A stretch of 64,000 nucleotides of DNA from Halorhabdus utahensis DSM 12940 (GCF_000023945.1 NC_013158.1:186001-250000); one strand, 5' to 3'; counted from the first letter of the stretch, positions 1-64,000 are shown. The notes: generated by a model from the sequence alone, not told the origin. Program-made: numbers and translations.

Positions 1-244
1 CGTCGATCCGGTCGTCGATGCCGACGTCCGCTTCCTGTCGGAGCTGCCCGTCGATCCGGACGACGCCGTCGCCGGTGTCCTCGGGATACCCGGGCCAGAC
101 ACGGGCAACAGCCCGTCCCTCGCGCCCCTCGAGAACGACGTAGTCGCCGTTCTCCAGGTCGAGTTGCTCCATCGCCGCCCGATCGATCGCGGCCAGCCCA
201 CGACCGGCGTCCTTCTGTTTGAGTGGTTTGACGGTGAGTTTCAT
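1..244 (-). CDS. Cdc48/VAT-type AAA ATPase, N-terminal part (cut by window edge)
   Basis: Only the first 81 codons lie in the window. The translation begins MKLTVKPLKQKDAG and contains the double-psi barrel signature of the Cdc48/p97/VAT N-domain (AAIDRAAMEQLDLENGDYV, then ARVWPGYPED). Proteins of this family are hexameric unfoldases that extract and unfold substrates for the proteasome. The ATG overlaps the stop of the upstream small gene by four bases (ATGA), so the two are almost certainly co-transcribed and translationally coupled. The AAA modules lie beyond base 1, so which Cdc48 paralogue this is cannot be settled here. Confidence 0.9.
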   Translation of the reverse strand, partial: MKLTVKPLKQKDAGRGLAAIDRAAMEQLDLENGDYVVLEGREGRAVARVWPGYPEDTGDGVVRIDGQLRQEADVGIDDRID

Positions 245-468
245 CCTTTCACCTCGATGGTAAGAACGCCGTTGTTCATAAAGGCTGTTGGCTCCCCCCC
301 ATCCGGCAGAGAGACGTCATACTGGTCGTCGTCGGTGATGACGATTGCCGTATCGCCGACGACGTCGACAGCACCGTCACGGCCGATATCGGCCACGAAG
401 GTCGTCGCGTCCTCGTAGTCGAACCGGCGGATCGCCGCGTCGCCGACTGTCTGCTGTTCTAATCTCAT
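241..468 (-). CDS. Small Hsp20-like protein upstream of cdc48
   Basis: A 75-residue acidic protein. Its C-terminal half reads as short beta strands ending NNGVLTIEVKG, which resembles the last strands of an alpha-crystallin/Hsp20 fold, but the protein is shorter than a standard Hsp20 domain. It overlaps the Cdc48-type gene by four bases and is the first gene of that operon, so a role as chaperone or adaptor for the ATPase is a reasonable inference. No catalytic motif is visible. A TATA box sits about 30 bases upstream of the ATG. Confidence 0.8.
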   Translation of the reverse strand: MRLEQQTVGDAAIRRFDYEDATTFVADIGRDGAVDVVGDTAIVITDDDQYDVSLPDGGEPTAFMNNGVLTIEVKG

Positions 469-494
469 GCTAACCTTGAGTTAGCTCTAGTACT

Positions 495-502
495 ATTTAA
501 AT
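495..502 (-). promoter_or_regulatory. TATA box for the hsp20-like/cdc48 operon
   Basis: ATTTAAAT read on the minus strand, centred about 30 bases before the ATG at 468. The spacing implies a nearly leaderless transcript, usual in haloarchaea. Confidence 0.65.
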
Positions 503-572
503 CTACCGCTGAAATACGCCATACGTGCCACTATATCGCCAATCAAGTAGAAAAGCGGTTCACACCCTTTAC

Positions 573-1379
573 TCAGTCGAGATCGAGATCGTCCGCGACG
601 TGGCAGTGTTCCTCGGCCGGGAACTGACCGCCTTCGACGGCGTCGACGTACCCGTCGAGTGCGTCGGCGTAAGCATCCCGGACGTTGCCGAACGCTTCGG
701 CGAAGGGCGGAGCTGACTCGCTGAGGCCCACCGCGTCGTCGACGACCAAAACCTGGCCGTCACAGTCAGGTCCAGCCCCGATACCGATCGTCGGAATCTC
801 GAGGTCGGCAGTGATGGCCGCCGCAAGGTTGGCAGGGACGTGTTCGAGCACGAGTGCGAACGCCCCGGCGTCCTCGTGGGCCACGGCGAGGTCGCGGATC
901 TCTTCGGCTGCGTCCTGGGTGGTTCCCTGCCGGGTGTATCCCAGTCGGTTGACGTGCTGGGGCGTCAAGCCGAGGTGGGCCATGACCGGGATGCCGAGAT
1001 CAGTCAGGTGCTCGGTCAACTCGACGGTGTGGGGGCCACTCTCGATCTTGACCGCGTTCGCCCCGGCCTCCTTGAGCAGTCGGCCGGCGTTCTCGACCGA
1101 GTCGCCCCGGTCCGCCCCAACGCTCAGGAAGGGAAGATCTGTGACGACCAGCGCGTCGTCGGTTCCCCGGACGACCGCCGCCGTGTGGCTCGCCATCTGG
1201 TCCATCGTGACGGGGAGCGTCGAGTCGTGACCCAGAACGACGTTGCCGAGACTGTCCCCGACCAGAATCACGTCCACGCCGGCATCTTCGACCAGTTCGG
1301 CCGTCGTGGCGTCGTAGGCTGTCAGCATCGTGATCGGCTCCGTCCCGACCATCTCCCGGACGTCTCGCACCGTAGTCAT
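573..1379 (-). CDS. panB: 3-methyl-2-oxobutanoate hydroxymethyltransferase
   Basis: A 268-residue PanB, full length for the family. It transfers a hydroxymethyl group from methylene-tetrahydrofolate (or the archaeal equivalent) to 2-oxoisovalerate, giving ketopantoate, the first step to pantothenate and coenzyme A. Visible family signatures: the N-terminal TIM-barrel strand ITMLTAYDATTAELVEDAG, the metal-site segment DVILVGDSLGNVVLGH, the KIESG segment around residue 112, PVMAHLGLTPQHVNRLGY and the C-terminal PTIGIGAGPDCDGQVLV. It is monocistronic here. The ATG at 1379 is the only start that keeps the whole barrel. Confidence 0.95.
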   Translation of the reverse strand: MTTVRDVREMVGTEPITMLTAYDATTAELVEDAGVDVILVGDSLGNVVLGHDSTLPVTMDQMASHTAAVVRGTDDALVVTDLPFLSVGADRGDSVENAGRLLKEAGANAVKIESGPHTVELTEHLTDLGIPVMAHLGLTPQHVNRLGYTRQGTTQDAAEEIRDLAVAHEDAGAFALVLEHVPANLAAAITADLEIPTIGIGAGPDCDGQVLVVDDAVGLSESAPPFAEAFGNVRDAYADALDGYVDAVEGGQFPAEEHCHVADDLDLD

Positions 1380-1497
1380 GCGTGCTAGTCCGTCACGGCT
1401 CGCTATTACGCCTTCGGGTCAGTCACCACCGGTGGCAGTTGCGCGATCGGTGGGATAAACCGACAGACGCAAGAACACGGCCCACACAGACCCACCT

Positions 1498-1731
1498 GTG
1501 GCCGAACCGAGTGCGCGCACCGATCCCGACGGCGTCGATCACGGGTGGGTCCTGCAGACGACGTTCGTCGTGACAATCGTCCTCGGCGCGCCGATCGTCG
1601 CCGTCCTCTCGCTCGGACAATCGCTGCCGACCTGGACAGCACGGGCAACCTTTGCGATACGCGTCGGTGCAGTGGTCTGGTTTCTGACCGCAGTCGGCGT
1701 CTTCGTATACGAACGGCGGTATCGCGCCTGA
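1498..1731 (+). CDS. Two-TM small membrane protein (DUF5822-like)
   Basis: A 77-residue protein with a GTG start, a short acidic cytoplasmic N-terminus and two hydrophobic helices (about residues 18-40 and 50-72), ending in the basic stretch YERRYRA. It resembles the small DUF5822 family found across haloarchaea, whose function is unknown. It stands divergent from panB and convergent with the HAD hydrolase gene. Composition and codon use match the chromosome. Confidence 0.7.
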   Translation: MAEPSARTDPDGVDHGWVLQTTFVVTIVLGAPIVAVLSLGQSLPTWTARATFAIRVGAVVWFLTAVGVFVYERRYRA

Positions 1732-1753
1732 GAGTGGACATCGGCCGGAGCGA

Positions 1754-2290
1754 TCACTTTTCGAGCCACTCCTCGACGTACTGGAAGTCCATCCCGGCCC
1801 GATCAGCCGTTCGTTCGTCTTTCGCCGTGTCGCCGACGAACAGTGTCCGCGCAGGGTCGGCGTCGAGTCGGTCGGCCAGTGCGAGCAGGGGTTCGGGATC
1901 CGGTTTCTGGGCTGAGAGCGTGTCCCGACCCACGACCGCCTCGACGGCTTCGAGCAGGTCGTGGCGCTCCAGGGCCGTTCGAACCGCCGCCTCAGCGTTC
2001 AGCGAGCAGACGCCGACCGGCACGTCGAGTGGGAGTTCGGCCGCTGCAGGCAATCGCTCTGCTGTGCGAGCGCCCACGCGTTCGTGCGTCGCCACGACTT
2101 CAGTTGCCACGTCCAAGATCCCCGCGGCTTCGGCGCGTTCGAGTAACTCCCAGAGACTTGCCCCCTCGGTGTCGATCCCCCGATCTCTGAGACGGGACGC
2201 GACCTTCTGGGTCACCAGCGTCCAGTCGACATCGAGCCGGACGAGAGTCCCGTCGAGGTCATATATCACCGCCTCGTACGACACTGTCAT
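1754..2290 (-). CDS. HAD-superfamily phosphatase
   Basis: A 178-residue haloacid-dehalogenase-type hydrolase. Motif I is YDLDGTLVRLD (nucleophile Asp followed by the general acid Asp two residues on), motif II is the GVCSLN segment, motif III includes the KPDPEPLLA lysine, and motif IV is FVGDTAKDERTADRAGM. A short helical cap lies between motifs I and II, as in the phosphoglycolate phosphatase/Gph subgroup. The substrate cannot be read from sequence. It may be dual-function in nucleotide or glycolate phosphate cleanup. Confidence 0.88.
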   Translation of the reverse strand: MTVSYEAVIYDLDGTLVRLDVDWTLVTQKVASRLRDRGIDTEGASLWELLERAEAAGILDVATEVVATHERVGARTAERLPAAAELPLDVPVGVCSLNAEAAVRTALERHDLLEAVEAVVGRDTLSAQKPDPEPLLALADRLDADPARTLFVGDTAKDERTADRAGMDFQYVEEWLEK

Positions 2291-2333
2291 GAATTACCGT
2301 ACGAAACCAGCTCCCAAAGGTGCTTCGTCACAA

Positions 2334-2942
2334 TCAGCGGCCGAACCGGCGCTGGCGCTGCTGGTAGTCCCTGATGGCACGAAGGTAATCCCGCTTCCGG
2401 AAGTCCCGCCAGTTGACGTCGGTGAAGTACAGCTCCGAGTAGACTGATTGCCAGATCATGAAATCCGAGAGTCGCTCGGCGCCCGTTTTGATGACGAGGT
2501 CCGGATCCGACCGGAAGACAAGCCGGCGTTCGATCTCCGACTCGTCGATGTCCGCGGGGTCGAGTTCCCCAGCCTCGACTTCCCGGGCAAGTGCCGAGAC
2601 GGCGGTGGCAAACTCGTGTTTGCCGCCGAGGCCGATGCTGATCTGTATCGGGGTCTCGGCCTGGTGGTCGTCCGCAGGACCGCGGACAGCCACGTCCCTG
2701 GATGTGTCGATCCCTTCGAGTTGTCGCCGCAGCGTCGGCACGGCGGCTTCATCGAGGACGCTGACGTACAGGATGAGGTTTCGGGCACCGTACTCGAAGG
2801 CCCACTCGAGGACTGATTCGAGTGTATCGTAGGCACCCTGTTCCAGTAAGTCCTGTTCCGTCAGGACGATCGCGACGCGTTCGGGAAGGACCGCGTCGCT
2901 CAGACGGATGCGTGTCCCCAGATACCGATCGTACAATCCCAC
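2334..2942 (-). CDS. cis-prenyltransferase (UppS)-like protein lacking the catalytic DGN motif
   Basis: Chosen start GTG at 2942, giving 202 residues beginning MGLYDRYLGTRIRLSD; the longer frame upstream has a non-protein-like basic N-terminus. The C-terminal half is clearly cis-prenyltransferase: GLGGKHEFATAVSALA, SDPDLVIKTGAERLSDF and WQSVYSELYFTDVNWRDF, the last carrying the conserved Glu. In active enzymes the first motif is MDGNxRW, with the Asp that binds the allylic diphosphate. Here the aligned segment is RVAIVLTEQDLLEQG, with no DGN. It is either a non-catalytic partner of an active paralogue, like eukaryotic NgBR/Nus1, or a diverged enzyme. It is divergent from a DUF92 gene. Confidence 0.8.
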   Translation of the reverse strand: MGLYDRYLGTRIRLSDAVLPERVAIVLTEQDLLEQGAYDTLESVLEWAFEYGARNLILYVSVLDEAAVPTLRRQLEGIDTSRDVAVRGPADDHQAETPIQISIGLGGKHEFATAVSALAREVEAGELDPADIDESEIERRLVFRSDPDLVIKTGAERLSDFMIWQSVYSELYFTDVNWRDFRKRDYLRAIRDYQQRQRRFGR

Positions 2943-3046
2943 GCGGGGAGATCCGTCACCGAACAGTAAGAAGGTCACGAAGCCACTCGCCCAGGAGTCG
3001 GTCGTGGGTCGGAACTGGTAAGTAGCTCTCGGGGAAACCGCCGGTA

Positions 3047-4390
3047 GTGACCTCCGCGCTCCGACGTGCGGTAGCGTTCGCACTTGTCGGGTTCGCCAGC
3101 GTGATCGCTCCCGTTGCCGACCGGCTGTTCGCCCCGGATATCGCGACACTGGTAGCGGCCGTTCCGTTCCTCTTGCTGACTGGCGGATTGCACGTGGTTG
3201 AATCGGGCGTTATCTTCGAGTTGTTCGCGCGACCGGGCGACCGCCGGGACGGCCGACTCTACGGGCTGGCCGGCTTCTCACTGTCGATCGCCGCCCTGAT
3301 TCTGCTCGCAATCCAGTTCGACATGCCAACAGCCGTTCCAGTGGCCGCGACACTGATCCTGAGCGTCGGCAACGTCGGCGCGCACGTGGTTCGGGCCCAG
3401 GGCGGGGAACCGATCGTCGCCACGGCCGGATTCGTCGTCGCTGGCTTCCTTGCTGGGTTCGGGAGCTTCGTGCTCTCGGGTTCGATCAGTGGCGGCCGCC
3501 CGGCGTTTCCGGTCCTGGTCTTTCTGGCTGCAAGCGGGGCCCTGCTCGCCGCGTTGCTTAGATCGATGTTGTTCGAGCGGGACGATCCGCTGGTGATCAT
3601 TTCGGTCGGCCTCCTGTTGTGGCTGTTTACGGACCTCTCGATATCGCTTTCGACCTCTGGCATCGCGATCGCACTCGCGATCACGGTCGCGCTGGGGTAC
3701 GTCTCGTATGCGCTGGAGACGGCGTCGCTTCCCGGCATGTTGACCGGGGTACTGTTAAGCCTCCTGACGATCGTGATCGGGGACTACGGCTGGTTCGCGA
3801 TGCTGATCACGTTCTTCGGCGGTGGCGGGCTGGCAAGCAAATTCAGATACGACGAGAAAGTCATCCGCGGCATCGCTCAGGAGAACGACGGGGCCCGCGG
3901 CAGCGGCAACGTCCTCGCGAACTCCCTGATCGCGCTGTTCGCCGTGTTGGCTGCCGCGGCGAGCCCACGACTGACCGGTGTGCATCCTGACCTGTTCCTG
4001 TTCGTCTTCGCCGGATCGGTTGCGGCAGCGATGAGTGACACGCTGTCGAGCGAGTTCGGTGGGCTCTATGATGCCCCACGACTCATTACTACCTTCGAAC
4101 GTGTCGAACCTGGAACCGACGGCGGGGTTACCTGGCAGGGTGAACTCGCCGGGATCGCCGGCGCAGGGATCATCGCCGCCATCGCATTGCTCCTGTTCGA
4201 GACAATCACACTCGGCGGGGCTGGCGTGATCGTCGCCAGCGGATTCATCGGCATGACTACCGACAGCCTGCTCGGAGCGACGATCGAAGGACGATGGGTC
4301 GGCAACCAGGGCGTGAACTTCCTCGCTACGCTCTCGGCCGGGATCGCCGGGGCGGTGCTTGCAGTCGCTACGAATATTGTGGCGCTTTGA
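3047..4390 (+). CDS. DUF92 (TMEM19/VTE6-like) polytopic membrane protein
   Basis: A 447-residue protein starting at GTG 3047, with a dozen or so hydrophobic segments. The C-terminal half matches DUF92: GDYGWFAMLITFFGGGGLASKFRYDEK, an Asn/Gly-rich NVLANSLIALFAV loop, AAAMSDTLSSEFG and the closing FIGMTTDSLLGATIEGRWVGNQGVNFLAT. In plants the DUF92 protein VTE6 is a phytyl-phosphate kinase. Sitting next to a cis-prenyltransferase-like gene, this one may phosphorylate a polyprenyl or phytyl phosphate in the membrane; that is an inference. The N-terminal half (residues 1-190) is an additional membrane domain. Confidence 0.85.
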   Translation: MTSALRRAVAFALVGFASVIAPVADRLFAPDIATLVAAVPFLLLTGGLHVVESGVIFELFARPGDRRDGRLYGLAGFSLSIAALILLAIQFDMPTAVPVAATLILSVGNVGAHVVRAQGGEPIVATAGFVVAGFLAGFGSFVLSGSISGGRPAFPVLVFLAASGALLAALLRSMLFERDDPLVIISVGLLLWLFTDLSISLSTSGIAIALAITVALGYVSYALETASLPGMLTGVLLSLLTIVIGDYGWFAMLITFFGGGGLASKFRYDEKVIRGIAQENDGARGSGNVLANSLIALFAVLAAAASPRLTGVHPDLFLFVFAGSVAAAMSDTLSSEFGGLYDAPRLITTFERVEPGTDGGVTWQGELAGIAGAGIIAAIALLLFETITLGGAGVIVASGFIGMTTDSLLGATIEGRWVGNQGVNFLATLSAGIAGAVLAVATNIVAL

Positions 4391-4395
4391 TCAAG

Positions 4396-4839
4396 ATGAG
4401 CCAGGATCGGGTCGAGATACGGGACATCCGGCCCGCCGACGAGAGACGCCTCCGGTCGATTCAGCGAGCGGTCCTCGACCACCCCTCGCCACAGCTGCTG
4501 ACAGCCGCTGCAAGCGGCCTCGGTATCGGGCTCGTCGCCGACGCCGATGAGCGAACCATCGGATACGTCTTCGCGCTCGTCGGGGACGACACAGCCTATG
4601 TGCCGGAGATAGCCGTCGACGCGTCCCGCCATAGGCAGGGGATCGGGAGCGCACTGCTCGAGACGCTGATGCAGCGCGCTGGCGAGGCTGGCGTAGCCGA
4701 GCTCCGGCTGACGGTTCGAGCGGCCGACGAACGTGCCCGCTCGTTTTACCGCGGACACGGTTTCGAGGAACGTGAGCGACTATCGGAATATTACGAGACA
4801 GCGCCGACGACCGGGATCGTCCTTGCCAGATCGGTCTAG
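4396..4839 (+). CDS. GNAT-family N-acetyltransferase (RimI-like)
   Basis: A 147-residue acetyltransferase. The ATG at 4396, five bases after the DUF92 stop, is preferred because the domain begins right after it (VEIRDIRPADE). The acetyl-CoA pyrophosphate loop is RHRQGIGSALLETL near residue 80 and the family C-terminal segment is ARSFYRGHGFEE. The spacing suggests one transcript with the DUF92 gene. The acceptor is unknown; the layout resembles RimI-type N-terminal protein acetyltransferases and small-molecule GNATs equally well. Confidence 0.85.
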   Translation: MSQDRVEIRDIRPADERRLRSIQRAVLDHPSPQLLTAAASGLGIGLVADADERTIGYVFALVGDDTAYVPEIAVDASRHRQGIGSALLETLMQRAGEAGVAELRLTVRAADERARSFYRGHGFEERERLSEYYETAPTTGIVLARSV

Positions 4840-6449
4840 GCAGCTCCCGGGACCGTGACGCGGACCGAGGTAGGCTGTTTGACGAGGTCACCACGCTCGG
4901 TGGCGACGATCCGGGAGATCCCACGCTGTGCGGCGACATCGAGTAGCCGTTGGGTCACGGGGCCGTCGATGACCACCGTTCCGGGGACGGGATCGGCGTC
5001 ACGGATCGTCTCGAAGGCTTCCTCGACGGGGGCTTCCGAAAGGGTCGCCAGGGAGTCATCCAGCAATCGCACCGCACCGGCAGACTCGCCGATGACGGTC
5101 TGGACGTGATCGTCGAGCGTCGCCGACGTGCTGATCGATTCCTCGCCGTCGTCCTCTGCGTCGTCCGGTCCGGATCGACTCACTGGACTGTCATCTCCGG
5201 CAGTTTCGGACGGCTCGTCCGCTCCGTCGTCAGCTCCTGATACCTGATCGGCCACATCGCCGTTGGCAGGTACCGGGACAGACTCCCCGCCTTCGGTCGT
5301 GATCTCGGCTGTCGAAACGGTGGCACTGGCCCCGTCCCCGTCAGCCACAACGGCGTCGTCATCCGATGGCTCGTTTTCCCCCTCGGTAGCGGCTGTGTCG
5401 GTCGCTCCCTCGCCAGCCACTGCGTTGGCCCCGTCTTCGCCACCGACCGCGTCGGTCTCCGCTTCAGCATCAGTCGCGTCGGCTTCGTCCTCGCCAGCCA
5501 CTGTCGACCCATCGTCGGTGGCTGACGCCGATGGTGAATCGTCGAGGCCGTCGCCGGGGTCACCATTGGCTGGCACCGAATCCACGGCTTCACTATCCGT
5601 CGTTTCCCCGTCCGGACCGGGCGCGATATCGCTCGGCGAGATCTCGCCGTCGGCGATCGAGTCGTACGGGACTTTCTCCCGAAGCGCGTCGGTCACGTCC
5701 GTCCGTGAGAGGTCTTCGACCGCCCGGCCGGCCGGGGCAAAGGCGACGTAATCGACGCTGCCGACCTGGGCGAGTTCTTTCAGGATCAGATCCCCCCCGC
5801 GGTCGCCGTCGAGAAATGTCGTCACCGTGCGATCGTGGGTGAGGTCGGCGATCGCATCCGGAACGTTCGTCCCCTCGACGCCGACAGCGTTCTTGATCCC
5901 GTACTGCAACAGCGTCAACACGTCCGACCGCCCCTCGACGACGATGATCGCATCGCCGTCGGCGACTCTCGGACCTGCAGGATACCCCTTGTACTCGGTG
6001 ATGCGCTCGACGCGGGCGCGGCGACGAACCTCCTCGACGAGTTCGTGACTCGACATCACTTCCTCGTCGAAGCGGGCGAGCAATTCCTCGGCACGGTCGA
6101 CGATCTCGCGCCGCTTCGCGGTTCTGACGTCTTCGAGTTGGGTAATTTCGAGCGTTGCCCGACAGGGGCCGACCCGATCGATCGCTTCGAGGGAGGCTGC
6201 CAGAATCGCGGTCTGGACCCGGTCGAGTCCGCTCGCGATGGTCACCTCGCCGGTCGAGCGGCCGCCCTCGGCGTCGATCGTGACGTCGATGCGGCCGACT
6301 TTCGAGGACTCCTGTAAGGTCCGGAGGTCGAGTTCGTCGCCGAGCAGGCCTTCGGTCTGGCCGAATATGGCGCCGACGACGTCACTCCGTTCGACCACCC
6401 CGTTGGCTTCGATCTGTGCGTGAATGAGATATTTCGCTGAATCTTGCAT
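4836..6449 (-). CDS. dnaG: Archaeal DnaG-type primase / exosome-associated protein
   Basis: A 537-residue protein from the ATG at 6449 (MQDSAKYLIHAQIEANG, the conserved archaeal DnaG N-terminus). The TOPRIM domain spans about residues 167-245, with the catalytic Glu in VVEGRSDVLTLL and the DxD in FLDGDRGGD. In archaea DnaG makes short RNA primers in vitro and is also a stable exosome subunit. Residues about 268-444 are a long Ala/Asp/Glu/Thr/Ser-rich low-complexity linker, unusually extended, followed by the normal C-terminal domain (from LDDHVQTVIGESAG). The 3' end overlaps the convergent GNAT gene by four bases. Confidence 0.93.
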   Translation of the reverse strand: MQDSAKYLIHAQIEANGVVERSDVVGAIFGQTEGLLGDELDLRTLQESSKVGRIDVTIDAEGGRSTGEVTIASGLDRVQTAILAASLEAIDRVGPCRATLEITQLEDVRTAKRREIVDRAEELLARFDEEVMSSHELVEEVRRRARVERITEYKGYPAGPRVADGDAIIVVEGRSDVLTLLQYGIKNAVGVEGTNVPDAIADLTHDRTVTTFLDGDRGGDLILKELAQVGSVDYVAFAPAGRAVEDLSRTDVTDALREKVPYDSIADGEISPSDIAPGPDGETTDSEAVDSVPANGDPGDGLDDSPSASATDDGSTVAGEDEADATDAEAETDAVGGEDGANAVAGEGATDTAATEGENEPSDDDAVVADGDGASATVSTAEITTEGGESVPVPANGDVADQVSGADDGADEPSETAGDDSPVSRSGPDDAEDDGEESISTSATLDDHVQTVIGESAGAVRLLDDSLATLSEAPVEEAFETIRDADPVPGTVVIDGPVTQRLLDVAAQRGISRIVATERGDLVKQPTSVRVTVPGAA

Positions 6450-6458
6450 TGTTGATCT

Positions 6459-6473
6459 GCCCGTCGTGCGGGC
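6459..6473 (-). other. Short hairpin in the dnaG leader
   Basis: GCCCG-TCGTG-CGGGC, a five-pair stem ten bases before the dnaG ATG. It would lie in the 5' leader if transcription starts further upstream. Functional status unknown. Confidence 0.35.
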
Positions 6474-6631
6474 GTGATGTGATTGCCATGACCGAATCCA
6501 TGGACGAAACAACGTACGTGACGAGCCAGCAAATGCCTGTCGGGAGAGAGACAGACGCCCCGCAGGGGGTCAGCAACGTTTGATTAGGCTAGCCTGCATC
6601 GTTTTACGTCAGGGGGACCTGTTCTGGTAAC

Positions 6632-7399
6632 ATGAACGAAGACCTGATCGCGACGGCGATCGACGAACTCGAGGACGTCTTTTACATATTCACGCCCGAA
6701 GGCGAATTCGTCGCCTGGAACGAGCAGTTGCCGGCGGTCTCCGGATACACTGACGACGAACTGGACGAGATGGAACCGACGGCACTGTTCTCCGGTGACG
6801 GGAGCGAGGCCGTCGCCGACGCGATCGAGACCGTGATCAAGAACCGGCGTCGAACGGCCGTTCAGGCCAACCTCGAAACGAAAAGCGGGACGGAGATCCC
6901 CTACGAACTCTCGGTATCGCCGTTGATCGAGGACGACGAACTCCGCGTGATCGTGGGTATCGGCAGGGACATTACCGATCGCCTGGAGAACGAACGCCGG
7001 CTCCAGCGGATGGCCGAGGAGATCCGTAACCTCTCGATGCCGGTCGTCGAGATCTGGGACGGCGTCATTCTGACCACGGTCGTCGGCTCGCTCGATACGG
7101 CGAAAGCCGAGCGGTTGACCGAGGAACTCCTCGATCGGATCGTCGAGGCCGAAGCGTCTGTCGCGCTGATCGACATCACCGGCGTGGCGGCGATCGATAC
7201 GGCGACGGCCCAGCATCTCATCGACACGATCAACGCCGTGAATCTGCTCGGTGCCCGCGTCGTCATCACTGGCATCAGTCCGGACATCGCCCAGACCCTC
7301 GTACAGCTCGGCGTCGAACTCGATGACGTCGAGACGCGCTCGTCACTGATGGATGGCCTCCAGGTCGCACTCTCCTGGCAAGGGGTGACGTTCGAGTGA
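6632..7399 (+). CDS. rsbR: Stressosome scaffold/sensor, PAS-STAS (RsbR-like)
   Basis: A 255-residue protein with an N-terminal PAS domain (residues about 5-118, YIFTPEGEFVAWNEQL to GIGRDITDRLENERR), a short coiled linker, and a C-terminal STAS domain (135-250). In Bacillus RsbR, RsbT phosphorylates two STAS threonines; both have counterparts here, Thr190 in VAAIDTATAQ and Thr222 in SPDIAQTLVQLG. In bacteria RsbR and RsbS assemble the large stressosome shell with RsbR N-domains as sensory turrets; here a PAS domain replaces the globin. It overlaps rsbS by four bases (GTGA). Bacterial-type module in an archaeon. Confidence 0.88.
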   Translation: MNEDLIATAIDELEDVFYIFTPEGEFVAWNEQLPAVSGYTDDELDEMEPTALFSGDGSEAVADAIETVIKNRRRTAVQANLETKSGTEIPYELSVSPLIEDDELRVIVGIGRDITDRLENERRLQRMAEEIRNLSMPVVEIWDGVILTTVVGSLDTAKAERLTEELLDRIVEAEASVALIDITGVAAIDTATAQHLIDTINAVNLLGARVVITGISPDIAQTLVQLGVELDDVETRSSLMDGLQVALSWQGVTFE

Positions 7400-7776
7400 C
7401 GGCGGCCGATCCCGCGATCACCCGAGTGTTCGACGTGCTGGTCGCGAGGTTCCCGAGCCAGCCCACCGACCAGGCGGTCGACGAGCTCAGGGCGGCGGTG
7501 TTGGCGGAGATAGAGGAGTCGAACCCGAACGGCGTCGTCCTCGATATCTCGGGCGTGAATACGCTGGATTCGTTTTTCGCCCGCGTCATCGCAGAGACGG
7601 CGGCGATGGTCGAGCTGATGGGCGGGACAGCCATCGTCGCCGGGATGCGGCCGAGCGTCGCGATCACCGCCGCCGAACTCGGCTTCGACCTCGGGGGCGT
7701 CGAAACGGCGCGGGATACCGATCACGCCCTCTCGCAGTTAGGGGTCCGTGCCGCCGAGGAGACACGCAATGAATGA
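7396..7776 (+). CDS. rsbS: Stressosome core STAS protein (RsbS-like)
   Basis: A 126-residue single STAS domain with a GTG start overlapping the rsbR stop. The phosphorylatable serine of RsbS is kept: Ser59 in GVVLDISGVNTLDSFFARVI, the same residue number as in B. subtilis. The following GTAIVAGMRPSVAITAAELG is the characteristic second STAS segment. Phosphorylation of RsbS by RsbT releases RsbT from the stressosome in bacteria. Translation is coupled to rsbT by an eight-base overlap. Confidence 0.9.
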   Translation: MTAADPAITRVFDVLVARFPSQPTDQAVDELRAAVLAEIEESNPNGVVLDISGVNTLDSFFARVIAETAAMVELMGGTAIVAGMRPSVAITAAELGFDLGGVETARDTDHALSQLGVRAAEETRNE

Positions 7777-8203
7777 GACGGGCTCGCTCCGGGAGGACGT
7801 CACAGTCAGACGGTCGGGCGAGCTACAGCTCGGTGCCGAGGACCACGTCCTGCGAGCACGCCAGCGGGCACGGGAGGTCGCCGAGAGCGAAGGCTTTTCG
7901 ATCACTGACGTCACCCGGATCGTCACGGCCGTCTCCGAACTCGCCCGGAACATCCATCTCTATGCCGGTGATGGCACGATGAGCTGGCGCGTTCTCGAGG
8001 ACGGCGATCGAGACGGTCTGGAGATCACGTTCGACGACGACGGTCCCGGAATCGACGACGTCGAGGGCGTCCTGGCCGCCACGCACTCGACATCCGACGG
8101 AATGGGCCGCGGAATCCAGGGAACGCGGAAGTTGATGGACGAGTTCTGGCTGTCTTCGAGTACCGATACCGGGACGACCGTCACCATCAGGAAGTGGCAG
8201 TGA
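7769..8203 (+). CDS. rsbT: Stressosome switch kinase (RsbT-like, GHKL ATPase)
   Basis: A 144-residue serine/threonine kinase of the anti-sigma-factor GHKL class; ATG at 7769 inside the rsbS end. N-box SELARNIHLYA (Asn61), G1 box DDDGPGI (about 89-95) and G2 box GMGRGIQGTRKLMD (111-124) are all intact, so it should bind ATP. In bacteria RsbT phosphorylates RsbR and RsbS, then leaves to activate the RsbU phosphatase. No RsbU, RsbV or sigma-B gene is near, and archaea have no sigma factor, so the downstream partner must differ. Confidence 0.9.
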   Translation: MNETGSLREDVTVRRSGELQLGAEDHVLRARQRAREVAESEGFSITDVTRIVTAVSELARNIHLYAGDGTMSWRVLEDGDRDGLEITFDDDGPGIDDVEGVLAATHSTSDGMGRGIQGTRKLMDEFWLSSSTDTGTTVTIRKWQ

Positions 8204-9273
8204 TGCCCGGAGACTTCGAGGTTCGACGGGAGAAACGACAGCGAGTCGAGACTGATGACGATGTCGTCCTCGCACGGTCGCTGGCCGAGGACATCGCCGG
8301 CCAGGCCGGGTTCGATACCGACGTCGGCGCAGAGATCGGTATCGTCGCCACGGAACTCGCCGAAAACGTCCGGAAACACGCCGAACACGGCGAACTCACC
8401 GTTTCTCACATGGCCGATGACGCGGACAGCGGGATCAGGATCGAGTCCCGGGACGCCGGGAGCGGAATCGAGGACATCGAGAATGCGTTCACGGACGGCG
8501 TCTCGACTGCCGGCAGCCTCGGCCGCGGGCTCGGCGCAGTCAACCGTCTGATGGATCGGGTCTCCGTCATGTCGCCCGGAACGCCCGGCAACGGCACCCA
8601 CGTCACGGCCGATCGATGGGTCCGGTCGTTCGCCGAACCGACGGTCGATCCGTTGCTCACCTTCGGGGCGGCATCCCGGCCGAAAGTGTTGGGCACCGAA
8701 AACGGCGATAGCTTCGTGCTCACTCGGTGGAACGACACCACTCTCGTCGGCGTGATCGACGGACTCGGACACGGGCCGCCGGCCCACACGGCTGCGATGG
8801 CCGCGAAGGGCTACGTCAACACGCACGCCGATCGCCCGCTCGGGGAGATCTTCGCGGGGACCGAACGTGCCTGCAAGGCCACTCGGGGCGTCGTGATGGC
8901 ACTCGCGCGCTTCGACTGGACAGCCCAAACAGTCACGTTCGGGGCCGTCGGGAACATCACGCACAAAACTGACGGCATCGATCTGCGTGTGGTGGATCGA
9001 CGTGGGGTTCTCGGCAGCAACGGCCCGGATCCCGTCGTGGCGAGCGCCGATCTGGTCCCGGAGACGCGGCTGGTACTCGCCTCGGACGGCGTTGACTCCC
9101 GGTGGCAACTGAGTGACTACGAGCGGATCCTCGCCGACGCCCCGACCGTGGCTGCCCGGCGGCTGCTCGCCGAGTTGGGCAAAGACCACGACGATGCGAC
9201 AGTACTCGTTGGACTGCCGGCAGATGGACCCGGCTCCGAGACCGAAACCGATCAACGGGAGAACCACCAGTGA
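8203..9273 (+). CDS. RsbT/RsbW-like ATPase fused to RsbX-like PP2C phosphatase
   Basis: Start taken as ATG 8203, which shares one base with the rsbT stop; GTG 8194 is an alternative. The 356 residues contain a GHKL ATPase (1-145; N-box TELAENVRKHAEH, G1 RDAGSGIED, G2 GSLGRGLGAVNRLMD) followed by a PP2C/SpoIIE-type phosphatase (150-345; metal-binding GVIDGLGHGPPAH, LASDGVDSR, KDHDDATVLVG). RsbX in bacteria resets the stressosome by dephosphorylating RsbR and RsbS. Kinase and phosphatase on one chain would put phosphorylation and reset in a single protein. The two halves are separate proteins in the classic system. Confidence 0.88.
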   Translation: MPGDFEVRREKRQRVETDDDVVLARSLAEDIAGQAGFDTDVGAEIGIVATELAENVRKHAEHGELTVSHMADDADSGIRIESRDAGSGIEDIENAFTDGVSTAGSLGRGLGAVNRLMDRVSVMSPGTPGNGTHVTADRWVRSFAEPTVDPLLTFGAASRPKVLGTENGDSFVLTRWNDTTLVGVIDGLGHGPPAHTAAMAAKGYVNTHADRPLGEIFAGTERACKATRGVVMALARFDWTAQTVTFGAVGNITHKTDGIDLRVVDRRGVLGSNGPDPVVASADLVPETRLVLASDGVDSRWQLSDYERILADAPTVAARRLLAELGKDHDDATVLVGLPADGPGSETETDQRENHQ

Positions 9274-10550
9274 CAGCGGACATACTCACGCAGCTCCGGC
9301 AACTCGCAGTTGATCGCGACGACGACCTCGGGGACCTGCTCTCGACCGCGGCCGATCGGATCGCGACCCAGGACGATCGGATCGCGGAGCTCCAGACGGA
9401 ACTCGAAGAGACCAACGAGGGCATGGTCGCGCTGACGCTCGAACTCCAGGAAGCCGAACAGCGCTACCGATCGCTGTTCGAGAACGCCGTCGAGGGGATC
9501 TACAAGACGACGCCGGACGGTCGACGGTACGTCCTCGCCAACAAGTCGATGGCCGAGATCCTCGGCTACGACGCTCCGGAAGCCCTCCAGGAGGCGGTTA
9601 CTGACATCGGCGAGGACGTGTTCCTTGATCCAGACCGCTACGAAACCTATCAATCCAGACTCAGAGATGCGGGGGCGATCGAGAACTTCGAGTATCAGGT
9701 ACAGCGCGCCGACGGCGAGGTCAGATGGGTCAGAGACAACGCCCGGACCCTCTCCGATGACGGCTCACCGTCCGGGTTTCGTGGCGGTGTCATCGACGTA
9801 ACCGAACTCCGGACCTACGAGACGCGCCTGGAGCGGACCAACGAGGAACTGGAGGCACTCAATCGGCTCGTCCGTCACGACATCAGCAACGACGTGCAGG
9901 TGATCCAGGCGTTCGCCGAACGGCTCGATGAACGACTGGTCGAGGACGGCGAGCGTGAAGCCATCGAGAAGATCCTCTCGGCGACCGACCACATCACGGA
10001 CCTCACCGAGAACGCCCGCGAATACATCGAGGCGGTGACCGGCGATGACGATCCCGAACTCGAACCTGTTGACCTCTGTCAGGTACTCGCCTACGAACTC
10101 GATCGCCAACGTGATGCCAATCCTCACGCACGTTTCGAGCTCCTGACTGACCTGCCCGCCGTTGCCGTCCGGGCAAACGAGATGCTTGGGTCGATCTTCC
10201 GGAACCTGCTCGGCAACGCCGTCGAACACAACGACAGTGATCCAGTGGTCGAGATCGTGTGTATCGTCCACGCCGACAGTGTCGAGATACACGTCGCGGA
10301 CGACGGCCCCGGAATCCCGCCGGATCGTCGGGACGCGATCTTCGGAAAGGGCGAGCAGTCTCTCGACAGTGAAGGGACGGGGATCGGTCTCTACCTGGTC
10401 GACCAGCTGGTCTCGCTGTACGACGGAGAGATCCACGTCGAGGACCGGGCGGAGTGGTCACCCGTCGATCCCCAGACCGGTGAGCCCGTCGAAACCACCG
10501 TCGAAGCGGACTCCGGATCCGTGTTCGTGCTTCGACTTGCCCGCGCCTGA
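9270..10550 (+). CDS. PAS sensor histidine kinase at the end of the stressosome operon
   Basis: A 426-residue soluble kinase, GTG start overlapping the previous stop by four bases. An N-terminal coiled coil (20-60) leads into a PAS/PAC unit (65-190; RYRSLFENAVEGIYKTTPDG to GGVIDVTELRTYE), then HisKA (LNRLVRHDISNDVQVI, phospho-accepting His) and HATPase_c (N-box FRNLLGNAVEHN, G1 VADDGPGI, G2 EGTGIGLYLVDQL). No membrane segment, so it senses a cytoplasmic signal or the stressosome itself. No response regulator gene is adjacent. Bacterial RsbRSTX loci are also often followed by two-component genes. Confidence 0.9.
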   Translation: MTADILTQLRQLAVDRDDDLGDLLSTAADRIATQDDRIAELQTELEETNEGMVALTLELQEAEQRYRSLFENAVEGIYKTTPDGRRYVLANKSMAEILGYDAPEALQEAVTDIGEDVFLDPDRYETYQSRLRDAGAIENFEYQVQRADGEVRWVRDNARTLSDDGSPSGFRGGVIDVTELRTYETRLERTNEELEALNRLVRHDISNDVQVIQAFAERLDERLVEDGEREAIEKILSATDHITDLTENAREYIEAVTGDDDPELEPVDLCQVLAYELDRQRDANPHARFELLTDLPAVAVRANEMLGSIFRNLLGNAVEHNDSDPVVEIVCIVHADSVEIHVADDGPGIPPDRRDAIFGKGEQSLDSEGTGIGLYLVDQLVSLYDGEIHVEDRAEWSPVDPQTGEPVETTVEADSGSVFVLRLARA

Positions 10551-10644
10551 AGGGCCCTCAGTCGAATGGACGCCCCCATCGAGAGGACAAACTGGTGGAT
10601 TGTGGCAACTGTTATACCACGCCCTCCTCAATCCACGCCTATAG

Positions 10645-10857
10645 ATGGCCGAACGGAACGGCACGTTGTTTTGGGTGGTCGTCGGACTCGTGTTGAGTGG
10701 CCTCGCGATCCCGTGGTTCCTCTGGGGGGACGACACGGTTCTGGCGGGACTGCCGGTGTGGCTGTGGTGGCACATCGGCTGGATGATGCTGGCATCGGTC
10801 GTGTTCTATGTGTTCACCCGGCGGGCATGGGGTGTCGGCGTCGAGAGGGGTGTCTGA
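10645..10857 (+). CDS. DUF3311 small membrane protein (symporter accessory)
   Basis: Seventy residues with two hydrophobic helices (about 8-28 and 38-60) and the WLWWHIGWM core typical of DUF3311. Such proteins are regularly encoded directly before sodium:solute symporters, and here only one base separates its stop from the symporter ATG. It probably forms an auxiliary subunit of that transporter; no enzymatic motif is present. Confidence 0.8.
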   Translation: MAERNGTLFWVVVGLVLSGLAIPWFLWGDDTVLAGLPVWLWWHIGWMMLASVVFYVFTRRAWGVGVERGV

Positions 10858-10858
10858 G

Positions 10859-12337
10859 ATGGCGAACGTCGCCCTGCAACTCGGGATCGTCGTCGGCTAC
10901 CTCCTGCTCGCTCTCGGCGTCGGGTTGGTCGCGTATCGGCTGACCGAGCGCTCGGCGGAGGACTACTACCTGGCGAATCGGACGATCGGAACGGTCGTCC
11001 TCCTCTTTACGACCTTCGCGACGCTGCTGTCGGCGTTTACGTTCTTCGGCGGCCCCAACCTCGCGTTTGCGGCGGGGCCGGAGTGGATTCTCGTCATGGG
11101 GTTGATGGACGGCGTCATCTTCGGAATCCTGTGGTACGTGATGGGCTACAAGCAGTGGCTCATCGGTCGCGAATACGGCTACGTCACGGTCGGGGAGATG
11201 CTGGGCGACCGCTTTGACTCCCGGGCTCTGCGTGGACTCGTCGCCGGGATCAGCCTCTTCTGGCTACTGGAGTACGTCATGCTCCAGCAGGTCGGGGCCG
11301 GCCGGGCGCTGGAATCGCTCACGGAAGGGGCGATCCCCTACTGGGCGGGGGCGACGTTGATCACCGCATTTATGATCGGGTACGTCGTCCTCGCGGGAAT
11401 GCGCGGCGTCGCCTGGACGGACACGTTACAGGGCGTGTTCATGCTCGTCCTCGTGTGGGTTGCCCTCGCCTGGATCGCCGTCTCGGCGGGTGGCCCCGGC
11501 GAGTTGACGGCGGCGATGGGCGAGGTAAACCCCGAATTCCTCTCGCTTGGCGGCGGGCTGTACTCGCCCCAATACATGCTCTCGATGGCGATCGCGATCG
11601 GCTTCGGCGTCGCGATGTTTCCCCAGATCAACCAGCGCTTTTTCGTCGCCCGGAGCGAGCGCGTCCTCAAACGGTCGCTGGCGCTGTGGCCCCTGCTGGT
11701 CATCCTGCTTTTCGTCCCCGCGTTCATCCTCGGGGCGTGGGCGACGGGACTCGGTGTCACGCCCAACGCCCGGGGGAACATTCTCCCGCCGTTGTTGAAC
11801 GCCTACACGCCGACGTGGTTCGCCGCCCTGGTCGTCGCGGGCGCGATGGCCGCGATGATGTCCTCAAGCGACTCGATGTTGCTGTCGGGGTCGTCGTACC
11901 TGACGCGGGACCTCTATCGCCCGTTCGTCGATCCGGACGCCAGCGACCGCCGGGAGGACCTCGTCGCCAGGTTGGCAGTCGTCGCCTTCGCGCTGATCGC
12001 ACTGGCGATGAGCCTCGGGACGAACCTGACGCTGATCGAGATCGGCGCGACGGCGTTCAAGGGCTACGCCCAGCTGACTCTGCCCGTGCTGGTCGCGCTG
12101 TACTGGCGCGGGACGACGCGTGCGGGGATGCTCGCGGGCGTCGGTATCAGCCAGGCGTTCTACCTGCTTGCGACGTTCACCGACCCCGTCCCGGCGACCT
12201 ACGGGGGTTGGCAGGCCGGGCTGATCGGGATGGGGATCGGTCTCGTGGTGACGGTCGGCGTCTCGCTGGTCACCCGTGCCGCACCCGAGGAGAACGCTGA
12301 TCGGTTCGTCACGCCAGAGAGTACCGACGCTGACTAG
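10859..12337 (+). CDS. Sodium:solute symporter (SSS family)
   Basis: A 492-residue polytopic carrier with about 13 membrane helices; ATG 10859 is chosen over an upstream ATG in frame because it follows the DUF3311 stop and starts the first helix. Family marks include ERSAEDYYLANRTIGTVVL near the N-terminus, GGPNLAFAAGPEWI, and WTDTLQGVFMLVLVWVALAW in the middle. The SSS family moves sugars, amino acids, pantothenate or carboxylates with sodium. The DUF3311 partner is common with PanF-like and carboxylate carriers, but the substrate cannot be fixed from sequence. Confidence 0.88.
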   Translation: MANVALQLGIVVGYLLLALGVGLVAYRLTERSAEDYYLANRTIGTVVLLFTTFATLLSAFTFFGGPNLAFAAGPEWILVMGLMDGVIFGILWYVMGYKQWLIGREYGYVTVGEMLGDRFDSRALRGLVAGISLFWLLEYVMLQQVGAGRALESLTEGAIPYWAGATLITAFMIGYVVLAGMRGVAWTDTLQGVFMLVLVWVALAWIAVSAGGPGELTAAMGEVNPEFLSLGGGLYSPQYMLSMAIAIGFGVAMFPQINQRFFVARSERVLKRSLALWPLLVILLFVPAFILGAWATGLGVTPNARGNILPPLLNAYTPTWFAALVVAGAMAAMMSSSDSMLLSGSSYLTRDLYRPFVDPDASDRREDLVARLAVVAFALIALAMSLGTNLTLIEIGATAFKGYAQLTLPVLVALYWRGTTRAGMLAGVGISQAFYLLATFTDPVPATYGGWQAGLIGMGIGLVVTVGVSLVTRAAPEENADRFVTPESTDAD

Positions 12338-12524
12338 GGGCCCTCGCAGCCATCACCGAGTACCGTGGGGTTCCCAGCGTTTCACCCACCACATTCGTCC
12401 AGAACAACCAGCGAGTCGAGGACAGACAGGTCAAAATTCCGGTGAGCTACCGATTTGGGGATCAGATTCTTCAAAAATAGATTCGACGATACGTTTCCCC
12501 GACATTCCGCGACGTATGAGACTG

Positions 12525-12533
12525 GTTTTTTAT
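12525..12533 (+). promoter_or_regulatory. TATA box for the CARF-like regulator gene
   Basis: TTTTTTATC centred about 28 bases before the ATG at 12557, implying a leaderless transcript. Confidence 0.55.
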
Positions 12534-12556
12534 CAAACCGGGCCTACATAGCGAGT

Positions 12557-13474
12557 ATGCAAACACACATCGTCCCGGTCGGCTTCGACTACGACCGGCT
12601 CATCGCGCCGCTGGTCCGGGAGCAACGCACCGTCGACCGTGCGATCTTGCTCGAAGGCGCGATCGGAAACGAGGCCAACGCCGAGTACTCCCGACTCCTG
12701 ACCAGTCAACTGGAGAAGGACTTCCAGAACCTGCTCGGCTCGAAGACCGAGCGCATTCTCGTCGAGGACGTCTACGATTACGACGCCGCCTTCGAGCAGG
12801 GCTTCTCGCTCATCAGCGACGAACTCGATCGGGATCCTGACGCCGAAGTCTGGCTCAACATCTCCGCGATGCCCCGGACGGTCAGCTTCGCCTTCGCGAC
12901 GGCCGCCCACTCGATCGCCGTCGAACGTGAGGGGGACCGTCACCGGATCCACACCTACTACACGGCCCCCGAGAAGTACCTCGAAACGGAACTCGCCGAG
13001 GAACTCCGCAAGCAGATCGATCTGCTCGAAGACCTCTCGGACGATGTCGACGACGATCTCGTCGAGAAGCGCCTGGGAAGCGCCCAGGATCTCATCGAGG
13101 AGTTCGACGAGCGCGGAACGACGATCGGGGCCAAGGAGATCAACGGCAGCTACATGGTCGAGATCCCCGTCGCCTCGTTCTCGAACGTCAAACCCTTCGA
13201 GGAACTCATCCTCTTCACCCTGGGCGAACACGGCGAATTTGAGTCCGTCTCAGAGCTTGCCCAGGCCCTGGCCGTGGACCTCGGCGAGGAGTACACCGAC
13301 AGCTTCCGGTCGAAGGTGCTCTACAACGTCGATCGCCTCGGGCCGGGCGGCAAAGGCTACATCGAGCAGGAAGAACACGGCAAGTCCTACCGGACGCGGC
13401 TCTCACGCATCGGTGAACTCTGGGTACGTGCCCACTCAGGGGAACGCCCTGACCGCGCGCCGGCAACCGATTAG
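12557..13474 (+). CDS. CARF-like ligand-binding / winged-helix regulator (HFX_2341, DUF6293 type)
   Basis: A 305-residue protein. The ATG at 12557 follows a TATA box and starts the Rossmann strand MQTHIVPVGFDYDRLIAPLV; the longer frame is non-coding upstream. Residues 1-140 form an alpha/beta domain like the CARF domain of Csa3-type regulators, with the EVWLNISAMPRTVSFAFATAA loop where ligands bind in that fold. Residues about 190-295 are a winged helix (ELILFTLGEHGEFESVSELAQAL). It probably links a nucleotide or other small-molecule signal to transcription. No cas genes lie in the window, so a CRISPR role is not implied. Confidence 0.8.
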   Translation: MQTHIVPVGFDYDRLIAPLVREQRTVDRAILLEGAIGNEANAEYSRLLTSQLEKDFQNLLGSKTERILVEDVYDYDAAFEQGFSLISDELDRDPDAEVWLNISAMPRTVSFAFATAAHSIAVEREGDRHRIHTYYTAPEKYLETELAEELRKQIDLLEDLSDDVDDDLVEKRLGSAQDLIEEFDERGTTIGAKEINGSYMVEIPVASFSNVKPFEELILFTLGEHGEFESVSELAQALAVDLGEEYTDSFRSKVLYNVDRLGPGGKGYIEQEEHGKSYRTRLSRIGELWVRAHSGERPDRAPATD

Positions 13475-13806
13475 GGCGCTAGCGTCTCGGCGAGGTCGCC
13501 TCGCTGCTCGTGTTCGGCGAGAATGTCGCTGCCGCCGACGAACTCACCGTCGACGTACGTCTGTGGGATGGTCTCCCAGCCGCTCTGTGCTTCGAGCGCA
13601 GCCCGGTACTCCGGGAGGGAATCGAGGACATCGACAGTCTCGAAGTCCTCACAGTGGGCGCGTATCAACCCGACCGCTCGCTGGGAGAAGCCACACTGCG
13701 GACGCTGTGGCGTCCCCTTCATGAACAGCACCACATCATTTTCTTCGATCACGCCCTCGACGTGTTCAGTGACAGTCTCGGCGTCAGTGGGAGTCTCAGT
13801 TGACAT
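13471..13806 (-). CDS. Monothiol CGFS glutaredoxin
   Basis: A 111-residue glutaredoxin with the monothiol active site PQCGFSQRAV (Cys38), the TIPQTYVDGEFVGGSDI segment that holds the cis-Pro, glutathione-type site and GG turn, and an N-terminal acidic tail. The CGFS class carries [2Fe-2S] clusters shared with BolA partners and delivers them in iron-sulfur assembly. The upstream gene on the same strand is a BolA homologue, which fits that pairing. The ATG at 13806 is chosen; further upstream codons are out of family. Confidence 0.9.
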   Translation of the reverse strand: MSTETPTDAETVTEHVEGVIEENDVVLFMKGTPQRPQCGFSQRAVGLIRAHCEDFETVDVLDSLPEYRAALEAQSGWETIPQTYVDGEFVGGSDILAEHEQRGDLAETLAP

Positions 13807-13913
13807 CGTCAGATTCAGCGCATCGGTCCGCCTATGACTTGGGGAACAGTCAAGGCCTGCCTCTTTCTGCGACGTGCTATCAAATACCGTATATTGCTGG
13901 CCTGCGGGATGCC

Positions 13914-14153
13914 TCACTCGGCTTCCTCGGGCGTCCGGGTCGTCACCTTCAAGGCGTGGATCTCGGTCGTCAGGGCGTCCTCAAGCGCGTCATAGACCAT
14001 CTCGTGTTGCTCGACGAGTGTTTTCTCGGCAAAGGCAGGCGAGACGACGGTGGCTGCAAGATGTTCGGTGTCGTTCGGCCGCGGATGGGTGACAGTCGCA
14101 GTCGCATCGGGGATCGCGTCCTCGATGCGGCGCTCGACTTCAGCGGATTCCAT
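13914..14153 (-). CDS. BolA-like protein
   Basis: A 79-residue BolA domain: N-terminal VERRIEDAIPDATATVTH, central DTEHLAATVVSPAFAEKTLVEQHEMVYDAL and C-terminal EIHALKVTTRTPEE with the His that helps ligate a shared [2Fe-2S] cluster. BolA proteins work with monothiol glutaredoxins in iron sensing and cluster transfer, and the glutaredoxin gene lies 107 bases downstream on the same strand. Probably one transcription unit. Confidence 0.9.
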   Translation of the reverse strand: MESAEVERRIEDAIPDATATVTHPRPNDTEHLAATVVSPAFAEKTLVEQHEMVYDALEDALTTEIHALKVTTRTPEEAE

Positions 14154-14336
14154 GTCCGTGCTGGCCGACGGGCGGCCAAAGGGGTTGCGCTCGTGACAAT
14201 CTGTGACGGACCGGCCGCCCCGGCCAGCGGCCGATCAAACACGAAACACTCAATCCGGATGAACTCACAGGGAAAGATATGTCACGCGTCCCGTCCGGCG
14301 TGGGCTCCGGATCGACGAACACGGGGACCGCTCGCA

Positions 14337-14366
14337 CCCCTCCTGTAGTAGGGGCGGTATAGCCCC
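14337..14366 (+). promoter_or_regulatory. Two mutually exclusive hairpins in the valS upstream region
   Basis: CCCCT (14337-14341) can pair with AGGGG (14350-14354), or GGGGC (14351-14355) can pair with GCCCC (14362-14366). The two stems share the same G run, so only one can form. The site is 58-87 bases before the valS ATG. If transcribed it could act as a switch; its transcription is unproven. Confidence 0.35.
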
Positions 14367-14423
14367 ACAGCTCCTTCTCACAGTCACGGACGGATCGCAC
14401 GACGACCACTGACGCCACAAACC

Positions 14424-17141
14424 ATGAGTACGGAACACGAAACTGACGACGAGCCGACCGACGAATCGACACCTGACCCCGCACTCGCAGGGGACTACGA
14501 TCCCCGCGAGACCGAGCCCAGATGGCAGGACTACTGGGTCGACAACGACGTCTTCGCCTACGAGGAAAGCGAGACGCCCGACGCCGACACCCAGTTCACC
14601 ATCGACACGCCACCGCCGACCGTCTCGGGCAGCCTCCACATGGGCCACCTCTATCAGTTCACGCTCCAGGACTTCGTCGCCCGGTTCCGGCGGATGACCG
14701 ACGACACCGTCTACTTCCCCTTCGGGTACGACGACAACGGCATCGCCTCCGAGCGTCTCACCGAGCGCGAACTCGACATCCGTCACAGCGACTTCGAGCG
14801 CCGCGAGTTCCAGGAGAAGACCCGCGACGTGTGTGCCGACTACGAGGACGCCTTCACCGAGGACGTCCAGTCACTCGCCATCTCGGTCGACTGGGATAAC
14901 ACGTACAAGACGATCGAGCCCCGCGTCCAGCGCATCTCCCAGCTATCGTTCCTGGACCTCTACGAGCAGGGCAAGGAGTACCGCCAGCGCGCGCCGACGA
15001 TCTGGTGTCCCGACTGTGAGACGGCCATCTCACAGGTCGAACAGGAGGATACCGAACAACACACCACATTCAACGACATCGAGTTCCCGCTGGTCGCGGA
15101 CGGGAACGGCGAAGCCGACGACGGCGAGACGCTGACGATCTCGACGACGCGGCCCGAACTCCTGCCGGCCTGTGTCTCGATCTTCGTCCACCCTGATGAC
15201 GACGCGAACGCTCACCTCGTCGGGGGGACGGCTGAAGTCCCGCTGTTCGGTCAGGAAGTCCCGATCATCGAGGACGAGCGCGTCGACTTAGAGACCGGCA
15301 GCGGCGTCGTCATGTGCTGTACCTTCGGCGACCAAACTGACATCGAGTGGTACCAGGCACACGACCTGCCCCTGCGGATCGCCATCGACGAATCGGGAAC
15401 GATGACCGACCGCGCCGGCGAGTACGAGGGACTGTCGACGACCGAGGCCCGCGAGGCCATCATCGCCGATCTCGACGACGCGGGACACCTGCTGGAGAGT
15501 CGCGATCACCACCATTCGGTCCAGGTCCACGAGCGCTGTGAGACCGAAGTCGAGTATCTCGTGACCGAGCAGTGGTACGTCGACATGCTCGACTCGACCG
15601 AGGAGTACCTCGAGGCTGGCCGGGAGATGGACTGGTACCCCGAGAAGATGTTCACCCGGTACAAACACTGGATCGAGGGACTCGAATGGGACTGGTGTAT
15701 CTCTCGCCAGCGTGACTCGGGTATCCCCTTCCCGGTGTGGTACTGCGAAGACTGTGGCGAACCCGTCTTCGCTGACCGCGAAGACCTGCCGGTCGATCCC
15801 CTCAGCGACGACCCGCCGGTCGATAGCTGTCCGGAATGTGGCGGGGCGGACTTCGAGCCGGAGAGCGACGTCTTCGATACGTGGGCGACCTCCTCACTGA
15901 CGCCGCTGATCAACGCCGGGTGGGACTGGCAGCCTGCCGACGAGTCGGCAGAGACAGCCGACTCGGTGGACGCCGGGGAATTCACCTTCGACAACCCGGA
16001 ACTCTATCCGATGAACCTCCGGCCACAGGGTCACGACATCATCTCCTTCTGGCTGTTCCACACCGTCGTGAAGTGTTACGAGCACACCGGCGAGATCCCC
16101 TTCGATACGGTGATGGTCAACGGGATGGTACTCGACGAGAACCGCGAGGCGATGTCGAAATCGAAGGGCAACGTCGTTTCGCCGGAGGCAGTCCTCGAAG
16201 ACTTTCCCGTCGACGCCACGCGATACTGGGCCGCCGGGACCTCGATCGGCGATGACTTCCCGTTCAAGGAAAACGACCTCGAGGCCGGCGAGCGCCTGCT
16301 GCAGAAACTCTGGAACGCCTCGAAGCTCGTCGATCAGCTCGCACCCGGGAACAACTACGAGGAGCCCGAGGACCTCGCAGCGATCGACGAGTGGTTGCTT
16401 GCGAAACTCGACGACACCATCGAGAGCCTGACCGAGAAACTCGATACCTACGAGTTCTCGAAGGCCCGCAACGAACTCCGGACGTTCTTCTGGTCGACGT
16501 TCTGTGACGACTACCTCGAGATCGCCAAACAGCGAGACGACAAGTCGGCCGCCTACACACTGGTGACGGCCCACCGGACATTCCTCAAGCTGTTCGCTCC
16601 CTTCCTCCCACACGTCGTCGAGGAGATCTGGCAGGCGAAATACGCCGAGGTGGGTGAGCGCAACTCGATCCACGTCTCCGAGTGGCCCGAACCCCGCGGC
16701 TACGACGCCGACCTCGCCGCCGGGGAGACGGCGATGGCGACGATCGGCGCACTGCGGGGCTACAAGACCGACCACGGCATGGCGTTGAACGCCGACATCG
16801 ATCGCGTCGAGGTCTACGGCGACGTGAGCGGCTTCGAATCGGCCATCCAGCAGGCGATGCACGTCGATGAGCTCTCGGTTGTCGAAGACGATCCCGAAAT
16901 CAGCACCGAGATCGCCGAGATCAGCCTCGATTACGCCACCGTCGGACCGAAGTACGGCGATCAGGTGGGCGGTATCGAGCAAGCGATCGCGACAGACGAG
17001 TACGAACTCGACGGGGACCGGCTTCACGCCGGCGACGTGACGCTCGAACCCGACGAGTTCGAGGTACGCAAGGAACACACCTACGCTGGCGAGGGCGAAC
17101 TCGTCGAAACCGACGACGTGGCGATCGTCGTCCAGTCCTGA
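14424..17141 (+). CDS. valS: Valyl-tRNA synthetase
   Basis: A 905-residue class I synthetase that charges tRNA-Val. The HIGH motif appears as GSLHMGHLYQFT (about residue 71), a zinc-type cysteine set CPDC...CETE lies in the connective peptide, the editing domain follows (STTRPELLPACVS), and the KMSKS motif reads AMSKSKGNVVSPEAVL (about 575). The anticodon-binding domain and a C-terminal beta extension end the protein. Acidic surface loops are typical of haloarchaea. It stands alone, with a structured upstream region. Confidence 0.95.
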   Translation: MSTEHETDDEPTDESTPDPALAGDYDPRETEPRWQDYWVDNDVFAYEESETPDADTQFTIDTPPPTVSGSLHMGHLYQFTLQDFVARFRRMTDDTVYFPFGYDDNGIASERLTERELDIRHSDFERREFQEKTRDVCADYEDAFTEDVQSLAISVDWDNTYKTIEPRVQRISQLSFLDLYEQGKEYRQRAPTIWCPDCETAISQVEQEDTEQHTTFNDIEFPLVADGNGEADDGETLTISTTRPELLPACVSIFVHPDDDANAHLVGGTAEVPLFGQEVPIIEDERVDLETGSGVVMCCTFGDQTDIEWYQAHDLPLRIAIDESGTMTDRAGEYEGLSTTEAREAIIADLDDAGHLLESRDHHHSVQVHERCETEVEYLVTEQWYVDMLDSTEEYLEAGREMDWYPEKMFTRYKHWIEGLEWDWCISRQRDSGIPFPVWYCEDCGEPVFADREDLPVDPLSDDPPVDSCPECGGADFEPESDVFDTWATSSLTPLINAGWDWQPADESAETADSVDAGEFTFDNPELYPMNLRPQGHDIISFWLFHTVVKCYEHTGEIPFDTVMVNGMVLDENREAMSKSKGNVVSPEAVLEDFPVDATRYWAAGTSIGDDFPFKENDLEAGERLLQKLWNASKLVDQLAPGNNYEEPEDLAAIDEWLLAKLDDTIESLTEKLDTYEFSKARNELRTFFWSTFCDDYLEIAKQRDDKSAAYTLVTAHRTFLKLFAPFLPHVVEEIWQAKYAEVGERNSIHVSEWPEPRGYDADLAAGETAMATIGALRGYKTDHGMALNADIDRVEVYGDVSGFESAIQQAMHVDELSVVEDDPEISTEIAEISLDYATVGPKYGDQVGGIEQAIATDEYELDGDRLHAGDVTLEPDEFEVRKEHTYAGEGELVETDDVAIVVQS

Positions 17142-17213
17142 CGCGCGTTTCAGTGACGCGTCACACCGGTCGATCGCCGACACCGTTCTTGTGACTGTGC
17201 GAGGCCACGTGAG

Positions 17214-17220
17214 TTTATAT
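17214..17220 (+). promoter_or_regulatory. TATA box upstream of the RCK_C-like pair
   Basis: TTTATAT on the plus strand. The predicted start of RNA is near 17242, about 118 bases before the GTG at 17360, so this transcript would have a long leader for a haloarchaeon. Confidence 0.5.
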
Positions 17221-17359
17221 GCGATCCCGAGGGGAGAGCGTCCTGTCGACGACGGCACACAGTGATCGTCCGTCGTCACGGGGGACTGATGCATATCGAA
17301 CGAGCACGTACCACGGCGGTGAGTAGCGCCAGGCAAACACGGAAAGCGAGACAGCGGCG

Positions 17360-18817
17360 GTGTCTCGGCCAATGATCGGAGCCCCGCTCGGGGTCCTTCT
17401 TGGCGTGGGATTCGGCCTCGTCCTCGGCACAGTCGTCGCCAGCGTCACTGCGATCGTCGGGTTCGCGAGGAGCGACAATGTGAACCCCCCGCTCTCAGGG
17501 GAGAGCGGCGTCGGTGTCACGCTGTTTCTCACCGGCGCTATTGCCGTCCTCTTCGGGATCCTGCTACCGATCGTCGGCAATGGGTGGGGAGATTCACTCT
17601 CTGATCCCATCCCAGCAGTGGCCAACTGGACGGCAGCGGTGATCGAGTTTCTCCCACTTGTGGTACTCGGCGGAGTCACGACGATAGTTCTCGGGCGATA
17701 CGGCTACCGACAGGGCGAACGCATCGCCGGAGACGTTCCCGCGAGCGAAACGGATCGACACAACAGTCGGGAAACGCTGTCTCCAGCCACCGTGGCTGAC
17801 GCCGATGCCACTGGCCGGGTTGGGATCGACGTCACGCTCGACACGGCGTCGTTCGAGAGCCAGCATTCGCTATTGGCGGCGAAATGGGACGCGACCGACT
17901 CCCGAACCTGGGAGTTTCAGGCTGATCTGCCGATCCATGAACTCGAGGCCCGACTGGCAGATCGAGTCGAGACGAGATTCGACGTCGACGTCACGCAGGC
18001 CACGATCGACAGCCAGGGGCAGGCGACCGTCAGCGCCGCACCGTCGCCACGAACGGGCGCGAATCAGTTATCGGCCGGACAGCGTGCTGTCACACTCGAC
18101 ACGCTCGTCCCCGCCGGCCTCGAAGTCGGCGATAAGGTTGTTCTCAGAGTCACGGGTGGGGGTGTCGACGGAACCGTTCTCGGAATACAGTCCACCCAGT
18201 CCACGAAACGCGACTCGAACACCTCCAGCGGGCGTCCAGGTGACGGCGCCACTGGCGCGTTCAGAGCCAGCGGGGACGAAACGCACTCTTCGGCCTCACC
18301 AGCCGATCGGACCATCGATCACGCCGACTCCAGATTGTCCGTTGCCGTCGCCGTTGACGACGTCGAAACGGTGCTGACGGCGGAAACCGTCGACGTCTTC
18401 GTGCGGTCCCAGGGTGGAAATCAAGCACGGGGAGCGTTCAGACAGTTACGTCGAACCGCCGTGATCGTCCGACACGTGACGATCGACGAGCAGAACCAGG
18501 ACCTGCTCGAAAACGAGGCCGCGAACGTCGAGATACTCGCCCGTCGGATGCCCGATGCCGGAGACGAGTGGGAGTTTCGGTCAGTCAAACACTCGGATCA
18601 CCCCGACGAGCCAATCGAGGACCGATCCCGCGAAGGGGACGAAAGCCACTTCCCGGAGGAACCAGCTAAATCGCCGAAATCAGACGTCTGTGCCGCTGAA
18701 GATCCCATCGAACAAGCAGTTCCCCGAGGAACGGACGTGCTCCTCATCGGGAACGAACGCACCCTGGCTCAGTTCACAGCCCACGAACCGACCCAGAGTT
18801 CGGCGGTGGAACGATGA
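17360..18817 (+). CDS. Membrane protein with RCK_C/TrkA-C-like soluble domains (first of pair)
   Basis: A 485-residue protein with a GTG start. Three hydrophobic segments (about 8-35, 50-75, 90-112) are followed by a large soluble part with short beta-rich units of TrkA-C character: QRAVTLDTLVPAGLEVGDKVVLRVTGG, and near the C-terminus AVPRGTDVLLIGNERTLAQF. RCK_C domains bind ions or nucleotides and gate K+ or Cl- channels and transporters. There is no pore motif here, so it is more likely a regulatory membrane protein. It overlaps the next gene by four bases (ATGA); family assignment is moderate. Confidence 0.65.
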   Translation: MSRPMIGAPLGVLLGVGFGLVLGTVVASVTAIVGFARSDNVNPPLSGESGVGVTLFLTGAIAVLFGILLPIVGNGWGDSLSDPIPAVANWTAAVIEFLPLVVLGGVTTIVLGRYGYRQGERIAGDVPASETDRHNSRETLSPATVADADATGRVGIDVTLDTASFESQHSLLAAKWDATDSRTWEFQADLPIHELEARLADRVETRFDVDVTQATIDSQGQATVSAAPSPRTGANQLSAGQRAVTLDTLVPAGLEVGDKVVLRVTGGGVDGTVLGIQSTQSTKRDSNTSSGRPGDGATGAFRASGDETHSSASPADRTIDHADSRLSVAVAVDDVETVLTAETVDVFVRSQGGNQARGAFRQLRRTAVIVRHVTIDEQNQDLLENEAANVEILARRMPDAGDEWEFRSVKHSDHPDEPIEDRSREGDESHFPEEPAKSPKSDVCAAEDPIEQAVPRGTDVLLIGNERTLAQFTAHEPTQSSAVER

Positions 18818-20016
18818 CGACTGCCTTTCTGGGTATCATCGGGTCGGTCGCCACCAGTGGCAATCAGCTCTCGTCGCTGGTTCCGCCCGGAACGCGGTCG
18901 GCCGCCGTGAGTCTCACCGCGTTCGCTCTCTTCGGGGCCATCACGGCAGGTGCGACCGCGATCCTCTATCGACGACTGACGACCCGAGCGCTCCCGACCG
19001 GCGCTGGCGTCCTCCTCAGCTGGCTCGGAGTGTCTCTCTGGGTCATTGTCCGCATCGCGGCAGGTGGAACTGTCGTCGCCGGGCACTCGATCGTGCTCGA
19101 TGCGACCGGTTACTTCCTCGTCGTGGCGTTCGGGTTGACTTGGGGAGCTGCCGCCGGGGGAAGACTCCTCGGAGACGCGCTCGGCTGTGAGATCTACGAC
19201 ATTGTGCAAGCCAAACAGACCGACGAAACAGCCGCTATCCGGAGAGCGGCGAGACAGCCGGTCAGCGTCGAGTTGCCGGAGACGATTCTGGATCGGTCTC
19301 ACAGCCAACCGATCGATTCGTCGACAAAGCGCAACCTGGAAGGTAGCACGTGGTGGTTTCCTCGTGGTCTCTCCAGAGGCGAACTCGAATCCAGAATCCG
19401 AACCCGACTCGAACGTGACCACGGAATCGATCGGACCGAAATAGCGCTGTCCGGTGACCGTGAGATCCAGACGCTCGCAGTCGGGCACGAACCGTCCGGA
19501 GTGACTGCGGCATTACCACCCAGGACCGTGGGTGTCGCCGTTCGGAACGAAGAGGTCCCAGCGGCCACAGTGCCCGACCCGATCGAACGGTGGACGGTGC
19601 AAAACGATGGGATCGAGTTCGCTGGCCGCGGGACGCTTCAGGCGGCAACCACCGACCGAATGACGCTCGCTCTCCCGGCGAATGCCGTCAATGCAGCGAC
19701 GGGCAATCGTCCGACCGAATACACGACAAAGCCAGCAATTCCGGACGACGTGAATGAGGTTCTCTCCGCCCTCAGGCAGTCAGCCCACACGATCAGCATG
19801 CTATCGATCGAGGAGGGCGATCCACTCGACGGCGAGTTCGTCGGCTGGCTGCCCGTCTGGACCCTCGTCATCGTCCGGAACGGGACGACCATCCCGTTTC
19901 CTGCGGACACCGAGACGCTTCGACGCGGCGACGATATCTACGTCCTCGGGGACGAATCCGCGTTCTATGACCTCGCTTCGTTCGAACGCGAGCGACGATC
20001 GCGGTGTGGCGCGTGA
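18814..20016 (+). CDS. Membrane protein with RCK_C/TrkA-C-like soluble domains (second of pair)
   Basis: Four hundred residues; ATG overlaps the previous stop. Four hydrophobic stretches lie between residues 5 and 130, then a soluble region with the segment WWFPRGLSRGELESRIRTRL (similar to the WEFQADLPIHELEARLADRV part of its neighbour, so the two are diverged paralogues) and a C-terminal TrkA-C-like unit: LVIVRNGTTIPFPADTETLRRGDDIYVLGDESAFYDL. Likely works as a heteromer with its neighbour at the membrane. Ligand and output are unknown. Confidence 0.68.
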   Translation: MTTAFLGIIGSVATSGNQLSSLVPPGTRSAAVSLTAFALFGAITAGATAILYRRLTTRALPTGAGVLLSWLGVSLWVIVRIAAGGTVVAGHSIVLDATGYFLVVAFGLTWGAAAGGRLLGDALGCEIYDIVQAKQTDETAAIRRAARQPVSVELPETILDRSHSQPIDSSTKRNLEGSTWWFPRGLSRGELESRIRTRLERDHGIDRTEIALSGDREIQTLAVGHEPSGVTAALPPRTVGVAVRNEEVPAATVPDPIERWTVQNDGIEFAGRGTLQAATTDRMTLALPANAVNAATGNRPTEYTTKPAIPDDVNEVLSALRQSAHTISMLSIEEGDPLDGEFVGWLPVWTLVIVRNGTTIPFPADTETLRRGDDIYVLGDESAFYDLASFERERRSRCGA

Positions 20017-20027
20017 TGGGACGATAG

Positions 20028-20034
20028 TTTATAT
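20028..20034 (+). promoter_or_regulatory. TATA box for the ParA-KaiC fusion gene
   Basis: TTTATAT centred 27 bases before the ATG at 20058, which makes the mRNA leaderless and the gene independently promoted, despite being only 41 bases behind its neighbour. Confidence 0.65.
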
Positions 20035-20057
20035 CCCGGGGCGAAGCCACCGACCCC

Positions 20058-21335
20058 ATGCTGGCAGTCGCAGGGACCAAGGGCGGGTGTGGCAAGACGA
20101 CGACCGCAATCGGCATCGCAGAGGCCTTCGCCCGCGCGGATGTCCCGGCTGTGGCCGTCGATGCTGACCGACAGTTGCCGAACGTCCACGTCATCGGCGA
20201 TGTCGATCGCGAGCCGACGCTGGCGACAATTGACGAAGGGGACGCTGTCTCGGATGTCGCTGCCCGAAGTCCTCGTGAATCGAACGCCCAACTTCTTCCC
20301 GCACCCCTGTCGTCAGAAACGGTCCCGTTCGAATCAACACTCTCCAGGGTCGCGGATGCCCCGGCCCGGGCCGTCATCGACTGTCCTTCAGGTGCTGGCC
20401 CTGATGGCGTCGAACCGCTCTCGGTTGCCGACCGCGTCATCGTCGTCACGACAGATGCGAAACGAAGCATCGAGGGGGCGAGAGTGACGGTAGAGATGGC
20501 TGGTCGCCTCGACGTGCCTGTCGCCGGGATCGTGGTCAACCAGTGCGAAAGTGTGCCACCGACCATTGTTGAAGCGACAGACTCGCCGGTACTGGCAGCA
20601 GTGCCAGACCGTCCGGATCCACTCGCCCACCCGGAGACACGTGCTGCATACGATCGTGTCGCCGCGGAGCTCACCAACCGCTGGGACTCGAAAGTACCGG
20701 ACGCCACCGACCGGTTCACAACCGGGATCGACTCGCTCGATGCGGAACTCGGTGGCGGGATTCCCAATGGAAGTGTGGTCAGCGTGGTCGCCGAACCAAA
20801 CAGCCAATCCGAGCAACTTCTCTACGCACTGACCGCCGCTCGCGGAACATTGTATCTGAGCGTGGAACGGTCGCAGTCACTCGTCCAGGAGGCAGTCGAG
20901 ACGGCAGCCGTTACGCCCGGAGAACCCGTAATCCGGCATCTCGATGGCCCGGACGTTCTTTCGGAAGCGATGGAGTACGTCGAGTCACTCCCGGATGGGG
21001 CAAACCTCGTTATCGATTCGATGGACCTCTTCGAGCGGGCCGATCGAGAGCGGTTTCAGAAATTTATGAACGGACTCCTCGACCGGGTGAGAGAGACGGA
21101 ATCGGTCGTCTTCCTGCACTGCCTCGACTCCGAGGACGAGCCCGCACTCCGACCGCTGACGACCCACTTTGCGGATCTGGTCTTCGAGCTCGAGGTGACG
21201 ATGAACGTAGCCGGCGTATCCCAGCGCCTGACAGTCCCGAAGCATCGCGGAGAGCCGATACCTCAGGAGACGATCGAACTCGACTTGATCGCCGAGTCGG
21301 TGCTTCCAACTCGAAAGCAATCCGTCGGTGATTGA
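20058..21335 (+). CDS. ParA/MinD-type ATPase fused to a KaiC/RecA-like domain
   Basis: A 425-residue two-domain protein. Residues 1-210 are a deviant-Walker ATPase (GTKGGCGKTTTAIGIAEAF, with the signature Lys8 and P-loop Lys13; RAVIDCPSGAGPDGV as Walker B region). Residues about 216-425 resemble a KaiC/GvpD RecA fold (FTTGIDSLDAELGGGIPNGS; ANLVIDSMDLFERAD), but the P-loop position reads AEPNSQSEQL with no Lys, so this half probably does not hydrolyse ATP. The pair suggests a positioning ATPase with a built-in sensor or partner-binding module. A second MinD-like gene is convergent. Confidence 0.8.
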   Translation: MLAVAGTKGGCGKTTTAIGIAEAFARADVPAVAVDADRQLPNVHVIGDVDREPTLATIDEGDAVSDVAARSPRESNAQLLPAPLSSETVPFESTLSRVADAPARAVIDCPSGAGPDGVEPLSVADRVIVVTTDAKRSIEGARVTVEMAGRLDVPVAGIVVNQCESVPPTIVEATDSPVLAAVPDRPDPLAHPETRAAYDRVAAELTNRWDSKVPDATDRFTTGIDSLDAELGGGIPNGSVVSVVAEPNSQSEQLLYALTAARGTLYLSVERSQSLVQEAVETAAVTPGEPVIRHLDGPDVLSEAMEYVESLPDGANLVIDSMDLFERADRERFQKFMNGLLDRVRETESVVFLHCLDSEDEPALRPLTTHFADLVFELEVTMNVAGVSQRLTVPKHRGEPIPQETIELDLIAESVLPTRKQSVGD

Positions 21336-21389
21336 GCGATCTTCGGCAGCTGGACTGAAAGAGACGATGACCGCGACCGTAGAGACTGA

Positions 21390-22085
21390 TCAGCGACGCG
21401 AACGGCGTTGCAGCCGATGGCGACAGTCTCGAAGTCGATCCCCGAGTGCCTCGAACCGTTCGCGGACAGGACTCTCCGGCGCGGCATCGCGAACTGGAAC
21501 CCACGCCTCCTGTGCCGCGCGAATGTCACTCCGCGCGGGGATGTACGTCACCGGCGCGTTGAACTGCTGGGTGAGGTCCGTTCGGATCTGTTTGTAGGTC
21601 GACTCGTCGGTTTCGTTGAGCACGACGGCTCCCACGGGAGTACCGAGATCGACAGCGAGTTCGTGGGTTCGGGCAGCGTCCGCGAGAGCCGCTTTGCTCG
21701 TATTCGTCACGAGGACCGCAACGTCGGCACTCGAAATCTCGACGCCGACGTCACGGGCCAGTCCCGCCGGACAGTCGACGACAACCGAACCGGCCGCTCG
21801 ATCGAGTCTCCTGACGACGGGCTCGAACGCCTGCAGATCGACCGCACGAGCCCCCTCTATGGTCCGTCCACAGGGGAGCAACTGCATGTTCCAGAACTCT
21901 TCGAGGGCCTCCATCGGATCGACACGGCCAGCAAGGACATCGTGAAGATCCGGGCCGGTACCACGGGGGAGATCCGCGGTCGAAAGATCGCCGTCGACGA
22001 CGACTGCATCCAGTTCCGCAGCCAGGTTCAGCGCGACCGTCGACTTGCCGACACCGCCTTTCCCGCCCGTGACTGCCACGATCAT
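21390..22085 (-). CDS. MinD/ParA-family ATPase
   Basis: A 231-residue deviant-Walker ATPase: MIVAVTGGKGGVGKSTVALNL with signature and P-loop lysines, VVVDGDLS switch I, SVVVDCPAGLARDV switch II. The C-terminus ends in a basic Arg-rich helix (RDCRHRLQRRSRR), which could act as a membrane or DNA anchor. The ATG at 22085 overlaps the stop of the upstream gene by four bases, so it sits in an operon with that gene. MinD-like proteins place membrane machines in haloarchaea. Confidence 0.88.
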   Translation of the reverse strand: MIVAVTGGKGGVGKSTVALNLAAELDAVVVDGDLSTADLPRGTGPDLHDVLAGRVDPMEALEEFWNMQLLPCGRTIEGARAVDLQAFEPVVRRLDRAAGSVVVDCPAGLARDVGVEISSADVAVLVTNTSKAALADAARTHELAVDLGTPVGAVVLNETDESTYKQIRTDLTQQFNAPVTYIPARSDIRAAQEAWVPVRDAAPESPVRERFEALGDRLRDCRHRLQRRSRR

Positions 22086-22450
22086 TGCGGATTTCGGACA
22101 ATGTCCCTGGGCGGCCGCCACGCAGCCAAGTCACGGAGCACTGATTGGGTGTCCCTGTCGAAGTCCGCTGGCGTCGCTCGTCGGACATCGACAAGGCGCA
22201 TTGGCGGGTCCCGTGGCTCTGCCGGACTCCCAAAGCCAACACCTCGGGACTCCCCGGGGTGCAACACTGACTCCCAGGTATCTTCATCCCACTCCGAAGC
22301 GGTCACATCCCCGTGTCGAGGGTACCAGGTGGGGCCATCGAGTCGACTCTCGATTTTGATCACCTGGGCAGTCCCACGCGTGTTCGTGACTGTCGCCAGA
22401 ACGAACGTGACCCCCTGTACAACCGTCGTCTTCGCGTCTACATCGACCAT
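22082..22450 (-). CDS. Conserved haloarchaeal protein preceding the MinD-like gene
   Basis: A 122-residue protein of unknown function. The first 70 residues look like a beta-sandwich (VVQGVTFVLATVTNTRGTAQVIKIESRL) and the C-terminus is charged. No signal peptide or membrane segment. It overlaps the MinD-like gene (ATGA) and follows the surface-protein gene by 31 bases, so it belongs to the same minus-strand operon as both. It may belong to a haloarchaeal DUF family; the exact family is not certain. Confidence 0.7.
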   Translation of the reverse strand: MVDVDAKTTVVQGVTFVLATVTNTRGTAQVIKIESRLDGPTWYPRHGDVTASEWDEDTWESVLHPGESRGVGFGSPAEPRDPPMRLVDVRRATPADFDRDTQSVLRDLAAWRPPRDIVRNPQ

Positions 22451-22481
22451 ATGTGGCTATCGGATCTGTTTGGTGTCCGAG

Positions 22482-24842
22482 TCAGTGCTGTCTGGCGATC
22501 AACAGTGCCCCGCCCAGAAGCGCTACCATCGCGACAAGCACACCGAAGCCGGGGCCGCTGGTCGTTGTCGTCGTACTCTCGCCGACCGTTGGTGGGCTGT
22601 CGCTATCTGTGAGTGTGCTTTCGTTGTCTGGTGTCCCATCGGTGGTCGCTGTCCCGCTAGAGCCAGTTTCGTCAGAGGTCGTGGAATCTGTAGCTGCAGT
22701 CGTCGTTTGCACATCTACATCTGCCCGGATGGATATCGACTCCGTCAGAGAATCCCCGCCAGCGTCGACGGTGAGTTCGAGCGTCCCCGTCGTGTCAGCG
22801 ATTACGTCGGCATCGATTGCCCGGGTTTGTCCGCCGTCGAGACTGAGGGTTTCGACCGGTCGCTCGTCGCCACCAACCCCCAGGACGACCTCCGTCGATC
22901 CACTAACGTCCCCAGTGTTTCGCACGGTCGCAGTCACCGTCACTGTCTCGCCTTCGTCGACTGTTTCGGGCACGTCCAGGGCAGCAACTTCGAACGTCGC
23001 TGGAGCCAGCATCGTCGTGTTGGTCCGCCGCGTCGTCTCACCGAACGACACCGCGTGTGTGATGGTGCGACCGGTGGGCTTCGATGCGTTCACTTCGAAC
23101 GTGTGTGTCGTGCCACTCGGCGCGACGCGGATTCGATCCTCAACCGTCTGTTCGTCGCCGCGGTAAGTGACCGGAACCGAAACGGCAGTATCGGCGGTGT
23201 TCTCGAAGATCGCTTTGACATCGTAGGTTCCGCCGGGCGTCACAGTTTTCGGGGCGATGACGTTCCGGAGTGTGACGCTGTCGTTATTGAGGACAGTCAA
23301 CTCGCCGAGATTACGGTCGCCGAAGGTGATATCGTACGTCCCGGCTTGTCCAACGGACCACGAGAACGTCGCTGTCGTCTCGTCGTGGCCGCCGACGTGG
23401 AGAGTGTCCGTAGCGACCGTCTCGCCATCGGCAGTAAGCGTGAGCGAGTCACTGCCGGGCAATCCGCCGTCGTTTTCGAGCGTGGCCGAAACGGAAGCGG
23501 TCGAATTGGCGAGAATCGTTGCCGTGTCGAGTTGCGCGTCAGCCATGGAGATGTCCGCAGGCGTGCGAACGTCGAGCGTCGCATTGGCCGTCTTCCCGTT
23601 GACAGCGACTGAAATGGTTGTCTGGCCTGTCTCTGATGGAGTCACGGTCCCGTTTTCGATGGTGACGATCTCGTCGCTCAGGTCGTAGTCGCTCGTCTTC
23701 GTCGCGGTCGTGCTCGTACCATCGTACAGGTCCAGCGTGACTGTGATGTCGGTCGTGTCCTCGACGCTGACGAGCGAATTGGTCAGCGAGATGTCGACAT
23801 TCTGGACGTGTTGTTCGAGGACCGGATACCCGTCCGTCGTCATGAAATCCGTCCCGACGAAGAGATACTCCATGTTCTCCTTTGCGGAAGGACCGGTCAT
23901 TTGCTCCGTCGTGAGGCCGGTGGCACTTCTTGATCCTCTTCCGACTCCCTCTTCGGTTCCGCTCAAATTCATGTCCCAATACAGTTCAGACAAGGTTGGC
24001 CAGACAGAATCAGCGTTGCCGAAGAAACCACCAGCTTGAGCGGTTCCATCAACCCTTGCTGTCGAAAACGAGTTCCGAACTTCTTCAGCTCGTGCGTTTA
24101 GAGAACCGACGAAACCGCCAGTTGGATTGCCATCTGCCGTAATATTCCCATGAGATATTGAGGCGAAAATTTTACTGTCCGGATTTTGTACTCCAGCCAT
24201 TCCACCTACGCCGTTTCCAGATCCGATTGCGCGAATATTTGTCATTGTGTTTTTAATTTGGCCACCATACAATGCACCCGCGGCTCCGCCAACCGAGTCT
24301 GATCCATACACTTTCCCTGTGATTGTTGAGGTGTTCACATTTCCGTTTTTAAGAAAACCAACTAGACCCGCACTAGCGACATCTCCTCGAATATCCACAT
24401 CATGGAGGTGGAGTGATCTCACAGACCCCTTTGAAATAACGCCAAATAGGCCGACATTCTCTTCAGATACTCTCGTAATTGAAAGGCCCGTGATTACGTG
24501 ATTATTTCCATCAAATGTTCCCCGAAATGGACTACTCGTATTTGGTCCGATTGGATCGAATCCCAATCCCTTATTCCAGTCTTCTGTCTGTCTAGCATCG
24601 ATATCTGAACGGAGAATATAATTGGCCGAGAGGTCCTCTTCCATCGCCTGGAGTTCATCCAAGTCTGTGATTTCGTATGGGTTACTTTCTGTGCCTGACC
24701 CATTCATCTGATCAAGTGGTGATGGCTCCATTCCAAGAGCTGTTCCTGAATTCATAGCGACTATGAATGTAATTGAGAATACAGCAAAAATGCAAAAGGC
24801 ATATACTATTTTGCTTTTTGAATTTTTCATGAGTTTTGACAT
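22482..24842 (-). CDS. Secreted GLUG/CARDB adhesin-like protein with PGF-CTERM anchor
   Basis: A 786-residue exported protein. A Sec signal/membrane helix lies at about 12-35. Residues 120-290 hold GLUG-type repeats (NVGLFGVISKG, SAGLVGFLKNG, GVGGMAGVQN, PTGGFVGSLNA, QAGGFFGNAD). Then an Ig-like/BIG-type unit (345-425) and three CARDB-like beta domains (430-720), a Thr/Ser-rich stalk, and the C-terminal tripartite signal SGPGFGVLVAMVALLGG plus a basic tail, the PGF-CTERM signal cut by archaeosortase A. The first 290 codons are strikingly AT-rich compared with the rest. It abuts the pilin-like gene with no gap. Confidence 0.85.
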   Translation of the reverse strand: MSKLMKNSKSKIVYAFCIFAVFSITFIVAMNSGTALGMEPSPLDQMNGSGTESNPYEITDLDELQAMEEDLSANYILRSDIDARQTEDWNKGLGFDPIGPNTSSPFRGTFDGNNHVITGLSITRVSEENVGLFGVISKGSVRSLHLHDVDIRGDVASAGLVGFLKNGNVNTSTITGKVYGSDSVGGAAGALYGGQIKNTMTNIRAIGSGNGVGGMAGVQNPDSKIFASISHGNITADGNPTGGFVGSLNARAEEVRNSFSTARVDGTAQAGGFFGNADSVWPTLSELYWDMNLSGTEEGVGRGSRSATGLTTEQMTGPSAKENMEYLFVGTDFMTTDGYPVLEQHVQNVDISLTNSLVSVEDTTDITVTLDLYDGTSTTATKTSDYDLSDEIVTIENGTVTPSETGQTTISVAVNGKTANATLDVRTPADISMADAQLDTATILANSTASVSATLENDGGLPGSDSLTLTADGETVATDTLHVGGHDETTATFSWSVGQAGTYDITFGDRNLGELTVLNNDSVTLRNVIAPKTVTPGGTYDVKAIFENTADTAVSVPVTYRGDEQTVEDRIRVAPSGTTHTFEVNASKPTGRTITHAVSFGETTRRTNTTMLAPATFEVAALDVPETVDEGETVTVTATVRNTGDVSGSTEVVLGVGGDERPVETLSLDGGQTRAIDADVIADTTGTLELTVDAGGDSLTESISIRADVDVQTTTAATDSTTSDETGSSGTATTDGTPDNESTLTDSDSPPTVGESTTTTTSGPGFGVLVAMVALLGGALLIARQH

Positions 24843-25319
24843 TTATCTATATACTACCAGCTTTGGCGTATTTTCAGTAGTAGAATAGTCCGAGTCAGAT
24901 GGTGAGATGACTTCAAGCTCAATATCCCCACGTTTTTGATCTGACCTAAAATCTACGTCTATAGGATTATTTTGATTTGAATTTTTTATATTCAATTCAG
25001 CATAGCCATCAGTCGTATTCAATTCTACTGGCGCGTTGCTGACTGTCAAACTCCCACTCCGAACCAGCACGTACGCACCCTCAACTGGCTCACCCTCGCT
25101 CGTCACGACACTCACATTCGTGGATTCGCCCACATTAACCAGTTCGTCACTGAACTCCACAGTCACCGTTTCGTCCTGAAAGCTGTCGTCGAACTGTCCA
25201 AGGACGTTCATCATGAGTGAGAGGGCGGCGACGCCGACGACCAGCGCGATGACCAGCCGGATCGGTAACCCTTCGATCGCTCGTTCGTCCCCCGCAAAAT
25301 CGCCGTTGCTCCGTCGCAT
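24843..25319 (-). CDS. Pilin-like single-pass surface protein (DUF7382-like)
   Basis: A 158-residue protein. Residues 12-40 (DERAIEGLPIRLVIALVVGVA) look like a type IV pilin-type N-terminal helix preceded by a charged leader; the rest is an extracellular beta domain (VTVEFSDELVNVGESTNVSVVTSEGEPVEGAYVLV, an Ig-like carboxypeptidase-regulatory fold). The 5' half has chromosomal GC content, while the 3' half (24843-25020) is AT-rich and continues the AT-rich start of the adhesin gene. The gene is leaderless with a TATA box at 25343. Confidence 0.72.
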   Translation of the reverse strand: MRRSNGDFAGDERAIEGLPIRLVIALVVGVAALSLMMNVLGQFDDSFQDETVTVEFSDELVNVGESTNVSVVTSEGEPVEGAYVLVRSGSLTVSNAPVELNTTDGYAELNIKNSNQNNPIDVDFRSDQKRGDIELEVISPSDSDYSTTENTPKLVVYR

Positions 25320-25342
25320 ACCATTCGTGGCTGCGCTCTCTC

Positions 25343-25349
25343 ATATAAA
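25343..25349 (-). promoter_or_regulatory. TATA box for the pilin-like/adhesin/MinD operon
   Basis: TTTATAT on the minus strand, 27 bases upstream of the ATG at 25319. It lies in the 78-base divergent gap with the HerA-like gene. Confidence 0.65.
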
Positions 25350-25397
25350 CTCCCGGACGCCCGGCCGTTCAAGTACGATGGCGCGGCCACCCTTCCC

Positions 25398-26489
25398 ATG
25401 ACCTTCGTCATCGGCCGTGGGGAAGCGGACGACGACGGCCTGCCGAAACTCCATCTCGGGGCCTACAGAGCACTCGACGGCAGTCACGGGGCCGACCTCT
25501 ATCTGGATTTGGACGGGCCACACTCGATACTGGTCGTCGGCAAGCGTGGCTACGGGAAGTCCTATACGCTCGGCGTCATCGCGGAAGGACTCTCGCGGAC
25601 AAGCGGGGTCGCCCCGACTGTCATCGATCCGATGGGGGTGTTCGCCTCACTCGCAACCGATTCTGGCTGCAGTTCGATTGCTGGGACAGTTCTGGACGAT
25701 CCGGCTGTTGTCCCCGACTCACTCGATCCCCGGTCGTGGTGTGCGCTTCTGGGCCTCGATCCCGAGAATGGAGCCGGGAGCCTCGTCTGGCAGGCAGCAC
25801 AGGAGCGGTCGACGCTCGATGGTATGACGATGTCCGTCACCGAGCGAAATGCACCGAGTCGAGACGAACGCGCTGCGATCAACCACCTCCGGCTCGCCGA
25901 GTCCTGGGGCGTCTTCGACGAAGACGGGATCGACGCTGAGACGCTATTGAGTGGGGAGATCACGGTCCTCGATGTCTCGGGGCTCGATTCCGCGCCGATG
26001 AACGCCGTGTGTCGCGGCGTCGGAGAAGCGCTGTACCGCGCCAGCGTGAGTGACACCATCGATCGTCTGCCGTGGCTGCTGGTCGACGAGGCTCACACGT
26101 TCTTCGATGGCGTTGCAAAACGTGCCCTCGAAACGATACTCACCCGTGGGCGTGCACCCGGTGTGAGCCTCGTCTCGGCGACCCAGCGGCCGAGTGCCGT
26201 CCCGGATGTCGGTATCTCTCAGTCAGACATACTCGTCTCACACCGGCTGACTTCGGGGGCAGATCTCGATGCACTCACGCGGGCCCAACCGACGTATCTG
26301 AATGGCCCACTCTCCGAACGAATGCCGGCTGAACCCGGTGAAGTCGTTATCATCGACGATTCGACGGAAACAGTCCATGCAGCCCAGGTTCGGAAACGAG
26401 AGACGGCACACGGCGGTAACAGTCCATCTGTGAGCGAGAGAGCGCGAGCAAATACATGTTCGACTGAAAGCAAAACAGCGACGGACTAG
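25398..26489 (+). CDS. HerA/VirB4-like ATPase
   Basis: A 363-residue P-loop ATPase of the HerA-FtsK class. Walker A is VVGKRGYGKSYTLGVIAE (Lys54), followed by APTVIDPMGVF; Walker B is WLLVDEAHTFFDGVAKRALE; the sensor segment is GVSLVSATQRPSAVPDVGISQ and the arginine-finger region HRLTSGADLDALT. HerA proteins pump DNA or drive secretion and pilus systems. No NurA nuclease gene is near, which argues against DNA end resection and for a role in the envelope cluster. The last 40 residues are non-conserved. Confidence 0.82.
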   Translation: MTFVIGRGEADDDGLPKLHLGAYRALDGSHGADLYLDLDGPHSILVVGKRGYGKSYTLGVIAEGLSRTSGVAPTVIDPMGVFASLATDSGCSSIAGTVLDDPAVVPDSLDPRSWCALLGLDPENGAGSLVWQAAQERSTLDGMTMSVTERNAPSRDERAAINHLRLAESWGVFDEDGIDAETLLSGEITVLDVSGLDSAPMNAVCRGVGEALYRASVSDTIDRLPWLLVDEAHTFFDGVAKRALETILTRGRAPGVSLVSATQRPSAVPDVGISQSDILVSHRLTSGADLDALTRAQPTYLNGPLSERMPAEPGEVVIIDDSTETVHAAQVRKRETAHGGNSPSVSERARANTCSTESKTATD

Positions 26490-26663
26490 ACCGATGGGAC
26501 TGATGTCGGACCATCCAGGAGCATTCCCCGTGACGATTAACAGGCCCCCAGCGGTCTATACCAGCCGGGAAGACTGCGTGGATCAAATCTGTATTCACCT
26601 CACGGTGCACCAGCGGGAACGGCATCGACAAGTGTTGGATGGGGGTGAGTCTCTCCTGAGAGA

Positions 26664-27233
26664 ATGATCCGGTACGTTCTCGCAATTATACTGACCACTG
26701 CGCTGCTTGGGATCGGTGTGGCTGGCGTCGATCACGCCGCAACCGTCCGGAGCGAGCAGCAGGTCGAAACACAGATTGCCAAGTTCGAATCGGCGGCGAT
26801 GTCTCTTCTCGACACTGAAGAACCAACACCATCAGGACAACAGGGAGCACGACGGATCGTTGACCTCGACTTTCCATCCGGCGGCTTTACATCGAAGGCG
26901 GTCGATACGTTTCGAATCCGTCCGAATCCAAAGGGAGTCTCTCTGCTCGAATACAGCGTCAGTGGACGAGTGACTCGAACGAGGCACGTTGGTGCCAGCG
27001 TTCGAAACCTGGGCGCCGCGAACGGGACGACAATCTTCGATGGTCACACTGGAACCGTGACGATTGCGCTCTCGCTTACAGAGGCAAGGGGCGAGCCAGA
27101 ACGCAGTTCCGAGGTATACATCGCGCTGCGAGTACTGTCAAAGGTCGCTGAAGCTAGTGGTGGAGTTCGTAATGAAAAAGCGATGTGGAGTTTGAGATGG
27201 CCAGAGGCCCGCAGTTGGAGAAGGTTCGCTTGA
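26664..27233 (+). CDS. Membrane-anchored protein (DUF7311-like)
   Basis: A 189-residue protein with a signal-anchor helix at 2-22 (RYVLAIILTTALLGIGVAGV), a coiled stretch (QQVETQIAKFESAAMSLL), then GARRIVDLDFPSGGFTSKAVDTFRI and a beta-rich domain facing outward. It resembles the short DUF7311 proteins encoded beside archaeal type IV pilus or secretion ATPases. Here no such ATPase follows. The last 35 residues (from VAEASGGVRNEKAMW) look degenerate, so the gene may have lost its original end. Confidence 0.6.
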   Translation: MIRYVLAIILTTALLGIGVAGVDHAATVRSEQQVETQIAKFESAAMSLLDTEEPTPSGQQGARRIVDLDFPSGGFTSKAVDTFRIRPNPKGVSLLEYSVSGRVTRTRHVGASVRNLGAANGTTIFDGHTGTVTIALSLTEARGEPERSSEVYIALRVLSKVAEASGGVRNEKAMWSLRWPEARSWRRFA

Positions 27234-27656
27234 AGCGATTGAGGATGCCAGTTGCACGAGGTTTTCGTCATAACGGGGTGGCCCGTAACTTTAATCTGTC
27301 GATCAATAGGGGCCAGACTGGGATGGGGCGATGTAGAGCAGGTATCACTACAATCAATTTCAGCTCTCTTCAACACCGACGGAATCACCAGAAGGGCGAC
27401 AATGCGTTGCCGTGCCGATATGAAAACGACAATGCCGTACAATCACCAGAACTGTTGGTCGATCTGGAATTGAATCTCAAAGACGCCAGCGAAGTGGCGG
27501 TCCACGATCGAATCACGGTCGATCCCACGACCCCGCATCCTGCGTGACAGAGACCGAAATTGCGATGTGTATTGTCGCTGTGACCGACCCCATTCCCAGT
27601 TGCCACGACGCCACTGGTACCGAGTGCCGAGCGTAACTTGCGTCTGTTCGTCTGGT
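27234..27656. other. Non-coding or decayed stretch
   Basis: No reading frame here has convincing haloarchaeal composition on either strand; short frames of 70-130 codons exist but have biased, non-protein-like translations. It follows the DUF7311-like gene, whose end looks degenerate, and so may be the decayed remains of downstream genes of that cluster. Confidence 0.4.
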
Positions 27657-28340
27657 CTACCTGCCGTCTTCAGCGTGAGTCTGATGTTCCGTGACGAAGG
27701 TTCCCCCAGAGAGTTGTCGACTTCTCGAAACCTCGCGCTGTTCAGTGGCGACATCGATCTGCAAAGCCCCCTTAACACCACATGTCGTCCCGGGCCCCAG
27801 TGCCTCGACATCTAGCCCCACGGCGATCGATTCCCCCGGATCGAGTGTTGCCGCCGAGCGTTCGATGTTTGCCGAATACGGGCCGAGTGAGTCGGCATAC
27901 CTCTGGTTCCCATGCGCATCAGGTTCCCCGTCGTCCGGTGAGAGAACTCTCGTCGGGTTCTTCGAGTCGTAGAAGTACGCGTTCGTTTCTGCCCCATTGC
28001 CAACCAGTGGAATGAACACGCACACTTGCTGTGTCCCCTGATTCGTGACTTCGAAGAGATCGTTCATTCGCATGTGCGAATGCAGGTTCACGCCGCGTTC
28101 GCCCGCACTCGCATCGGCCACGGCAAATACAAGTTCGCCGCCCGATTCGTCCTGACTCACGTACGTCGAATACGGTGAGTCCTCAACGGGCGAAAGATCC
28201 ATCGGCGTAGCTGCGTCGTGGGCCACCGCTACTGAGAGCCGTCGATTTGTGGACGAACTCCTAAACCCACCGGTCCCGATGGCCGCCACCGTGCCGGCAG
28301 CGAACGATCCCAACCCGATCAGAAACTTCCGTCGTTCCAT
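27657..28340 (-). CDS. Tat-exported protein (DUF1102-like)
   Basis: A 227-residue protein with a Tat signal peptide, MERRKFLIGLGSFAAGTVAAIG (twin Arg at 3-4); the ATG at 28340 is chosen for this. After cleavage near residue 30 the mature part is beta-rich (RRLSVAVAHDAATPMDLSP, ELVFAVADASAGERGVN, DLFEVTNQGTQQVCVFIPL) and resembles haloarchaeal DUF1102/TasA-like secreted proteins. Function unknown; two cysteines are present in the mature part. No lipobox, so it is secreted or bound by partners. Confidence 0.72.
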   Translation of the reverse strand: MERRKFLIGLGSFAAGTVAAIGTGGFRSSSTNRRLSVAVAHDAATPMDLSPVEDSPYSTYVSQDESGGELVFAVADASAGERGVNLHSHMRMNDLFEVTNQGTQQVCVFIPLVGNGAETNAYFYDSKNPTRVLSPDDGEPDAHGNQRYADSLGPYSANIERSAATLDPGESIAVGLDVEALGPGTTCGVKGALQIDVATEQREVSRSRQLSGGTFVTEHQTHAEDGR

Positions 28341-28758
28341 GGTACCCCCGCACACGCCCACCCCCAGACGATACGCGCCAACCGGTCACGGTGAGCGTGT
28401 GCAACTACGCATAGTGAATGCACCCTCATTGTATCATGCCACTTGAAGGCCTGGTAAGCATTGTTCGAGTGTTTTCTACAAGGAATTGAACGAGCGGTAG
28501 TATCTGCCACTATGAACTCCGGATGGACAACTTCTCATTGAACCAAATACAACTCAAGCAATGACTGCTTACTAGCGTTGAACGGTACCCGGGAGTGGAC
28601 TTCGATCACGATCCGCTCAGGCCCAGGTTCCTGACCGAGAAAATGGATGTGGTTGGCCGCGTTTCCGAGACGTATTTTCACATCACTAAGTTTTATGTGT
28701 TGACCAGAGCACTGTTTGAATGTATTGCGGGCCGCACGCAGCAAGGGGTGGGCACGAT
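28341..28758. other. Intergenic region between divergent genes
   Basis: About 420 bases without a convincing gene. A TATA-like TTTTATG near 28690 could serve the plus-strand regulator gene. The composition is more AT-rich than its surroundings. A 76-codon frame on the minus strand (28535-28765) has no recognisable features. Confidence 0.45.
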
Positions 28759-29358
28759 ATGGCAAAATCGGGGGACGGACAGAGTATCGGACGAAGTATC
28801 GGGCAGACTAACACGCCGGAGCCGCAGTTCACGCGCGACGAAGCCTTCGAAGTTCTCAGTAATCGTCGTCGCCGGTACACGCTCCATTACCTGAAACAGA
28901 ACGGTGACGACGCGACCCTAGGGGACGTCGCTGAGCAGGTTGCAGCGTGGGAAAATGGCACTACTGCAGACGTCTCTGCGTCGGAACGAAAGAGCGTCTA
29001 TACGTCCCTTCAGCAGTTTCATTTGCCGAAGCTCGATGAGAAAGGCGTTATCGAGTTCGACCAGCGGACGGGCGATATATCGCTAACGGATGCTGCCCAG
29101 GATCTGGACATCTATCTCGAAGTTGTCGACAGATACGAACTCCCCTGGAGTGCGTACTATCTCAGCGTCAGTATCCTCGGGGCCATCGTGATATCGCTCT
29201 CGTCGCTCGACATCGGCCCGTTTGCCATGCTTACGCAAGCAGGATGGTCGGCATTCCTGATCGTGGTCTTTCTGGTTTCCTCGGGCGCACACTTTCATTT
29301 GTCACGGCGGATGCGACTCGGCGTGGACGACACGCCACCGGAGGTGGCCAGCGAGTAA
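28759..29358 (+). CDS. Winged-helix membrane-anchored regulator (DUF7344-type)
   Basis: A 199-residue protein from the ATG at 28759. Residues 20-110 form the haloarchaeal DUF7344-like winged helix (RDEAFEVLSNRRRRYTLHYLKQ, then SERKSVYTSLQQFHLPKLDEKGVIEFD). Two membrane helices follow (about 135-155 and 160-180). This family is thought to hold DNA-binding regulators, often near surface-protein genes; the helices suggest membrane sensing. Its neighbour is the Tat-exported protein, divergently encoded across a 418-base gap. Confidence 0.78.
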   Translation: MAKSGDGQSIGRSIGQTNTPEPQFTRDEAFEVLSNRRRRYTLHYLKQNGDDATLGDVAEQVAAWENGTTADVSASERKSVYTSLQQFHLPKLDEKGVIEFDQRTGDISLTDAAQDLDIYLEVVDRYELPWSAYYLSVSILGAIVISLSSLDIGPFAMLTQAGWSAFLIVVFLVSSGAHFHLSRRMRLGVDDTPPEVASE

Positions 29359-29432
29359 TGGAGGCGTTACCGCTGCTCCATTCGGGGGATCACTGTGATA
29401 TGGCGCTCGCTCGGATCGGCCTTGAGTGACTT

Positions 29433-29690
29433 TCAAAATACATGCACTCCACGGAAGCGATTCCGGGCCGCATCCGGACAGAGGTTTCCTGACGCGAGCT
29501 TCATCGCGACGACGATATCTCCGCGCTGTATTTCGCTCTCGGCCAGCCTTGCACCGACTGCGCGCTCGTTGTCGTACATCTGGGCGGTGTCGACGAACCG
29601 ATACCCGGCATCGAGTGCCGTCCGCACTGCACGGCGACACGCCGCCGGATCAGTCGGCGTCCCGAGTCCGATTTCCGGCAGCCGTTCCAT
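29433..29690 (-). pseudogene. Aldo/keto reductase, N-terminal remnant
   Basis: From the ATG at 29690 the frame reads MERLPEIGLGTPTDPAACRRAV and then ALDAGYRFVDTAQMYDNERAVG, the first strands of an aldo/keto reductase with the catalytic Asp and Tyr, and IVVAMKL with the expected Lys. Homology stops at about residue 65, the frame ends at residue 85, and the rest of the roughly 270-residue barrel is missing. It is a truncated relic between two intact plus-strand genes. Confidence 0.8.
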
Positions 29691-29795
29691 AGAATCAGTC
29701 GGACTGGCAACGGGGTAAGCCGTTTGCCGCCCCGGCGGGAAAGCGGTCGGCCACTCGTTCCGCAAGCCTTTACGTTCCGGTCACGATCACGGAGT

Positions 29796-30410
29796 GTGGA
29801 CCCTGATACTGTTCGCCGAGAATGGGCCGACCGCTCCGGCGAGTACTCCCCCGAATACTACGCACACTACGGCCCGAACGAGACGAGCGAGGCGATCCGG
29901 GAGACGCTCGATCAGTATCTCACATCGGACGCGTCGATCCTCGAACTCGGCTGCAGTTCGGGGCGACACCTCGCTCACCTGCTAAAACACGGATACGAGG
30001 ATGTGACTGGAATCGAAGTCAACGACGATGCGTTCGACGTGATGGCAGAGACGTATCCCGAACTCGCGAGGCAAGGTACGTTCTATCATGACACGATCGA
30101 AGCGGTCATCGAGGACTTCGCTGACGGGCAGTTCGATGCCGTATTCGCGGTCGAGACGCTCCAGCACATCCACCCGGAATCTGTATGGGTTTTCGACGAA
30201 CTGGCCAGGGTCACTGACGACCTGCTCATCACCGTCGAAAACGAAGTGGATGGGGAAGGTAGCTCCGAACCGGAGGTCACGTACGTCTCCGAGGACATCC
30301 CGCTGTATCACCGTGATTGGAATCAAATATTCACCGGCCGTGGACTCGTCGAAGTCGACGCTGTCGCTGGCGAACGTGACACCCGCCGGACGTTTCGGGT
30401 CGACGGATAG
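29796..30410 (+). CDS. SAM-dependent class I methyltransferase
   Basis: A 204-residue methyltransferase; GTG 29796 is chosen as the longer frame codes improbable Arg-rich sequence. Motif I is SILELGCSSGRHLAHLLKHG (SAM glycine loop), followed by VTGIEVNDDAF, and a post-motif FDAVFAVETLQHIHPES. The closest general shape is the UbiE/SAM small-molecule group. The C-terminal half (YVSEDIPLYHRDWNQIFTGRGL) may define the acceptor, but the substrate is not recognisable. Its neighbours give no pathway hint. Confidence 0.85.
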   Translation: MDPDTVRREWADRSGEYSPEYYAHYGPNETSEAIRETLDQYLTSDASILELGCSSGRHLAHLLKHGYEDVTGIEVNDDAFDVMAETYPELARQGTFYHDTIEAVIEDFADGQFDAVFAVETLQHIHPESVWVFDELARVTDDLLITVENEVDGEGSSEPEVTYVSEDIPLYHRDWNQIFTGRGLVEVDAVAGERDTRRTFRVDG

Positions 30411-30459
30411 CTGTCGAGTCGAAGCGTAGATTTACACGCCTGGCACTCGCTCGGTCGGC

Positions 30460-31656
30460 ATGGACCACACGACGTCACCGGCTGAATATCTCGCCCCGTC
30501 AGCACTCCCCGCCCAGCCAGCGCTGCCTGATCCACTGGTCACATTCGGCGGTGGGGACGTCGAGACAGTCACGGATTGGAAACAGCACCGACGGCCGGAG
30601 ATCCGACGGGCGTTCGAACACTACGTCTATGGATACGCGCCGGCCCGACCGTCGATCGACATTGAGACGAAACAGACAACAACGGTACTCGACGGACGGG
30701 CGACGCTCACGGAACGGACGATCCACATAGCCGAGCTCCCTGCGGACGCACCGTCGATCGACCTGGCCGTGTTCACGCCGGCCACACGGGATACTGCGCC
30801 GGTGTTTCTGGGTCTGAACAACACCGGGAATCACGGGGTGATCGATGATTCTGCGGTGACGATCACCGATACGGCCGCCGAATCTGGGCTCGAGGATCGC
30901 GGTGTGGCGAGTGAGTACTGGTGTCTCGAGCAGCTGATCGACCGCGGGTACGGCCTTGCCACGTTTCACCCGGCAGATATCGACCCGGATCGTGATGACC
31001 CGACGGATGGCATTCGACAGTACTACGATGACCTTCCTGTGCCGTCCGTGGCTCATTGGGGGACGATCGCGACGTGGGCTTGGGGACTCCAGCGTGGCGT
31101 CGATGCGCTGTCCGAGGATCGAACGGTCGAGACAGACGGGATCGCGGTCATCGGCCACTCGCGATTGGGTAAAGCCGCACTCCTTGCTGGCGCTCTCGAC
31201 GAACGCATCGATCTGGTGGTTCCGCATCAGTCGGGGACCGGCGGGGTCACGCCGGCCCGCGATAACGACCAGGAGACGATCGCAGCGATAACCGAGGCGT
31301 TCCCACACTGGTTCAACGACGTCTTTCCGGCCTTCGGGGGGCGGCCGGAACGCCTGCCGGTCGACCAGCATCTGTTGGTTTCGCTCGTGGCCCCTCGACC
31401 ACTCATGGATACGGAAGGGGCGCGGGATTACTGGACGAATCCGGGGCGTGCGCTCGACTCGGTTCGGGCGGCCGATCCCGTCTACGAGCTACACGGAGAG
31501 ACCGGAATCGTCAACGACGGACTCCGCTCTGGGGATGACGCTATCACGCCAGAAACGGTGGGCCGACTCCTGCAGTATCGACGGGAGACGGCCCATACCC
31601 TGAACCGAGGCTACTGGGACGCTATTCTGGACTTCGCAGACATCCACCTCTCGTAG
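30460..31656 (+). CDS. CE15-like glucuronoyl esterase family hydrolase
   Basis: A 398-residue alpha/beta hydrolase. The nucleophile elbow is AVIGHSRLGKAALLAGALD, the GxSRxGK motif of carbohydrate esterase family 15, and the later VVPHQSGTGG, HWFNDVFPAF and DQHLLVSLVAPRPLMDTE (catalytic His) follow CE15 order. Such enzymes cleave the ester between lignin alcohols and 4-O-methyl-glucuronic acid of xylan. There is no signal peptide, so it acts inside the cell or on imported fragments, which is unusual for a lignocellulose esterase. A specific substrate is inferred, not shown. Confidence 0.78.
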   Translation: MDHTTSPAEYLAPSALPAQPALPDPLVTFGGGDVETVTDWKQHRRPEIRRAFEHYVYGYAPARPSIDIETKQTTTVLDGRATLTERTIHIAELPADAPSIDLAVFTPATRDTAPVFLGLNNTGNHGVIDDSAVTITDTAAESGLEDRGVASEYWCLEQLIDRGYGLATFHPADIDPDRDDPTDGIRQYYDDLPVPSVAHWGTIATWAWGLQRGVDALSEDRTVETDGIAVIGHSRLGKAALLAGALDERIDLVVPHQSGTGGVTPARDNDQETIAAITEAFPHWFNDVFPAFGGRPERLPVDQHLLVSLVAPRPLMDTEGARDYWTNPGRALDSVRAADPVYELHGETGIVNDGLRSGDDAITPETVGRLLQYRRETAHTLNRGYWDAILDFADIHLS

Positions 31657-31691
31657 TCACCCCTGGCCGAAACGAAAAGCCGATTCGACCG

Positions 31692-32417
31692 TTATTCTTC
31701 GGCCGAGCCGCTGTTGTCGCCGAGACCACCCTCAGCGTATTCTTTGGCGGCGAAGCCAACGGCGACGCCGACAGCGAGGGCGATCGCGGCCGTGATGCCA
31801 AGACCGATCGCCGAGGCGACACCATCGACGACGAGATAGACGATCTCGAGGTTCATGCCGAGCATGTCGAGCCCGATGACGGCGACGACGAAGTAGACGA
31901 TCGCTTTCACGCCGGCGGTGACCCACGGGCCGTACTCACTCTGCTGAACGGCCTCGGAGCCGGCAGCCTGTCGGCCGGCGTACTCGGCGAAGACGACACC
32001 GAACATGATGATGGCGGCGCCCGCGAGAGCCCGCGGAAGGTAGACGACCAGCGTCTGGACCCACTGTTCGAGGATGGCAAAGCCGACGAACCTGATCGCG
32101 ACCAACAGTGCGAACAGAACGACGTAATACTTCACGACGAGACCGACAGCACCGGCAAACGACCCGTCCTCACCCAGCAGTGGGGCAATGGGCGAGTCGG
32201 CGAACCACTCGTCGAGTCCGGCCCGACCCACCAACTCATGGGCGATAGAGCCGATTCGGCGACCCAGGAACACGCCGACGAGAAGGATCACCAGTGCACC
32301 GACGATGCCCGGGAGTTCCGCGATGAATGATTTGATTGCCGATTCCCATGACGCCACGAAGCTATCGACGAACAACGGGGCAGTCACGAACTGATCGAAT
32401 GAGCCAGTTGCTACCAT
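31692..32417 (-). CDS. MscS-like/conserved TM-helix membrane protein
   Basis: A 241-residue protein with four to five hydrophobic helices (about 32-50, 90-112, 120-145, 165-185, 195-225). The repeated segments LPGIVGALVILLVGVFLGRRIG and LPRALAGAAIIMFGVVFAEYAG match the conserved TM-helix family related to mechanosensitive channels; the C-terminal AIALAVGVAVGFAAKEYAEGGLG is similar to the MscS pore helix. It lacks the cytoplasmic MscS vestibule. It may help osmotic adjustment. A TATA box at about 32450 serves it. Confidence 0.75.
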   Translation of the reverse strand: MVATGSFDQFVTAPLFVDSFVASWESAIKSFIAELPGIVGALVILLVGVFLGRRIGSIAHELVGRAGLDEWFADSPIAPLLGEDGSFAGAVGLVVKYYVVLFALLVAIRFVGFAILEQWVQTLVVYLPRALAGAAIIMFGVVFAEYAGRQAAGSEAVQQSEYGPWVTAGVKAIVYFVVAVIGLDMLGMNLEIVYLVVDGVASAIGLGITAAIALAVGVAVGFAAKEYAEGGLGDNSGSAEE

Positions 32418-32449
32418 ACGGGAAACATCGCCAAGCGGGAGCTATTAAG

Positions 32450-32457
32450 CTTTTATA
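32450..32457 (-). promoter_or_regulatory. TATA box for the MscS-like gene
   Basis: TATAAAAG on the minus strand about 36 bases before the ATG at 32417, in a strongly AT-rich promoter segment. Confidence 0.6.
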
Positions 32458-32490
32458 GTTATACGTTGCAAACAACGTCGTATTGACAGG

Positions 32491-33513
32491 TCACGGGTCG
32501 GCCGAGAACCCGATCGTCTCGCTGAGGAAGTGCTTGATTGCGGCCGGTCCGGCCTGCTGAGTGACAGACTGTCCCGGATCTGCCTCGCCCGCCTCGAAGT
32601 GAGTCCGAACGGTCACAGACTGCGCCGGTCGTGGGGTCGTCGTCAGTCGATCCATCGCCGAGCGCTCGCTGTCCGCGCCGAAGACGTGGCCCAGGTCTAC
32701 CAGCGCGTGGACAGTAACGTCGACTCCTGCTTGATGGAGCGCATCAGCGAACAGTTCCGTCTGCTCGAACGGAACGACGTCGTCGGCCTCGCCGTGCATC
32801 ACGAGGAATGGCGGTGTCGTCTCCGAGACGTGTGTGATCGGACTCCCTAGCCGTGCTTTCTCGGGGTTTTCGGAGACGGTGTCGCCAAGCAAGAGTGATT
32901 CGAGGCCGTCACCGCCGAGTTCGCGGAGGTCGCTGATGCCGTACCAGTCGACGACGGCCTGCACGCGCCCCGAGTGGTCGGGAGCGACGGCTTTCTCGAC
33001 GTGGTCGGGCGAATACACCTCGCCAGCCAGATCCGAGATGTCTTCGAGCGTGCCGGCGAGGGCCGCCAGATGGCCACCGGCGGAAGCCCCCCAGACGGCC
33101 ACATCGGCTGCATTGTACCCGTACTGATCGGCGTTAGCGCGCAGCCATCGGATGGCAGCCTTGACGTCGACGATCTGGGCTGGGAAAATGTCCCGCGGCG
33201 TCGGGTTGTCGGGCGCGGGATCGAACGGTGAGTCGTCCGGGATGGGTGCCAATCGGTAGCTCACACTCGCGAACGCGACCCCCCACTCGGCGGCATATCG
33301 TTCCAGGTCGGGGGCGTTCGCACGCGTCGCGTAGGCCCACCCGCCGCCGTGGACGTAGACGACGAGCGGGGGGTCCTCGGTTTCGGGGATAAACAGGTCG
33401 AGTTGCATGTCTCCGGCGTCGCGTTCCGCATAGGTGACGCCCTGGAACCGTTCGACGCTCATGGCCCGGTCGGTCGTTGTCTCCTCGGCCGAGTCGCTGT
33501 CGGATCGAGACAT
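32491..33513 (-). CDS. Alpha/beta hydrolase, BD-FAE/HSL-type esterase
   Basis: A 340-residue esterase from the ATG at 33513. The oxyanion motif is VVYVHGGGWAYATRAN and the nucleophile elbow VWGASAGGHLAALAG; the acid and base lie in PPFLVMHGEADDVVPFEQ and LVDLGHVFG. The order fits hormone-sensitive-lipase/feruloyl-esterase type (BD-FAE) carboxylesterases acting on short acyl or hydroxycinnamoyl esters. It has no signal peptide. With the CE15-like gene 0.8 kb away, use in plant-polymer ester cleavage is possible but inferred. Confidence 0.87.
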   Translation of the reverse strand: MSRSDSDSAEETTTDRAMSVERFQGVTYAERDAGDMQLDLFIPETEDPPLVVYVHGGGWAYATRANAPDLERYAAEWGVAFASVSYRLAPIPDDSPFDPAPDNPTPRDIFPAQIVDVKAAIRWLRANADQYGYNAADVAVWGASAGGHLAALAGTLEDISDLAGEVYSPDHVEKAVAPDHSGRVQAVVDWYGISDLRELGGDGLESLLLGDTVSENPEKARLGSPITHVSETTPPFLVMHGEADDVVPFEQTELFADALHQAGVDVTVHALVDLGHVFGADSERSAMDRLTTTPRPAQSVTVRTHFEAGEADPGQSVTQQAGPAAIKHFLSETIGFSADP

Positions 33514-33580
33514 TCGTAACCGAGATCGACCACTCGAAACTTGTAGTTCGTGGTTCGAATTGTCGGGTCCTCCGGCCGCG

Positions 33581-34213
33581 TTACAGCACGCCCTCGCCTT
33601 CGAGAACGTCCTGAAGTTCGCCCATCGACTCCACGACGACGTCACAGGCGGGTTCGACGGCGGGTTTGGGATCGAATCCCACCGCAAGGCCAGCGACTTC
33701 GAGCATCGGCAGGTCGTTCGCGCCGTCACCGACGGCGACGGTCTGGTCCATCGAAACGTCGCGCTGGGCTGCGAAGTCCGCGAGGGCATCGTCTTTCGTC
33801 CCCTCGATCAGTGGCCCCTCGACCGCGCCCGTGAGTTCATCGTCCGCCACCGGCAACCGGTTCGAGACGATCGTGTCGACGGTGACATCGTCGTGCTCCA
33901 GTGCGGCAGCCACGCCGCGCTCGAAGCCGCCCGTAAATATCGCGACCGTCACGCCAGCCACCCGGAGTGCTTCGATCACGTCGGCCGCGCCCGGACGAAG
34001 ATGGACCTGTTCGAAGGCCGCCTGTACGCGGTCGTCGTCGAGTCCCTCCAGCAACGCACAGCGTTCCCGGAGGCTCTCGGCGTATTCGATCTCGCCGCGC
34101 ATGGCCCGCTGGGTTATCTCGTCCATGCGCTCGGTGACGCCACACTGTTCGGCGAGGAAGGTGGTCATCTCGTCAGACGACAGCGTTCCGTCGAAGTCGA
34201 AAGCGACGATCAT
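33581..34213 (-). CDS. serB: Phosphoserine phosphatase
   Basis: A 210-residue HAD phosphatase starting at ATG 34213 (GTG 34219 is an alternative). Motif I is VAFDFDGTLSSDEM, the substrate helix is RMDEITQRAMRGEIEYAESLRER, motif II is VAIFTGGFERG, Lys in EGTKDD, and motif IV VAVGDGANDLPMLEVAGLAVGF. This arrangement is diagnostic of SerB, which removes phosphate from phosphoserine in the last step of serine synthesis. It is about 67 bases before the esterase gene, likely its own unit. Confidence 0.92.
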   Translation of the reverse strand: MIVAFDFDGTLSSDEMTTFLAEQCGVTERMDEITQRAMRGEIEYAESLRERCALLEGLDDDRVQAAFEQVHLRPGAADVIEALRVAGVTVAIFTGGFERGVAAALEHDDVTVDTIVSNRLPVADDELTGAVEGPLIEGTKDDALADFAAQRDVSMDQTVAVGDGANDLPMLEVAGLAVGFDPKPAVEPACDVVVESMGELQDVLEGEGVL

Positions 34214-34318
34214 GCTCACCGATTGGCGAGCCCCGTTTTCAAAGCTCCCGGTTCGGACCGGCGAGCCGTTTGTCGCCGTCCGGACATCGCTTCAGGGCCA
34301 CTCCGGCGAACTGTCCAA

Positions 34319-35560
34319 TCAAGCCGGACGGAGCGCCTCGCGGCCGTGACGGGAGGCGAGGATGCTCGTGAACGTCGCCACGCCCGAGAGTGCGGCCGCA
34401 CCGCCGAGGAAGAACACCCACTCGATGCCGGCCGCTCCCATCAACCACCCGCCGACCAGTGGGGCGAGAACGCTGCCTGGCTTCCAGACCAGCGAGCGAA
34501 TGCCGAAACTGCTTGCGATCCCCTCGCCCTTGCCCTCGTCGGCGAACAACGCCATGCTGGCGGGTTCGCGGAACCCGTCCGCGATCCCGATGAGTCCGTT
34601 GAGGACGATTGCCGCGAGCACGGCACCGGTGACCGTCCCGGCGATCGGGACCGACACGCGAAACAAGCCTTCAGCCCCGGTTATGAAGGGGAATGCGATG
34701 CCAAACAGTCCGTACGCACTGCCGCCGGCAATGATGAACGGCTCGCGCCCCCACCGGTCTGAGAGTCGACCGGTATAAGGTTGGGAAAGCATGTTCGTGA
34801 ACTTCTCCGCCGCCACGACCACGCCGGTCACGCCCGCCCCGTACGCGAGGCCGCCCTGGGCCGCGTTGAGTCCGACGAAAATCGGCACCCATTTGCGGAC
34901 GAGCGTGACTGCGACCGCGTACTGCGCCCGGAAGGTAACCATCGTCAGGATCCGCCGGTTGATCGCCAGGTCGGTAAACGCGAATCCTTCGACAGTCGTC
35001 TCGTCGGCGTCGACGAACCGCCAGATACCGACCGCCGCGACGGCAAGTAGCGTGGCCACGAGCAGGAACAGGACGTCGAATCCGGTGACCTCGTAGAGGA
35101 TGCCCCCGCCGATCGGGGCCACGATACCGGCCGCCATACGGAAAGCGTTGTACTTCCCGATGTAGTTCGCGCGGCTGTCGGCCGGCGCGAGATCGCCGAT
35201 CAGGGCGAGCCCCAACAGACCGACGCCGGTCATGCCGAGCCCCTGCAAGAAGCGCGCGCCGAGAAAGCCCTCGATCGACGAGATCACGGCGAACGTGAGG
35301 TAGGCGAGGACGCTGAGAGCGAGACCGATCAACAATACTGTCTTTTTGCTGTAGCGATCACCGGCCCAGGCGATCGGGACGATACCGACCGTCCGGGCGA
35401 GTTCCAGGGCCGTGACGAACACGCCGATGGTGAGGCCGGTCGCCCCGAGCGCCTCGATAAAATCCGGCAGCAAGGTCAGTACCGACATGAACCCGAAGCT
35501 GCCAGCAAACCGCATCACGTACAGCGAGGAGAACTGCAACTCGTCGTTCGACAGTGCCAT
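34319..35560 (-). CDS. Major facilitator superfamily transporter
   Basis: A 413-residue carrier with 12 predicted membrane helices. The MFS signature after helix 2 is WAGDRYSKKTVLLIG (G-x3-D-R/K-x-G-[RK] type), repeated in half two as YTGRLSDRWGREPFIIAGG. A central loop (VDADETTVEGFAFTDL) is short and acidic. It most resembles drug/metabolite exporters of the DHA1 type. The substrate is not deducible; no regulator gene adjoins it. Confidence 0.9.
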   Translation of the reverse strand: MALSNDELQFSSLYVMRFAGSFGFMSVLTLLPDFIEALGATGLTIGVFVTALELARTVGIVPIAWAGDRYSKKTVLLIGLALSVLAYLTFAVISSIEGFLGARFLQGLGMTGVGLLGLALIGDLAPADSRANYIGKYNAFRMAAGIVAPIGGGILYEVTGFDVLFLLVATLLAVAAVGIWRFVDADETTVEGFAFTDLAINRRILTMVTFRAQYAVAVTLVRKWVPIFVGLNAAQGGLAYGAGVTGVVVAAEKFTNMLSQPYTGRLSDRWGREPFIIAGGSAYGLFGIAFPFITGAEGLFRVSVPIAGTVTGAVLAAIVLNGLIGIADGFREPASMALFADEGKGEGIASSFGIRSLVWKPGSVLAPLVGGWLMGAAGIEWVFFLGGAAALSGVATFTSILASRHGREALRPA

Positions 35561-35729
35561 GTCACTCGCGGATCGACGGCTTCCGGAAATACGACTTTCG
35601 AAATGCCAGCCTACCGCTTGGTGGCTCCGCCCCCGTCGAAAGCGAGCACACCCGTCGAGATTCTCGATCGGCTGATCGGGTGGTCGTCCGGTCGCAAGGA
35701 CTTTGGACGCGCCGGGTGGACCGTTCGGT

Positions 35730-36227
35730 ATGACCGACGTTCATCCGGGCCAGCGGGTCGCGGTCCTGGCCGACTCACAGAACCTCTATCACACCGCCCA
35801 GAGCCTCTATCAGCAGAACATCGATTACGGGGAACTCCTCGACGCGGCAGTCCGTGACCGACAGCTCACGCGCGCCATCGCGTACGTCATCCGGGCGGAC
35901 GCCGACGACGAGGAGCGGTTTTTCGACGCCCTGGAAGACATCGGCTTCGAGACCAAGGCCAAAGACATCAAAACATTCGCCGACGGCTCGAAGAAGGCCG
36001 ACTGGGACGTGGGGATGAGTCTGGATGCCGTGACGTTGGCCCCGCACGTCGATACGATCGCACTGTGTACCGGTGACGGCGACTTCGCCCGGCTGGTCAC
36101 ACACGTCAGACACGAAGGCGTCCGCGTCGAAGTGCTGAGTTTCGGGGAATCGACGTCCGAGGAACTCCTCGACGTGGCCGAGGACTACACGGATCTGAGC
36201 GAGGACACCGAACGCTTCCTGTTGTAG
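35730..36227 (+). CDS. NYN-domain ribonuclease-like protein (LabA/DUF88 family)
   Basis: A 165-residue PIN-like NYN domain; ATG 35730 chosen. The acidic active site is built from VAVLADSQNLYHTAQS (first Asp and Asn), KKADWDVGMSLDAV (second and third Asp) and ALCTGDGDFARLVTHVRHEGVRVEVLSF (GDGDF, fourth). The family includes LabA and limkain-b1 NYN domains, which are thought to be metal-dependent RNases. A role in RNA turnover is an inference. The gene is divergent from the MFS carrier. Confidence 0.88.
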   Translation: MTDVHPGQRVAVLADSQNLYHTAQSLYQQNIDYGELLDAAVRDRQLTRAIAYVIRADADDEERFFDALEDIGFETKAKDIKTFADGSKKADWDVGMSLDAVTLAPHVDTIALCTGDGDFARLVTHVRHEGVRVEVLSFGESTSEELLDVAEDYTDLSEDTERFLL

Positions 36228-36230
36228 ACC

Positions 36231-36410
36231 TCAGACGGGGCGACCCTCGCCGGCCGTGCCGACCAGCAACGTTCCGGCCGCCAGCCCGAGCGCAGCGATG
36301 CCGGCTGCCAGCGGGGGGATCAGGTCGGTCACGCCGATCAGGAGGATGATCGCCGCCGACACCACGAGCAGTGCGAACCCGCCGCGCGTCCGCAACGAAT
36401 CGGTCGTCAT
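36231..36410 (-). CDS. Small two-helix membrane protein
   Basis: Fifty-nine residues from the ATG at 36410. Two hydrophobic helices (about 9-28 and 32-52) are separated by a short turn and flanked by charged ends. No conserved motif is recognised. It is convergent with the NYN gene, three bases from its stop codon, and is supported by normal codon use and a plausible start. Confidence 0.6.
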   Translation of the reverse strand: MTTDSLRTRGGFALLVVSAAIILLIGVTDLIPPLAAGIAALGLAAGTLLVGTAGEGRPV

Positions 36411-36561
36411 TGCCTCGGTGTTCGCCGTCGGCGGGCATAAATCGAGCCCTACCCGTGGTCGTTTGCCGTCTCGCCAGTCTGCAGCCGTCCGGCCGTGACC
36501 GACTCGAGGGCGGGCCGTCGGATGACAGGGGTTATGCGTCCCCGAATGCAACCGGGAGGCG

Positions 36562-37023
36562 ATGGACGAGTGGACGCGCCTGGGACGAATCGCGGACTAT
36601 CAGTTCAGTGCTGGTGCCAGCGATGCACTATTTGGGGACACGACAGGCCTGACTGTCACCCGATCGAAGTCGGGGCGGCCACGCCAGATCCACGCACCGG
36701 ACGGGCGGCTGGTCTCACTTGGACTGGACGGTCGGTTCACGCTTGGTCTCACCGGCGGGCGGCGGCTCAAAGCGGCACTCGACGCGCCGACTGGTCGAGT
36801 TTACGTCGGGGAAGAGAGCGAGCCGTTCGTTCGTGAGGGACGCAATGCCTTCGCCAAGTTTGTCACGGAGGCCGGCGCGTCGATCCGCTCGGACGACGAG
36901 GTGCTGATCGTCCGCGAGGACGACACCTTGCTTGGCGTTGGGCGCGCGGAACTCCCGGCAGCCGCCATGGCAGACCTTGCGAGTGGCGTTGCCGTCTCGG
37001 TCCGCGATGGAGCCGAGGAGTAA
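36562..37023 (+). CDS. PUA-domain RNA-binding protein
   Basis: A 153-residue protein. The C-terminal half is a PUA domain (PTGRVYVGEESEPFVREGRNAFAKFV, then DEVLIVREDDTLLGVGRAELPAAAM), as found on archaeosine TGT, TruB and ribosome-maturation factors. The N-terminal part (LGRIADYQFSAGASDALFG) also matches haloarchaeal proteins of this type. It probably binds tRNA or rRNA. The next genes encode NAC and a tRNA methyltransferase, so it fits a translation cluster. Confidence 0.82.
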   Translation: MDEWTRLGRIADYQFSAGASDALFGDTTGLTVTRSKSGRPRQIHAPDGRLVSLGLDGRFTLGLTGGRRLKAALDAPTGRVYVGEESEPFVREGRNAFAKFVTEAGASIRSDDEVLIVREDDTLLGVGRAELPAAAMADLASGVAVSVRDGAEE

Positions 37024-37101
37024 GCCGCCCGCGCATTTCCAAACAGGAGGTCACGTCGTGACGTCGCCAGGCTTTTCATCACCCGTCCCGGATCGAGGGG
37101 T

Positions 37102-37491
37102 ATGTTTGGCGGAGGCGGCGGGGGTCTCAACCCGCGCAAGATGAAGCAGATGATGGAACAGATGGGGATCGACCTCGAAGACATCGACGCCGAAGAGGTC
37201 GTCATCAAAACTCCCGACGAGGAGTTGGTGTTCGATGACGCCGAGGTCCAGCGCATGGACGCTCAGGGCCAGCAGACGTACCAGATCGTCGGCTCTCCCG
37301 AATCCCGCGAACGGGGTGCAGGCGGCGACATCGAAGACGCGACCGGAACCGAGGACGATGCCGACGACGGGATCCCGCAAGAGGACGTCGACATCGTCGT
37401 CCAGCGGGCAGGCGTCGACGAACAGACGGCCCGCGAGGCACTGCAGGAGGCCGACGGCGATCTCGCGGCGGCGATCGCCGCCCTCGAGTGA
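37102..37491 (+). CDS. nac: Nascent polypeptide-associated complex protein
   Basis: A 129-residue homodimeric archaeal NAC. It starts with a glycine run and the NAC beta barrel helix ([21 protein letters not shown]), the RNA/ribosome-binding element, then [31 protein letters not shown], and ends in a UBA domain ([27 protein letters not shown]). NAC shields nascent chains at the ribosome exit. An acidic insertion ([13 protein letters not shown]) links the two domains. Its stop overlaps the next start by four bases. Confidence 0.92.
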
Positions 37492-38219
37492 GCGTCCTTC
37501 TCGTCGGAGAGGGCCGGGAGTACCTCGTCGCCCATGGGGAGACTCTGGAGACTGATCTGGGTGTCCTCGAAGTCCCGGAGGACGCCGCACCTGGTGAGAC
37601 GCTCGAAACCCACCTCGGAACCGAATTCGACGTTCGGGCGCTTCGCGGCCCGGACCTCTTCGAGCACTTCGAGCGGACGGGCGCGCCGATGATGCCCCGA
37701 GACATCGGCCTGATCGTCGGTCACACCGGTATTGCGGCCGGCGACCGCGTACTTGACGTGGGGACCGGAACCGGCGTTCTCGCCGGCTATCTGGGCCGGG
37801 TCGGCGCGTCAGTCGTGACCTACGAGCAGCGCGAGGACTTCGCTGACGTCGCCCGCGAAAACATGGCGCTTGCTGGTGTCGAAGATGCCGTCGACGTGCG
37901 GACCGGCGACGCGACCGAAACCCTCGGCGAACTCGACGATGACGCGCCGTTCGACGTCCTCACACTCGACACGGCCGATGCGTCGGAACTGGTCGGGCAC
38001 GCGCCCGACCTGCTGGCCGACGGCGGGTTCGTCGCCGTCTACTCGCCGTTCGTCGAAAGCTCGAAGGAAGTCGTCAAGACGGCCCGAGACGTCGGTCTCT
38101 CGGAGATCGAGACCTTAGAGACGATCCAGCGGGAGATGGACTTCGACGACCGTGGGTCCCGCCCCTCGACGGCCGGGGTCGGACACACCGGCTATCTGAC
38201 GTTTGCGCGGCTGGTATAG
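37488..38219 (+). CDS. trmI: tRNA (adenine-N1)-methyltransferase TrmI
   Basis: A 243-residue methyltransferase, GTG start overlapping nac. An N-terminal beta domain ([22 protein letters not shown]) carries the TrmI fold, and the Rossmann part has motif [21 protein letters not shown] and the post-motif [14 protein letters not shown]. The mid-protein segment [14 protein letters not shown] is the TrmI family signature. It makes m1A at positions 57/58 of archaeal tRNAs. Co-transcription with nac ties it to translation. Confidence 0.9.
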
Positions 38220-38354
38220 CCGACGAGTTCACCGTCACCTCCGGCAGCTGGGCAAGTGATCAGGGATCGAGCAATCCCGCCTGAGCCCTCTCTATCTGGT
38301 GTCCGGTCCGTGAAAACCCGAGTCCGGTGTGTTCGAGTACGCGACCAGGTGCGT

Positions 38355-38738
38355 TCAGGAGACCTCGTACGTCGCGATCACTGCGGAGACACCGTCGTCG
38401 GGAGAGTGCCAGACGATCGTGATCTCAGCTCCACTTTCGAGTCCCGAAACAGTGATTTCGTCGCCTGCGGTGATCGGCCCCTCGGGCCATTCATCGACGC
38501 TACCCGGGCTTCGAATTTCGATCTCAGATCGGTAGATGGCGTCCCCGCCACTATGCGTGATCGTCACCGTCCCCGAGTCGTCCGCCTCGAAATCCAGTTG
38601 TGCATTTGGGGCGGTTGGCTGCTCGGGGCCCAATGAAAGCACGAACGTTCCCAGAAACGCACTCCCAAAGACCACCAAGAGTGCGAGAATCGAAATCACC
38701 CCACGATTCGCCGATGGCTGCGGTATGTTCGAGTGCAT
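38355..38738 (-). CDS. Type IV pilin-like protein (DUF1628-type)
   Basis: A 127-residue protein. The N-terminus has a charged leader ending SANRG, then a hydrophobic helix VISILALLVVFGSAFLGTFVLSL; this is the prepilin peptidase-processed helix of haloarchaeal pilins. A short beta domain follows (AQLDFEADDSGTVTITHSGGDAIYRSEIEIR), the usual DUF1628 body. It could join adhesive pili. There are no pilus assembly genes beside it. Confidence 0.78.
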   Translation of the reverse strand: MHSNIPQPSANRGVISILALLVVFGSAFLGTFVLSLGPEQPTAPNAQLDFEADDSGTVTITHSGGDAIYRSEIEIRSPGSVDEWPEGPITAGDEITVSGLESGAEITIVWHSPDDGVSAVIATYEVS

Positions 38739-38805
38739 CTGTCGGATGGTATTGACAGGAAAGCTATTAGTATTGTCGACTCTCCATGACGCCGCTGTGA
38801 CTCAC

Positions 38806-39477
38806 CTAGACGGTGACTTGCCGAATCAGCGTCTGGAGTTCGTCTCGACTTGTCGCTGGATCGAAGTCGATCGCGGTCCCCGCAAGCACGTTAGAAAGAT
38901 CCGTTGGATGCAATCCGCCGGCCAGAAGCATTGCCTCATCGTGCCAGACGGCGATCCATCCTTCCATCGGTATCGCGATTTCGCCCGCGTCCGTCTCGAC
39001 CGGGAGCGTCGCCTCGAAACGTGTGCGTTTTGCCCGCATCCCTGATGCAACGTCGATCCGGTCGTCGTCGCCGGCTTCGACATCGACGAGCCCCTCATCA
39101 CGAAGTTGTTCGGCGAACTCCTCGCGTGCAGCGGTTCGAACTTTCGGCAGGGCCATCGCCGGGCCGATGCCGGGCGGCAGCGGTGGAGAAAAGGTGAGCC
39201 GCGTGGCGTAGAACAGCCGCCAGAGATGGTCCGGCCCACCGGCCGACCGAATGTGCTCACGTAGTCGGTCGTCTTCGAAACGGAGCTCGTGAGCGCGGGC
39301 AACCACCCCCATGACGCGTGCCCGGACCTCGACGCGGGTGTCCCGGAGCGACCAGCCGCCCTCCCGAAGCTCTTCGATCGGGGGAATCGGATACTGACCG
39401 TCCTCGGATTCCCACGGGAGATCACCGCTGGCGGGGAGATCCGATCCGCCGGCAGTCCGGTCTCTGTTCCCCGTCAC
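38806..39477 (-). CDS. Conserved haloarchaeal protein of unknown function
   Basis: A 223-residue soluble protein without recognised domains or signal. Segments of note: PWESEDGQYPIPPIEELREG near the start, RLTFSPPLPPGIGPAMALPKVRTAAREEFAEQL in the middle and a beta-rich C-terminus. It is three bases downstream of the TFS gene in the same direction, and thus probably in one transcript. A role in transcription is possible from context only. Confidence 0.68.
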   Translation of the reverse strand: MTGNRDRTAGGSDLPASGDLPWESEDGQYPIPPIEELREGGWSLRDTRVEVRARVMGVVARAHELRFEDDRLREHIRSAGGPDHLWRLFYATRLTFSPPLPPGIGPAMALPKVRTAAREEFAEQLRDEGLVDVEAGDDDRIDVASGMRAKRTRFEATLPVETDAGEIAIPMEGWIAVWHDEAMLLAGGLHPTDLSNVLAGTAIDFDPATSRDELQTLIRQVTV

Positions 39478-39480
39478 TGC

Positions 39481-39801
39481 TCAGTGATCGTCCTCGCGCC
39501 ACTTGTGGCCGCACTCGGTACAGGTGAAAAAGCGGGTTTCGGACTCGTCGGCGGCGCGGATCTGTTTCAACTCCCAGTAGGCACGGTCGTTGTCACACTC
39601 CACACACTGGATCTCGGTCGTCGGCCGGGCGTCCGCCTCACTGTCACTGAGATCGACGACTTCGCCAGCCTCCTGCCCCTGGGTTGTGACCATGCCGCTC
39701 TCCGTGGCTGCTTCCCGCGGCGTTTCGGCACCGCAGCTTCCACAGACCCACATGTCTCCCTCGGTCTTCATCATCGAACCGCACTCGTCGCAGAATTCCA
39801 T
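39481..39801 (-). CDS. tfs: Transcription elongation factor TFS (archaeal TFIIS)
   Basis: A 106-residue protein with two zinc ribbons: Cys4/Cys7/Cys20/Cys23 (CDECGSM to VCGSC) and CVEC to CTECGHKW. The C-terminal ribbon loop RAADESETRFFTC contains the acidic pair that enters the RNA polymerase funnel and stimulates cleavage of backtracked RNA. A TATA-like CTTAAG lies about 27 bases upstream; a MITE is inserted just beyond it, 48 bases from the ATG. Confidence 0.92.
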   Translation of the reverse strand: MEFCDECGSMMKTEGDMWVCGSCGAETPREAATESGMVTTQGQEAGEVVDLSDSEADARPTTEIQCVECDNDRAYWELKQIRAADESETRFFTCTECGHKWREDDH

Positions 39802-39849
39802 ACCCGCGATATGCCAGTTGAGGAACTTAAGCTTCGGGATTCACGCTCG

Positions 39850-40065
39850 GGTAGTGTTCAGATAAGGATCTAACCAGAGTGAGACTGCCCTGAAAGCCCT
39901 TGCCAGTTTCGGTCCCGCGCCTCGCTGCGCGCTTCGGCCGCGCTGCGGCCTGCAGTGCTTGCTTCGTCGGGGTTCCCGAAACTGGCTCGCCCTTTCATTC
40001 CGCCAGGATCCGGCTGAAAAGAAGGAGAACCAAACTCTTTGCTCGGTGCTTATCTGAACACCGCC
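39850..40065. mobile_element. 216-bp MITE with 17-bp inverted ends and 8-bp target duplication
   Basis: The left end GGTAGTGTTCAGATAAG and the inverse of the right end GGCGGTGTTCAGATAAG match at 15 of 17 positions. The flanks are exact 8-bp repeats, CACGCTCG at 39842-39849 and 40066-40073. No reading frame for a transposase lies inside. A second, nested palindrome is present: GCCAGTTTCGG (39902-39912) against CCGAAACTGGC (39976-39986). Such ends and duplications fit non-autonomous derivatives of IS6-type elements of haloarchaea; family inferred. It lies upstream of tfs and 14 bases from the end of the next gene. Confidence 0.85.
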
Positions 40066-40078
40066 CACGCTCGGGAGC

Positions 40079-40945
40079 TCAGCCCATCTGATCGCCGCTG
40101 TTGGATTCCCAGGCGTCACAGGCGTCCATATCGTCGAGATAGCGGCTGTGGTGGCTACAGTGCGGTTCGAGTTCGTCGTCGACACGTACGTAATTGAACT
40201 GCTCGCAGTTCCCACAGTATCGATCCGGCTGCCCACGAACCGGCATCGACTCGATAATCTCGCCGTCGTCCGCGGCCGAGCCGATCGTCGTCGAACCGCC
40301 ATCACTTGCAGCCTGTCGCGCGGACGTACTTTCCGTCGAGGCGTTCCCTGTCTGGGTCGGAACGTCGCCGTCGGGATCGGTCCCGAACATCCCGACACCA
40401 CCAACGGCAGGCATGTTCGTTCCGGCTTGCTCGACGAGTCTGACCGTCCCCTCCTCGGTGATCCGCATTTCGGCCGCGCCACCGGGTGACTTGCGGGTTT
40501 TGAACGTCGCGATGGCGACGAACAGACACCAGCCTGTCGTGATCGCCCCGACGAAATATAGTGCGAGTGTCGTCAACGCCAGGGCCGGGTTTGCGGCCGG
40601 CGCACCTGGCCACTGCATCGGGTAGGCATGGGTGAACAGCGCGACCGCAAAGACCGTGAGACTCGCCCCGATCGCGATCGTCGCCCTGGTGAGCCGGCTC
40701 GTCGGGAGCACGACGAACAGGCCGACGAACGTCGCAGGGAGCCCAACTCCGGCGAGAATGCCAGCCAACTCACGCGCACCATAGACGCCGAACCCCAGCG
40801 TGGCTCCGATACCCGTCGTCGCCAGCACGACGCCGACAGCCACCAGCCCCAACCCGATAGCGAACAGCGACAAACCGGCGAGCACCCGGCGACGGCTCGC
40901 GACCGCACCCATCCGCCGCTGGTAGACGTCCGTCAAACTGGTCAT
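40079..40945 (-). CDS. Membrane protein with C-terminal zinc-binding cysteine cluster (DUF7139-like)
   Basis: A 288-residue protein from the ATG at 40945. Four hydrophobic helices (about 20-45, 50-75, 80-100, 120-150) precede a cytoplasmic region with KSPGGAAEMRITEEG and a low-complexity linker. The C-terminus has a small zinc-finger-like motif: YCGNCEQFNYVRVDDELEPHC followed by SHHSRYL and ACDAWE. It is a conserved haloarchaeal type without known function. The zinc-type tail may read a metal or redox state. The MITE lies just after its stop. Confidence 0.72.
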   Translation of the reverse strand: MTSLTDVYQRRMGAVASRRRVLAGLSLFAIGLGLVAVGVVLATTGIGATLGFGVYGARELAGILAGVGLPATFVGLFVVLPTSRLTRATIAIGASLTVFAVALFTHAYPMQWPGAPAANPALALTTLALYFVGAITTGWCLFVAIATFKTRKSPGGAAEMRITEEGTVRLVEQAGTNMPAVGGVGMFGTDPDGDVPTQTGNASTESTSARQAASDGGSTTIGSAADDGEIIESMPVRGQPDRYCGNCEQFNYVRVDDELEPHCSHHSRYLDDMDACDAWESNSGDQMG

Positions 40946-41095
40946 GGTGAACGGTACCACGTTGTCCTACAAAACAGTACGTCAGACACCTGTCTTGCAA
41001 TTGACGGTGGTGGCGTGGGTGACGCCCAGACTCTCGGTCTACGATTGGGTGTCACTTCCGAAAACACTAATCGCCGGCGCGGTCAATCATTCGAC

Positions 41096-41383
41096 ATGGC
41101 AGACGACACCGACGAGGAGTCCGAGGGACCGCCGATCGAACTCGGCGACGGCCCGGACGTTGCGGGCGTTCCCCTTGCCCAGATATCCTCGCGTCTTACG
41201 TACGGAATCGAGCAGAGTACCGTCCGTCATCGTGAGGGCGACACCGAAATCCGGACGCCCGACGGCCCCCGAGAGCTTGGGGACATCCTGGACGCGGTCG
41301 ATGTGCCGTACTTCGAACGACGCCAGGAGTTCGAGACGGCGATCCGCGAGGAGATCGGTACCGGTCCGGTCCCGACGGAGTGA
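41096..41383 (+). CDS. DUF5789-family small protein
   Basis: A 95-residue acidic protein, ATG 41096. The body reads DVAGVPLAQISSRLTYGIEQSTVRHREGDTEIRTPDGPRELGDILDAV and ends in a helix. The pattern fits the DUF5789 family of small haloarchaeal proteins with unknown role. No signal peptide. Divergent from the membrane protein gene and alone on its strand. Confidence 0.75.
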   Translation: MADDTDEESEGPPIELGDGPDVAGVPLAQISSRLTYGIEQSTVRHREGDTEIRTPDGPRELGDILDAVDVPYFERRQEFETAIREEIGTGPVPTE

Positions 41384-41602
41384 CACTCACGACTGGATCG
41401 ACGCCCACCTTCGAAATCAATCCGGTCGACACCGACGCTCGTGCCGACGACGTCCCGATATCTCCCACGGCCCCACTTATTCTGTCACGAATCCGAAGAA
41501 ACAGCCATTATGAGGTATCCGTAATCGATTGTACCGGTTACGGACCCGATTGCTCGTCCGCCATGGGATGATCGGTGACTCCAGCACAGATCTTAAGTGA
41601 TG

Positions 41603-41639
41603 GTTCGAACTAATACTTCATATGCGAACTAAGAGTTCG
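41603..41639 (+). promoter_or_regulatory. Palindromes at the start of the MNT-HEPN operon
   Basis: GTTCGAAC (41603-41610) is a perfect palindrome, and CGAACTAAGAGTTCG (41625-41639) is a second one with the same CGAACT half sites, covering the ATG at 41622-41624 boundary. A TATA-like CTTAAG lies about 30 bases upstream of the ATG. The arrangement suits an autoregulatory operator for a toxin-antitoxin pair. Confidence 0.45.
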
Positions 41640-42419
41640 GAAAGTGAGGCAAACGATGCGGAGAGGGCGTCGCTCGGGTTGCCGGTCCCGATCAGGGATA
41701 GCGATCTGTTCAAACACACGGCGAGCGCGCCGATCCTGAACTTCCTCGTGGACAACCCGGAGTTCGAGTTGTCCGTCCGACAGCTATCCCGACTCACTCC
41801 GGTCAGCGACCGGGCGACCGCCGACGCGGTGGATGTCCTTGCCGCGAACGGACTGATCGACGTTCGCCACGAGGGTAACGCCCGACAGGTGCGGATCGAT
41901 CGATCACGGCTTCAGGACCCCGAGGATCCGATCGAGCGGATTCCGCAAGTCCCCTACCGGACGCCGGTCCGAGTGATCGCACAATACGTGCGCGACGAAC
42001 TTGCGGATGTCCTGGGGATCGTCCTGTTCGGCAGCGTCGCCCGCGGCGAGGCCGACCGTCGATCCGACATTGATCTCTGGGTACTCGTTGGGGATGATCT
42101 GCTTGAACAACGCAACGCGGCGAATCGCCTGGCGCGCCACCTCGAAGGGCTTCAGATCCCGCCGGCGATCGCACTTGCGGAGGCTCGTGACGAGGATTTC
42201 GAGGCGCACTGGGAGGAGATCCGGGCACGGCTCGAAGCCGACGACGCCGAATGGGCGTCGGCCGAGCGTCACTCCGTGGAGTTCGTCGTTGAGACGCCGG
42301 AGTCGATCCGCCAGCAATCCACTCGCGTCGATGCGGGGCAGCTGTTCGGGTCGGGGATCACTCTCCACGACAGCGAGGCCCTGACGGCGGTCAAACGGGA
42401 GGTGCTCCGGCATGAGTGA
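41622..42419 (+). CDS. Winged-helix/minimal nucleotidyltransferase (MNT antitoxin-like)
   Basis: A 265-residue protein. Residues 30-95 form a winged helix (SAPILNFLVDNPEFELSVRQLSRL; VSDRATADAVDVLAANGLIDV). Residues 115-160 hold the nucleotidyltransferase core IVLFGSVARGEADRRSDIDLWVLV with Gly137/Ser138 and Asp149/Asp151. In type VII toxin-antitoxin systems an MNT partner AMPylates a HEPN RNase toxin to silence it. Here the fused winged helix could repress the operon directly. It overlaps the HEPN-like gene by eight bases. Confidence 0.85.
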   Translation: MRTKSSESEANDAERASLGLPVPIRDSDLFKHTASAPILNFLVDNPEFELSVRQLSRLTPVSDRATADAVDVLAANGLIDVRHEGNARQVRIDRSRLQDPEDPIERIPQVPYRTPVRVIAQYVRDELADVLGIVLFGSVARGEADRRSDIDLWVLVGDDLLEQRNAANRLARHLEGLQIPPAIALAEARDEDFEAHWEEIRARLEADDAEWASAERHSVEFVVETPESIRQQSTRVDAGQLFGSGITLHDSEALTAVKREVLRHE

Positions 42420-42930
42420 TCCCACAGCCCTGCTGGACCGTCTCGATGCCGCCGAGGACGCGTTCGGTCACGCCGCTGGCCGCCCCGTTTTCGAGCCGGA
42501 GGTGAATGCTTCGACTGAGGCAGACCCGGGAGAGGTCCCGCTCCAGAAAGCGTGTCGGCTGCTCGCTGTCGCCCACGAACTCGACGATGTCGGCGAGTAT
42601 TATAGTGCGATCCTTGAGTCTTCGTTCATCGCCATCGAACACACGCTGCAGGCGTACCTGCTTGCGATGACCGGCGTCGAGGAACACCGACTCCGCGACC
42701 ACGACCGCCCGTACGAACTGGCGAAAGGACAGGTCCCACTCACCGACGAGACGATCGATCGACTACAGAGACTCTACGACACTAGGCGAACTGACCATTA
42801 CTATGGGACAACTGTGACAACGCGCCAACAAGCCGTCGCGATGCGCGAACTCGCGGTGACTGTCCACGATCACGTTATCCGCTTCGATCACACGTTGGAA
42901 CGGTTCTGCTGCTGTTCGGACGGACGATAA
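42412..42930 (+). CDS. HEPN-domain protein (toxin-like)
   Basis: A 172-residue helical protein paired with the MNT gene. It has the four-helix HEPN outline and, near residues 125-131, TRRTDHYYG, giving an R-x3-H-x-Y site close to the R-x4-6-H (Rx4HxY) ribonuclease motif of HepT-type toxins. In such pairs the HEPN protein cleaves RNA unless modified on the tyrosine by its MNT partner. The spacing in the motif is one residue short, so nuclease activity is uncertain. The last residues (FCCCSDGR) are unusual. Confidence 0.75.
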   Translation: MSDPTALLDRLDAAEDAFGHAAGRPVFEPEVNASTEADPGEVPLQKACRLLAVAHELDDVGEYYSAILESSFIAIEHTLQAYLLAMTGVEEHRLRDHDRPYELAKGQVPLTDETIDRLQRLYDTRRTDHYYGTTVTTRQQAVAMRELAVTVHDHVIRFDHTLERFCCCSDGR

Positions 42931-42951
42931 TAGAAATCCGACCAGATCGCA

Positions 42952-43599
42952 TCAATCTGGATTTACCTTTCCATCCTGTACCAGTGCATCCAGATTGTCG
43001 TGGCCGGTGGATCCACCGCCAGTGTGCTGTGCTGAATTGCCTTCATAGTGCAGCCCCAGCCGGATTTCACGCCGATACCCCTGAAGCGCCTGCACCATCT
43101 TATCAGCGAGTACATCCACCGGCTGGCCTTCATCGGTGTAGATGGTGGTTTCTTGATCCCCATCGATCAGCTTCCGCATCAGATCCGTTTCCATCACGAA
43201 CATCACAGCTAGCTTCAGGGCCTGGCTGTCATTCATGCACTTCTTCTGGTATTCCAGATACTTCCCCTTCACCGCTTCCCGCTGCCGATCATCCATCACT
43301 TCCAGCAGCCGTTCAGCCGTCATGCGCAGACCGTGTTCCATCGCATTAGCGTTCCCATCCGGCGGGGCTGCATCCGGGTTCCCTGGATTCCCTTCAGCGT
43401 TCGAATTCCCCGGCGGGCCAGATCTGCTTGGCTTCCCACCGGGATTACCTTCTGGCGCACCGTGGCCGTCCGGAACATCCCCATCTGGCCCATGCAGGTA
43501 ACAGTGATCATCTGAATCAGAAACCAGGTTCTGGCACGGCTTTCCTGTGGTCGTATCCTGCCAGCCACATATGGCTGAATTCGGTCCCTTGGTGGCCAT
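42952..43599 (-). CDS. Zinc-finger/terminase-small-subunit-like protein of the island
   Basis: A 215-residue protein from the ATG at 43599. The N-terminus holds a C-x8-C type finger (ICGWQDTTTGKPC to CYLHGP). A Gly/Asn/Pro-rich stretch follows (GAPEGNPGGKPSRSGPPGNS to DAAPPDGNANAMEHGL), which resembles the GAPxGNxNAxKHG leader of phage terminase small subunits and related DNA-packaging or replication proteins. The rest is helical with no active site. Its origin is plausibly viral or plasmid. Exact function unknown. Confidence 0.68.
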   Translation of the reverse strand: MATKGPNSAICGWQDTTTGKPCQNLVSDSDDHCYLHGPDGDVPDGHGAPEGNPGGKPSRSGPPGNSNAEGNPGNPDAAPPDGNANAMEHGLRMTAERLLEVMDDRQREAVKGKYLEYQKKCMNDSQALKLAVMFVMETDLMRKLIDGDQETTIYTDEGQPVDVLADKMVQALQGYRREIRLGLHYEGNSAQHTGGGSTGHDNLDALVQDGKVNPD

Positions 43600-43720
43600 C
43601 TGTTCCTTAGTTCGTGTTTCGTTTCTAAATACTTCTAAACCACTGCTGAAACCGATATACCGCACACGGCCATAGGACATCAGTCCGGAAGTTCAAGCCA
43701 AATGCCCACAATAATGAATT

Positions 43721-45184
43721 ATGCCCGATCTTGGTGCACCACACGAAATGATACTGTCTTTTCTCGAACAGAAAGACCCGGATATTCGGACAAAATATAC
43801 TGAATATAAAAAGGAGCGATTAGACCCGCTTCCAGACGTTTCCCGAACATCGCTCGATAAGGAGCAGAAAAATGCAGTGTTCCCTCTGCTTCTGAAATCT
43901 GAAATTGCCATGCACCAAGCCACTGATAGAAGGCCAGATATGATGCCTAATGATGCCTTCAGTGCGATGGGATTTTGTTCTTTTTTAGACGTGTTAGAAG
44001 ATATTGATATCGTGGATCCGCATGGGAATACGATATCAAACGATTTGGCAGATCTGTATGGCAGGGCAATTGTGGATGACCCTGAATCCTTCTGGGATAT
44101 CTACTTCGAAATGGAAGTTGCCCATAAATTTGTTCTCGAAGATTTAGAGGCCTATCCAATAGATGAATCAGAGATAGATGGATCGGGTTCGGATGTTCTC
44201 TACAAATCTGGCAATCGGGATTATTGGGTTGAATGCAAGAACAAACGACAGTCTACCAGTTATGAATGGGAATTAGAAAGATTGGGGCGGGAGATATCTG
44301 ACCGTCTATGGATTGAACACAGTCTGGAGGATGCTATTGGTGAGGATAGTTTTGCCATCCAAGTATCCAGTGATCAGGATATCTCGTCTGAGGTTATTGA
44401 GGAAAGCGATTCTAGGGAACAGCTGATCGAGAGGCTAGCCGAGGAGCTATCAGAGATGATCAGCGACCGTGAATCCACGAGAGAAGTAGAAGTACTGAAT
44501 ACCGATTTTGAGCTAGAATTGATAGGCTACCACAGTGGCCGATATCCAATTCAACTAACGGATGAAGGGATGGAAGCACTGAATAAACGTGCAAATCTGG
44601 CCAAGATAACCAACCCATATCAGCATCTTGGCATCAACCCAGATATCATCGATTCAAATGGTCACGGTATGGTTCACGCCGAGAACACCGGCGATAACGA
44701 AATAGAGATATTCAGCACGTATGCCTTTATTCTGGATATCCCCTGGGACATTCCCTACCATTCCTGGGTATTCTCGACAATTGATGGCGTGACAGAGCAG
44801 TTCCCAGACTATCCAGACATTATGGTATTCGTGAAAATACCTGCGGGCATCATTTACCAGATGATGAACCAGCAGACAACCAATCATAGGGGTGAACAGG
44901 TTAGTAAATGGAAACGGTTGGAAGAGCGGATTATTGGTATATATGCTGATTCCGACCGTTCAGATCGGGTCAAGTCAGTAGTCCTGATGACTGATGTGGT
45001 GATTGATCAGTGGACGGATGATGGTAGACAGATTATGCAGCAGAACGCTGTAAAGTCGATTTTCAATGAGAATGTGGAGGACGAAATCCCGGGTGAATTC
45101 GTTGATATGGTCGAAGGTATGAACAAGATCGAGAACCATTTGACCAGAGCAGGCCGGTTCACTCTGAATGACCAGCATCTGTAA
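43721..45184 (+). CDS. PD-(D/E)XK nuclease-like protein (unrecognised family)
   Basis: A 487-residue protein, AT-rich in codon use. A nuclease-type core is suggested around residues 130-175: FEMEVAHKFVLE (acidic residue), SDVLYKSGNRDYWVECKNKRQS with Asp158, Glu171 and Lys173 forming D...ExK. The C-terminal half carries IMVFVKIPAGIIYQMM and no further motif. Such a core is shared by restriction enzymes and repair nucleases. The gene lies with a DUF6602 and an HNH gene in the island, hence a possible defence function; that is an inference. Confidence 0.7.
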   Translation: MPDLGAPHEMILSFLEQKDPDIRTKYTEYKKERLDPLPDVSRTSLDKEQKNAVFPLLLKSEIAMHQATDRRPDMMPNDAFSAMGFCSFLDVLEDIDIVDPHGNTISNDLADLYGRAIVDDPESFWDIYFEMEVAHKFVLEDLEAYPIDESEIDGSGSDVLYKSGNRDYWVECKNKRQSTSYEWELERLGREISDRLWIEHSLEDAIGEDSFAIQVSSDQDISSEVIEESDSREQLIERLAEELSEMISDRESTREVEVLNTDFELELIGYHSGRYPIQLTDEGMEALNKRANLAKITNPYQHLGINPDIIDSNGHGMVHAENTGDNEIEIFSTYAFILDIPWDIPYHSWVFSTIDGVTEQFPDYPDIMVFVKIPAGIIYQMMNQQTTNHRGEQVSKWKRLEERIIGIYADSDRSDRVKSVVLMTDVVIDQWTDDGRQIMQQNAVKSIFNENVEDEIPGEFVDMVEGMNKIENHLTRAGRFTLNDQHL

Positions 45185-45386
45185 CTAATCGGGATAGGTA
45201 AACAGGTAAGCCACTCTACCCTACTGGATGGATTCAATTTGCAGGCACCGAATTCCAGTTAAGTAATAGATTTCTGCTCTATAAAATCAGTAGTGTCAAA
45301 GGGCATTGAGAATAGCCTAGTTCGGTGTATTTCCTGAAAAATTCCAACCCCAATTAACAAGAGCAACCGCTGTCACCATCCTGATT
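45185..45386. other. AT-rich intergenic region in the island
   Basis: A 200-base gap with no gene. CTATAAAA near 45280 could be a TATA box about 105 bases before the DUF6602 gene. Confidence 0.4.
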
Positions 45387-46166
45387 ATGTCCAAATTCGA
45401 TGACTACTTCCGGTATACATCTGAGCTTCTGCAAACGCGGTATGAGCAGTCACAAGCTATTGACCATAACCTGACTGCTGGCGAAGTGCGCGAATTGTTT
45501 GTAGAAGAATTCCTTTCTGATATGTACCCTGAGCAGTTCGTATTCGGCGATGGAGAGATCATTGATTCATCCGGTAGAGTCAGTCCCCAGGCTGATCTGG
45601 TAGTATACGATCAGCAGTCACCATTATTGACTTATGGCGGATCGAATCATTTCCTTGCTGAAGGTGTTTTAGCACATCTTGAAATCAAGTCAGATCTAAC
45701 CAGTTCTGTTGATGATGTGTTAACCAAAACCGAGGGGGTGAAGGAACTAAATAAGAATTGGGTGGAGAACACCAGGGAGCAGATTGATTTACCCCATGTC
45801 TTTTCAGGAGCCTTTGCTTTCGAAGGTCCATCGCCAGAGACACTGTTAAGGCAATTGTGCGAATTCTATGATATTGAAGTGTTGCAAGAGGGAGAGCAAT
45901 CTGTTATTGAGACTGGCGATTATCACTGGGGGGAAGTGATCGATGTGATTTGCGTTCTTGGTGAATACGTATTCTTCAAACACACGAGTCTTGACCGACA
46001 AGGAAACCCAACAACCACTATGCAGCTACTAGATACGGGTGAAGACAGCCTATCAGGCTTTTTTGTATTCTTAGCAGGTAGCATTTATCGAGGGATGGCT
46101 GGCAGACCTGATCTTCGCAGTTATATGTCTATGGGCGAGTATGATGCATTTGAGCTACCTGACTGA
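45387..46166 (+). CDS. DUF6602-type protein with PD-(D/E)XK-like core
   Basis: A 259-residue protein. N-terminal helix with GEVRELFVEEFLSDMYPEQF, then QADLVVYDQQSPLL (Asp70) and AHLEIKSDLTSS (Glu99 and Lys101), giving the D...ExK spacing of restriction-type nucleases. The layout matches DUF6602 proteins, which occur in bacterial and archaeal genomic islands and have been linked to defence. The family has no established biochemical role. It is AT-rich like its upstream neighbour. Confidence 0.72.
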   Translation: MSKFDDYFRYTSELLQTRYEQSQAIDHNLTAGEVRELFVEEFLSDMYPEQFVFGDGEIIDSSGRVSPQADLVVYDQQSPLLTYGGSNHFLAEGVLAHLEIKSDLTSSVDDVLTKTEGVKELNKNWVENTREQIDLPHVFSGAFAFEGPSPETLLRQLCEFYDIEVLQEGEQSVIETGDYHWGEVIDVICVLGEYVFFKHTSLDRQGNPTTTMQLLDTGEDSLSGFFVFLAGSIYRGMAGRPDLRSYMSMGEYDAFELPD

Positions 46167-46231
46167 ATCTCTTGGGGGATAAGGAGGAATACCATCGGAT
46201 AAGATTGCAAGGAGCCCGAGTGGACTGAGAT

Positions 46232-46250
46232 ACCTGTTTGTATATTTATT
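46232..46250 (+). promoter_or_regulatory. AT-rich promoter before the HNH gene
   Basis: TATATTTATTAG within this span, some 50-60 bases upstream of the ATG at 46297; consistent with an archaeal TATA element. Confidence 0.4.
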
Positions 46251-46296
46251 AGCTTGGCAAACTAGGGCACGAGTACTATCAGAGGTATCGTATCTT

Positions 46297-47535
46297 ATGT
46301 CCCGTGGCGTAACTGATGAAGAACTACTTGCTGAGATAGGGAGATTAGCAAAAGAACTCGGGCGTAAGCCTACAGCATCCGAAATGAACGAGAAGGGTAA
46401 TTATTCTGCATCAGCCTGTCAGAATCATTTCGGAACATGGGGCAACGCATTAAAAGAAGCTGGATACGAGCCACGATACGAGCGATCTGATAGCCCGAGT
46501 GAAGAAGAGCTATTAGATTAACTTTCAGAGGTTGCTGACCGCTTGGGTCGAACCCCGAAAATGGATGATATGGATGAAGTGGGGGATTACTCGGCGAAGG
46601 TCTATTCCACACGCTTTGATTCGTGGAACGATGCGCTTTCTCGGGCAGGATTAGAGACAAATAGAGACGTTGTGCTTTCAGATGAAGATTTAATTTCCGA
46701 CCTACAAAAGTTCGCCTCTGAATACGGTAAAACCCCAACACGGCGTGAGATGAATCAGGATGGGCCACATTCAGAACGACCATACATTGAGAGGTTCGGA
46801 TCATGGAATGAGACACTGGATGAAGCAGGCCTGGAAATCAATCAGGCATCGCATGACCGTGATGAACCAATATCCCGCGAAGAACTACTATTTGAATTAC
46901 AGCGGCTAACTGACGAACTTGGACGACCACCAACCGGCCCCGAGATGCATGATTTCGGGGCGTTCTCGCATTCGATCTACCAACGGAAATTTGATACGTG
47001 GAATAATGCCCTACGTGAAGCAGGTTTAGATCTGCACGACAACAAAGGAACACCTGATGGTGAACTAATCAGTGAAATACAATCACTTGTTGATGAGCTA
47101 GGTAGGGTACCGGCTGCCCAGGATATGAACAACAAAGGGAAATATATGCATTCTACGTATCAATCGAGATTCGGCTCGTGGAGTGATGCTGTTAGAGAAG
47201 CCGGTTATGAGCCAGTTTGGGGGCAGTCAGGATTCCCGGCCGGAGAAGAACATCCAGGGTGGAAAGGTGGTCATAAACGATACTATGGCCCATCGTGGTC
47301 ATCTGCCCGTCGCAAAGCACGTGAACGTGATGGTTACACTTGCCAACGATGTGGAATGACCGACGAAGAACATCTGGATGAATATGGTCACAAACTACAC
47401 GTCCATCATATCAAACCGTTCCGTACATTCGATGACCACGAAGATGCAAACGATCTAGGGAATCTGATCACGGTTTGCCTCGACTGTCACAACCGGCTTG
47501 AAGGACTGCCATTAGATTTCCAGACACCGGATTGA
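46297..47535 (+). pseudogene. HNH endonuclease with five homing-endonuclease-associated repeats, one in-frame stop
   Basis: Read through the TAA at 46519-46521, a single frame of 413 codons encodes five copies of a roughly 58-residue unit (pattern EELLxEIxxLxxELGRxPTxxEM, then YxxRFGSWxxALxEAG), followed by an HNH nuclease: CQRCGMTDEEH, HVHHIKPFRTF, NLITVCLDCHNRLEG. The repeats match the homing-endonuclease-associated HNH_repeat family, thought to bind DNA in tandem. The stop falls in the second repeat; sequence either side stays in frame, so it is a lone nonsense change. The upstream part (74 codons) and downstream part (starting at ATG 46558 or 46543) could be separate. Confidence 0.82.
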
Positions 47536-47553
47536 CGGTGTATTATCTCTGTC

Positions 47554-48981
47554 CTATAACGCAGGGGGCGCAATTTCGGAAGATACATTTTGATCTGGTG
47601 GGGGCAACCCCCTGTTCATGGTGAAGAATTTTGCCCGCTGCCGAATGTGAGCCGGAATATGACCGTATCTGGCCGTCCCGATAAATCGATACCGGGTGAT
47701 GTGTGGAAGCTCTTCATCCGGTGTCTGTAGATCCTTCAGCTCGGGTGTACCATCCCAGAACTGCTTTCCAGAAGCCCAATACAGGGCTAGCTTCCACAAT
47801 TCACCAGATCTATCCCCAACCCGACGCTGACCCACTGCATCCCGAACGTTGCCTGGATCCATCGAAGCCAGATCACACAGGATCCGCATCGATTTCCCCA
47901 GGTACTGGCGGGCCGAAACCCGACTTTCCCCATCTCTGATCAGCCACCGATAATCCCGCTTCTGAACCCGACGCACATCTACGATCCGGCCCTGTTTCTG
48001 ACCCCAGTAATTCGATAGAGCTTCCTGGGACGCTACCCAATTCACCCCGAACAGCAGCATGTGCAGGTGGGGAAGCCCGCTGTCTGACCATTCCAGCACA
48101 TACAGGTTATCTGGTCGGAAGCCCAGACGTTCCGGTGCGTCCCCCTTTGGTTCGTAATCCAGCCAAGCCATGAAGCGGTTTTTCGTTTCCAGCAGCGATT
48201 CCACCGCATCCAGGGCCGAATCATGCAGTTTCGGATCAGTAGTGACTGAAACCAGGGCTGCCCTGTCGTGTTCCTCTGCTGCCCGATCCAATGCATCGGT
48301 GAACCCATCCCGAATATCGGACGCTTTCCCCGGGGTATTGAATCTGGTTTGATAGGGAATGGCCAGGTATTCCGGTCCGGATCCACGCACCCGTTCGAAC
48401 AGATTCCACCTGTCGGCTATGCTTCCAAGTTCCGTCGCCAATTCATCAAGCAGATCAGCCCGGATCGAATCTGCATCGATCATCGTATGCTTCGACAGGT
48501 AGGATTCAGCCCGTTCCCTGGCGTACCGATCCCGGGATTCACCCCTTAACGCATCCACCCCGTCGCAGTCATGCCTTTTTGCCGGATGCTTACTACGGTT
48601 CAAGTGAAACACGTCGGGTGTCGGTTCCACCCACAGATCCCCGCCCCTTCTGGCGATTAGGAACATATCGTGACGTTCGAAGAACCGGCGGGCCAGTTGG
48701 TAATCCCGAGTGTCATAATCCGGGGACCCACCTTCGAACACGTCCCGAACGATCTTCACTAACGGTGTGCCTTCCGGGGTGTTCCGGACGTATTTGAACA
48801 GTTTCGTCTTAGCCGCTTCACGCCAGGGCGCATCCCAGGGGGTGTTGTGATCCCCGGGACTTTTACAGCCGCCAGTGCGTCCCGTGGGCCGTCCCAGAAC
48901 CCCTTCCAGCAGTGGATGGGCCGGGGGATTCACGCCGACCCCCCACCGAAGTAGTATCATAATCCCGATAAGAAGCCGCAA
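47554..48981 (-). CDS. HUH-endonuclease rolling-circle replication initiator
   Basis: Up to 475 residues (the GTG at 48933, giving VNPPAHPLLEGVLG, is an alternative start). The three Rep motifs are in order: motif 1 ALVSVTTDPKLH (about 242-253), HUH motif 2 GLPHLHMLLFG (His305, His307), and motif 3 RQYLGKSMRIL with the nicking Tyr360 and Lys363. HUH Rep proteins nick one strand to start rolling-circle replication of plasmids, or act in transposition. The N-terminal 240 residues are a separate domain. This is the replication gene of the integrated element. Confidence 0.82.
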   Translation of the reverse strand: MRLLIGIMILLRWGVGVNPPAHPLLEGVLGRPTGRTGGCKSPGDHNTPWDAPWREAAKTKLFKYVRNTPEGTPLVKIVRDVFEGGSPDYDTRDYQLARRFFERHDMFLIARRGGDLWVEPTPDVFHLNRSKHPAKRHDCDGVDALRGESRDRYARERAESYLSKHTMIDADSIRADLLDELATELGSIADRWNLFERVRGSGPEYLAIPYQTRFNTPGKASDIRDGFTDALDRAAEEHDRAALVSVTTDPKLHDSALDAVESLLETKNRFMAWLDYEPKGDAPERLGFRPDNLYVLEWSDSGLPHLHMLLFGVNWVASQEALSNYWGQKQGRIVDVRRVQKRDYRWLIRDGESRVSARQYLGKSMRILCDLASMDPGNVRDAVGQRRVGDRSGELWKLALYWASGKQFWDGTPELKDLQTPDEELPHITRYRFIGTARYGHIPAHIRQRAKFFTMNRGLPPPDQNVSSEIAPPAL

Positions 48982-49029
48982 AACCGCTATACGTAGTTAA
49001 GTAGTGGAATTGTAAAGAATTTGTCTTAA

Positions 49030-49103
49030 GCCGGTGGGGGGATTTGAACCCCCGGCCTAATCCTTACGAAGGATTCGCTCTAGCCAGTCTGAGCTACACC
49101 GGC
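49030..49103 (-). tRNA. tRNA-Thr(CGT)
   Basis: Read on the minus strand the sequence folds into a full cloverleaf of 74 bases: acceptor GCCGGTG paired with CACCGGC, D arm GCTC...GAGC, anticodon stem AATCC/GGATT with loop TTCGTAA (anticodon CGT, Thr ACG), and T arm GGGGG TTCAAAT CCCCC. No intron. CCA is not encoded. The 3' end (49030) faces the island to its left. Confidence 0.93.
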
Positions 49104-49194
49104 CTGCAATAAAACGTAGTAGCGATGACCGCAATAAGGATTGCGAATCGGAGGCCCGTCGGGACTCACTCACACGTCGAAGTCGCGGTGGTTC

Positions 49195-50175
49195 TCAACG
49201 GGACAGACGTACGTCCAGAACGACGTTTAGCTCGTGAGGTGCGTAGGACCGAACCGTGTGCCTTGTTTCGACCGTCACGTCGTACTCGTCGCCGGCGGCC
49301 TCGCGGATCGCCCGCTCGCCAGGCCCGAAAGGATCGTCCTCGTGCTGGATGTCGTAGTAGTGAACCACGGCCTCCTCGCCCGCAATCTCGAGAGCGGTCT
49401 CCAGAAACTCGTCGGCACTGTGTGGAAGGTTCATGACGATCCGGTCGGCCCAGTCGGCGTGCGCCGGGACCGTCTCGCGGACGTCGCCCTCGATCGCCGT
49501 GATCCGGTCAGCGACATCGTTGCGTCGAGCGTTCTCCCTGAGATACTCGATCGCGTCAGGGTTGACATCCACGCCGACGCACGTCGCGCCCTCCTTCGCC
49601 ATCGGGATGACGAACGGGCCGACACCGGCGAACATGTCGAACGCCTGCTCGCCGGCCCCGACCTGCTCGACGACGCGGTGACGCTCAGTCGCCAACCGGG
49701 GCGAGAAGTACACCGCTGCAAGGTCGAGGACGAACTCACAGCCGTACTCACGGTGGACAGCCTCGGTGCCGTCGCCGGCGAGGACGTCCCACTCGCGGAC
49801 GCGTTGTTCGCCCTTGACTTTCGAGGCGCGATTGACGACCGTCTCGACTGGGAGGTCAGCGGCCATGATCGCCTCGGCGATCTCGCGTGCCCGATCGATG
49901 TCGTCCTCGTCGATGATCACGACTTCACCGAGGCGCTCGTAACTCGGCTCGAACCCGAGCACGTCGGCGGGCATCGTCTGCCCCTCGCGGACTGGCGAGT
50001 CGTGATCGACGACCGCGTACTCCTCGGGGACGGCAGACGGATCGACGATTGGAATGAGAATGGCGTCCTCGACGACGTCGATCTCGTGACCGTCGTCGAT
50101 AAGATCACGCTCGGCGAGGCGGGCGCGGGTCGCTTCGCCGTCCTCGCGGGGGACGCGGACGCAGGGCACAGCCAT
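49195..50175 (-). CDS. trm5: tRNA (guanine(37)-N1)-methyltransferase Trm5
   Basis: A 326-residue class I methyltransferase. The N-terminal D1 and D2 domains bind tRNA (VPREDGEATRARLAERDLIDDG; VETVVNRASKVKGEQRVRE). The Rossmann domain has motif I AFDMFAGVGPFVIPMAKEG, VGVDVNPDAIEYLREN, and the catalytic-site NLPHSADEFLE. These are marks of archaeal Trm5, which makes m1G37, needed to hold the reading frame. It is followed, divergently, by dph5. Confidence 0.92.
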   Translation of the reverse strand: MAVPCVRVPREDGEATRARLAERDLIDDGHEIDVVEDAILIPIVDPSAVPEEYAVVDHDSPVREGQTMPADVLGFEPSYERLGEVVIIDEDDIDRAREIAEAIMAADLPVETVVNRASKVKGEQRVREWDVLAGDGTEAVHREYGCEFVLDLAAVYFSPRLATERHRVVEQVGAGEQAFDMFAGVGPFVIPMAKEGATCVGVDVNPDAIEYLRENARRNDVADRITAIEGDVRETVPAHADWADRIVMNLPHSADEFLETALEIAGEEAVVHYYDIQHEDDPFGPGERAIREAAGDEYDVTVETRHTVRSYAPHELNVVLDVRLSR

Positions 50176-50283
50176 ACGGGCACCTGCGTGCGCTCGGGCG
50201 GTAAGCCTGACGTTTCACCGTCGCGATCCTGAGGAGCGGGTCCGGAACGCTTCGCTTATGCCCTCGGCCGACCCAGCGGAGAC

Positions 50284-51075
50284 ATGCTCACCTTCGTTGG
50301 CCTCGGCCTCTATGACGAGCGCTCGGTCACGCTCGCCGGCCGAGATGCGATCCGCACAGCGGACCGTGTCTTCGCCGAATTCTACACCAGTCAGCTCGCC
50401 GGCGCGTCCATCGAGGAGATCGAAGCCTTCCACGACACCGACATCGAGGTCCGGGATCGAGCCGGCATCGAGCAGGATCCGGATCCGATCCTCGACGCCG
50501 CTCTCGAGGACGAGGTCGTCTTCCTGACTGCGGGCGACACCATGATCTCGACGACGCACGTCGACCTGCGACTGCGCGCCGAGCAGCGCGGGATCGAAAC
50601 GCAAGTGATCCACGGCACGACTGCCCAGGCCGCGGCGAGTTCGCTCACTGGACTCCAGAACTATCGCTTCGGGAAGGCCACGACGCTCCCGTTCGAGCGC
50701 TCCCACGGTGGGGATGGTGTCCCGGACAGCGTGATCGAGACGATCGAGGCCAATCGAGATCGGGGTCTTCACACGCTCGTCTTCCTGGACATCACCGTCG
50801 AGAGCGACGACGGGACATATATGCGGGGGGACCAGGCAGCCTCGCTCCTCGCCAAGCACTGGCGTCCGAACGCGCTGGGCGTCGTGGTCGCTCGGGCGGG
50901 CAGCCCCGATCCAGTCGTCCAGGCGGGCCGCCTGAGTGCGCTCGCCGAGATGGACTTCGGCGGCCCTCTGCATCTTCTGGTGGTGCCCGGGTCGCTCCAC
51001 TACATCGAGCGAGACGCCCTCGCCGCGATCGGTGATGCACCTGCCGATGCGCTCGACGAGAACATCGTCGACTAA
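50284..51075 (+). CDS. dph5: Diphthine synthase
   Basis: A 263-residue SAM-dependent methyltransferase of the tetrapyrrole-methylase fold: MLTFVGLGLYDERSVTLAGRD, FLTAGDTMISTTHVDLRLRAEQ and HGTTAQAAASSLTGLQNYRFGK are typical of Dph5, as is the C-terminal LVVPGSLHYIERDALA. It trimethylates the modified histidine of elongation factor 2 during diphthamide formation. Its ATG lies 108 bases from the divergent trm5. Confidence 0.94.
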   Translation: MLTFVGLGLYDERSVTLAGRDAIRTADRVFAEFYTSQLAGASIEEIEAFHDTDIEVRDRAGIEQDPDPILDAALEDEVVFLTAGDTMISTTHVDLRLRAEQRGIETQVIHGTTAQAAASSLTGLQNYRFGKATTLPFERSHGGDGVPDSVIETIEANRDRGLHTLVFLDITVESDDGTYMRGDQAASLLAKHWRPNALGVVVARAGSPDPVVQAGRLSALAEMDFGGPLHLLVVPGSLHYIERDALAAIGDAPADALDENIVD

Positions 51076-51098
51076 CGCGCCTATTGTTCCCCGAGACG

Positions 51099-52097
51099 TC
51101 AGTTCTCGGTCGATTCGACGTCGAGTGCGTCCGTGAGATCGTATTCCGTGCCAGTGATGACGTAGAGCCCCTCCTCCACGACGGTAAGGACGTCCGGGAC
51201 CCACCGGAGGACGAGCCAGGTGATCGCGATCAGTGCGAACACCGACCCGAACTGCGCGAGGATCCGGTCGCCGATGTAGTACGAGACCAGGTACGGATCG
51301 GACGCCGAGAACAGCGACATGATCAGCTCTGGGAAAATGTGCAGCCGCTGGTTGCCGAGTGTATGGGCGATGAAGACGTTGCGAACGATGTTGAGCACGT
51401 AGATGACGCCGATGGCGACGCCCATCGCCTTGGCCTTCTGCCGGAGCGACCCGCGGACAGCACCGATCAGCCCGACGAAGATCGCCATGCTCCCGATACC
51501 GGTACACGCGAGTCGGATGGTGTACGTGATCGGGTGGCCACCCGGCGAGTAGAGGAACGTGTTCCGGTATGGGAAGTGTTTCTCCGGGAGATCGGCCTGA
51601 CCCGACAGAGCGGACCCATCGGGAAGTTCGAGACCGGCAGGGAGGTATGGGTACCAGTCGCCGAGACGGTACTGATCGCCGAGCATCCCCAGCACAAAGT
51701 CCGTGTGCGAAGTGACCGTCTGGATCAGCGGGCGTCGGACGAACGCGAGCGAGGACAGTGGCAGGAAGAACAGCCACGCGAACGCGATCGCTCGCGAGAC
51801 GACGAACAGCCGCCGACGGCCGTTGGCGATCAGATAGGCGACGTATATCGACAGCGGGATCGCGATCACGACACCGACGCCCTCGGTGATCGACTTCTGG
51901 GCGAAGACGAAGTAATGGACGTACGTCAGCCAGTAGCCCGAAAGGACGATCCACGCGCCGACGTAGGCGCGTTCGGCCCACGTTTCGTCGTAGCGTTCGA
52001 GGACCACACCCGCGAGAAAGGCGACCAGCACGACCCACGCGAGCGTGCCGGCGTATCCGTTCAACGCCGCCAACCAGTCGACGAGCGGATCGATCAT
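51099..52097 (-). CDS. artA: Archaeosortase A
   Basis: A 332-residue membrane transpeptidase with eight to nine helices. The catalytic Cys198 sits in TIRLACTGIGSMAIFVGL and an Arg in YVLNIVRNVFIAH (Arg239), the order known for ArtA. It cleaves PGF-CTERM proteins after the PGF motif and replaces the C-terminal helix by a prenyl-derived lipid anchor. The adhesin-like protein encoded at 22482-24842 has such a tail. Convergent with dph5. The acidic C-terminus is non-conserved. Confidence 0.9.
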   Translation of the reverse strand: MIDPLVDWLAALNGYAGTLAWVVLVAFLAGVVLERYDETWAERAYVGAWIVLSGYWLTYVHYFVFAQKSITEGVGVVIAIPLSIYVAYLIANGRRRLFVVSRAIAFAWLFFLPLSSLAFVRRPLIQTVTSHTDFVLGMLGDQYRLGDWYPYLPAGLELPDGSALSGQADLPEKHFPYRNTFLYSPGGHPITYTIRLACTGIGSMAIFVGLIGAVRGSLRQKAKAMGVAIGVIYVLNIVRNVFIAHTLGNQRLHIFPELIMSLFSASDPYLVSYYIGDRILAQFGSVFALIAITWLVLRWVPDVLTVVEEGLYVITGTEYDLTDALDVESTEN

Positions 52098-52165
52098 TCA
52101 GTATCGACCGTTGGATGATTCCGACTATATGTCTTGTCGTTGGGACGCGTCTACCCGTGCGCCGC

Positions 52166-52405
52166 TCACCCGGCGTTCGGCACTGTTTCTTCGATGATGG
52201 ACTCGACCAGCACGACGATCCCTTTGAGAGCGATGACGATCCCGGCGAAAACGAACGCGATCCACGTCGCGAACCCGACAAGCGTCGCATCGAGGCTACC
52301 GTTCGCGGTCCCGATGGCCCCGAACCACGATCCGAGCCAGGCGACGAGTATCCCCGCTGTGACGTACACTGCCGTGTAAAGTCGGATGCCGAGCGTGTCT
52401 TCCAT
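52166..52405 (-). CDS. Small membrane protein of unknown function
   Basis: Seventy-nine residues with two long hydrophobic helices (about 10-30 and 42-66) and charged ends; ATG at 52405. No family recognised. The gene follows artA on the same strand at a 68-base distance. Between its TATA-like AT-rich tract and the start lies a 7-bp inverted repeat that may be an operator. Confidence 0.65.
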   Translation of the reverse strand: MEDTLGIRLYTAVYVTAGILVAWLGSWFGAIGTANGSLDATLVGFATWIAFVFAGIVIALKGIVVLVESIIEETVPNAG

Positions 52406-52408
52406 AGG

Positions 52409-52428
52409 TTCGCATCATCGAATGCGAA
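52409..52428. promoter_or_regulatory. Inverted repeat TTCGCAT-n6-ATGCGAA before a small membrane protein gene
   Basis: Perfect 7-bp arms at 52409-52415 and 52422-52428, three bases upstream of the ATG at 52405 and adjacent to a TATA-like AT run at about 52427-52437. The position suits binding of a repressor over the transcription start. Confidence 0.45.
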
Positions 52429-52651
52429 AATAAAATTGTGGGTCGATTTGTCGCATCTTCGGGTCCCGGCGTGACTGTTCCTGATCCTAGTGCTGGCTGG
52501 CTACCTCGAACCAAGCAATCTCTCGTATCGGGCGCTATTCTCACGGCATATTTGGGCGCTCGATAGACGATCAAAGCAGGCCATCAGGAAAAACGGAATC
52601 GCCGTCACCTCCTCGCGGAAGTCTGGTTCGGCATCTGCACAACGTGGAACC

Positions 52652-53128
52652 CTAGGCGCGCTCAGTTTCTCTATTGGCAGACTGTTTGCTACTGAAACGG
52701 TCGTCCATCCACTGGCCGAGCAATCCACCGATGACGCCGACGACGATCAGCACAACGGTGAGAATTCCAGCCGTCAGCACCCCGGCACCGGCCGACGACG
52801 CGTTCATGAGCCAGGAGTCGCCGACAACATCGACGAGTATCGGGTTTCCCCACCACGCAGACACGGCCACGCCACTTTGCCAGAAGAGGATCGGTATTCC
52901 GCCGGATATCCCGGTCACAATGCCAGCCTGCATCCCGTTCACTCGTTGTGATCGGGAGAGATAGCCCGAAGCGACGCATGCAATGAACAGCGGTAGCACC
53001 TGAACGCCGTCGAAAACGAAAACCCAGTTAATGCCGATCGTAAATGGGATCGACACGATTCCGAGCAAAACCGCGTTTCGGAGCGGTCCATGACCCAAAT
53101 CACGGAACTGGTTCTTGAGTGACGCCAT
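52652..53128 (-). CDS. DUF5518-like four-helix membrane protein
   Basis: A 158-residue protein with four hydrophobic helices (about 18-38, 45-55, 65-85, 115-140). The core GLLGQWMDDRF at the end and GYLSRSQRVNGMQAGIVTGISGGIPIL segment match the DUF5518 pattern of haloarchaeal membrane proteins, function unknown. It is transcribed alone. Preceded on its strand by an AT-rich promoter tract near 53150. Confidence 0.7.
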   Translation of the reverse strand: MASLKNQFRDLGHGPLRNAVLLGIVSIPFTIGINWVFVFDGVQVLPLFIACVASGYLSRSQRVNGMQAGIVTGISGGIPILFWQSGVAVSAWWGNPILVDVVGDSWLMNASSAGAGVLTAGILTVVLIVVGVIGGLLGQWMDDRFSSKQSANRETERA

Positions 53129-53270
53129 ATGCAGGGAAATGTTACGATACGATAATAAGTTCGGGGGAGGACAACCGTCGATACGGTTGGGCGTGTCGAA
53201 AACCCGCCGTTCACAGCCACTCGCACAAAAAGCGATCTTGACGAGCGAAGCAAGTCACGGCTCGGTGACC

Positions 53271-54029
53271 TCAGCGTTTGACGATCTCGATCTCGTGACC
53301 GTCGGGATCCTTCGTGAAGGCATAGTTGTAGTCACAGGACTCGGGGTCGCGGTAGTCCTCGGCGTCTCGCTGCATGAGCGTCCCCCAGGTGTCTTCGAGC
53401 GTGCCTTCGTCCGTACGGACCGCCAGGTGGCCCCAGGCATCACCCATCTCGTAGGACCGGCCGTCGTAGTTGTAGGTCAACTCGACGGACATCGCTTCCT
53501 CGGCCGCCCCGGCAGGCTTCATGAAGTACAGCGCGAACGAGGAGTGCTCGCTCCGGCGGACGAGGTCGTATTCGAGCGCGCGTGTGTACCAACCGATGGC
53601 TTGCTCTGCGTCCTCGACCCGGATCATCGTATGGTCGATGCTCCAGCGCGCGCCGTGGTCGCGCTCGACGATCTCGATCTCGTGGCCGTCGGGGTCCTTG
53701 ACGAAGGCGTAGCCCGGGTTCTCCTCCGGCGGGCGGTAGTCCTCGACGCCCTCGTCCATCAGCTCGTCGTAGGCTTCCTCGACGTCCTCGACGCGGACCG
53801 CGATGTGGCCCCAGGCGTCGCCCATCGTGTAGGATCGCCCGTCGTGGTTGTAGGTCAGTTCCAGCGTCGCGCCCTCGTCGTGGACATCTGCGGGGCCGAG
53901 ATGGACGTTGGTGAACGTCTCGGCTTCCCAGCGACTCTTCTCCTCGTAGTCGAAGTGGGTGGTGTACCAATCGAGCGATTCCTCTAAGTCCTCGACGCGC
54001 ATCATGACGTGATCGAGCGTGCCGTCCAT
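53271..54029 (-). CDS. Tandem VOC (glyoxalase/bleomycin-resistance) protein
   Basis: A 252-residue protein made of two VOC halves: LDHVMMRVEDLEESLDWYTTHF to YAFVKDPDGHEIEIVERD and IDHTMIRVEDAEQAIGWYTRAL to YAFTKDPDGHEIEIVKR. In glyoxalase I the His near the start, the Glu in the GHEIEI strand and similar residues bind the catalytic metal; equivalents are visible in both halves. It might detoxify methylglyoxal or a related electrophile in a single polypeptide. ATG at 54029. Confidence 0.85.
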   Translation of the reverse strand: MDGTLDHVMMRVEDLEESLDWYTTHFDYEEKSRWEAETFTNVHLGPADVHDEGATLELTYNHDGRSYTMGDAWGHIAVRVEDVEEAYDELMDEGVEDYRPPEENPGYAFVKDPDGHEIEIVERDHGARWSIDHTMIRVEDAEQAIGWYTRALEYDLVRRSEHSSFALYFMKPAGAAEEAMSVELTYNYDGRSYEMGDAWGHLAVRTDEGTLEDTWGTLMQRDAEDYRDPESCDYNYAFTKDPDGHEIEIVKR

Positions 54030-54096
54030 GTTCGATCGGTCGGGCGGACGGCCGAAAAACGTGCCGGACGCGGCCCGTTCGTCACGGAGCGAAAGG

Positions 54097-54543
54097 CTAG
54101 CGAGGGAACGTGCCGATCCGACGAAGGTCCGGCCAGTAGAACCACCACGCGATCGTCCAGGCGACGAGGGTGCCCAGCGGGACGACCACGTACCCACCGC
54201 GCCGGAAGAATCCCCAGGAAACGGTGAGTTGGGTCACGCCGACTAGCACGAGCAGGCCGGCCGTCACCCGTGGGTCGCCCCGGTTGACGGACTCCGCGGC
54301 GACGCTCGCGAGCGTGAGAGCATAGATCACGACGCCGATCGGCCAGGACAGCAGGAACGGCGGTGGACCGCTGCCGGTTGCTGCGAGATAGTCCGGGAGA
54401 AGCGTGACGTGAAAAGCAAACGGATCGAACAGCCCCCATGGCATGACCAATGTTACGTACCCGCCGCTGAGCAAAACCGTCCAGGGTACGACAAGTAGCG
54501 TGAGCACAGCCACGGCCCGCGTCCCCCGGTTGACATGTGGCAT
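54097..54543 (-). CDS. Multi-helix membrane protein (archaeosortase-neighbour type)
   Basis: A 148-residue protein with four helices (about 8-32, 55-80, 92-112, 118-138). The hydrophobic pattern and the segments LLSGGYVTLVMPWGLFDPFAF and LLVLVGVTQLTVSWGFFRRGG suggest the TIGR04206-like family, found near archaeosortase A in haloarchaea; I am not certain of this family. The function is unknown. It lies 2 kb from artA with two other membrane genes in between. Confidence 0.62.
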   Translation of the reverse strand: MPHVNRGTRAVAVLTLLVVPWTVLLSGGYVTLVMPWGLFDPFAFHVTLLPDYLAATGSGPPPFLLSWPIGVVIYALTLASVAAESVNRGDPRVTAGLLVLVGVTQLTVSWGFFRRGGYVVVPLGTLVAWTIAWWFYWPDLRRIGTFPR

Positions 54544-54620
54544 GGGCCGTTGATACGATCAGGTCCCAGAAACGTTTACCGGGCGATGCAACATACGAAA
54601 CTGCTTTCCGGGACGGCTTT

Positions 54621-55214
54621 TCAACGAGACTGGTCGCTGGCGGACACGATGTCGAATATCTCCCGCGTTTCAGCATGGTAACTACCGGAGAAGGCCTCGG
54701 TTCGATCGAACGTGATGTCGCCGTGCACGCCGATCGAGTCGACTGGTTCGGTAACCGGGTCGACGATGAGTTCGAACCCAAGCGATCCCGCGCCGAGTTC
54801 ACCGAGATCGTCGACGGCGATGACCGTCGTGAGATCGTCGTCTGTATCCATACGAATGTCCGGCCAGGGTCCACCGTCCGGGACTTTGAGGTACATCTCG
54901 GCCGGTACGCCGGCACCGCCCGGTGGCCCGCGCAACTCGAAGGCCATGCGTTCGGTCCGCAGTCCCGCCCGATGCCAGAGATGTATTCGAAGCGGGAACC
55001 TCTCGGTGGTGGTCTCGGGAGCGTATCCTTGCATGATGCTGAGGGTCGCCTGCTCGGTGTCGTCCCGATAGAACGTCACGTGATGCTCCATGTCATCCCC
55101 GTCATCGGTCGTCTCGGTGTGGGTCAGCTCCGTCGAGCCACCGAGAGTGCCACACCCGGCCAGCCCGCCGACGCCTGCGATGCCGGCTGTGGCGAGAAAC
55201 GTTCGTCGTTGCAT
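54621..55214 (-). CDS. Tat-exported lipoprotein
   Basis: A 197-residue protein with a Tat signal and lipobox: MQRRTFLATAGIAGVGGLAGC, twin Arg at residues 3-4 and lipid Cys21. The mature part is a beta-rich domain (HHVTFYRDDTEQATLSIMQGY, RTERMAFELRGPPGGAGVPAEMYLKV). Acidic and hydrophilic, held at the outer face of the membrane. The function is not recognisable. Convergent with nothing; 109 bases from the DRG gene. Confidence 0.8.
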   Translation of the reverse strand: MQRRTFLATAGIAGVGGLAGCGTLGGSTELTHTETTDDGDDMEHHVTFYRDDTEQATLSIMQGYAPETTTERFPLRIHLWHRAGLRTERMAFELRGPPGGAGVPAEMYLKVPDGGPWPDIRMDTDDDLTTVIAVDDLGELGAGSLGFELIVDPVTEPVDSIGVHGDITFDRTEAFSGSYHAETREIFDIVSASDQSR

Positions 55215-55323
55215 ATCGGTGCTAACGGCAGTCAGCGGAAAGGATCGGCGGTAACTCAAATGACTTTTTGACCGCCGAGTGGCCGTCTGGTCGACCGTCG
55301 AGGGGACGCCGCCAGCAGCCGTC

Positions 55324-56436
55324 TCACCGATCGATGATGAGGCGAAGGACGTCTTCGTCGGCGAGTTCGTGATCGCGGCCGACCTGCTGATCGTCGTGGG
55401 CCGCGCTCTCTCCCGAGACACGCGCAAAGCGAAAGCGATCGTCGAAACGCCCGCCGATCTTCTCGCAGGCGTCCCCCACGGTATCGCCCTCGGTAAGGAT
55501 CAGCGGCTCGTCGTAATCGATCCCCCGACCGGGCTTGTCCATGTAAATACGGATCAGGCCGAGTTCGTCCCAGATGCGGTCGGTCAGGCTGTCGAGCCCT
55601 CTCTCCTTTTCGGCACTGATGAAGATGGCGTCGTCGGGATCGATATCGACCTCACGTAAGTCACTCTTGACGGTGTCGACGTAGCTTGGGTCGATCAGGT
55701 CCGTCTTGTTGACGGCAACGATCGAAGGCAGGTACTCACGGTTGTCCATGACGCCGTCGATCAGCCGGTCGATGTCGACCTGCTCGCCGATGGTCACGTC
55801 GGCGTTGACGAAGTCGTGTTCCCGGAGCACGCTCTTGATCGTCAGTTCGTCCAGTTCGAGATCGACGGACGCGTTGACGGAGATGCCATCCTTGTGCTTC
55901 CGGCGGACGTTGACCCGCGGTGGGTCGACGTCCAGCCGGACTTTGTTCTTATAGAGTTCCTCCCGGAGGCGCTCGTACTGCTGGATCTCGAAGGCCGAGA
56001 GGACGAAGAGAACGAGATCTGCCGTCCGGACGACCGAGAGGACTGCCTTGCCGTCGCCGCGTCCGCCAGCAGCACCCTCGATGAGTCCCGGGACGTCGAG
56101 CAACTGGATGTTCGCGCCGTTGTACTGGAGCATCCCGGGATTGACGTCGAGCGTGGTGAAATCGTAGGAACCGACGTCGCTGTCGGCGTTGGTCAGCGCG
56201 TTGATGAGCGTGGACTTGCCGACGCTCGGGAACCCGACCAGCGCGACTGTCGCATCGCCGGTCTTCTCGACGGCGTAGCCCTCGCCGCCGCCCGAACTCG
56301 ATTGGCGCTTCTCGAACTCCTCTTTCTTCTCGGCGAGTTTGGCTTTCAACCGGCCGATATGCTCCTCCGTGGATTTGTTGTAGGGCGTGGATGCTATCTC
56401 TTCTTCGAGTTCCTCGATCTCCGCTTGCAGCCCCAT
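55324..56436 (-). CDS. drg: DRG-type translation GTPase
   Basis: A 370-residue GTPase of the Obg/DRG family; ATG 56436 taken, with GTG 56457 in frame as an alternative. A coiled N-terminus (LQAEIEELEEEIASTPYNKS) leads to the G domain: G1 VALVGFPSVGKSTLINAL, G3 LLDVPGLIEGAAGGRG, G4 AVNKTDLID. The C-terminus is a TGS domain (IRIYMDKPGRGIDYDEPLI to RLIIDR). DRG proteins associate with ribosomes and support elongation. Alone on its strand in a translation-rich region. Confidence 0.93.
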   Translation of the reverse strand: MGLQAEIEELEEEIASTPYNKSTEEHIGRLKAKLAEKKEEFEKRQSSSGGGEGYAVEKTGDATVALVGFPSVGKSTLINALTNADSDVGSYDFTTLDVNPGMLQYNGANIQLLDVPGLIEGAAGGRGDGKAVLSVVRTADLVLFVLSAFEIQQYERLREELYKNKVRLDVDPPRVNVRRKHKDGISVNASVDLELDELTIKSVLREHDFVNADVTIGEQVDIDRLIDGVMDNREYLPSIVAVNKTDLIDPSYVDTVKSDLREVDIDPDDAIFISAEKERGLDSLTDRIWDELGLIRIYMDKPGRGIDYDEPLILTEGDTVGDACEKIGGRFDDRFRFARVSGESAAHDDQQVGRDHELADEDVLRLIIDR

Positions 56437-56554
56437 TACCCGACTCTCTGCCGTCACGACTCAAAAACGCTTCCGTCCGCGTCGCGAACTATCGCCCGGA
56501 CGTGAGCGGGAGACTTCGATACACTCATCCGACGGCAGACAGAGAATTGACTCA

Positions 56555-56755
56555 ATGGCAACCGCGTCTCGCCTCCGGGACAGCACGCAGATCCTGCTCC
56601 CGGCCGACGACATCGACGGGCTCGGTGGGGCCCTCTCGGATCGGTTTACCGTCACCATCCGTGACGAAGGATCACAGTTCCGTATCATCGGCAGTCCCGT
56701 CGAGATCAAGCAGGCGAGTGCGTTTCTGGCCCGAAACGGCATCGCCATCGAGTGA
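56555..56755 (+). CDS. Small conserved haloarchaeal protein (VNG_1110C type)
   Basis: Sixty-six residues from ATG 56555: STQILLPADDIDGLGGALSD, RFTVTIRDEGSQFRIIGSPVEIKQASAFL. A beta-alpha-beta pattern, no signal. It resembles the small VNG_1110C-like family conserved beside the DRG gene in haloarchaea. Function unknown; it might act with the GTPase since the two share a divergent region. Confidence 0.7.
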   Translation: MATASRLRDSTQILLPADDIDGLGGALSDRFTVTIRDEGSQFRIIGSPVEIKQASAFLARNGIAIE

Positions 56756-56889
56756 CGCTGTCACGGGCCAGTCAGGTGGGGTGGGTTTTCCCATATCAGC
56801 TACTGCATGGGCTTTCGGGCAAATTCCAACCTAGCGACGGATAGCTCTGGCCGGTGACGTGGGGCCAAGGGCCGGGATGGAAAAACAAT

Positions 56890-56898
56890 TCTTAAATC
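56890..56898 (+). promoter_or_regulatory. TATA box for the L11 gene
   Basis: TCTTAAATC centred about 25 bases upstream of the ATG at 56920, implying a leaderless message. Confidence 0.65.
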
Positions 56899-56919
56899 CA
56901 CGCCGACGGACATCCGTGT

Positions 56920-57408
56920 ATGGCTGGAACGATTGAAGTACTCGTTGCTGGTGGGCAGGTCGATCCTGGTCCGCCACTCGGCCCCGAACTCGGGCCGACC
57001 CCTGTCGACGTGCAGGCCGTCGTTGGGGAGATCAACGATCAGACCGAGGCGTTCGATGGCACGGAAGTACCGGTGACGGTCGAGTACGATGACGACGGGG
57101 CATTCACGATCGACGTGGGCGTCCCGCCGACCGCGGCACTCATCAAAGACGAAGCTGGGTTCGAAACCGGCAGCGGCGAACCCCAGGAGAACTTCGTCGC
57201 CGACCTCTCGATGGAACAGGTCAAGACCATCGCCGAACAGAAACACCCCGACCTGCTCTCATACGAACTCAAGCAGGCCGCAAAGGAAATCATCGGCACC
57301 TGCGTCACGCTGGGTGTCACGATCGAAGGCGACGACCCCCGCAAGGTCGCCGCGAAGATCGACGACGGCGAGTACGACGAGATCCTGGTTGACGCCGCCG
57401 AAGCATAG
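56920..57408 (+). CDS. rpl11: Ribosomal protein uL11
   Basis: A 162-residue ribosomal protein. The N-terminal domain starts AGTIEVLVAGGQVDPGPPLGPELGPT, the usual Pro-rich loop of uL11, and the RNA-binding C-terminal domain follows (QVKTIAEQKHPDLLSYELKQAAKEIIGTC and GVTIEGDDPRKVAAKI). It lies at the base of the GTPase stalk. It is separated from rpl1-rpl10-rpl12 by a histidine kinase gene on the opposite strand. Confidence 0.95.
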   Translation: MAGTIEVLVAGGQVDPGPPLGPELGPTPVDVQAVVGEINDQTEAFDGTEVPVTVEYDDDGAFTIDVGVPPTAALIKDEAGFETGSGEPQENFVADLSMEQVKTIAEQKHPDLLSYELKQAAKEIIGTCVTLGVTIEGDDPRKVAAKIDDGEYDEILVDAAEA

Positions 57409-57552
57409 CGACGCCGGACATAACCGCGAAGCGATCGGCGCTCGCGTTTTCGTCGCGATATCGAGACGGATAGCAACGCTTCTCAGGCACAGTATTGACT
57501 GATCACCCGTCTTTCCAGAGACCAGTCGGCACCACTGCCGAAACGGCTCGCG

Positions 57553-59319
57553 CTAGGATGCCCCGTTCTCGTCTGCAACGTCACTCAAACCGTCGCGAAT
57601 ACTGTCCTCACCGTGGGCAGAACCACTGCCGCCTGGATCACTCGTGTCGGTATCAGCCCCAGGTTCCGGTGGTTCCTCCGCAGCGGGGACGTGAATCGAG
57701 ACTGTCGTTCCGCGTTCGACACCGGTGTGAACTGAGACGGTGCCGCCGATCTGGTCGACGAGCCAGTTGACCAGCCAGACGCCGAGGCCACTGCCGTGAT
57801 CGATCGACGTCTCTTCGAGCTGGTTGGTCAACAGCGCTTCCTCGACCATCGGAATTCCGGGACCATTGTCCGCGATGTCGATCCGGACCTCCGTGTTCGC
57901 CCCCACGGCGGCACGCGCAGGGTCTTGACGGCAGACGGAAACCGTGACCTGTTGCTCCGATTCGGGCAAGTCGTTGTGGATGAGTGCATTCCGGACGATC
58001 TCCTCGATCACGATCGGAAGCGTCGCCGAGTCGAGCGCCAGGGCCGTCGCCGGCAGGTTGGTTTCGATGGTCGCTTCGGGGAACTGCGACGCCAGTTCTT
58101 CGGTCCGTTCCTCGACAATCGAGACGACGTCAACCGGCCCGACAGCTTGTTTGGGCTTTGCCAGCAAGTCGTCGTAGAGCGTTCGAGCGTGTTCGCTCGT
58201 ATTTATCAGTCTCAGAGCTGTCGAATGGATCTTTTCCAGATCGGATTCGACAGTGTCGGGGACGTCCTCGTCGGCGAGAATCCGCTCGGTGTGAGAGGTA
58301 ACGACGTTCATATCGTTGCGGAGGTTGTGTCGCAGGACGCGATTCAGGACCCTTAGCTGTGAGTCACGCTGTTTGAGCATCTCCGAGACGGTGTTGAACC
58401 GCCCGCTGATGCGTCGCCATTCGTCGATCGAACCCAGGTCGAGGTCCGTCCGATACTCGCCGGATTCAAGCGTCTTGAGTGCGGTACTGAGTTCCTGAAT
58501 CTGCGCGAACGTCGTCCGGGACACCCAGAGGCCGACGACCGCGATCGAGAGCAACGCCACGGCGACGCCACTGATCTGCATCATCGTCGCAACCCGCAAC
58601 TGGCCGGCGATTGTCGCGGTCGGTCGGGCGACGCTGACGATCCAGCCGGTTCGCGTTACCGTCGCGTTCGCCGTGATCGGGTCGCGAACGGTCCCGGCGT
58701 CGCTGAACAGCGTCTGGTCGTCGGCTGTAACCGTGACGGACTCTCTCGAGCGGCTGACGTCAGTCACGTTGCCAAACAGTGACGTCGGTCCGATCTCGAT
58801 GTTCCCGCTGAAGACGCCAGTAACGCTCTCGTTCGCGCCCCAGATCGGGGCTGCGATCCGAATGACGTAGTCCCCGTCGAGCGTCTGATCGACGTCGCTG
58901 ACGTACGTCTCCCCGGCGAGCGGGCGCTGCATGAATGCCCGTGAGGAATAATTGTTTCCGACGAGGGCAGCCCGTTCCGCCGAGGTGAGATCCGAGCCGG
59001 CGATCGAAACCAGCGCGCCCTCGGCACTGTAGATGCTGGTACTGTCGAAATCGGTTCGATCGATAAACGTCTCGAGCAGTCGCTGTTGACTGGGTGTCCC
59101 GGTGACGTCGATCGTCGTCGCCCAGAGCTCGACGGACGTCGCCGTCGTTTCGACCCAGGTGTCGATCCGATCCGCGACGACAGTGGCCGTCTGTTCGACT
59201 GCCTGTCGCTCCTGAGCACGCACGTCAGTTTTATGTAATGTAAATCCAACAAAAATCGTCCCGGACAGAACGAGCGCGATGAGGACCAAAACACTAAACA
59301 GCGTTGTCCGGAGGCGCAT
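57553..59319 (-). CDS. Membrane histidine kinase with extracellular dCache-type sensor
   Basis: A 588-residue kinase. TM1 (about 8-30), an extracytoplasmic domain (35-240, with GNNYSSRAFMQRPLAGETYVSDV and GDYVIRIAAPIWG, marks of a dCache fold), TM2 (about 243-265), HAMP-like linker, HisKA with VLRHNLRNDMNVV (phospho-His), and HATPase_c (ALIHNDLPES, IADNGPGIPM, DHGSGLGVWLVNWLVD). The acidic C-tail (70 residues) is disordered. It probably senses a small extracellular molecule. No response regulator is adjacent. Sits between rpl11 and rpl1. Confidence 0.9.
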   Translation of the reverse strand: MRLRTTLFSVLVLIALVLSGTIFVGFTLHKTDVRAQERQAVEQTATVVADRIDTWVETTATSVELWATTIDVTGTPSQQRLLETFIDRTDFDSTSIYSAEGALVSIAGSDLTSAERAALVGNNYSSRAFMQRPLAGETYVSDVDQTLDGDYVIRIAAPIWGANESVTGVFSGNIEIGPTSLFGNVTDVSRSRESVTVTADDQTLFSDAGTVRDPITANATVTRTGWIVSVARPTATIAGQLRVATMMQISGVAVALLSIAVVGLWVSRTTFAQIQELSTALKTLESGEYRTDLDLGSIDEWRRISGRFNTVSEMLKQRDSQLRVLNRVLRHNLRNDMNVVTSHTERILADEDVPDTVESDLEKIHSTALRLINTSEHARTLYDDLLAKPKQAVGPVDVVSIVEERTEELASQFPEATIETNLPATALALDSATLPIVIEEIVRNALIHNDLPESEQQVTVSVCRQDPARAAVGANTEVRIDIADNGPGIPMVEEALLTNQLEETSIDHGSGLGVWLVNWLVDQIGGTVSVHTGVERGTTVSIHVPAAEEPPEPGADTDTSDPGGSGSAHGEDSIRDGLSDVADENGAS

Positions 59320-59599
59320 TTGTAACGACGTGGCTCAAAATGAGTGTGTGGCGATGTAAATGTAGCGAGACAGGGCGGACAACGTGGCAGATACTCGGCA
59401 GACGGGGAAATGAGGCGTCGAGCGTCTGCTAGCGCTCAAACCGACTCGAGTTGCATCGATAGTCCAGGTCGGTCCGGGCTTCGTCAATAGTCCAGGTCAG
59501 TTTTGAACTGTACCGTCATTCAGGGGACAATGATACTCGACGGAAGTGCAGGTCGCTGTTGCTCTTCGGGGGCTCGCATCGCTCTTTCGGTTCGACGGG
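59320..59599. other. Intergenic region with a 12-bp direct repeat
   Basis: No gene seen. ATAGTCCAGGTC occurs at 59459-59470 and again at 59487-59498, 28 bases apart. The region precedes the L1 promoter. A binding-site pair is possible. Confidence 0.45.
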
Positions 59600-59605
59600 T
59601 TTAAG
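59600..59605 (+). promoter_or_regulatory. TATA box for the rpl1-rpl10-rpl12 operon
   Basis: TTTAAG with predicted RNA start near 59628, leaving a leader of about 67 bases before the L1 ATG at 59695. This leader is longer than normal for this chromosome. Confidence 0.6.
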
Positions 59606-59629
59606 TGTCGCTTCGGCGTCGTTTCAGAG

Positions 59630-59652
59630 GAGACAGGCTAGTGCCTGTTTCA
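59630..59652 (+). promoter_or_regulatory. Hairpin in the L1-operon leader (possible L1 autoregulatory site)
   Basis: GAGACAGGC-TAGT-GCCTGTTTC forms a nine-pair stem at the very start of the leader. In Halobacterium and methanococci the L1 operon mRNA carries a mimic of the 23S rRNA L1-binding site in its leader or early coding sequence, so this hairpin is a good candidate for L1 binding. The SD-like GGAGGTG sits a few bases before the ATG. Confidence 0.55.
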
Positions 59653-59694
59653 CTGACCCGTAGAAGCCCATCGGGCGCACTACGGAGGTGGACA

Positions 59695-60333
59695 ATGGCA
59701 GATCAGGACATAGAGAACGCAGTAACTCGTGCACTCAGTGAGTCTCCAGAGCGGAACTTCCGCGAGACGGTGGACCTCGCTGTCAATCTGCGCGACATCG
59801 ACCTTGACGATCCGTCGAACCGTGTTGATGAGAGTATCGTACTACCGGCCGGGACCGGCCAGGAAACGACGATCGTGGTCTTCGCCGACGGCGAGACCGG
59901 GATCCGTGCCGAGGAGGTCGCCGACGACGTCCTCGACGGTGACGATCTCGAAGACCTGGGCGACGACGAGGATGCGGCGAAGGATCTCGCCGAGGAGACC
60001 GACTTCTTCGTGGCGGAAGCCGCGCTGATGCAGGACATCGGTCGCTACCTCGGGACGATCCTCGGTCCACGTGGGAAGATGCCCGAACCGCTCCAGCCCG
60101 ACGACGACGTCGTCGAAGTCGTCGAACGGATGAAAAACACCGTGCAAGTGCGGAGTGGCGACCGGCGGACATTCCACACGCGGGTCGGCGCAGAGGACAT
60201 GCCGTCGGAGGAGATCGCCGACAACGTCGACGTGATCCTCCGGCGGCTCCACGCCGACCTCGAGAAGGGGCCGCTCAACCTGGATTCGGTGTACGTCAAA
60301 ACGACCATGGGGCCGGCCGTGGAGGTGGCCTGA
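59695..60333 (+). CDS. rpl1: Ribosomal protein uL1
   Basis: A 212-residue uL1; ATG 59695 is preceded by GGAGGTG and starts [22 protein letters not shown]. Family parts visible: [45 protein letters not shown], and [19 protein letters not shown]1 binds 23S rRNA at the exit-site stalk and, in archaea, its own mRNA leader. Its stop and the L10 start overlap by one base. Confidence 0.95.
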
Positions 60334-61385
60334 TGAGCGCCGAATCCGAACGCAAGACAGAGCACATCCCCGAGTGGAAACGTGAGGAGATCGACGACGT
60401 CGTCGAGATGATCGACGCCTACGATAGCGTCGGCGTCGTCGACCTGGCGGGTATTCCCAGCCAGCAGCTCCAGGACATGCGCCGGAACCTCTACGGTACC
60501 GCGGAGATCCGCGTCAGCCGGAACACGCTCGTCGAGCGTGCACTGAACGAAGTCGACGAGGGTCTCGATACGCTCGTCGACTTCGTTTCGGGCCACGTCG
60601 GGCTCATCGGGACGGACGACAACCCCTTCAGCCTCTATCAGCAACTCGAGGCCTCGAAGACGTCGGCCCCGATCAACGCCGGCGAGGTCGCGCCGAACGA
60701 CATCGAGATCCCCGAGGGCGACACCGGGATCGACCCCGGGCCGTTCGTGGGCGAACTCCAGAGCGTCGGCGCGAACGCACGCATCCAGGAGGGTTCGATC
60801 CAGGTGCTCGAGGACTCGACGGTGCTCGAGGCCGGCGGTGAAGTCTCGGCCGACCTGGCGAACGTGCTTGGGGAACTGGGGATCGAGCCCAAGGAAGTGG
60901 GGCTCGATCTGCGCGCCGTCTACGCCGAGGGCGTGCTCTTCGAACCAGAGGATCTCGAACTCGACGTCGAGGAGTACCGCAGCGACATCCAGGCTGCGGC
61001 CTCGCGTGCTCGGAACCTCTCGGTCAACGCCGTCTACCCGACGGCCCAGACCGGGCCGGCACTGCTCCAGAAGGCCCGCGGCGAGGCGAAGAGTCTCGGC
61101 GTCCAGGCATCCATCGAAAGCCCGGACCTCGCGGACGACCTCGTGAGCAAGGCTGACGCGCAGGTACGCGCGCTCGTGAGCCAGATCGACGACGACGAGG
61201 CCCTGCCCGAAGAACTACAGGGCGTCGAGGTCGACACTGCATCTGAGACAGCCACAGCGGAACAGGCAGACGAAGAAGCTGAAGACGACACCGAGGACGC
61301 CACTGACGAAGCCGAGGACGCAGCCGACGATGACGATGATGACGGCGACGACGGTGGCGACGCACTCGGTGCGATGTTCGGATAA
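60333..61385 (+). CDS. rpl10: Ribosomal protein uL10 (acidic P0)
   Basis: A 350-residue stalk base protein. The N-terminal rRNA-binding domain ([49 protein letters not shown]) is followed by helices that bind L12 dimers and a long acidic tail ([20 protein letters not shown]) ending in GDALGAMFG, the archaeal GAMFG motif. Sixteen bases separate it from L12, which has its own SD-like GGAGGAC. Confidence 0.95.
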
Positions 61386-61400
61386 CAACGGAGGACAACA

Positions 61401-61745
61401 ATGGAATACGTTTACGCAGCACTCATCCTGAACGAAACGGGCGAAGAGATCAACGAAGACAACCTGACGAACGTACTCGACGCGGCCGGCGTCGACGTCG
61501 AGGAGTCCCGCGTGAAGGCCCTGGTGGCCGCACTCGAGGATGTCGACATCGACGAGGCCGTCGAAGAGGCCGCCGCCGTCCCCGCAGCGACGGGCGGCGC
61601 GGCCGGCGGCGAAGTCGAAGCTGACGACGAAGGCGGCGACGACGCTGAGGAAGCCGACGAGGAAGAAGCAGCCGACGAGGCGGAAGGCGGCGACGACGAA
61701 GACGAAGACGCCAGCGGTGAAGGCCTCGGCGAACTCTTCGGGTAA
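61401..61745 (+). CDS. rpl12: Ribosomal protein P1/L12
   Basis: A 114-residue stalk protein: helical dimer domain [41 protein letters not shown], Ala/Gly hinge, and acidic tail ending GEGLGELFG, the factor-binding motif of archaeal L12. Multiple copies bind to L10. Last gene of the operon, followed by a T run at about 61770. Confidence 0.95.
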
Positions 61746-61769
61746 GACCGACCACCGCAGTTTCGGCCC

Positions 61770-61774
61770 TTTTT
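61770..61774 (+). terminator. Oligo-T terminator after rpl12
   Basis: TTTTT 25 bases after the L12 stop. Archaeal termination is directed by such U runs. Confidence 0.4.
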
Positions 61775-61828
61775 GTGCGAACTGCTTTCCCGTCGAGTTA
61801 CAGCATTCCGTTCGGCTGAGCGGCGACA

Positions 61829-62007
61829 GCAATATTGCTTATAATTTGCAATACTATTTGATCCGATACAGTCCGGCCAAGACTGAGATTGTATAAAAAA
61901 CCCAAATATATGGGATCGCCTCCTTACGAATATCCGAAATAGAGCGTTGATGGACAGATATAGAATATCGAATACCGGTTAAAATTGTGGATTATTAGCA
62001 ATACTAT
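61829..62007 (+). promoter_or_regulatory. AT-rich region with repeated GCAATA and GAATAT elements
   Basis: GCAATATTGC at 61829-61838 is a perfect palindrome, GCAATACTAT occurs at 61848-61857 and again at 61998-62007, and GAATATCCGAA/GAATATCGAA at 61928-61938 and 61963-61972. This 300-base gap upstream of the rhodanese-MBL gene is the most AT-rich in the right half and appears to be a regulated promoter region. Confidence 0.5.
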
Positions 62008-62049
62008 GGGAACGCTTATGTGGATTCGGGTGATACACGGAATCGATAC

Positions 62050-63243
62050 ATGGCTGACGTCGACTTCCCGACACCAGCGGAAACAGCGGAGACAATCACT
62101 CCGAAAGCCCTCAAATCCCGGATCGATGCCGGAGAGGCAGTCACGATCCTAGACGTTCGGATGGGAAGCGAGTACGAGAAGTGGCATATCGACGGGGACT
62201 CAGTCGAGACAATCAACGTGCCGTACTACGAATTCCTCGACGACGATATCAGTGGAGACGTCTTTGATTCGATCCCCGACGATCGAACGGTTACGGTCGT
62301 GTGTGCGAAGGGAGAAGCCAGCGAGTACATTGCCGGTGTGCTCAAAGCGCGTGGCTACGACGCCCAAAGCGTTGCCGAGGGGATGAACGGCTGGGCGGAG
62401 ATCTACGAGGCCGTCGAAGTCGAGGGCCACGACGGCCCTGGCACGGTCTTGCAGTATCAGCGACCCTCTAGCGGCTGTCTGGGATACCTCGTCGTCGACG
62501 GCGACGAGGCCGCAGTCATCGATCCGCTCCGTGCGTTCACTGATCGGTATCTCGACGACGCCGAGGACCACGATGCGGATCTCGTCTACGCACTGGATAC
62601 TCACGTCCACGCAGACCACGTCTCCGGGATCCGTGCGCTCGCAGACGCGGGGGTCGAGGCAGTCCTGCCAGCGGCGGCGATCGACCGCGGCGTCGAAGAC
62701 GCAGACGACCTGACTGCCGCCGAGGACGGCGACGTCTTCACCATCGGCGACGTCGAGATTGAAGCGATCCACACACCCGGGCACACGACCGGCATGACCT
62801 CTTATCTCGTGGGCGACGCGCTGCTCGCGACCGGCGACGGCCTGTTCGTCGAAAGCGTCGCCCGACCGGACCTGGAAGCCGGCGACGATGGGGCCGAGGA
62901 CGCCGCTCGGCAACTCTACGAGACCCTACAAGATCGGATCTTGACGCTAGCGGACGACGTGCTCATCGCCGGTGGGCACACCAGCGACGCGGCCGAGCCA
63001 GCTGCCGACGGCACCTACACCGCGCCGCTTGGGGATCTCCGTGCGGAGATGGAGGCCCTCTCGATGGACGAAGACGATTTCGTCGAGTTGATCCTGGCGG
63101 ACATGCCGCCCCGGCCGGCCAACTTCGAGGACATCATCGCGACCAACCTGGGTCAGAACTGGATCGACGACGAGGAAGCGTTCACGCTGGAGCTCGGTCC
63201 GAACAACTGCGCGGCCAGCCAGGATTCACTCGCCGGGGACTGA
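62050..63243 (+). CDS. Rhodanese-metallo-beta-lactamase fusion (persulfide dioxygenase-like)
   Basis: A 397-residue fusion; ATG 62050. The N-terminus is a rhodanese (residues 12-122) with DVRMGSEYEKWHIDGD and an active-site loop VVCAKGEASEY (Cys85). The second part is a metallo-beta-lactamase fold (130-345) with the zinc/iron site HVHADHVSGIRAL, GHTTGMTSY and the late GGHTSD His. In ETHE1-like persulfide dioxygenases the fold order is MBL then rhodanese; here it is the reverse. With the YeeE/YedE genes downstream, a role in sulfane-sulfur use or sulfide detoxification is likely. Confidence 0.85.
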   Translation: MADVDFPTPAETAETITPKALKSRIDAGEAVTILDVRMGSEYEKWHIDGDSVETINVPYYEFLDDDISGDVFDSIPDDRTVTVVCAKGEASEYIAGVLKARGYDAQSVAEGMNGWAEIYEAVEVEGHDGPGTVLQYQRPSSGCLGYLVVDGDEAAVIDPLRAFTDRYLDDAEDHDADLVYALDTHVHADHVSGIRALADAGVEAVLPAAAIDRGVEDADDLTAAEDGDVFTIGDVEIEAIHTPGHTTGMTSYLVGDALLATGDGLFVESVARPDLEAGDDGAEDAARQLYETLQDRILTLADDVLIAGGHTSDAAEPAADGTYTAPLGDLRAEMEALSMDEDDFVELILADMPPRPANFEDIIATNLGQNWIDDEEAFTLELGPNNCAASQDSLAGD

Positions 63244-63252
63244 TCGACGCAT

Positions 63253-63744
63253 ATGTTCCCGGACCCGATCGTCCTGTCGCTGTTCGAGCAGTTCTTTCCC
63301 GAGGGGATCGCCCGCTACGCCATCGGCGGGCTGTTCGTCGGTCTCGGGACAGCCGTCATCTACGCAGCCACGGCCATCGCCCCCGGCGCGAGCACGTTCC
63401 TCGAATCGACGCTGACGTTCGTCTCGGATCGATCGCGCTTCCAGCAGTACCGCGCCACGCGTGACTGGCGGATCGTCTTCACCGTGGGGATCGTCCTCGG
63501 GGCAGCCGTCTACGCCCTCATCTGGCAGGGCGAGGTCTGGACGACCGACGTCCAGCCCTGGCGGCTCCTGGCCGGGGGGATCCTCGTCGGGATCGGCACC
63601 CGAATCGGGAAAGGTTGCACCTCCGGCCACGGCGTCTGCGGGATCGGCTCGCGCTCGAAGACATCGCTGGTCGGCGTGATCACTTTCCTGGGCGTCGCCA
63701 TCGCGACGGCCCAGGTCGTCATGGCACTGGGGGTGAGTCCCTGA
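63253..63744 (+). CDS. YeeE/YedE (DUF395) family membrane protein, first half
   Basis: A 163-residue protein with four to five helices. The motif GTRIGKGCTSGHGVCGIGSRS carries the conserved Cys of the YeeE/YedE family (TsuA), which takes up thiosulfate or transfers sulfur across the membrane. In many microbes the transporter is split in two genes, and the next gene here is the second half (overlap of one base). Nine bases after the rhodanese-MBL gene, it forms one sulfur operon. Confidence 0.88.
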   Translation: MFPDPIVLSLFEQFFPEGIARYAIGGLFVGLGTAVIYAATAIAPGASTFLESTLTFVSDRSRFQQYRATRDWRIVFTVGIVLGAAVYALIWQGEVWTTDVQPWRLLAGGILVGIGTRIGKGCTSGHGVCGIGSRSKTSLVGVITFLGVAIATAQVVMALGVSP

Positions 63745-64000
63745 TGGCGGGCGCGAACGGGCCCAACGACGGTCGGCATCCGCTGTTCATGCCCGTGATT
63801 CTGGTCGGTGGCCTCCTCTTCGGATTCGGCCTCGCTGCGAGTCAGATGGCCAAGCCGGAGGTCGTGCTGGACTTCCTACAACTCACCGACCTCGGCTTGC
63901 TGTTCGTGATGTTCGGCGCGGCTATCGTTTCCGGACTCGCCTTCGCGGTGATTCCACGCCTTCGCGACCGTGCGCCGCTGACCGGCGACACCTACAGTCG
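63744..64000 (+). CDS. YeeE/YedE (DUF395) family membrane protein, second half, cut by window edge
   Basis: The ATG at 63744 overlaps the upstream TGA. Eighty-five codons are visible: a short hydrophilic start, then helices PVILVGGLLFGFGLAASQMA and LGLLFVMFGAAIVSGLAFAV. GFGLAASQMAKPEVV is the usual start of the second YeeE half, which has its own Cys beyond the window. The 3' end is not in the window. Confidence 0.85.
   Translation, partial: MAGANGPNDGRHPLFMPVILVGGLLFGFGLAASQMAKPEVVLDFLQLTDLGLLFVMFGAAIVSGLAFAVIPRLRDRAPLTGDTYS

Follow-up and report, generated by a model that had tools for sequence, protein, structure and literature searches.

The haloarchaeon Halorhabdus utahensis DSM 12940 carries an operon of five overlapping genes which probably acts as a self-contained stressosome-type switch, with the histidine kinase encoded by the last gene as its output. 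The operon lies in the window, which here means the whole analysed stretch of 64,000 nucleotides (GCF_000023945.1, NC_013158.1:186001-250000); coordinates given without a locus name refer to it.

How a stressosome passes on its signal where sigma B is lacking is still a question for the field. Stressosome genes in archaea have been mentioned in passing (PMC9237108, PMC8942246, PMC10014275), so that their mere presence is not new; on that count the operon is an uncommon example of something already described. What seems to be new is the output, a kinase which begins with a coiled-coil element. No published account of a haloarchaeal module or of this element was found in the open-access literature, and none of the papers found proposes an output for archaeal stressosomes. 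Downstream signalling proteins with an RsbU_N domain are known in Proteobacteria (PMC9237108, PMC12143880). The variant architecture together with the effector element makes the operon more than a list entry and turns it into a testable object: with the conserved element, the question of the output can be put directly to assays of binding and of kinase activity, and the operon can be tested because H. utahensis is culturable. In addition, the element brings the modules of archaea and bacteria under a single proposed mechanism, and candidate outputs can now be named, a DNA-binding protein among them.

The features of the operon are as follows.

about 6558-10592, no strand assigned: inserted cassette between dnaG and a symporter gene (congener alignment)
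6632-7399, plus strand: RsbR with PAS and STAS domains (Pfam PAS_9 3e-11, STAS 3e-15; PDB stressosome RsbR E=1.8e-25)
7199-7201, plus strand: RsbR phospho-acceptor Thr190 (alignment column)
7295-7297, plus strand: RsbR phospho-acceptor Thr222 (alignment column)
7396-7776, plus strand: RsbS, a lone STAS domain (PDB Listeria RsbS E=3.6e-18)
7570-7572, plus strand: RsbS phospho-acceptor Ser59 (alignment column)
7769-8203, plus strand: RsbT, a GHKL switch kinase (Pfam HATPase_c_2 2e-12)
8203-9273, plus strand: TX, an RsbT/W-like ATPase joined to an RsbX-like PPM phosphatase (Pfam, AF2, Foldseek)
about 8257-8604, plus strand: RsbT/W-like ATPase domain of TX (HATPase_c_2)
about 8734-9210, plus strand: RsbX-like PPM phosphatase domain of TX (SpoIIE)
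9270-10550, plus strand: PAS histidine kinase, the proposed output (Pfam HATPase_c 4.5e-19)
9375-9488, plus strand: coiled-coil element ELxxTNxGxxALxxE, kinase residues 36-73 (profile, heptad, AF2 helix)
9876-9878, plus strand: kinase His203, invariant among related kinases

All five reading frames were present where a sequence-only reading of the window had placed them, with the same overlaps of exactly 4, 8, 1, and 4 nucleotides between successive genes, and Pfam domains were detected on all five proteins. The similarity of RsbR, RsbS, and TX to solved stressosome proteins is well outside what chance would give. The description of the module as complete was likewise borne out: judged by homology, catalytic residues, and operon structure, the set of RsbR, RsbS, RsbT, and RsbX is complete. 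The acceptor residues predicted by that reading, Thr190 and Thr222 in RsbR and Ser59 in RsbS, were found at their positions and fall in the alignment columns of those residues which are phosphorylated in the bacterial proteins. In this alignment of 71 loci and bacterial structures the Ser59 column is serine in 72 of 73 sequences, the Thr190 column threonine in 66 and serine in 6 of 72, and the Thr222 column threonine in 72/72. The catalytic glutamate, arginine, and asparagine of RsbT and the glycines of its G-box are invariant across the aligned loci. Identity of the two STAS proteins to bacterial ones is about a third. They stand apart from SpoIIAA/RsbV and SulP, and at E<=0.01 the PDB matches of RsbS were stressosome STAS chains only.

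The translated RsbR contains no cysteine, and its sole histidine sits in the STAS domain. A LOV photoreceptor of the YtvA type is therefore excluded (the YtvA model score is 112 against a cut-off of 250), and a heme-histidine sensor is unlikely.

Gene four had been read as a fusion of an RsbT/W-like protein to RsbX, and this is what the domain searches returned, with HATPase_c_2 at residues 19-134 and SpoIIE at residues 178-336. Residues E51, N55, D84, D169, D186, D295, D330, and D331 of TX are invariant. The protein matches the Moorella stressosome phosphatase 3zt9 with E=1e-8, and its AlphaFold model has a pLDDT of 89.6. When this model was searched with Foldseek, the phosphatase domain was closest to 3zt9 (TMt 0.89), followed by RsbX 3w40, while the ATPase domain resembled SpoIIAB. 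Modules of the Methanolobus type (L076 5270-6679; L077, L079, L082, L083) encode, between RsbT and RsbX, one more RsbT-like ATPase which stands alone, an arrangement that looks like TX divided over two genes.

With the RsbRST systems of Bacillus and Listeria, which lead to sigma B, the H. utahensis operon shares the RsbR/RsbS STAS pair, the RsbT kinase, the serine and threonine acceptors, and an RsbX-type phosphatase. In contrast to them it lacks RsbU, RsbV, RsbW, and a sigma factor, its RsbX is fused to an ATPase, its RsbR has a PAS domain where theirs has a non-heme globin sensor domain, and it includes a histidine kinase. Gram-negative rsbRSTX modules of the Vibrio type have two-component or c-di-GMP outputs (PMC9237108). 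They resemble the present operon in the order R-S-T-X and in the signalling protein encoded next, which in some species is a histidine kinase (PMC9237108), but differ in that X is not fused to a HATPase and in that the output has RsbU_N or no recognised domain rather than the coiled coil with its TNxG motif.

A cassette acquired as one unit

Comparison with congeners and a tree show that the cassette came in by horizontal transfer, in one piece. The dnaG gene and the SSF symporter gene adjoin each other in all six sampled congeners, in none of which RsbS was found. In three congeners the DNA between the two genes can be aligned with the window as far as about 6557, and the alignment resumes at about 10593, from which it follows that about 4.0 kb with just five genes were inserted; the neighbouring of dnaG and symporter in 6/6 congeners implies that they arrived together. 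The base composition of the cassette is close to that of the host. Haloarchaeal modules also occur on plasmids, namely in Halobaculum halophilum and Halanaeroarchaeum sp. HSR-CO. The neighbouring dnaG (4836-6449, minus strand) contains, behind the Toprim domain, a long acidic insert of low complexity, and its congener matches are shorter or split at this insert.

RsbS with an adjacent RsbR was detected in 3/146 genomes of the family, 10/392 of the order, and 28/393 of the phylum, the latter being about 7%, among the matches listed. A further scan added three Halonotius species, Methanosarcina, Methanolobus, a Helarchaeota MAG, and many bacteria. The sequence-only reading, which had such modules described mainly from bacteria, needs two corrections: the archaeal genes were already in print, and modules of this kind occur in about 7% of the phylum genomes sampled; and, as set out below, the five-gene order is known from bacteria too.

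In a tree of concatenated RsbR-STAS, RsbS, and RsbT the 14 haloarchaeal loci form a single clade (100/99), which joins a set of bacteria and the Helarchaeota MAG (100/100). Most methanogen-side modules are placed elsewhere, apart from the haloarchaeal clade, and a single clade for all Halobacteriota modules was rejected by the AU test (p=3e-5). Since the bacterial rows had been chosen by their similarity to haloarchaeal RsbS, the tree does not point to one particular donor. The identical five-gene order is also found in bacteria: R-S-T-TX-kinase operons of Sphingomonas, Deinococcus, Variovorax, and Xanthomonas agree with that of H. utahensis in genes, order, and kinase element. They differ in that the kinase often has an extra N-terminal RsbT-like ATPase or that a response regulator follows, and the haloarchaeal proteins form a clade separate from theirs.

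The coiled-coil element of the kinase

Residues His203, Asn316, and Asp344 of the kinase are invariant in related kinases. N-terminal to its PAS domain lies an element which forms a 38-residue heptad helix and for which no covering Pfam model was found in the proteins scanned; in the AlphaFold model residues 19-71 are a single helix running into the PAS domain. Eight positions of the element (E9, L10, T13, N14, G16, A19, L20, and E23) are invariant in 18/18 aligned examples; a few looser copies depart from these residues. The element is conserved as strongly as the catalytic residues of the kinase. The invariant threonine occupies a heptad core position. RsbU_N (PF08673) was absent from the kinase both by Pfam and by a local RsbU_N profile.

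The element was detected in 9/393 genomes of the phylum, in each at most 2.4 kb downstream of RsbS and on the same strand, and no match outside this operon slot was seen in the 393 genomes. On this ground a chance match or a generic signalling helix was rejected. When the profile was run against all reading frames of the fetched loci, the best match outside the slot reached only E=0.24; for bacteria the exclusivity covers these loci and a plasmid search. The genome of H. utahensis showed no second candidate bearing the element.

Across the 71 loci the element follows the form of RsbX. Of loci with TX, 37 have the element, none has RsbU_N, and 9 have neither, two of these being on contigs which end there. 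Among loci with stand-alone RsbX, 3 have the element, 14 RsbU_N, and 4 neither; on the methanogen side the protein downstream of such an RsbX is mostly an RsbU_N protein. Where RsbX was not found, the counts are 0, 2, and 2. Over the 393 phylum genomes Fisher's test of element against TX genomes gave p=6e-15 with genomes counted as independent, and a tree-aware test had just three independent contrasts; the association may reflect shared descent.

On a contig of the MAG assigned to Helarchaeota (Asgard) an R-S-T-TX module occurs together with two element-bearing proteins (L120 7001-11273). In Methylococcales-like proteins the element is repeated in tandem, twice or three times (L128 2692-5118; L124-L127, L129, L139).

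Proposed mechanism and alternatives

At rest an assembly of the STAS domains of RsbR and RsbS would hold RsbT. Upon a signal sensed by the PAS domain of RsbR, RsbT would phosphorylate RsbR at Thr190 and Thr222 and RsbS at Ser59, and then depart, a step proposed because of the conserved residues and the bacterial precedent. Once free, RsbT would bind the N-terminal coiled-coil element of the kinase, possibly together with the ATPase of TX, and change the kinase activity. The phosphoryl group would pass to a response regulator encoded elsewhere, no such gene being found within the cassette, and the phosphatase domain of TX would strip the phosphates and reset the switch. The rest of the H. utahensis genome contains no other STAS or SpoIIE domain, so that no RsbU/RsbV relay was found, and a hidden sigma-type cascade of RsbU, RsbV, and RsbW was rejected.

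The step at the kinase is proposed by analogy with RsbU, which RsbT activates via the N-terminal domain and a coiled-coil linker (PMC12143880). Both proteins have an N-terminal helix before a dimeric effector, a heptad core with a polar residue in it, and a gene beside rsbT; the linker of RsbU has an unfavourable core glutamine, Gln94 (PMC12143880), and the element an invariant threonine, likewise in the heptad core. The kinase differs from RsbU in lacking the four-helix RsbU_N domain and in having a distinct, non-Pfam element. Our inference is that RsbT, once released, or else TX, switches the kinase through the coiled-coil linker.

Which of the two reads the element is hinted at from both sides. 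The RsbT positions which we take to correspond to R19 and R23 in the B. subtilis protein are arginine in 40/40 element-bearing loci. In B. subtilis these two arginines bind RsbU (PMC12143880), and their retention in all element loci hints at RsbT as the reader. A somewhat unlikely alternative is that the TX ATPase reads the element, TX moving to and fro between kinase and STAS proteins and leaving to RsbT only the phosphorylation of RsbR and RsbS. Its appeal lies in the company of the element with TX in 37 loci, and of RsbU_N with stand-alone RsbX, and in three loci within the haloarchaeal clade (L068-L070) where the TX ATPase is missing and the element degenerate, which hints at TX. Besides the RsbT arginines, the possible shared descent of TX and element speaks against it, as do the modules of Halonotius (L066 6757-9054, L067 4225-6234, L112), which keep R-S-T-TX but precede a kinase without the element; in two Halonotius genomes searched whole the element was not found.

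The same Halonotius kinases, and the fact that the downstream proteins differ among species, would suit a kinase that is an unrelated co-transferred sensor, with another protein as the true output of the module. This is improbable, as the kinase gene travelled with the cassette and shares 4 nt with the TX gene, and as the element is exclusive to the operon slot, with no other bearer in the genome. The guess of the sequence-only reading that the kinase is the output has been strengthened by this analysis. An unlikely scenario concerns the assembly instead: RsbR, RsbS, and RsbT might interact and signal as a smaller partner switch, no icosahedral shell of megadalton size being formed in the salty cytoplasm. 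Haloarchaeal protein surfaces are acidic, which together with an identity of only about a third to bacterial STAS proteins counts in its favour, but the operon has STAS proteins of both classes as well as the linker of RsbR, and these are nearest to shell-forming proteins. That the operon is a non-functional relic of horizontal transfer is very improbable; it is absent from 6/6 congeners sampled, yet its five frames are intact, every catalytic and acceptor residue is kept, and its composition is near that of the host. The reading preferred here is the self-contained switch acting through its own kinase; against it count the Halonotius modules, in which the element was not found, the three contrasts to which the tree-aware test of TX and element comes down, and the lack of a response regulator gene in the cassette.

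Effectors joined to the element

The effectors known or proposed to work with RsbT through RsbU_N are phosphatases, diguanylate cyclases, and kinases (PMC12143880). The element, too, is joined to several effectors in the operon slot. A histidine kinase is found in haloarchaea, Proteobacteria, Deinococcus, and other bacteria, and a SpoIIE phosphatase in Streptomyces and Saccharopolyspora; sigF is near the element-SpoIIE gene in one of two Streptomyces plasmids examined, that of Streptomyces microflavus, where R-S-T-TX is followed by the element-bearing phosphatase (L169 1028-7956). In a Firmicutes MAG the slot holds a GAF-GGDEF-HD protein with a looser copy of the element. In one haloarchaeal clade (L071-L073; L071 6598-9063) the gene after TX encodes the element followed by a GAF-GAF-BAT-HTH_10 DNA-binding protein, and its ATG start and the stop of TX lie within a shared four bases. 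This Bat-type protein is a possible direct transcription-factor output of the module.

The odds are about even that the TNxG coiled coil is an unrecognised portable docking linker which couples stressosome switch kinases to many effectors in bacteria and archaea, in haloarchaea to a histidine kinase or, in L071-L073, directly to a Bat-type HTH_10 DNA-binding protein, with no sigma factor.

In methanogen-side TX modules (L087 6396-7451, L089 6654-7097, L091 6638-7072) the next protein has 144-149 amino acids and carries the element; these small proteins have a kinase-like helical stretch without the ATPase domain, and in L087 a DUF7504/KaiC-like protein follows.
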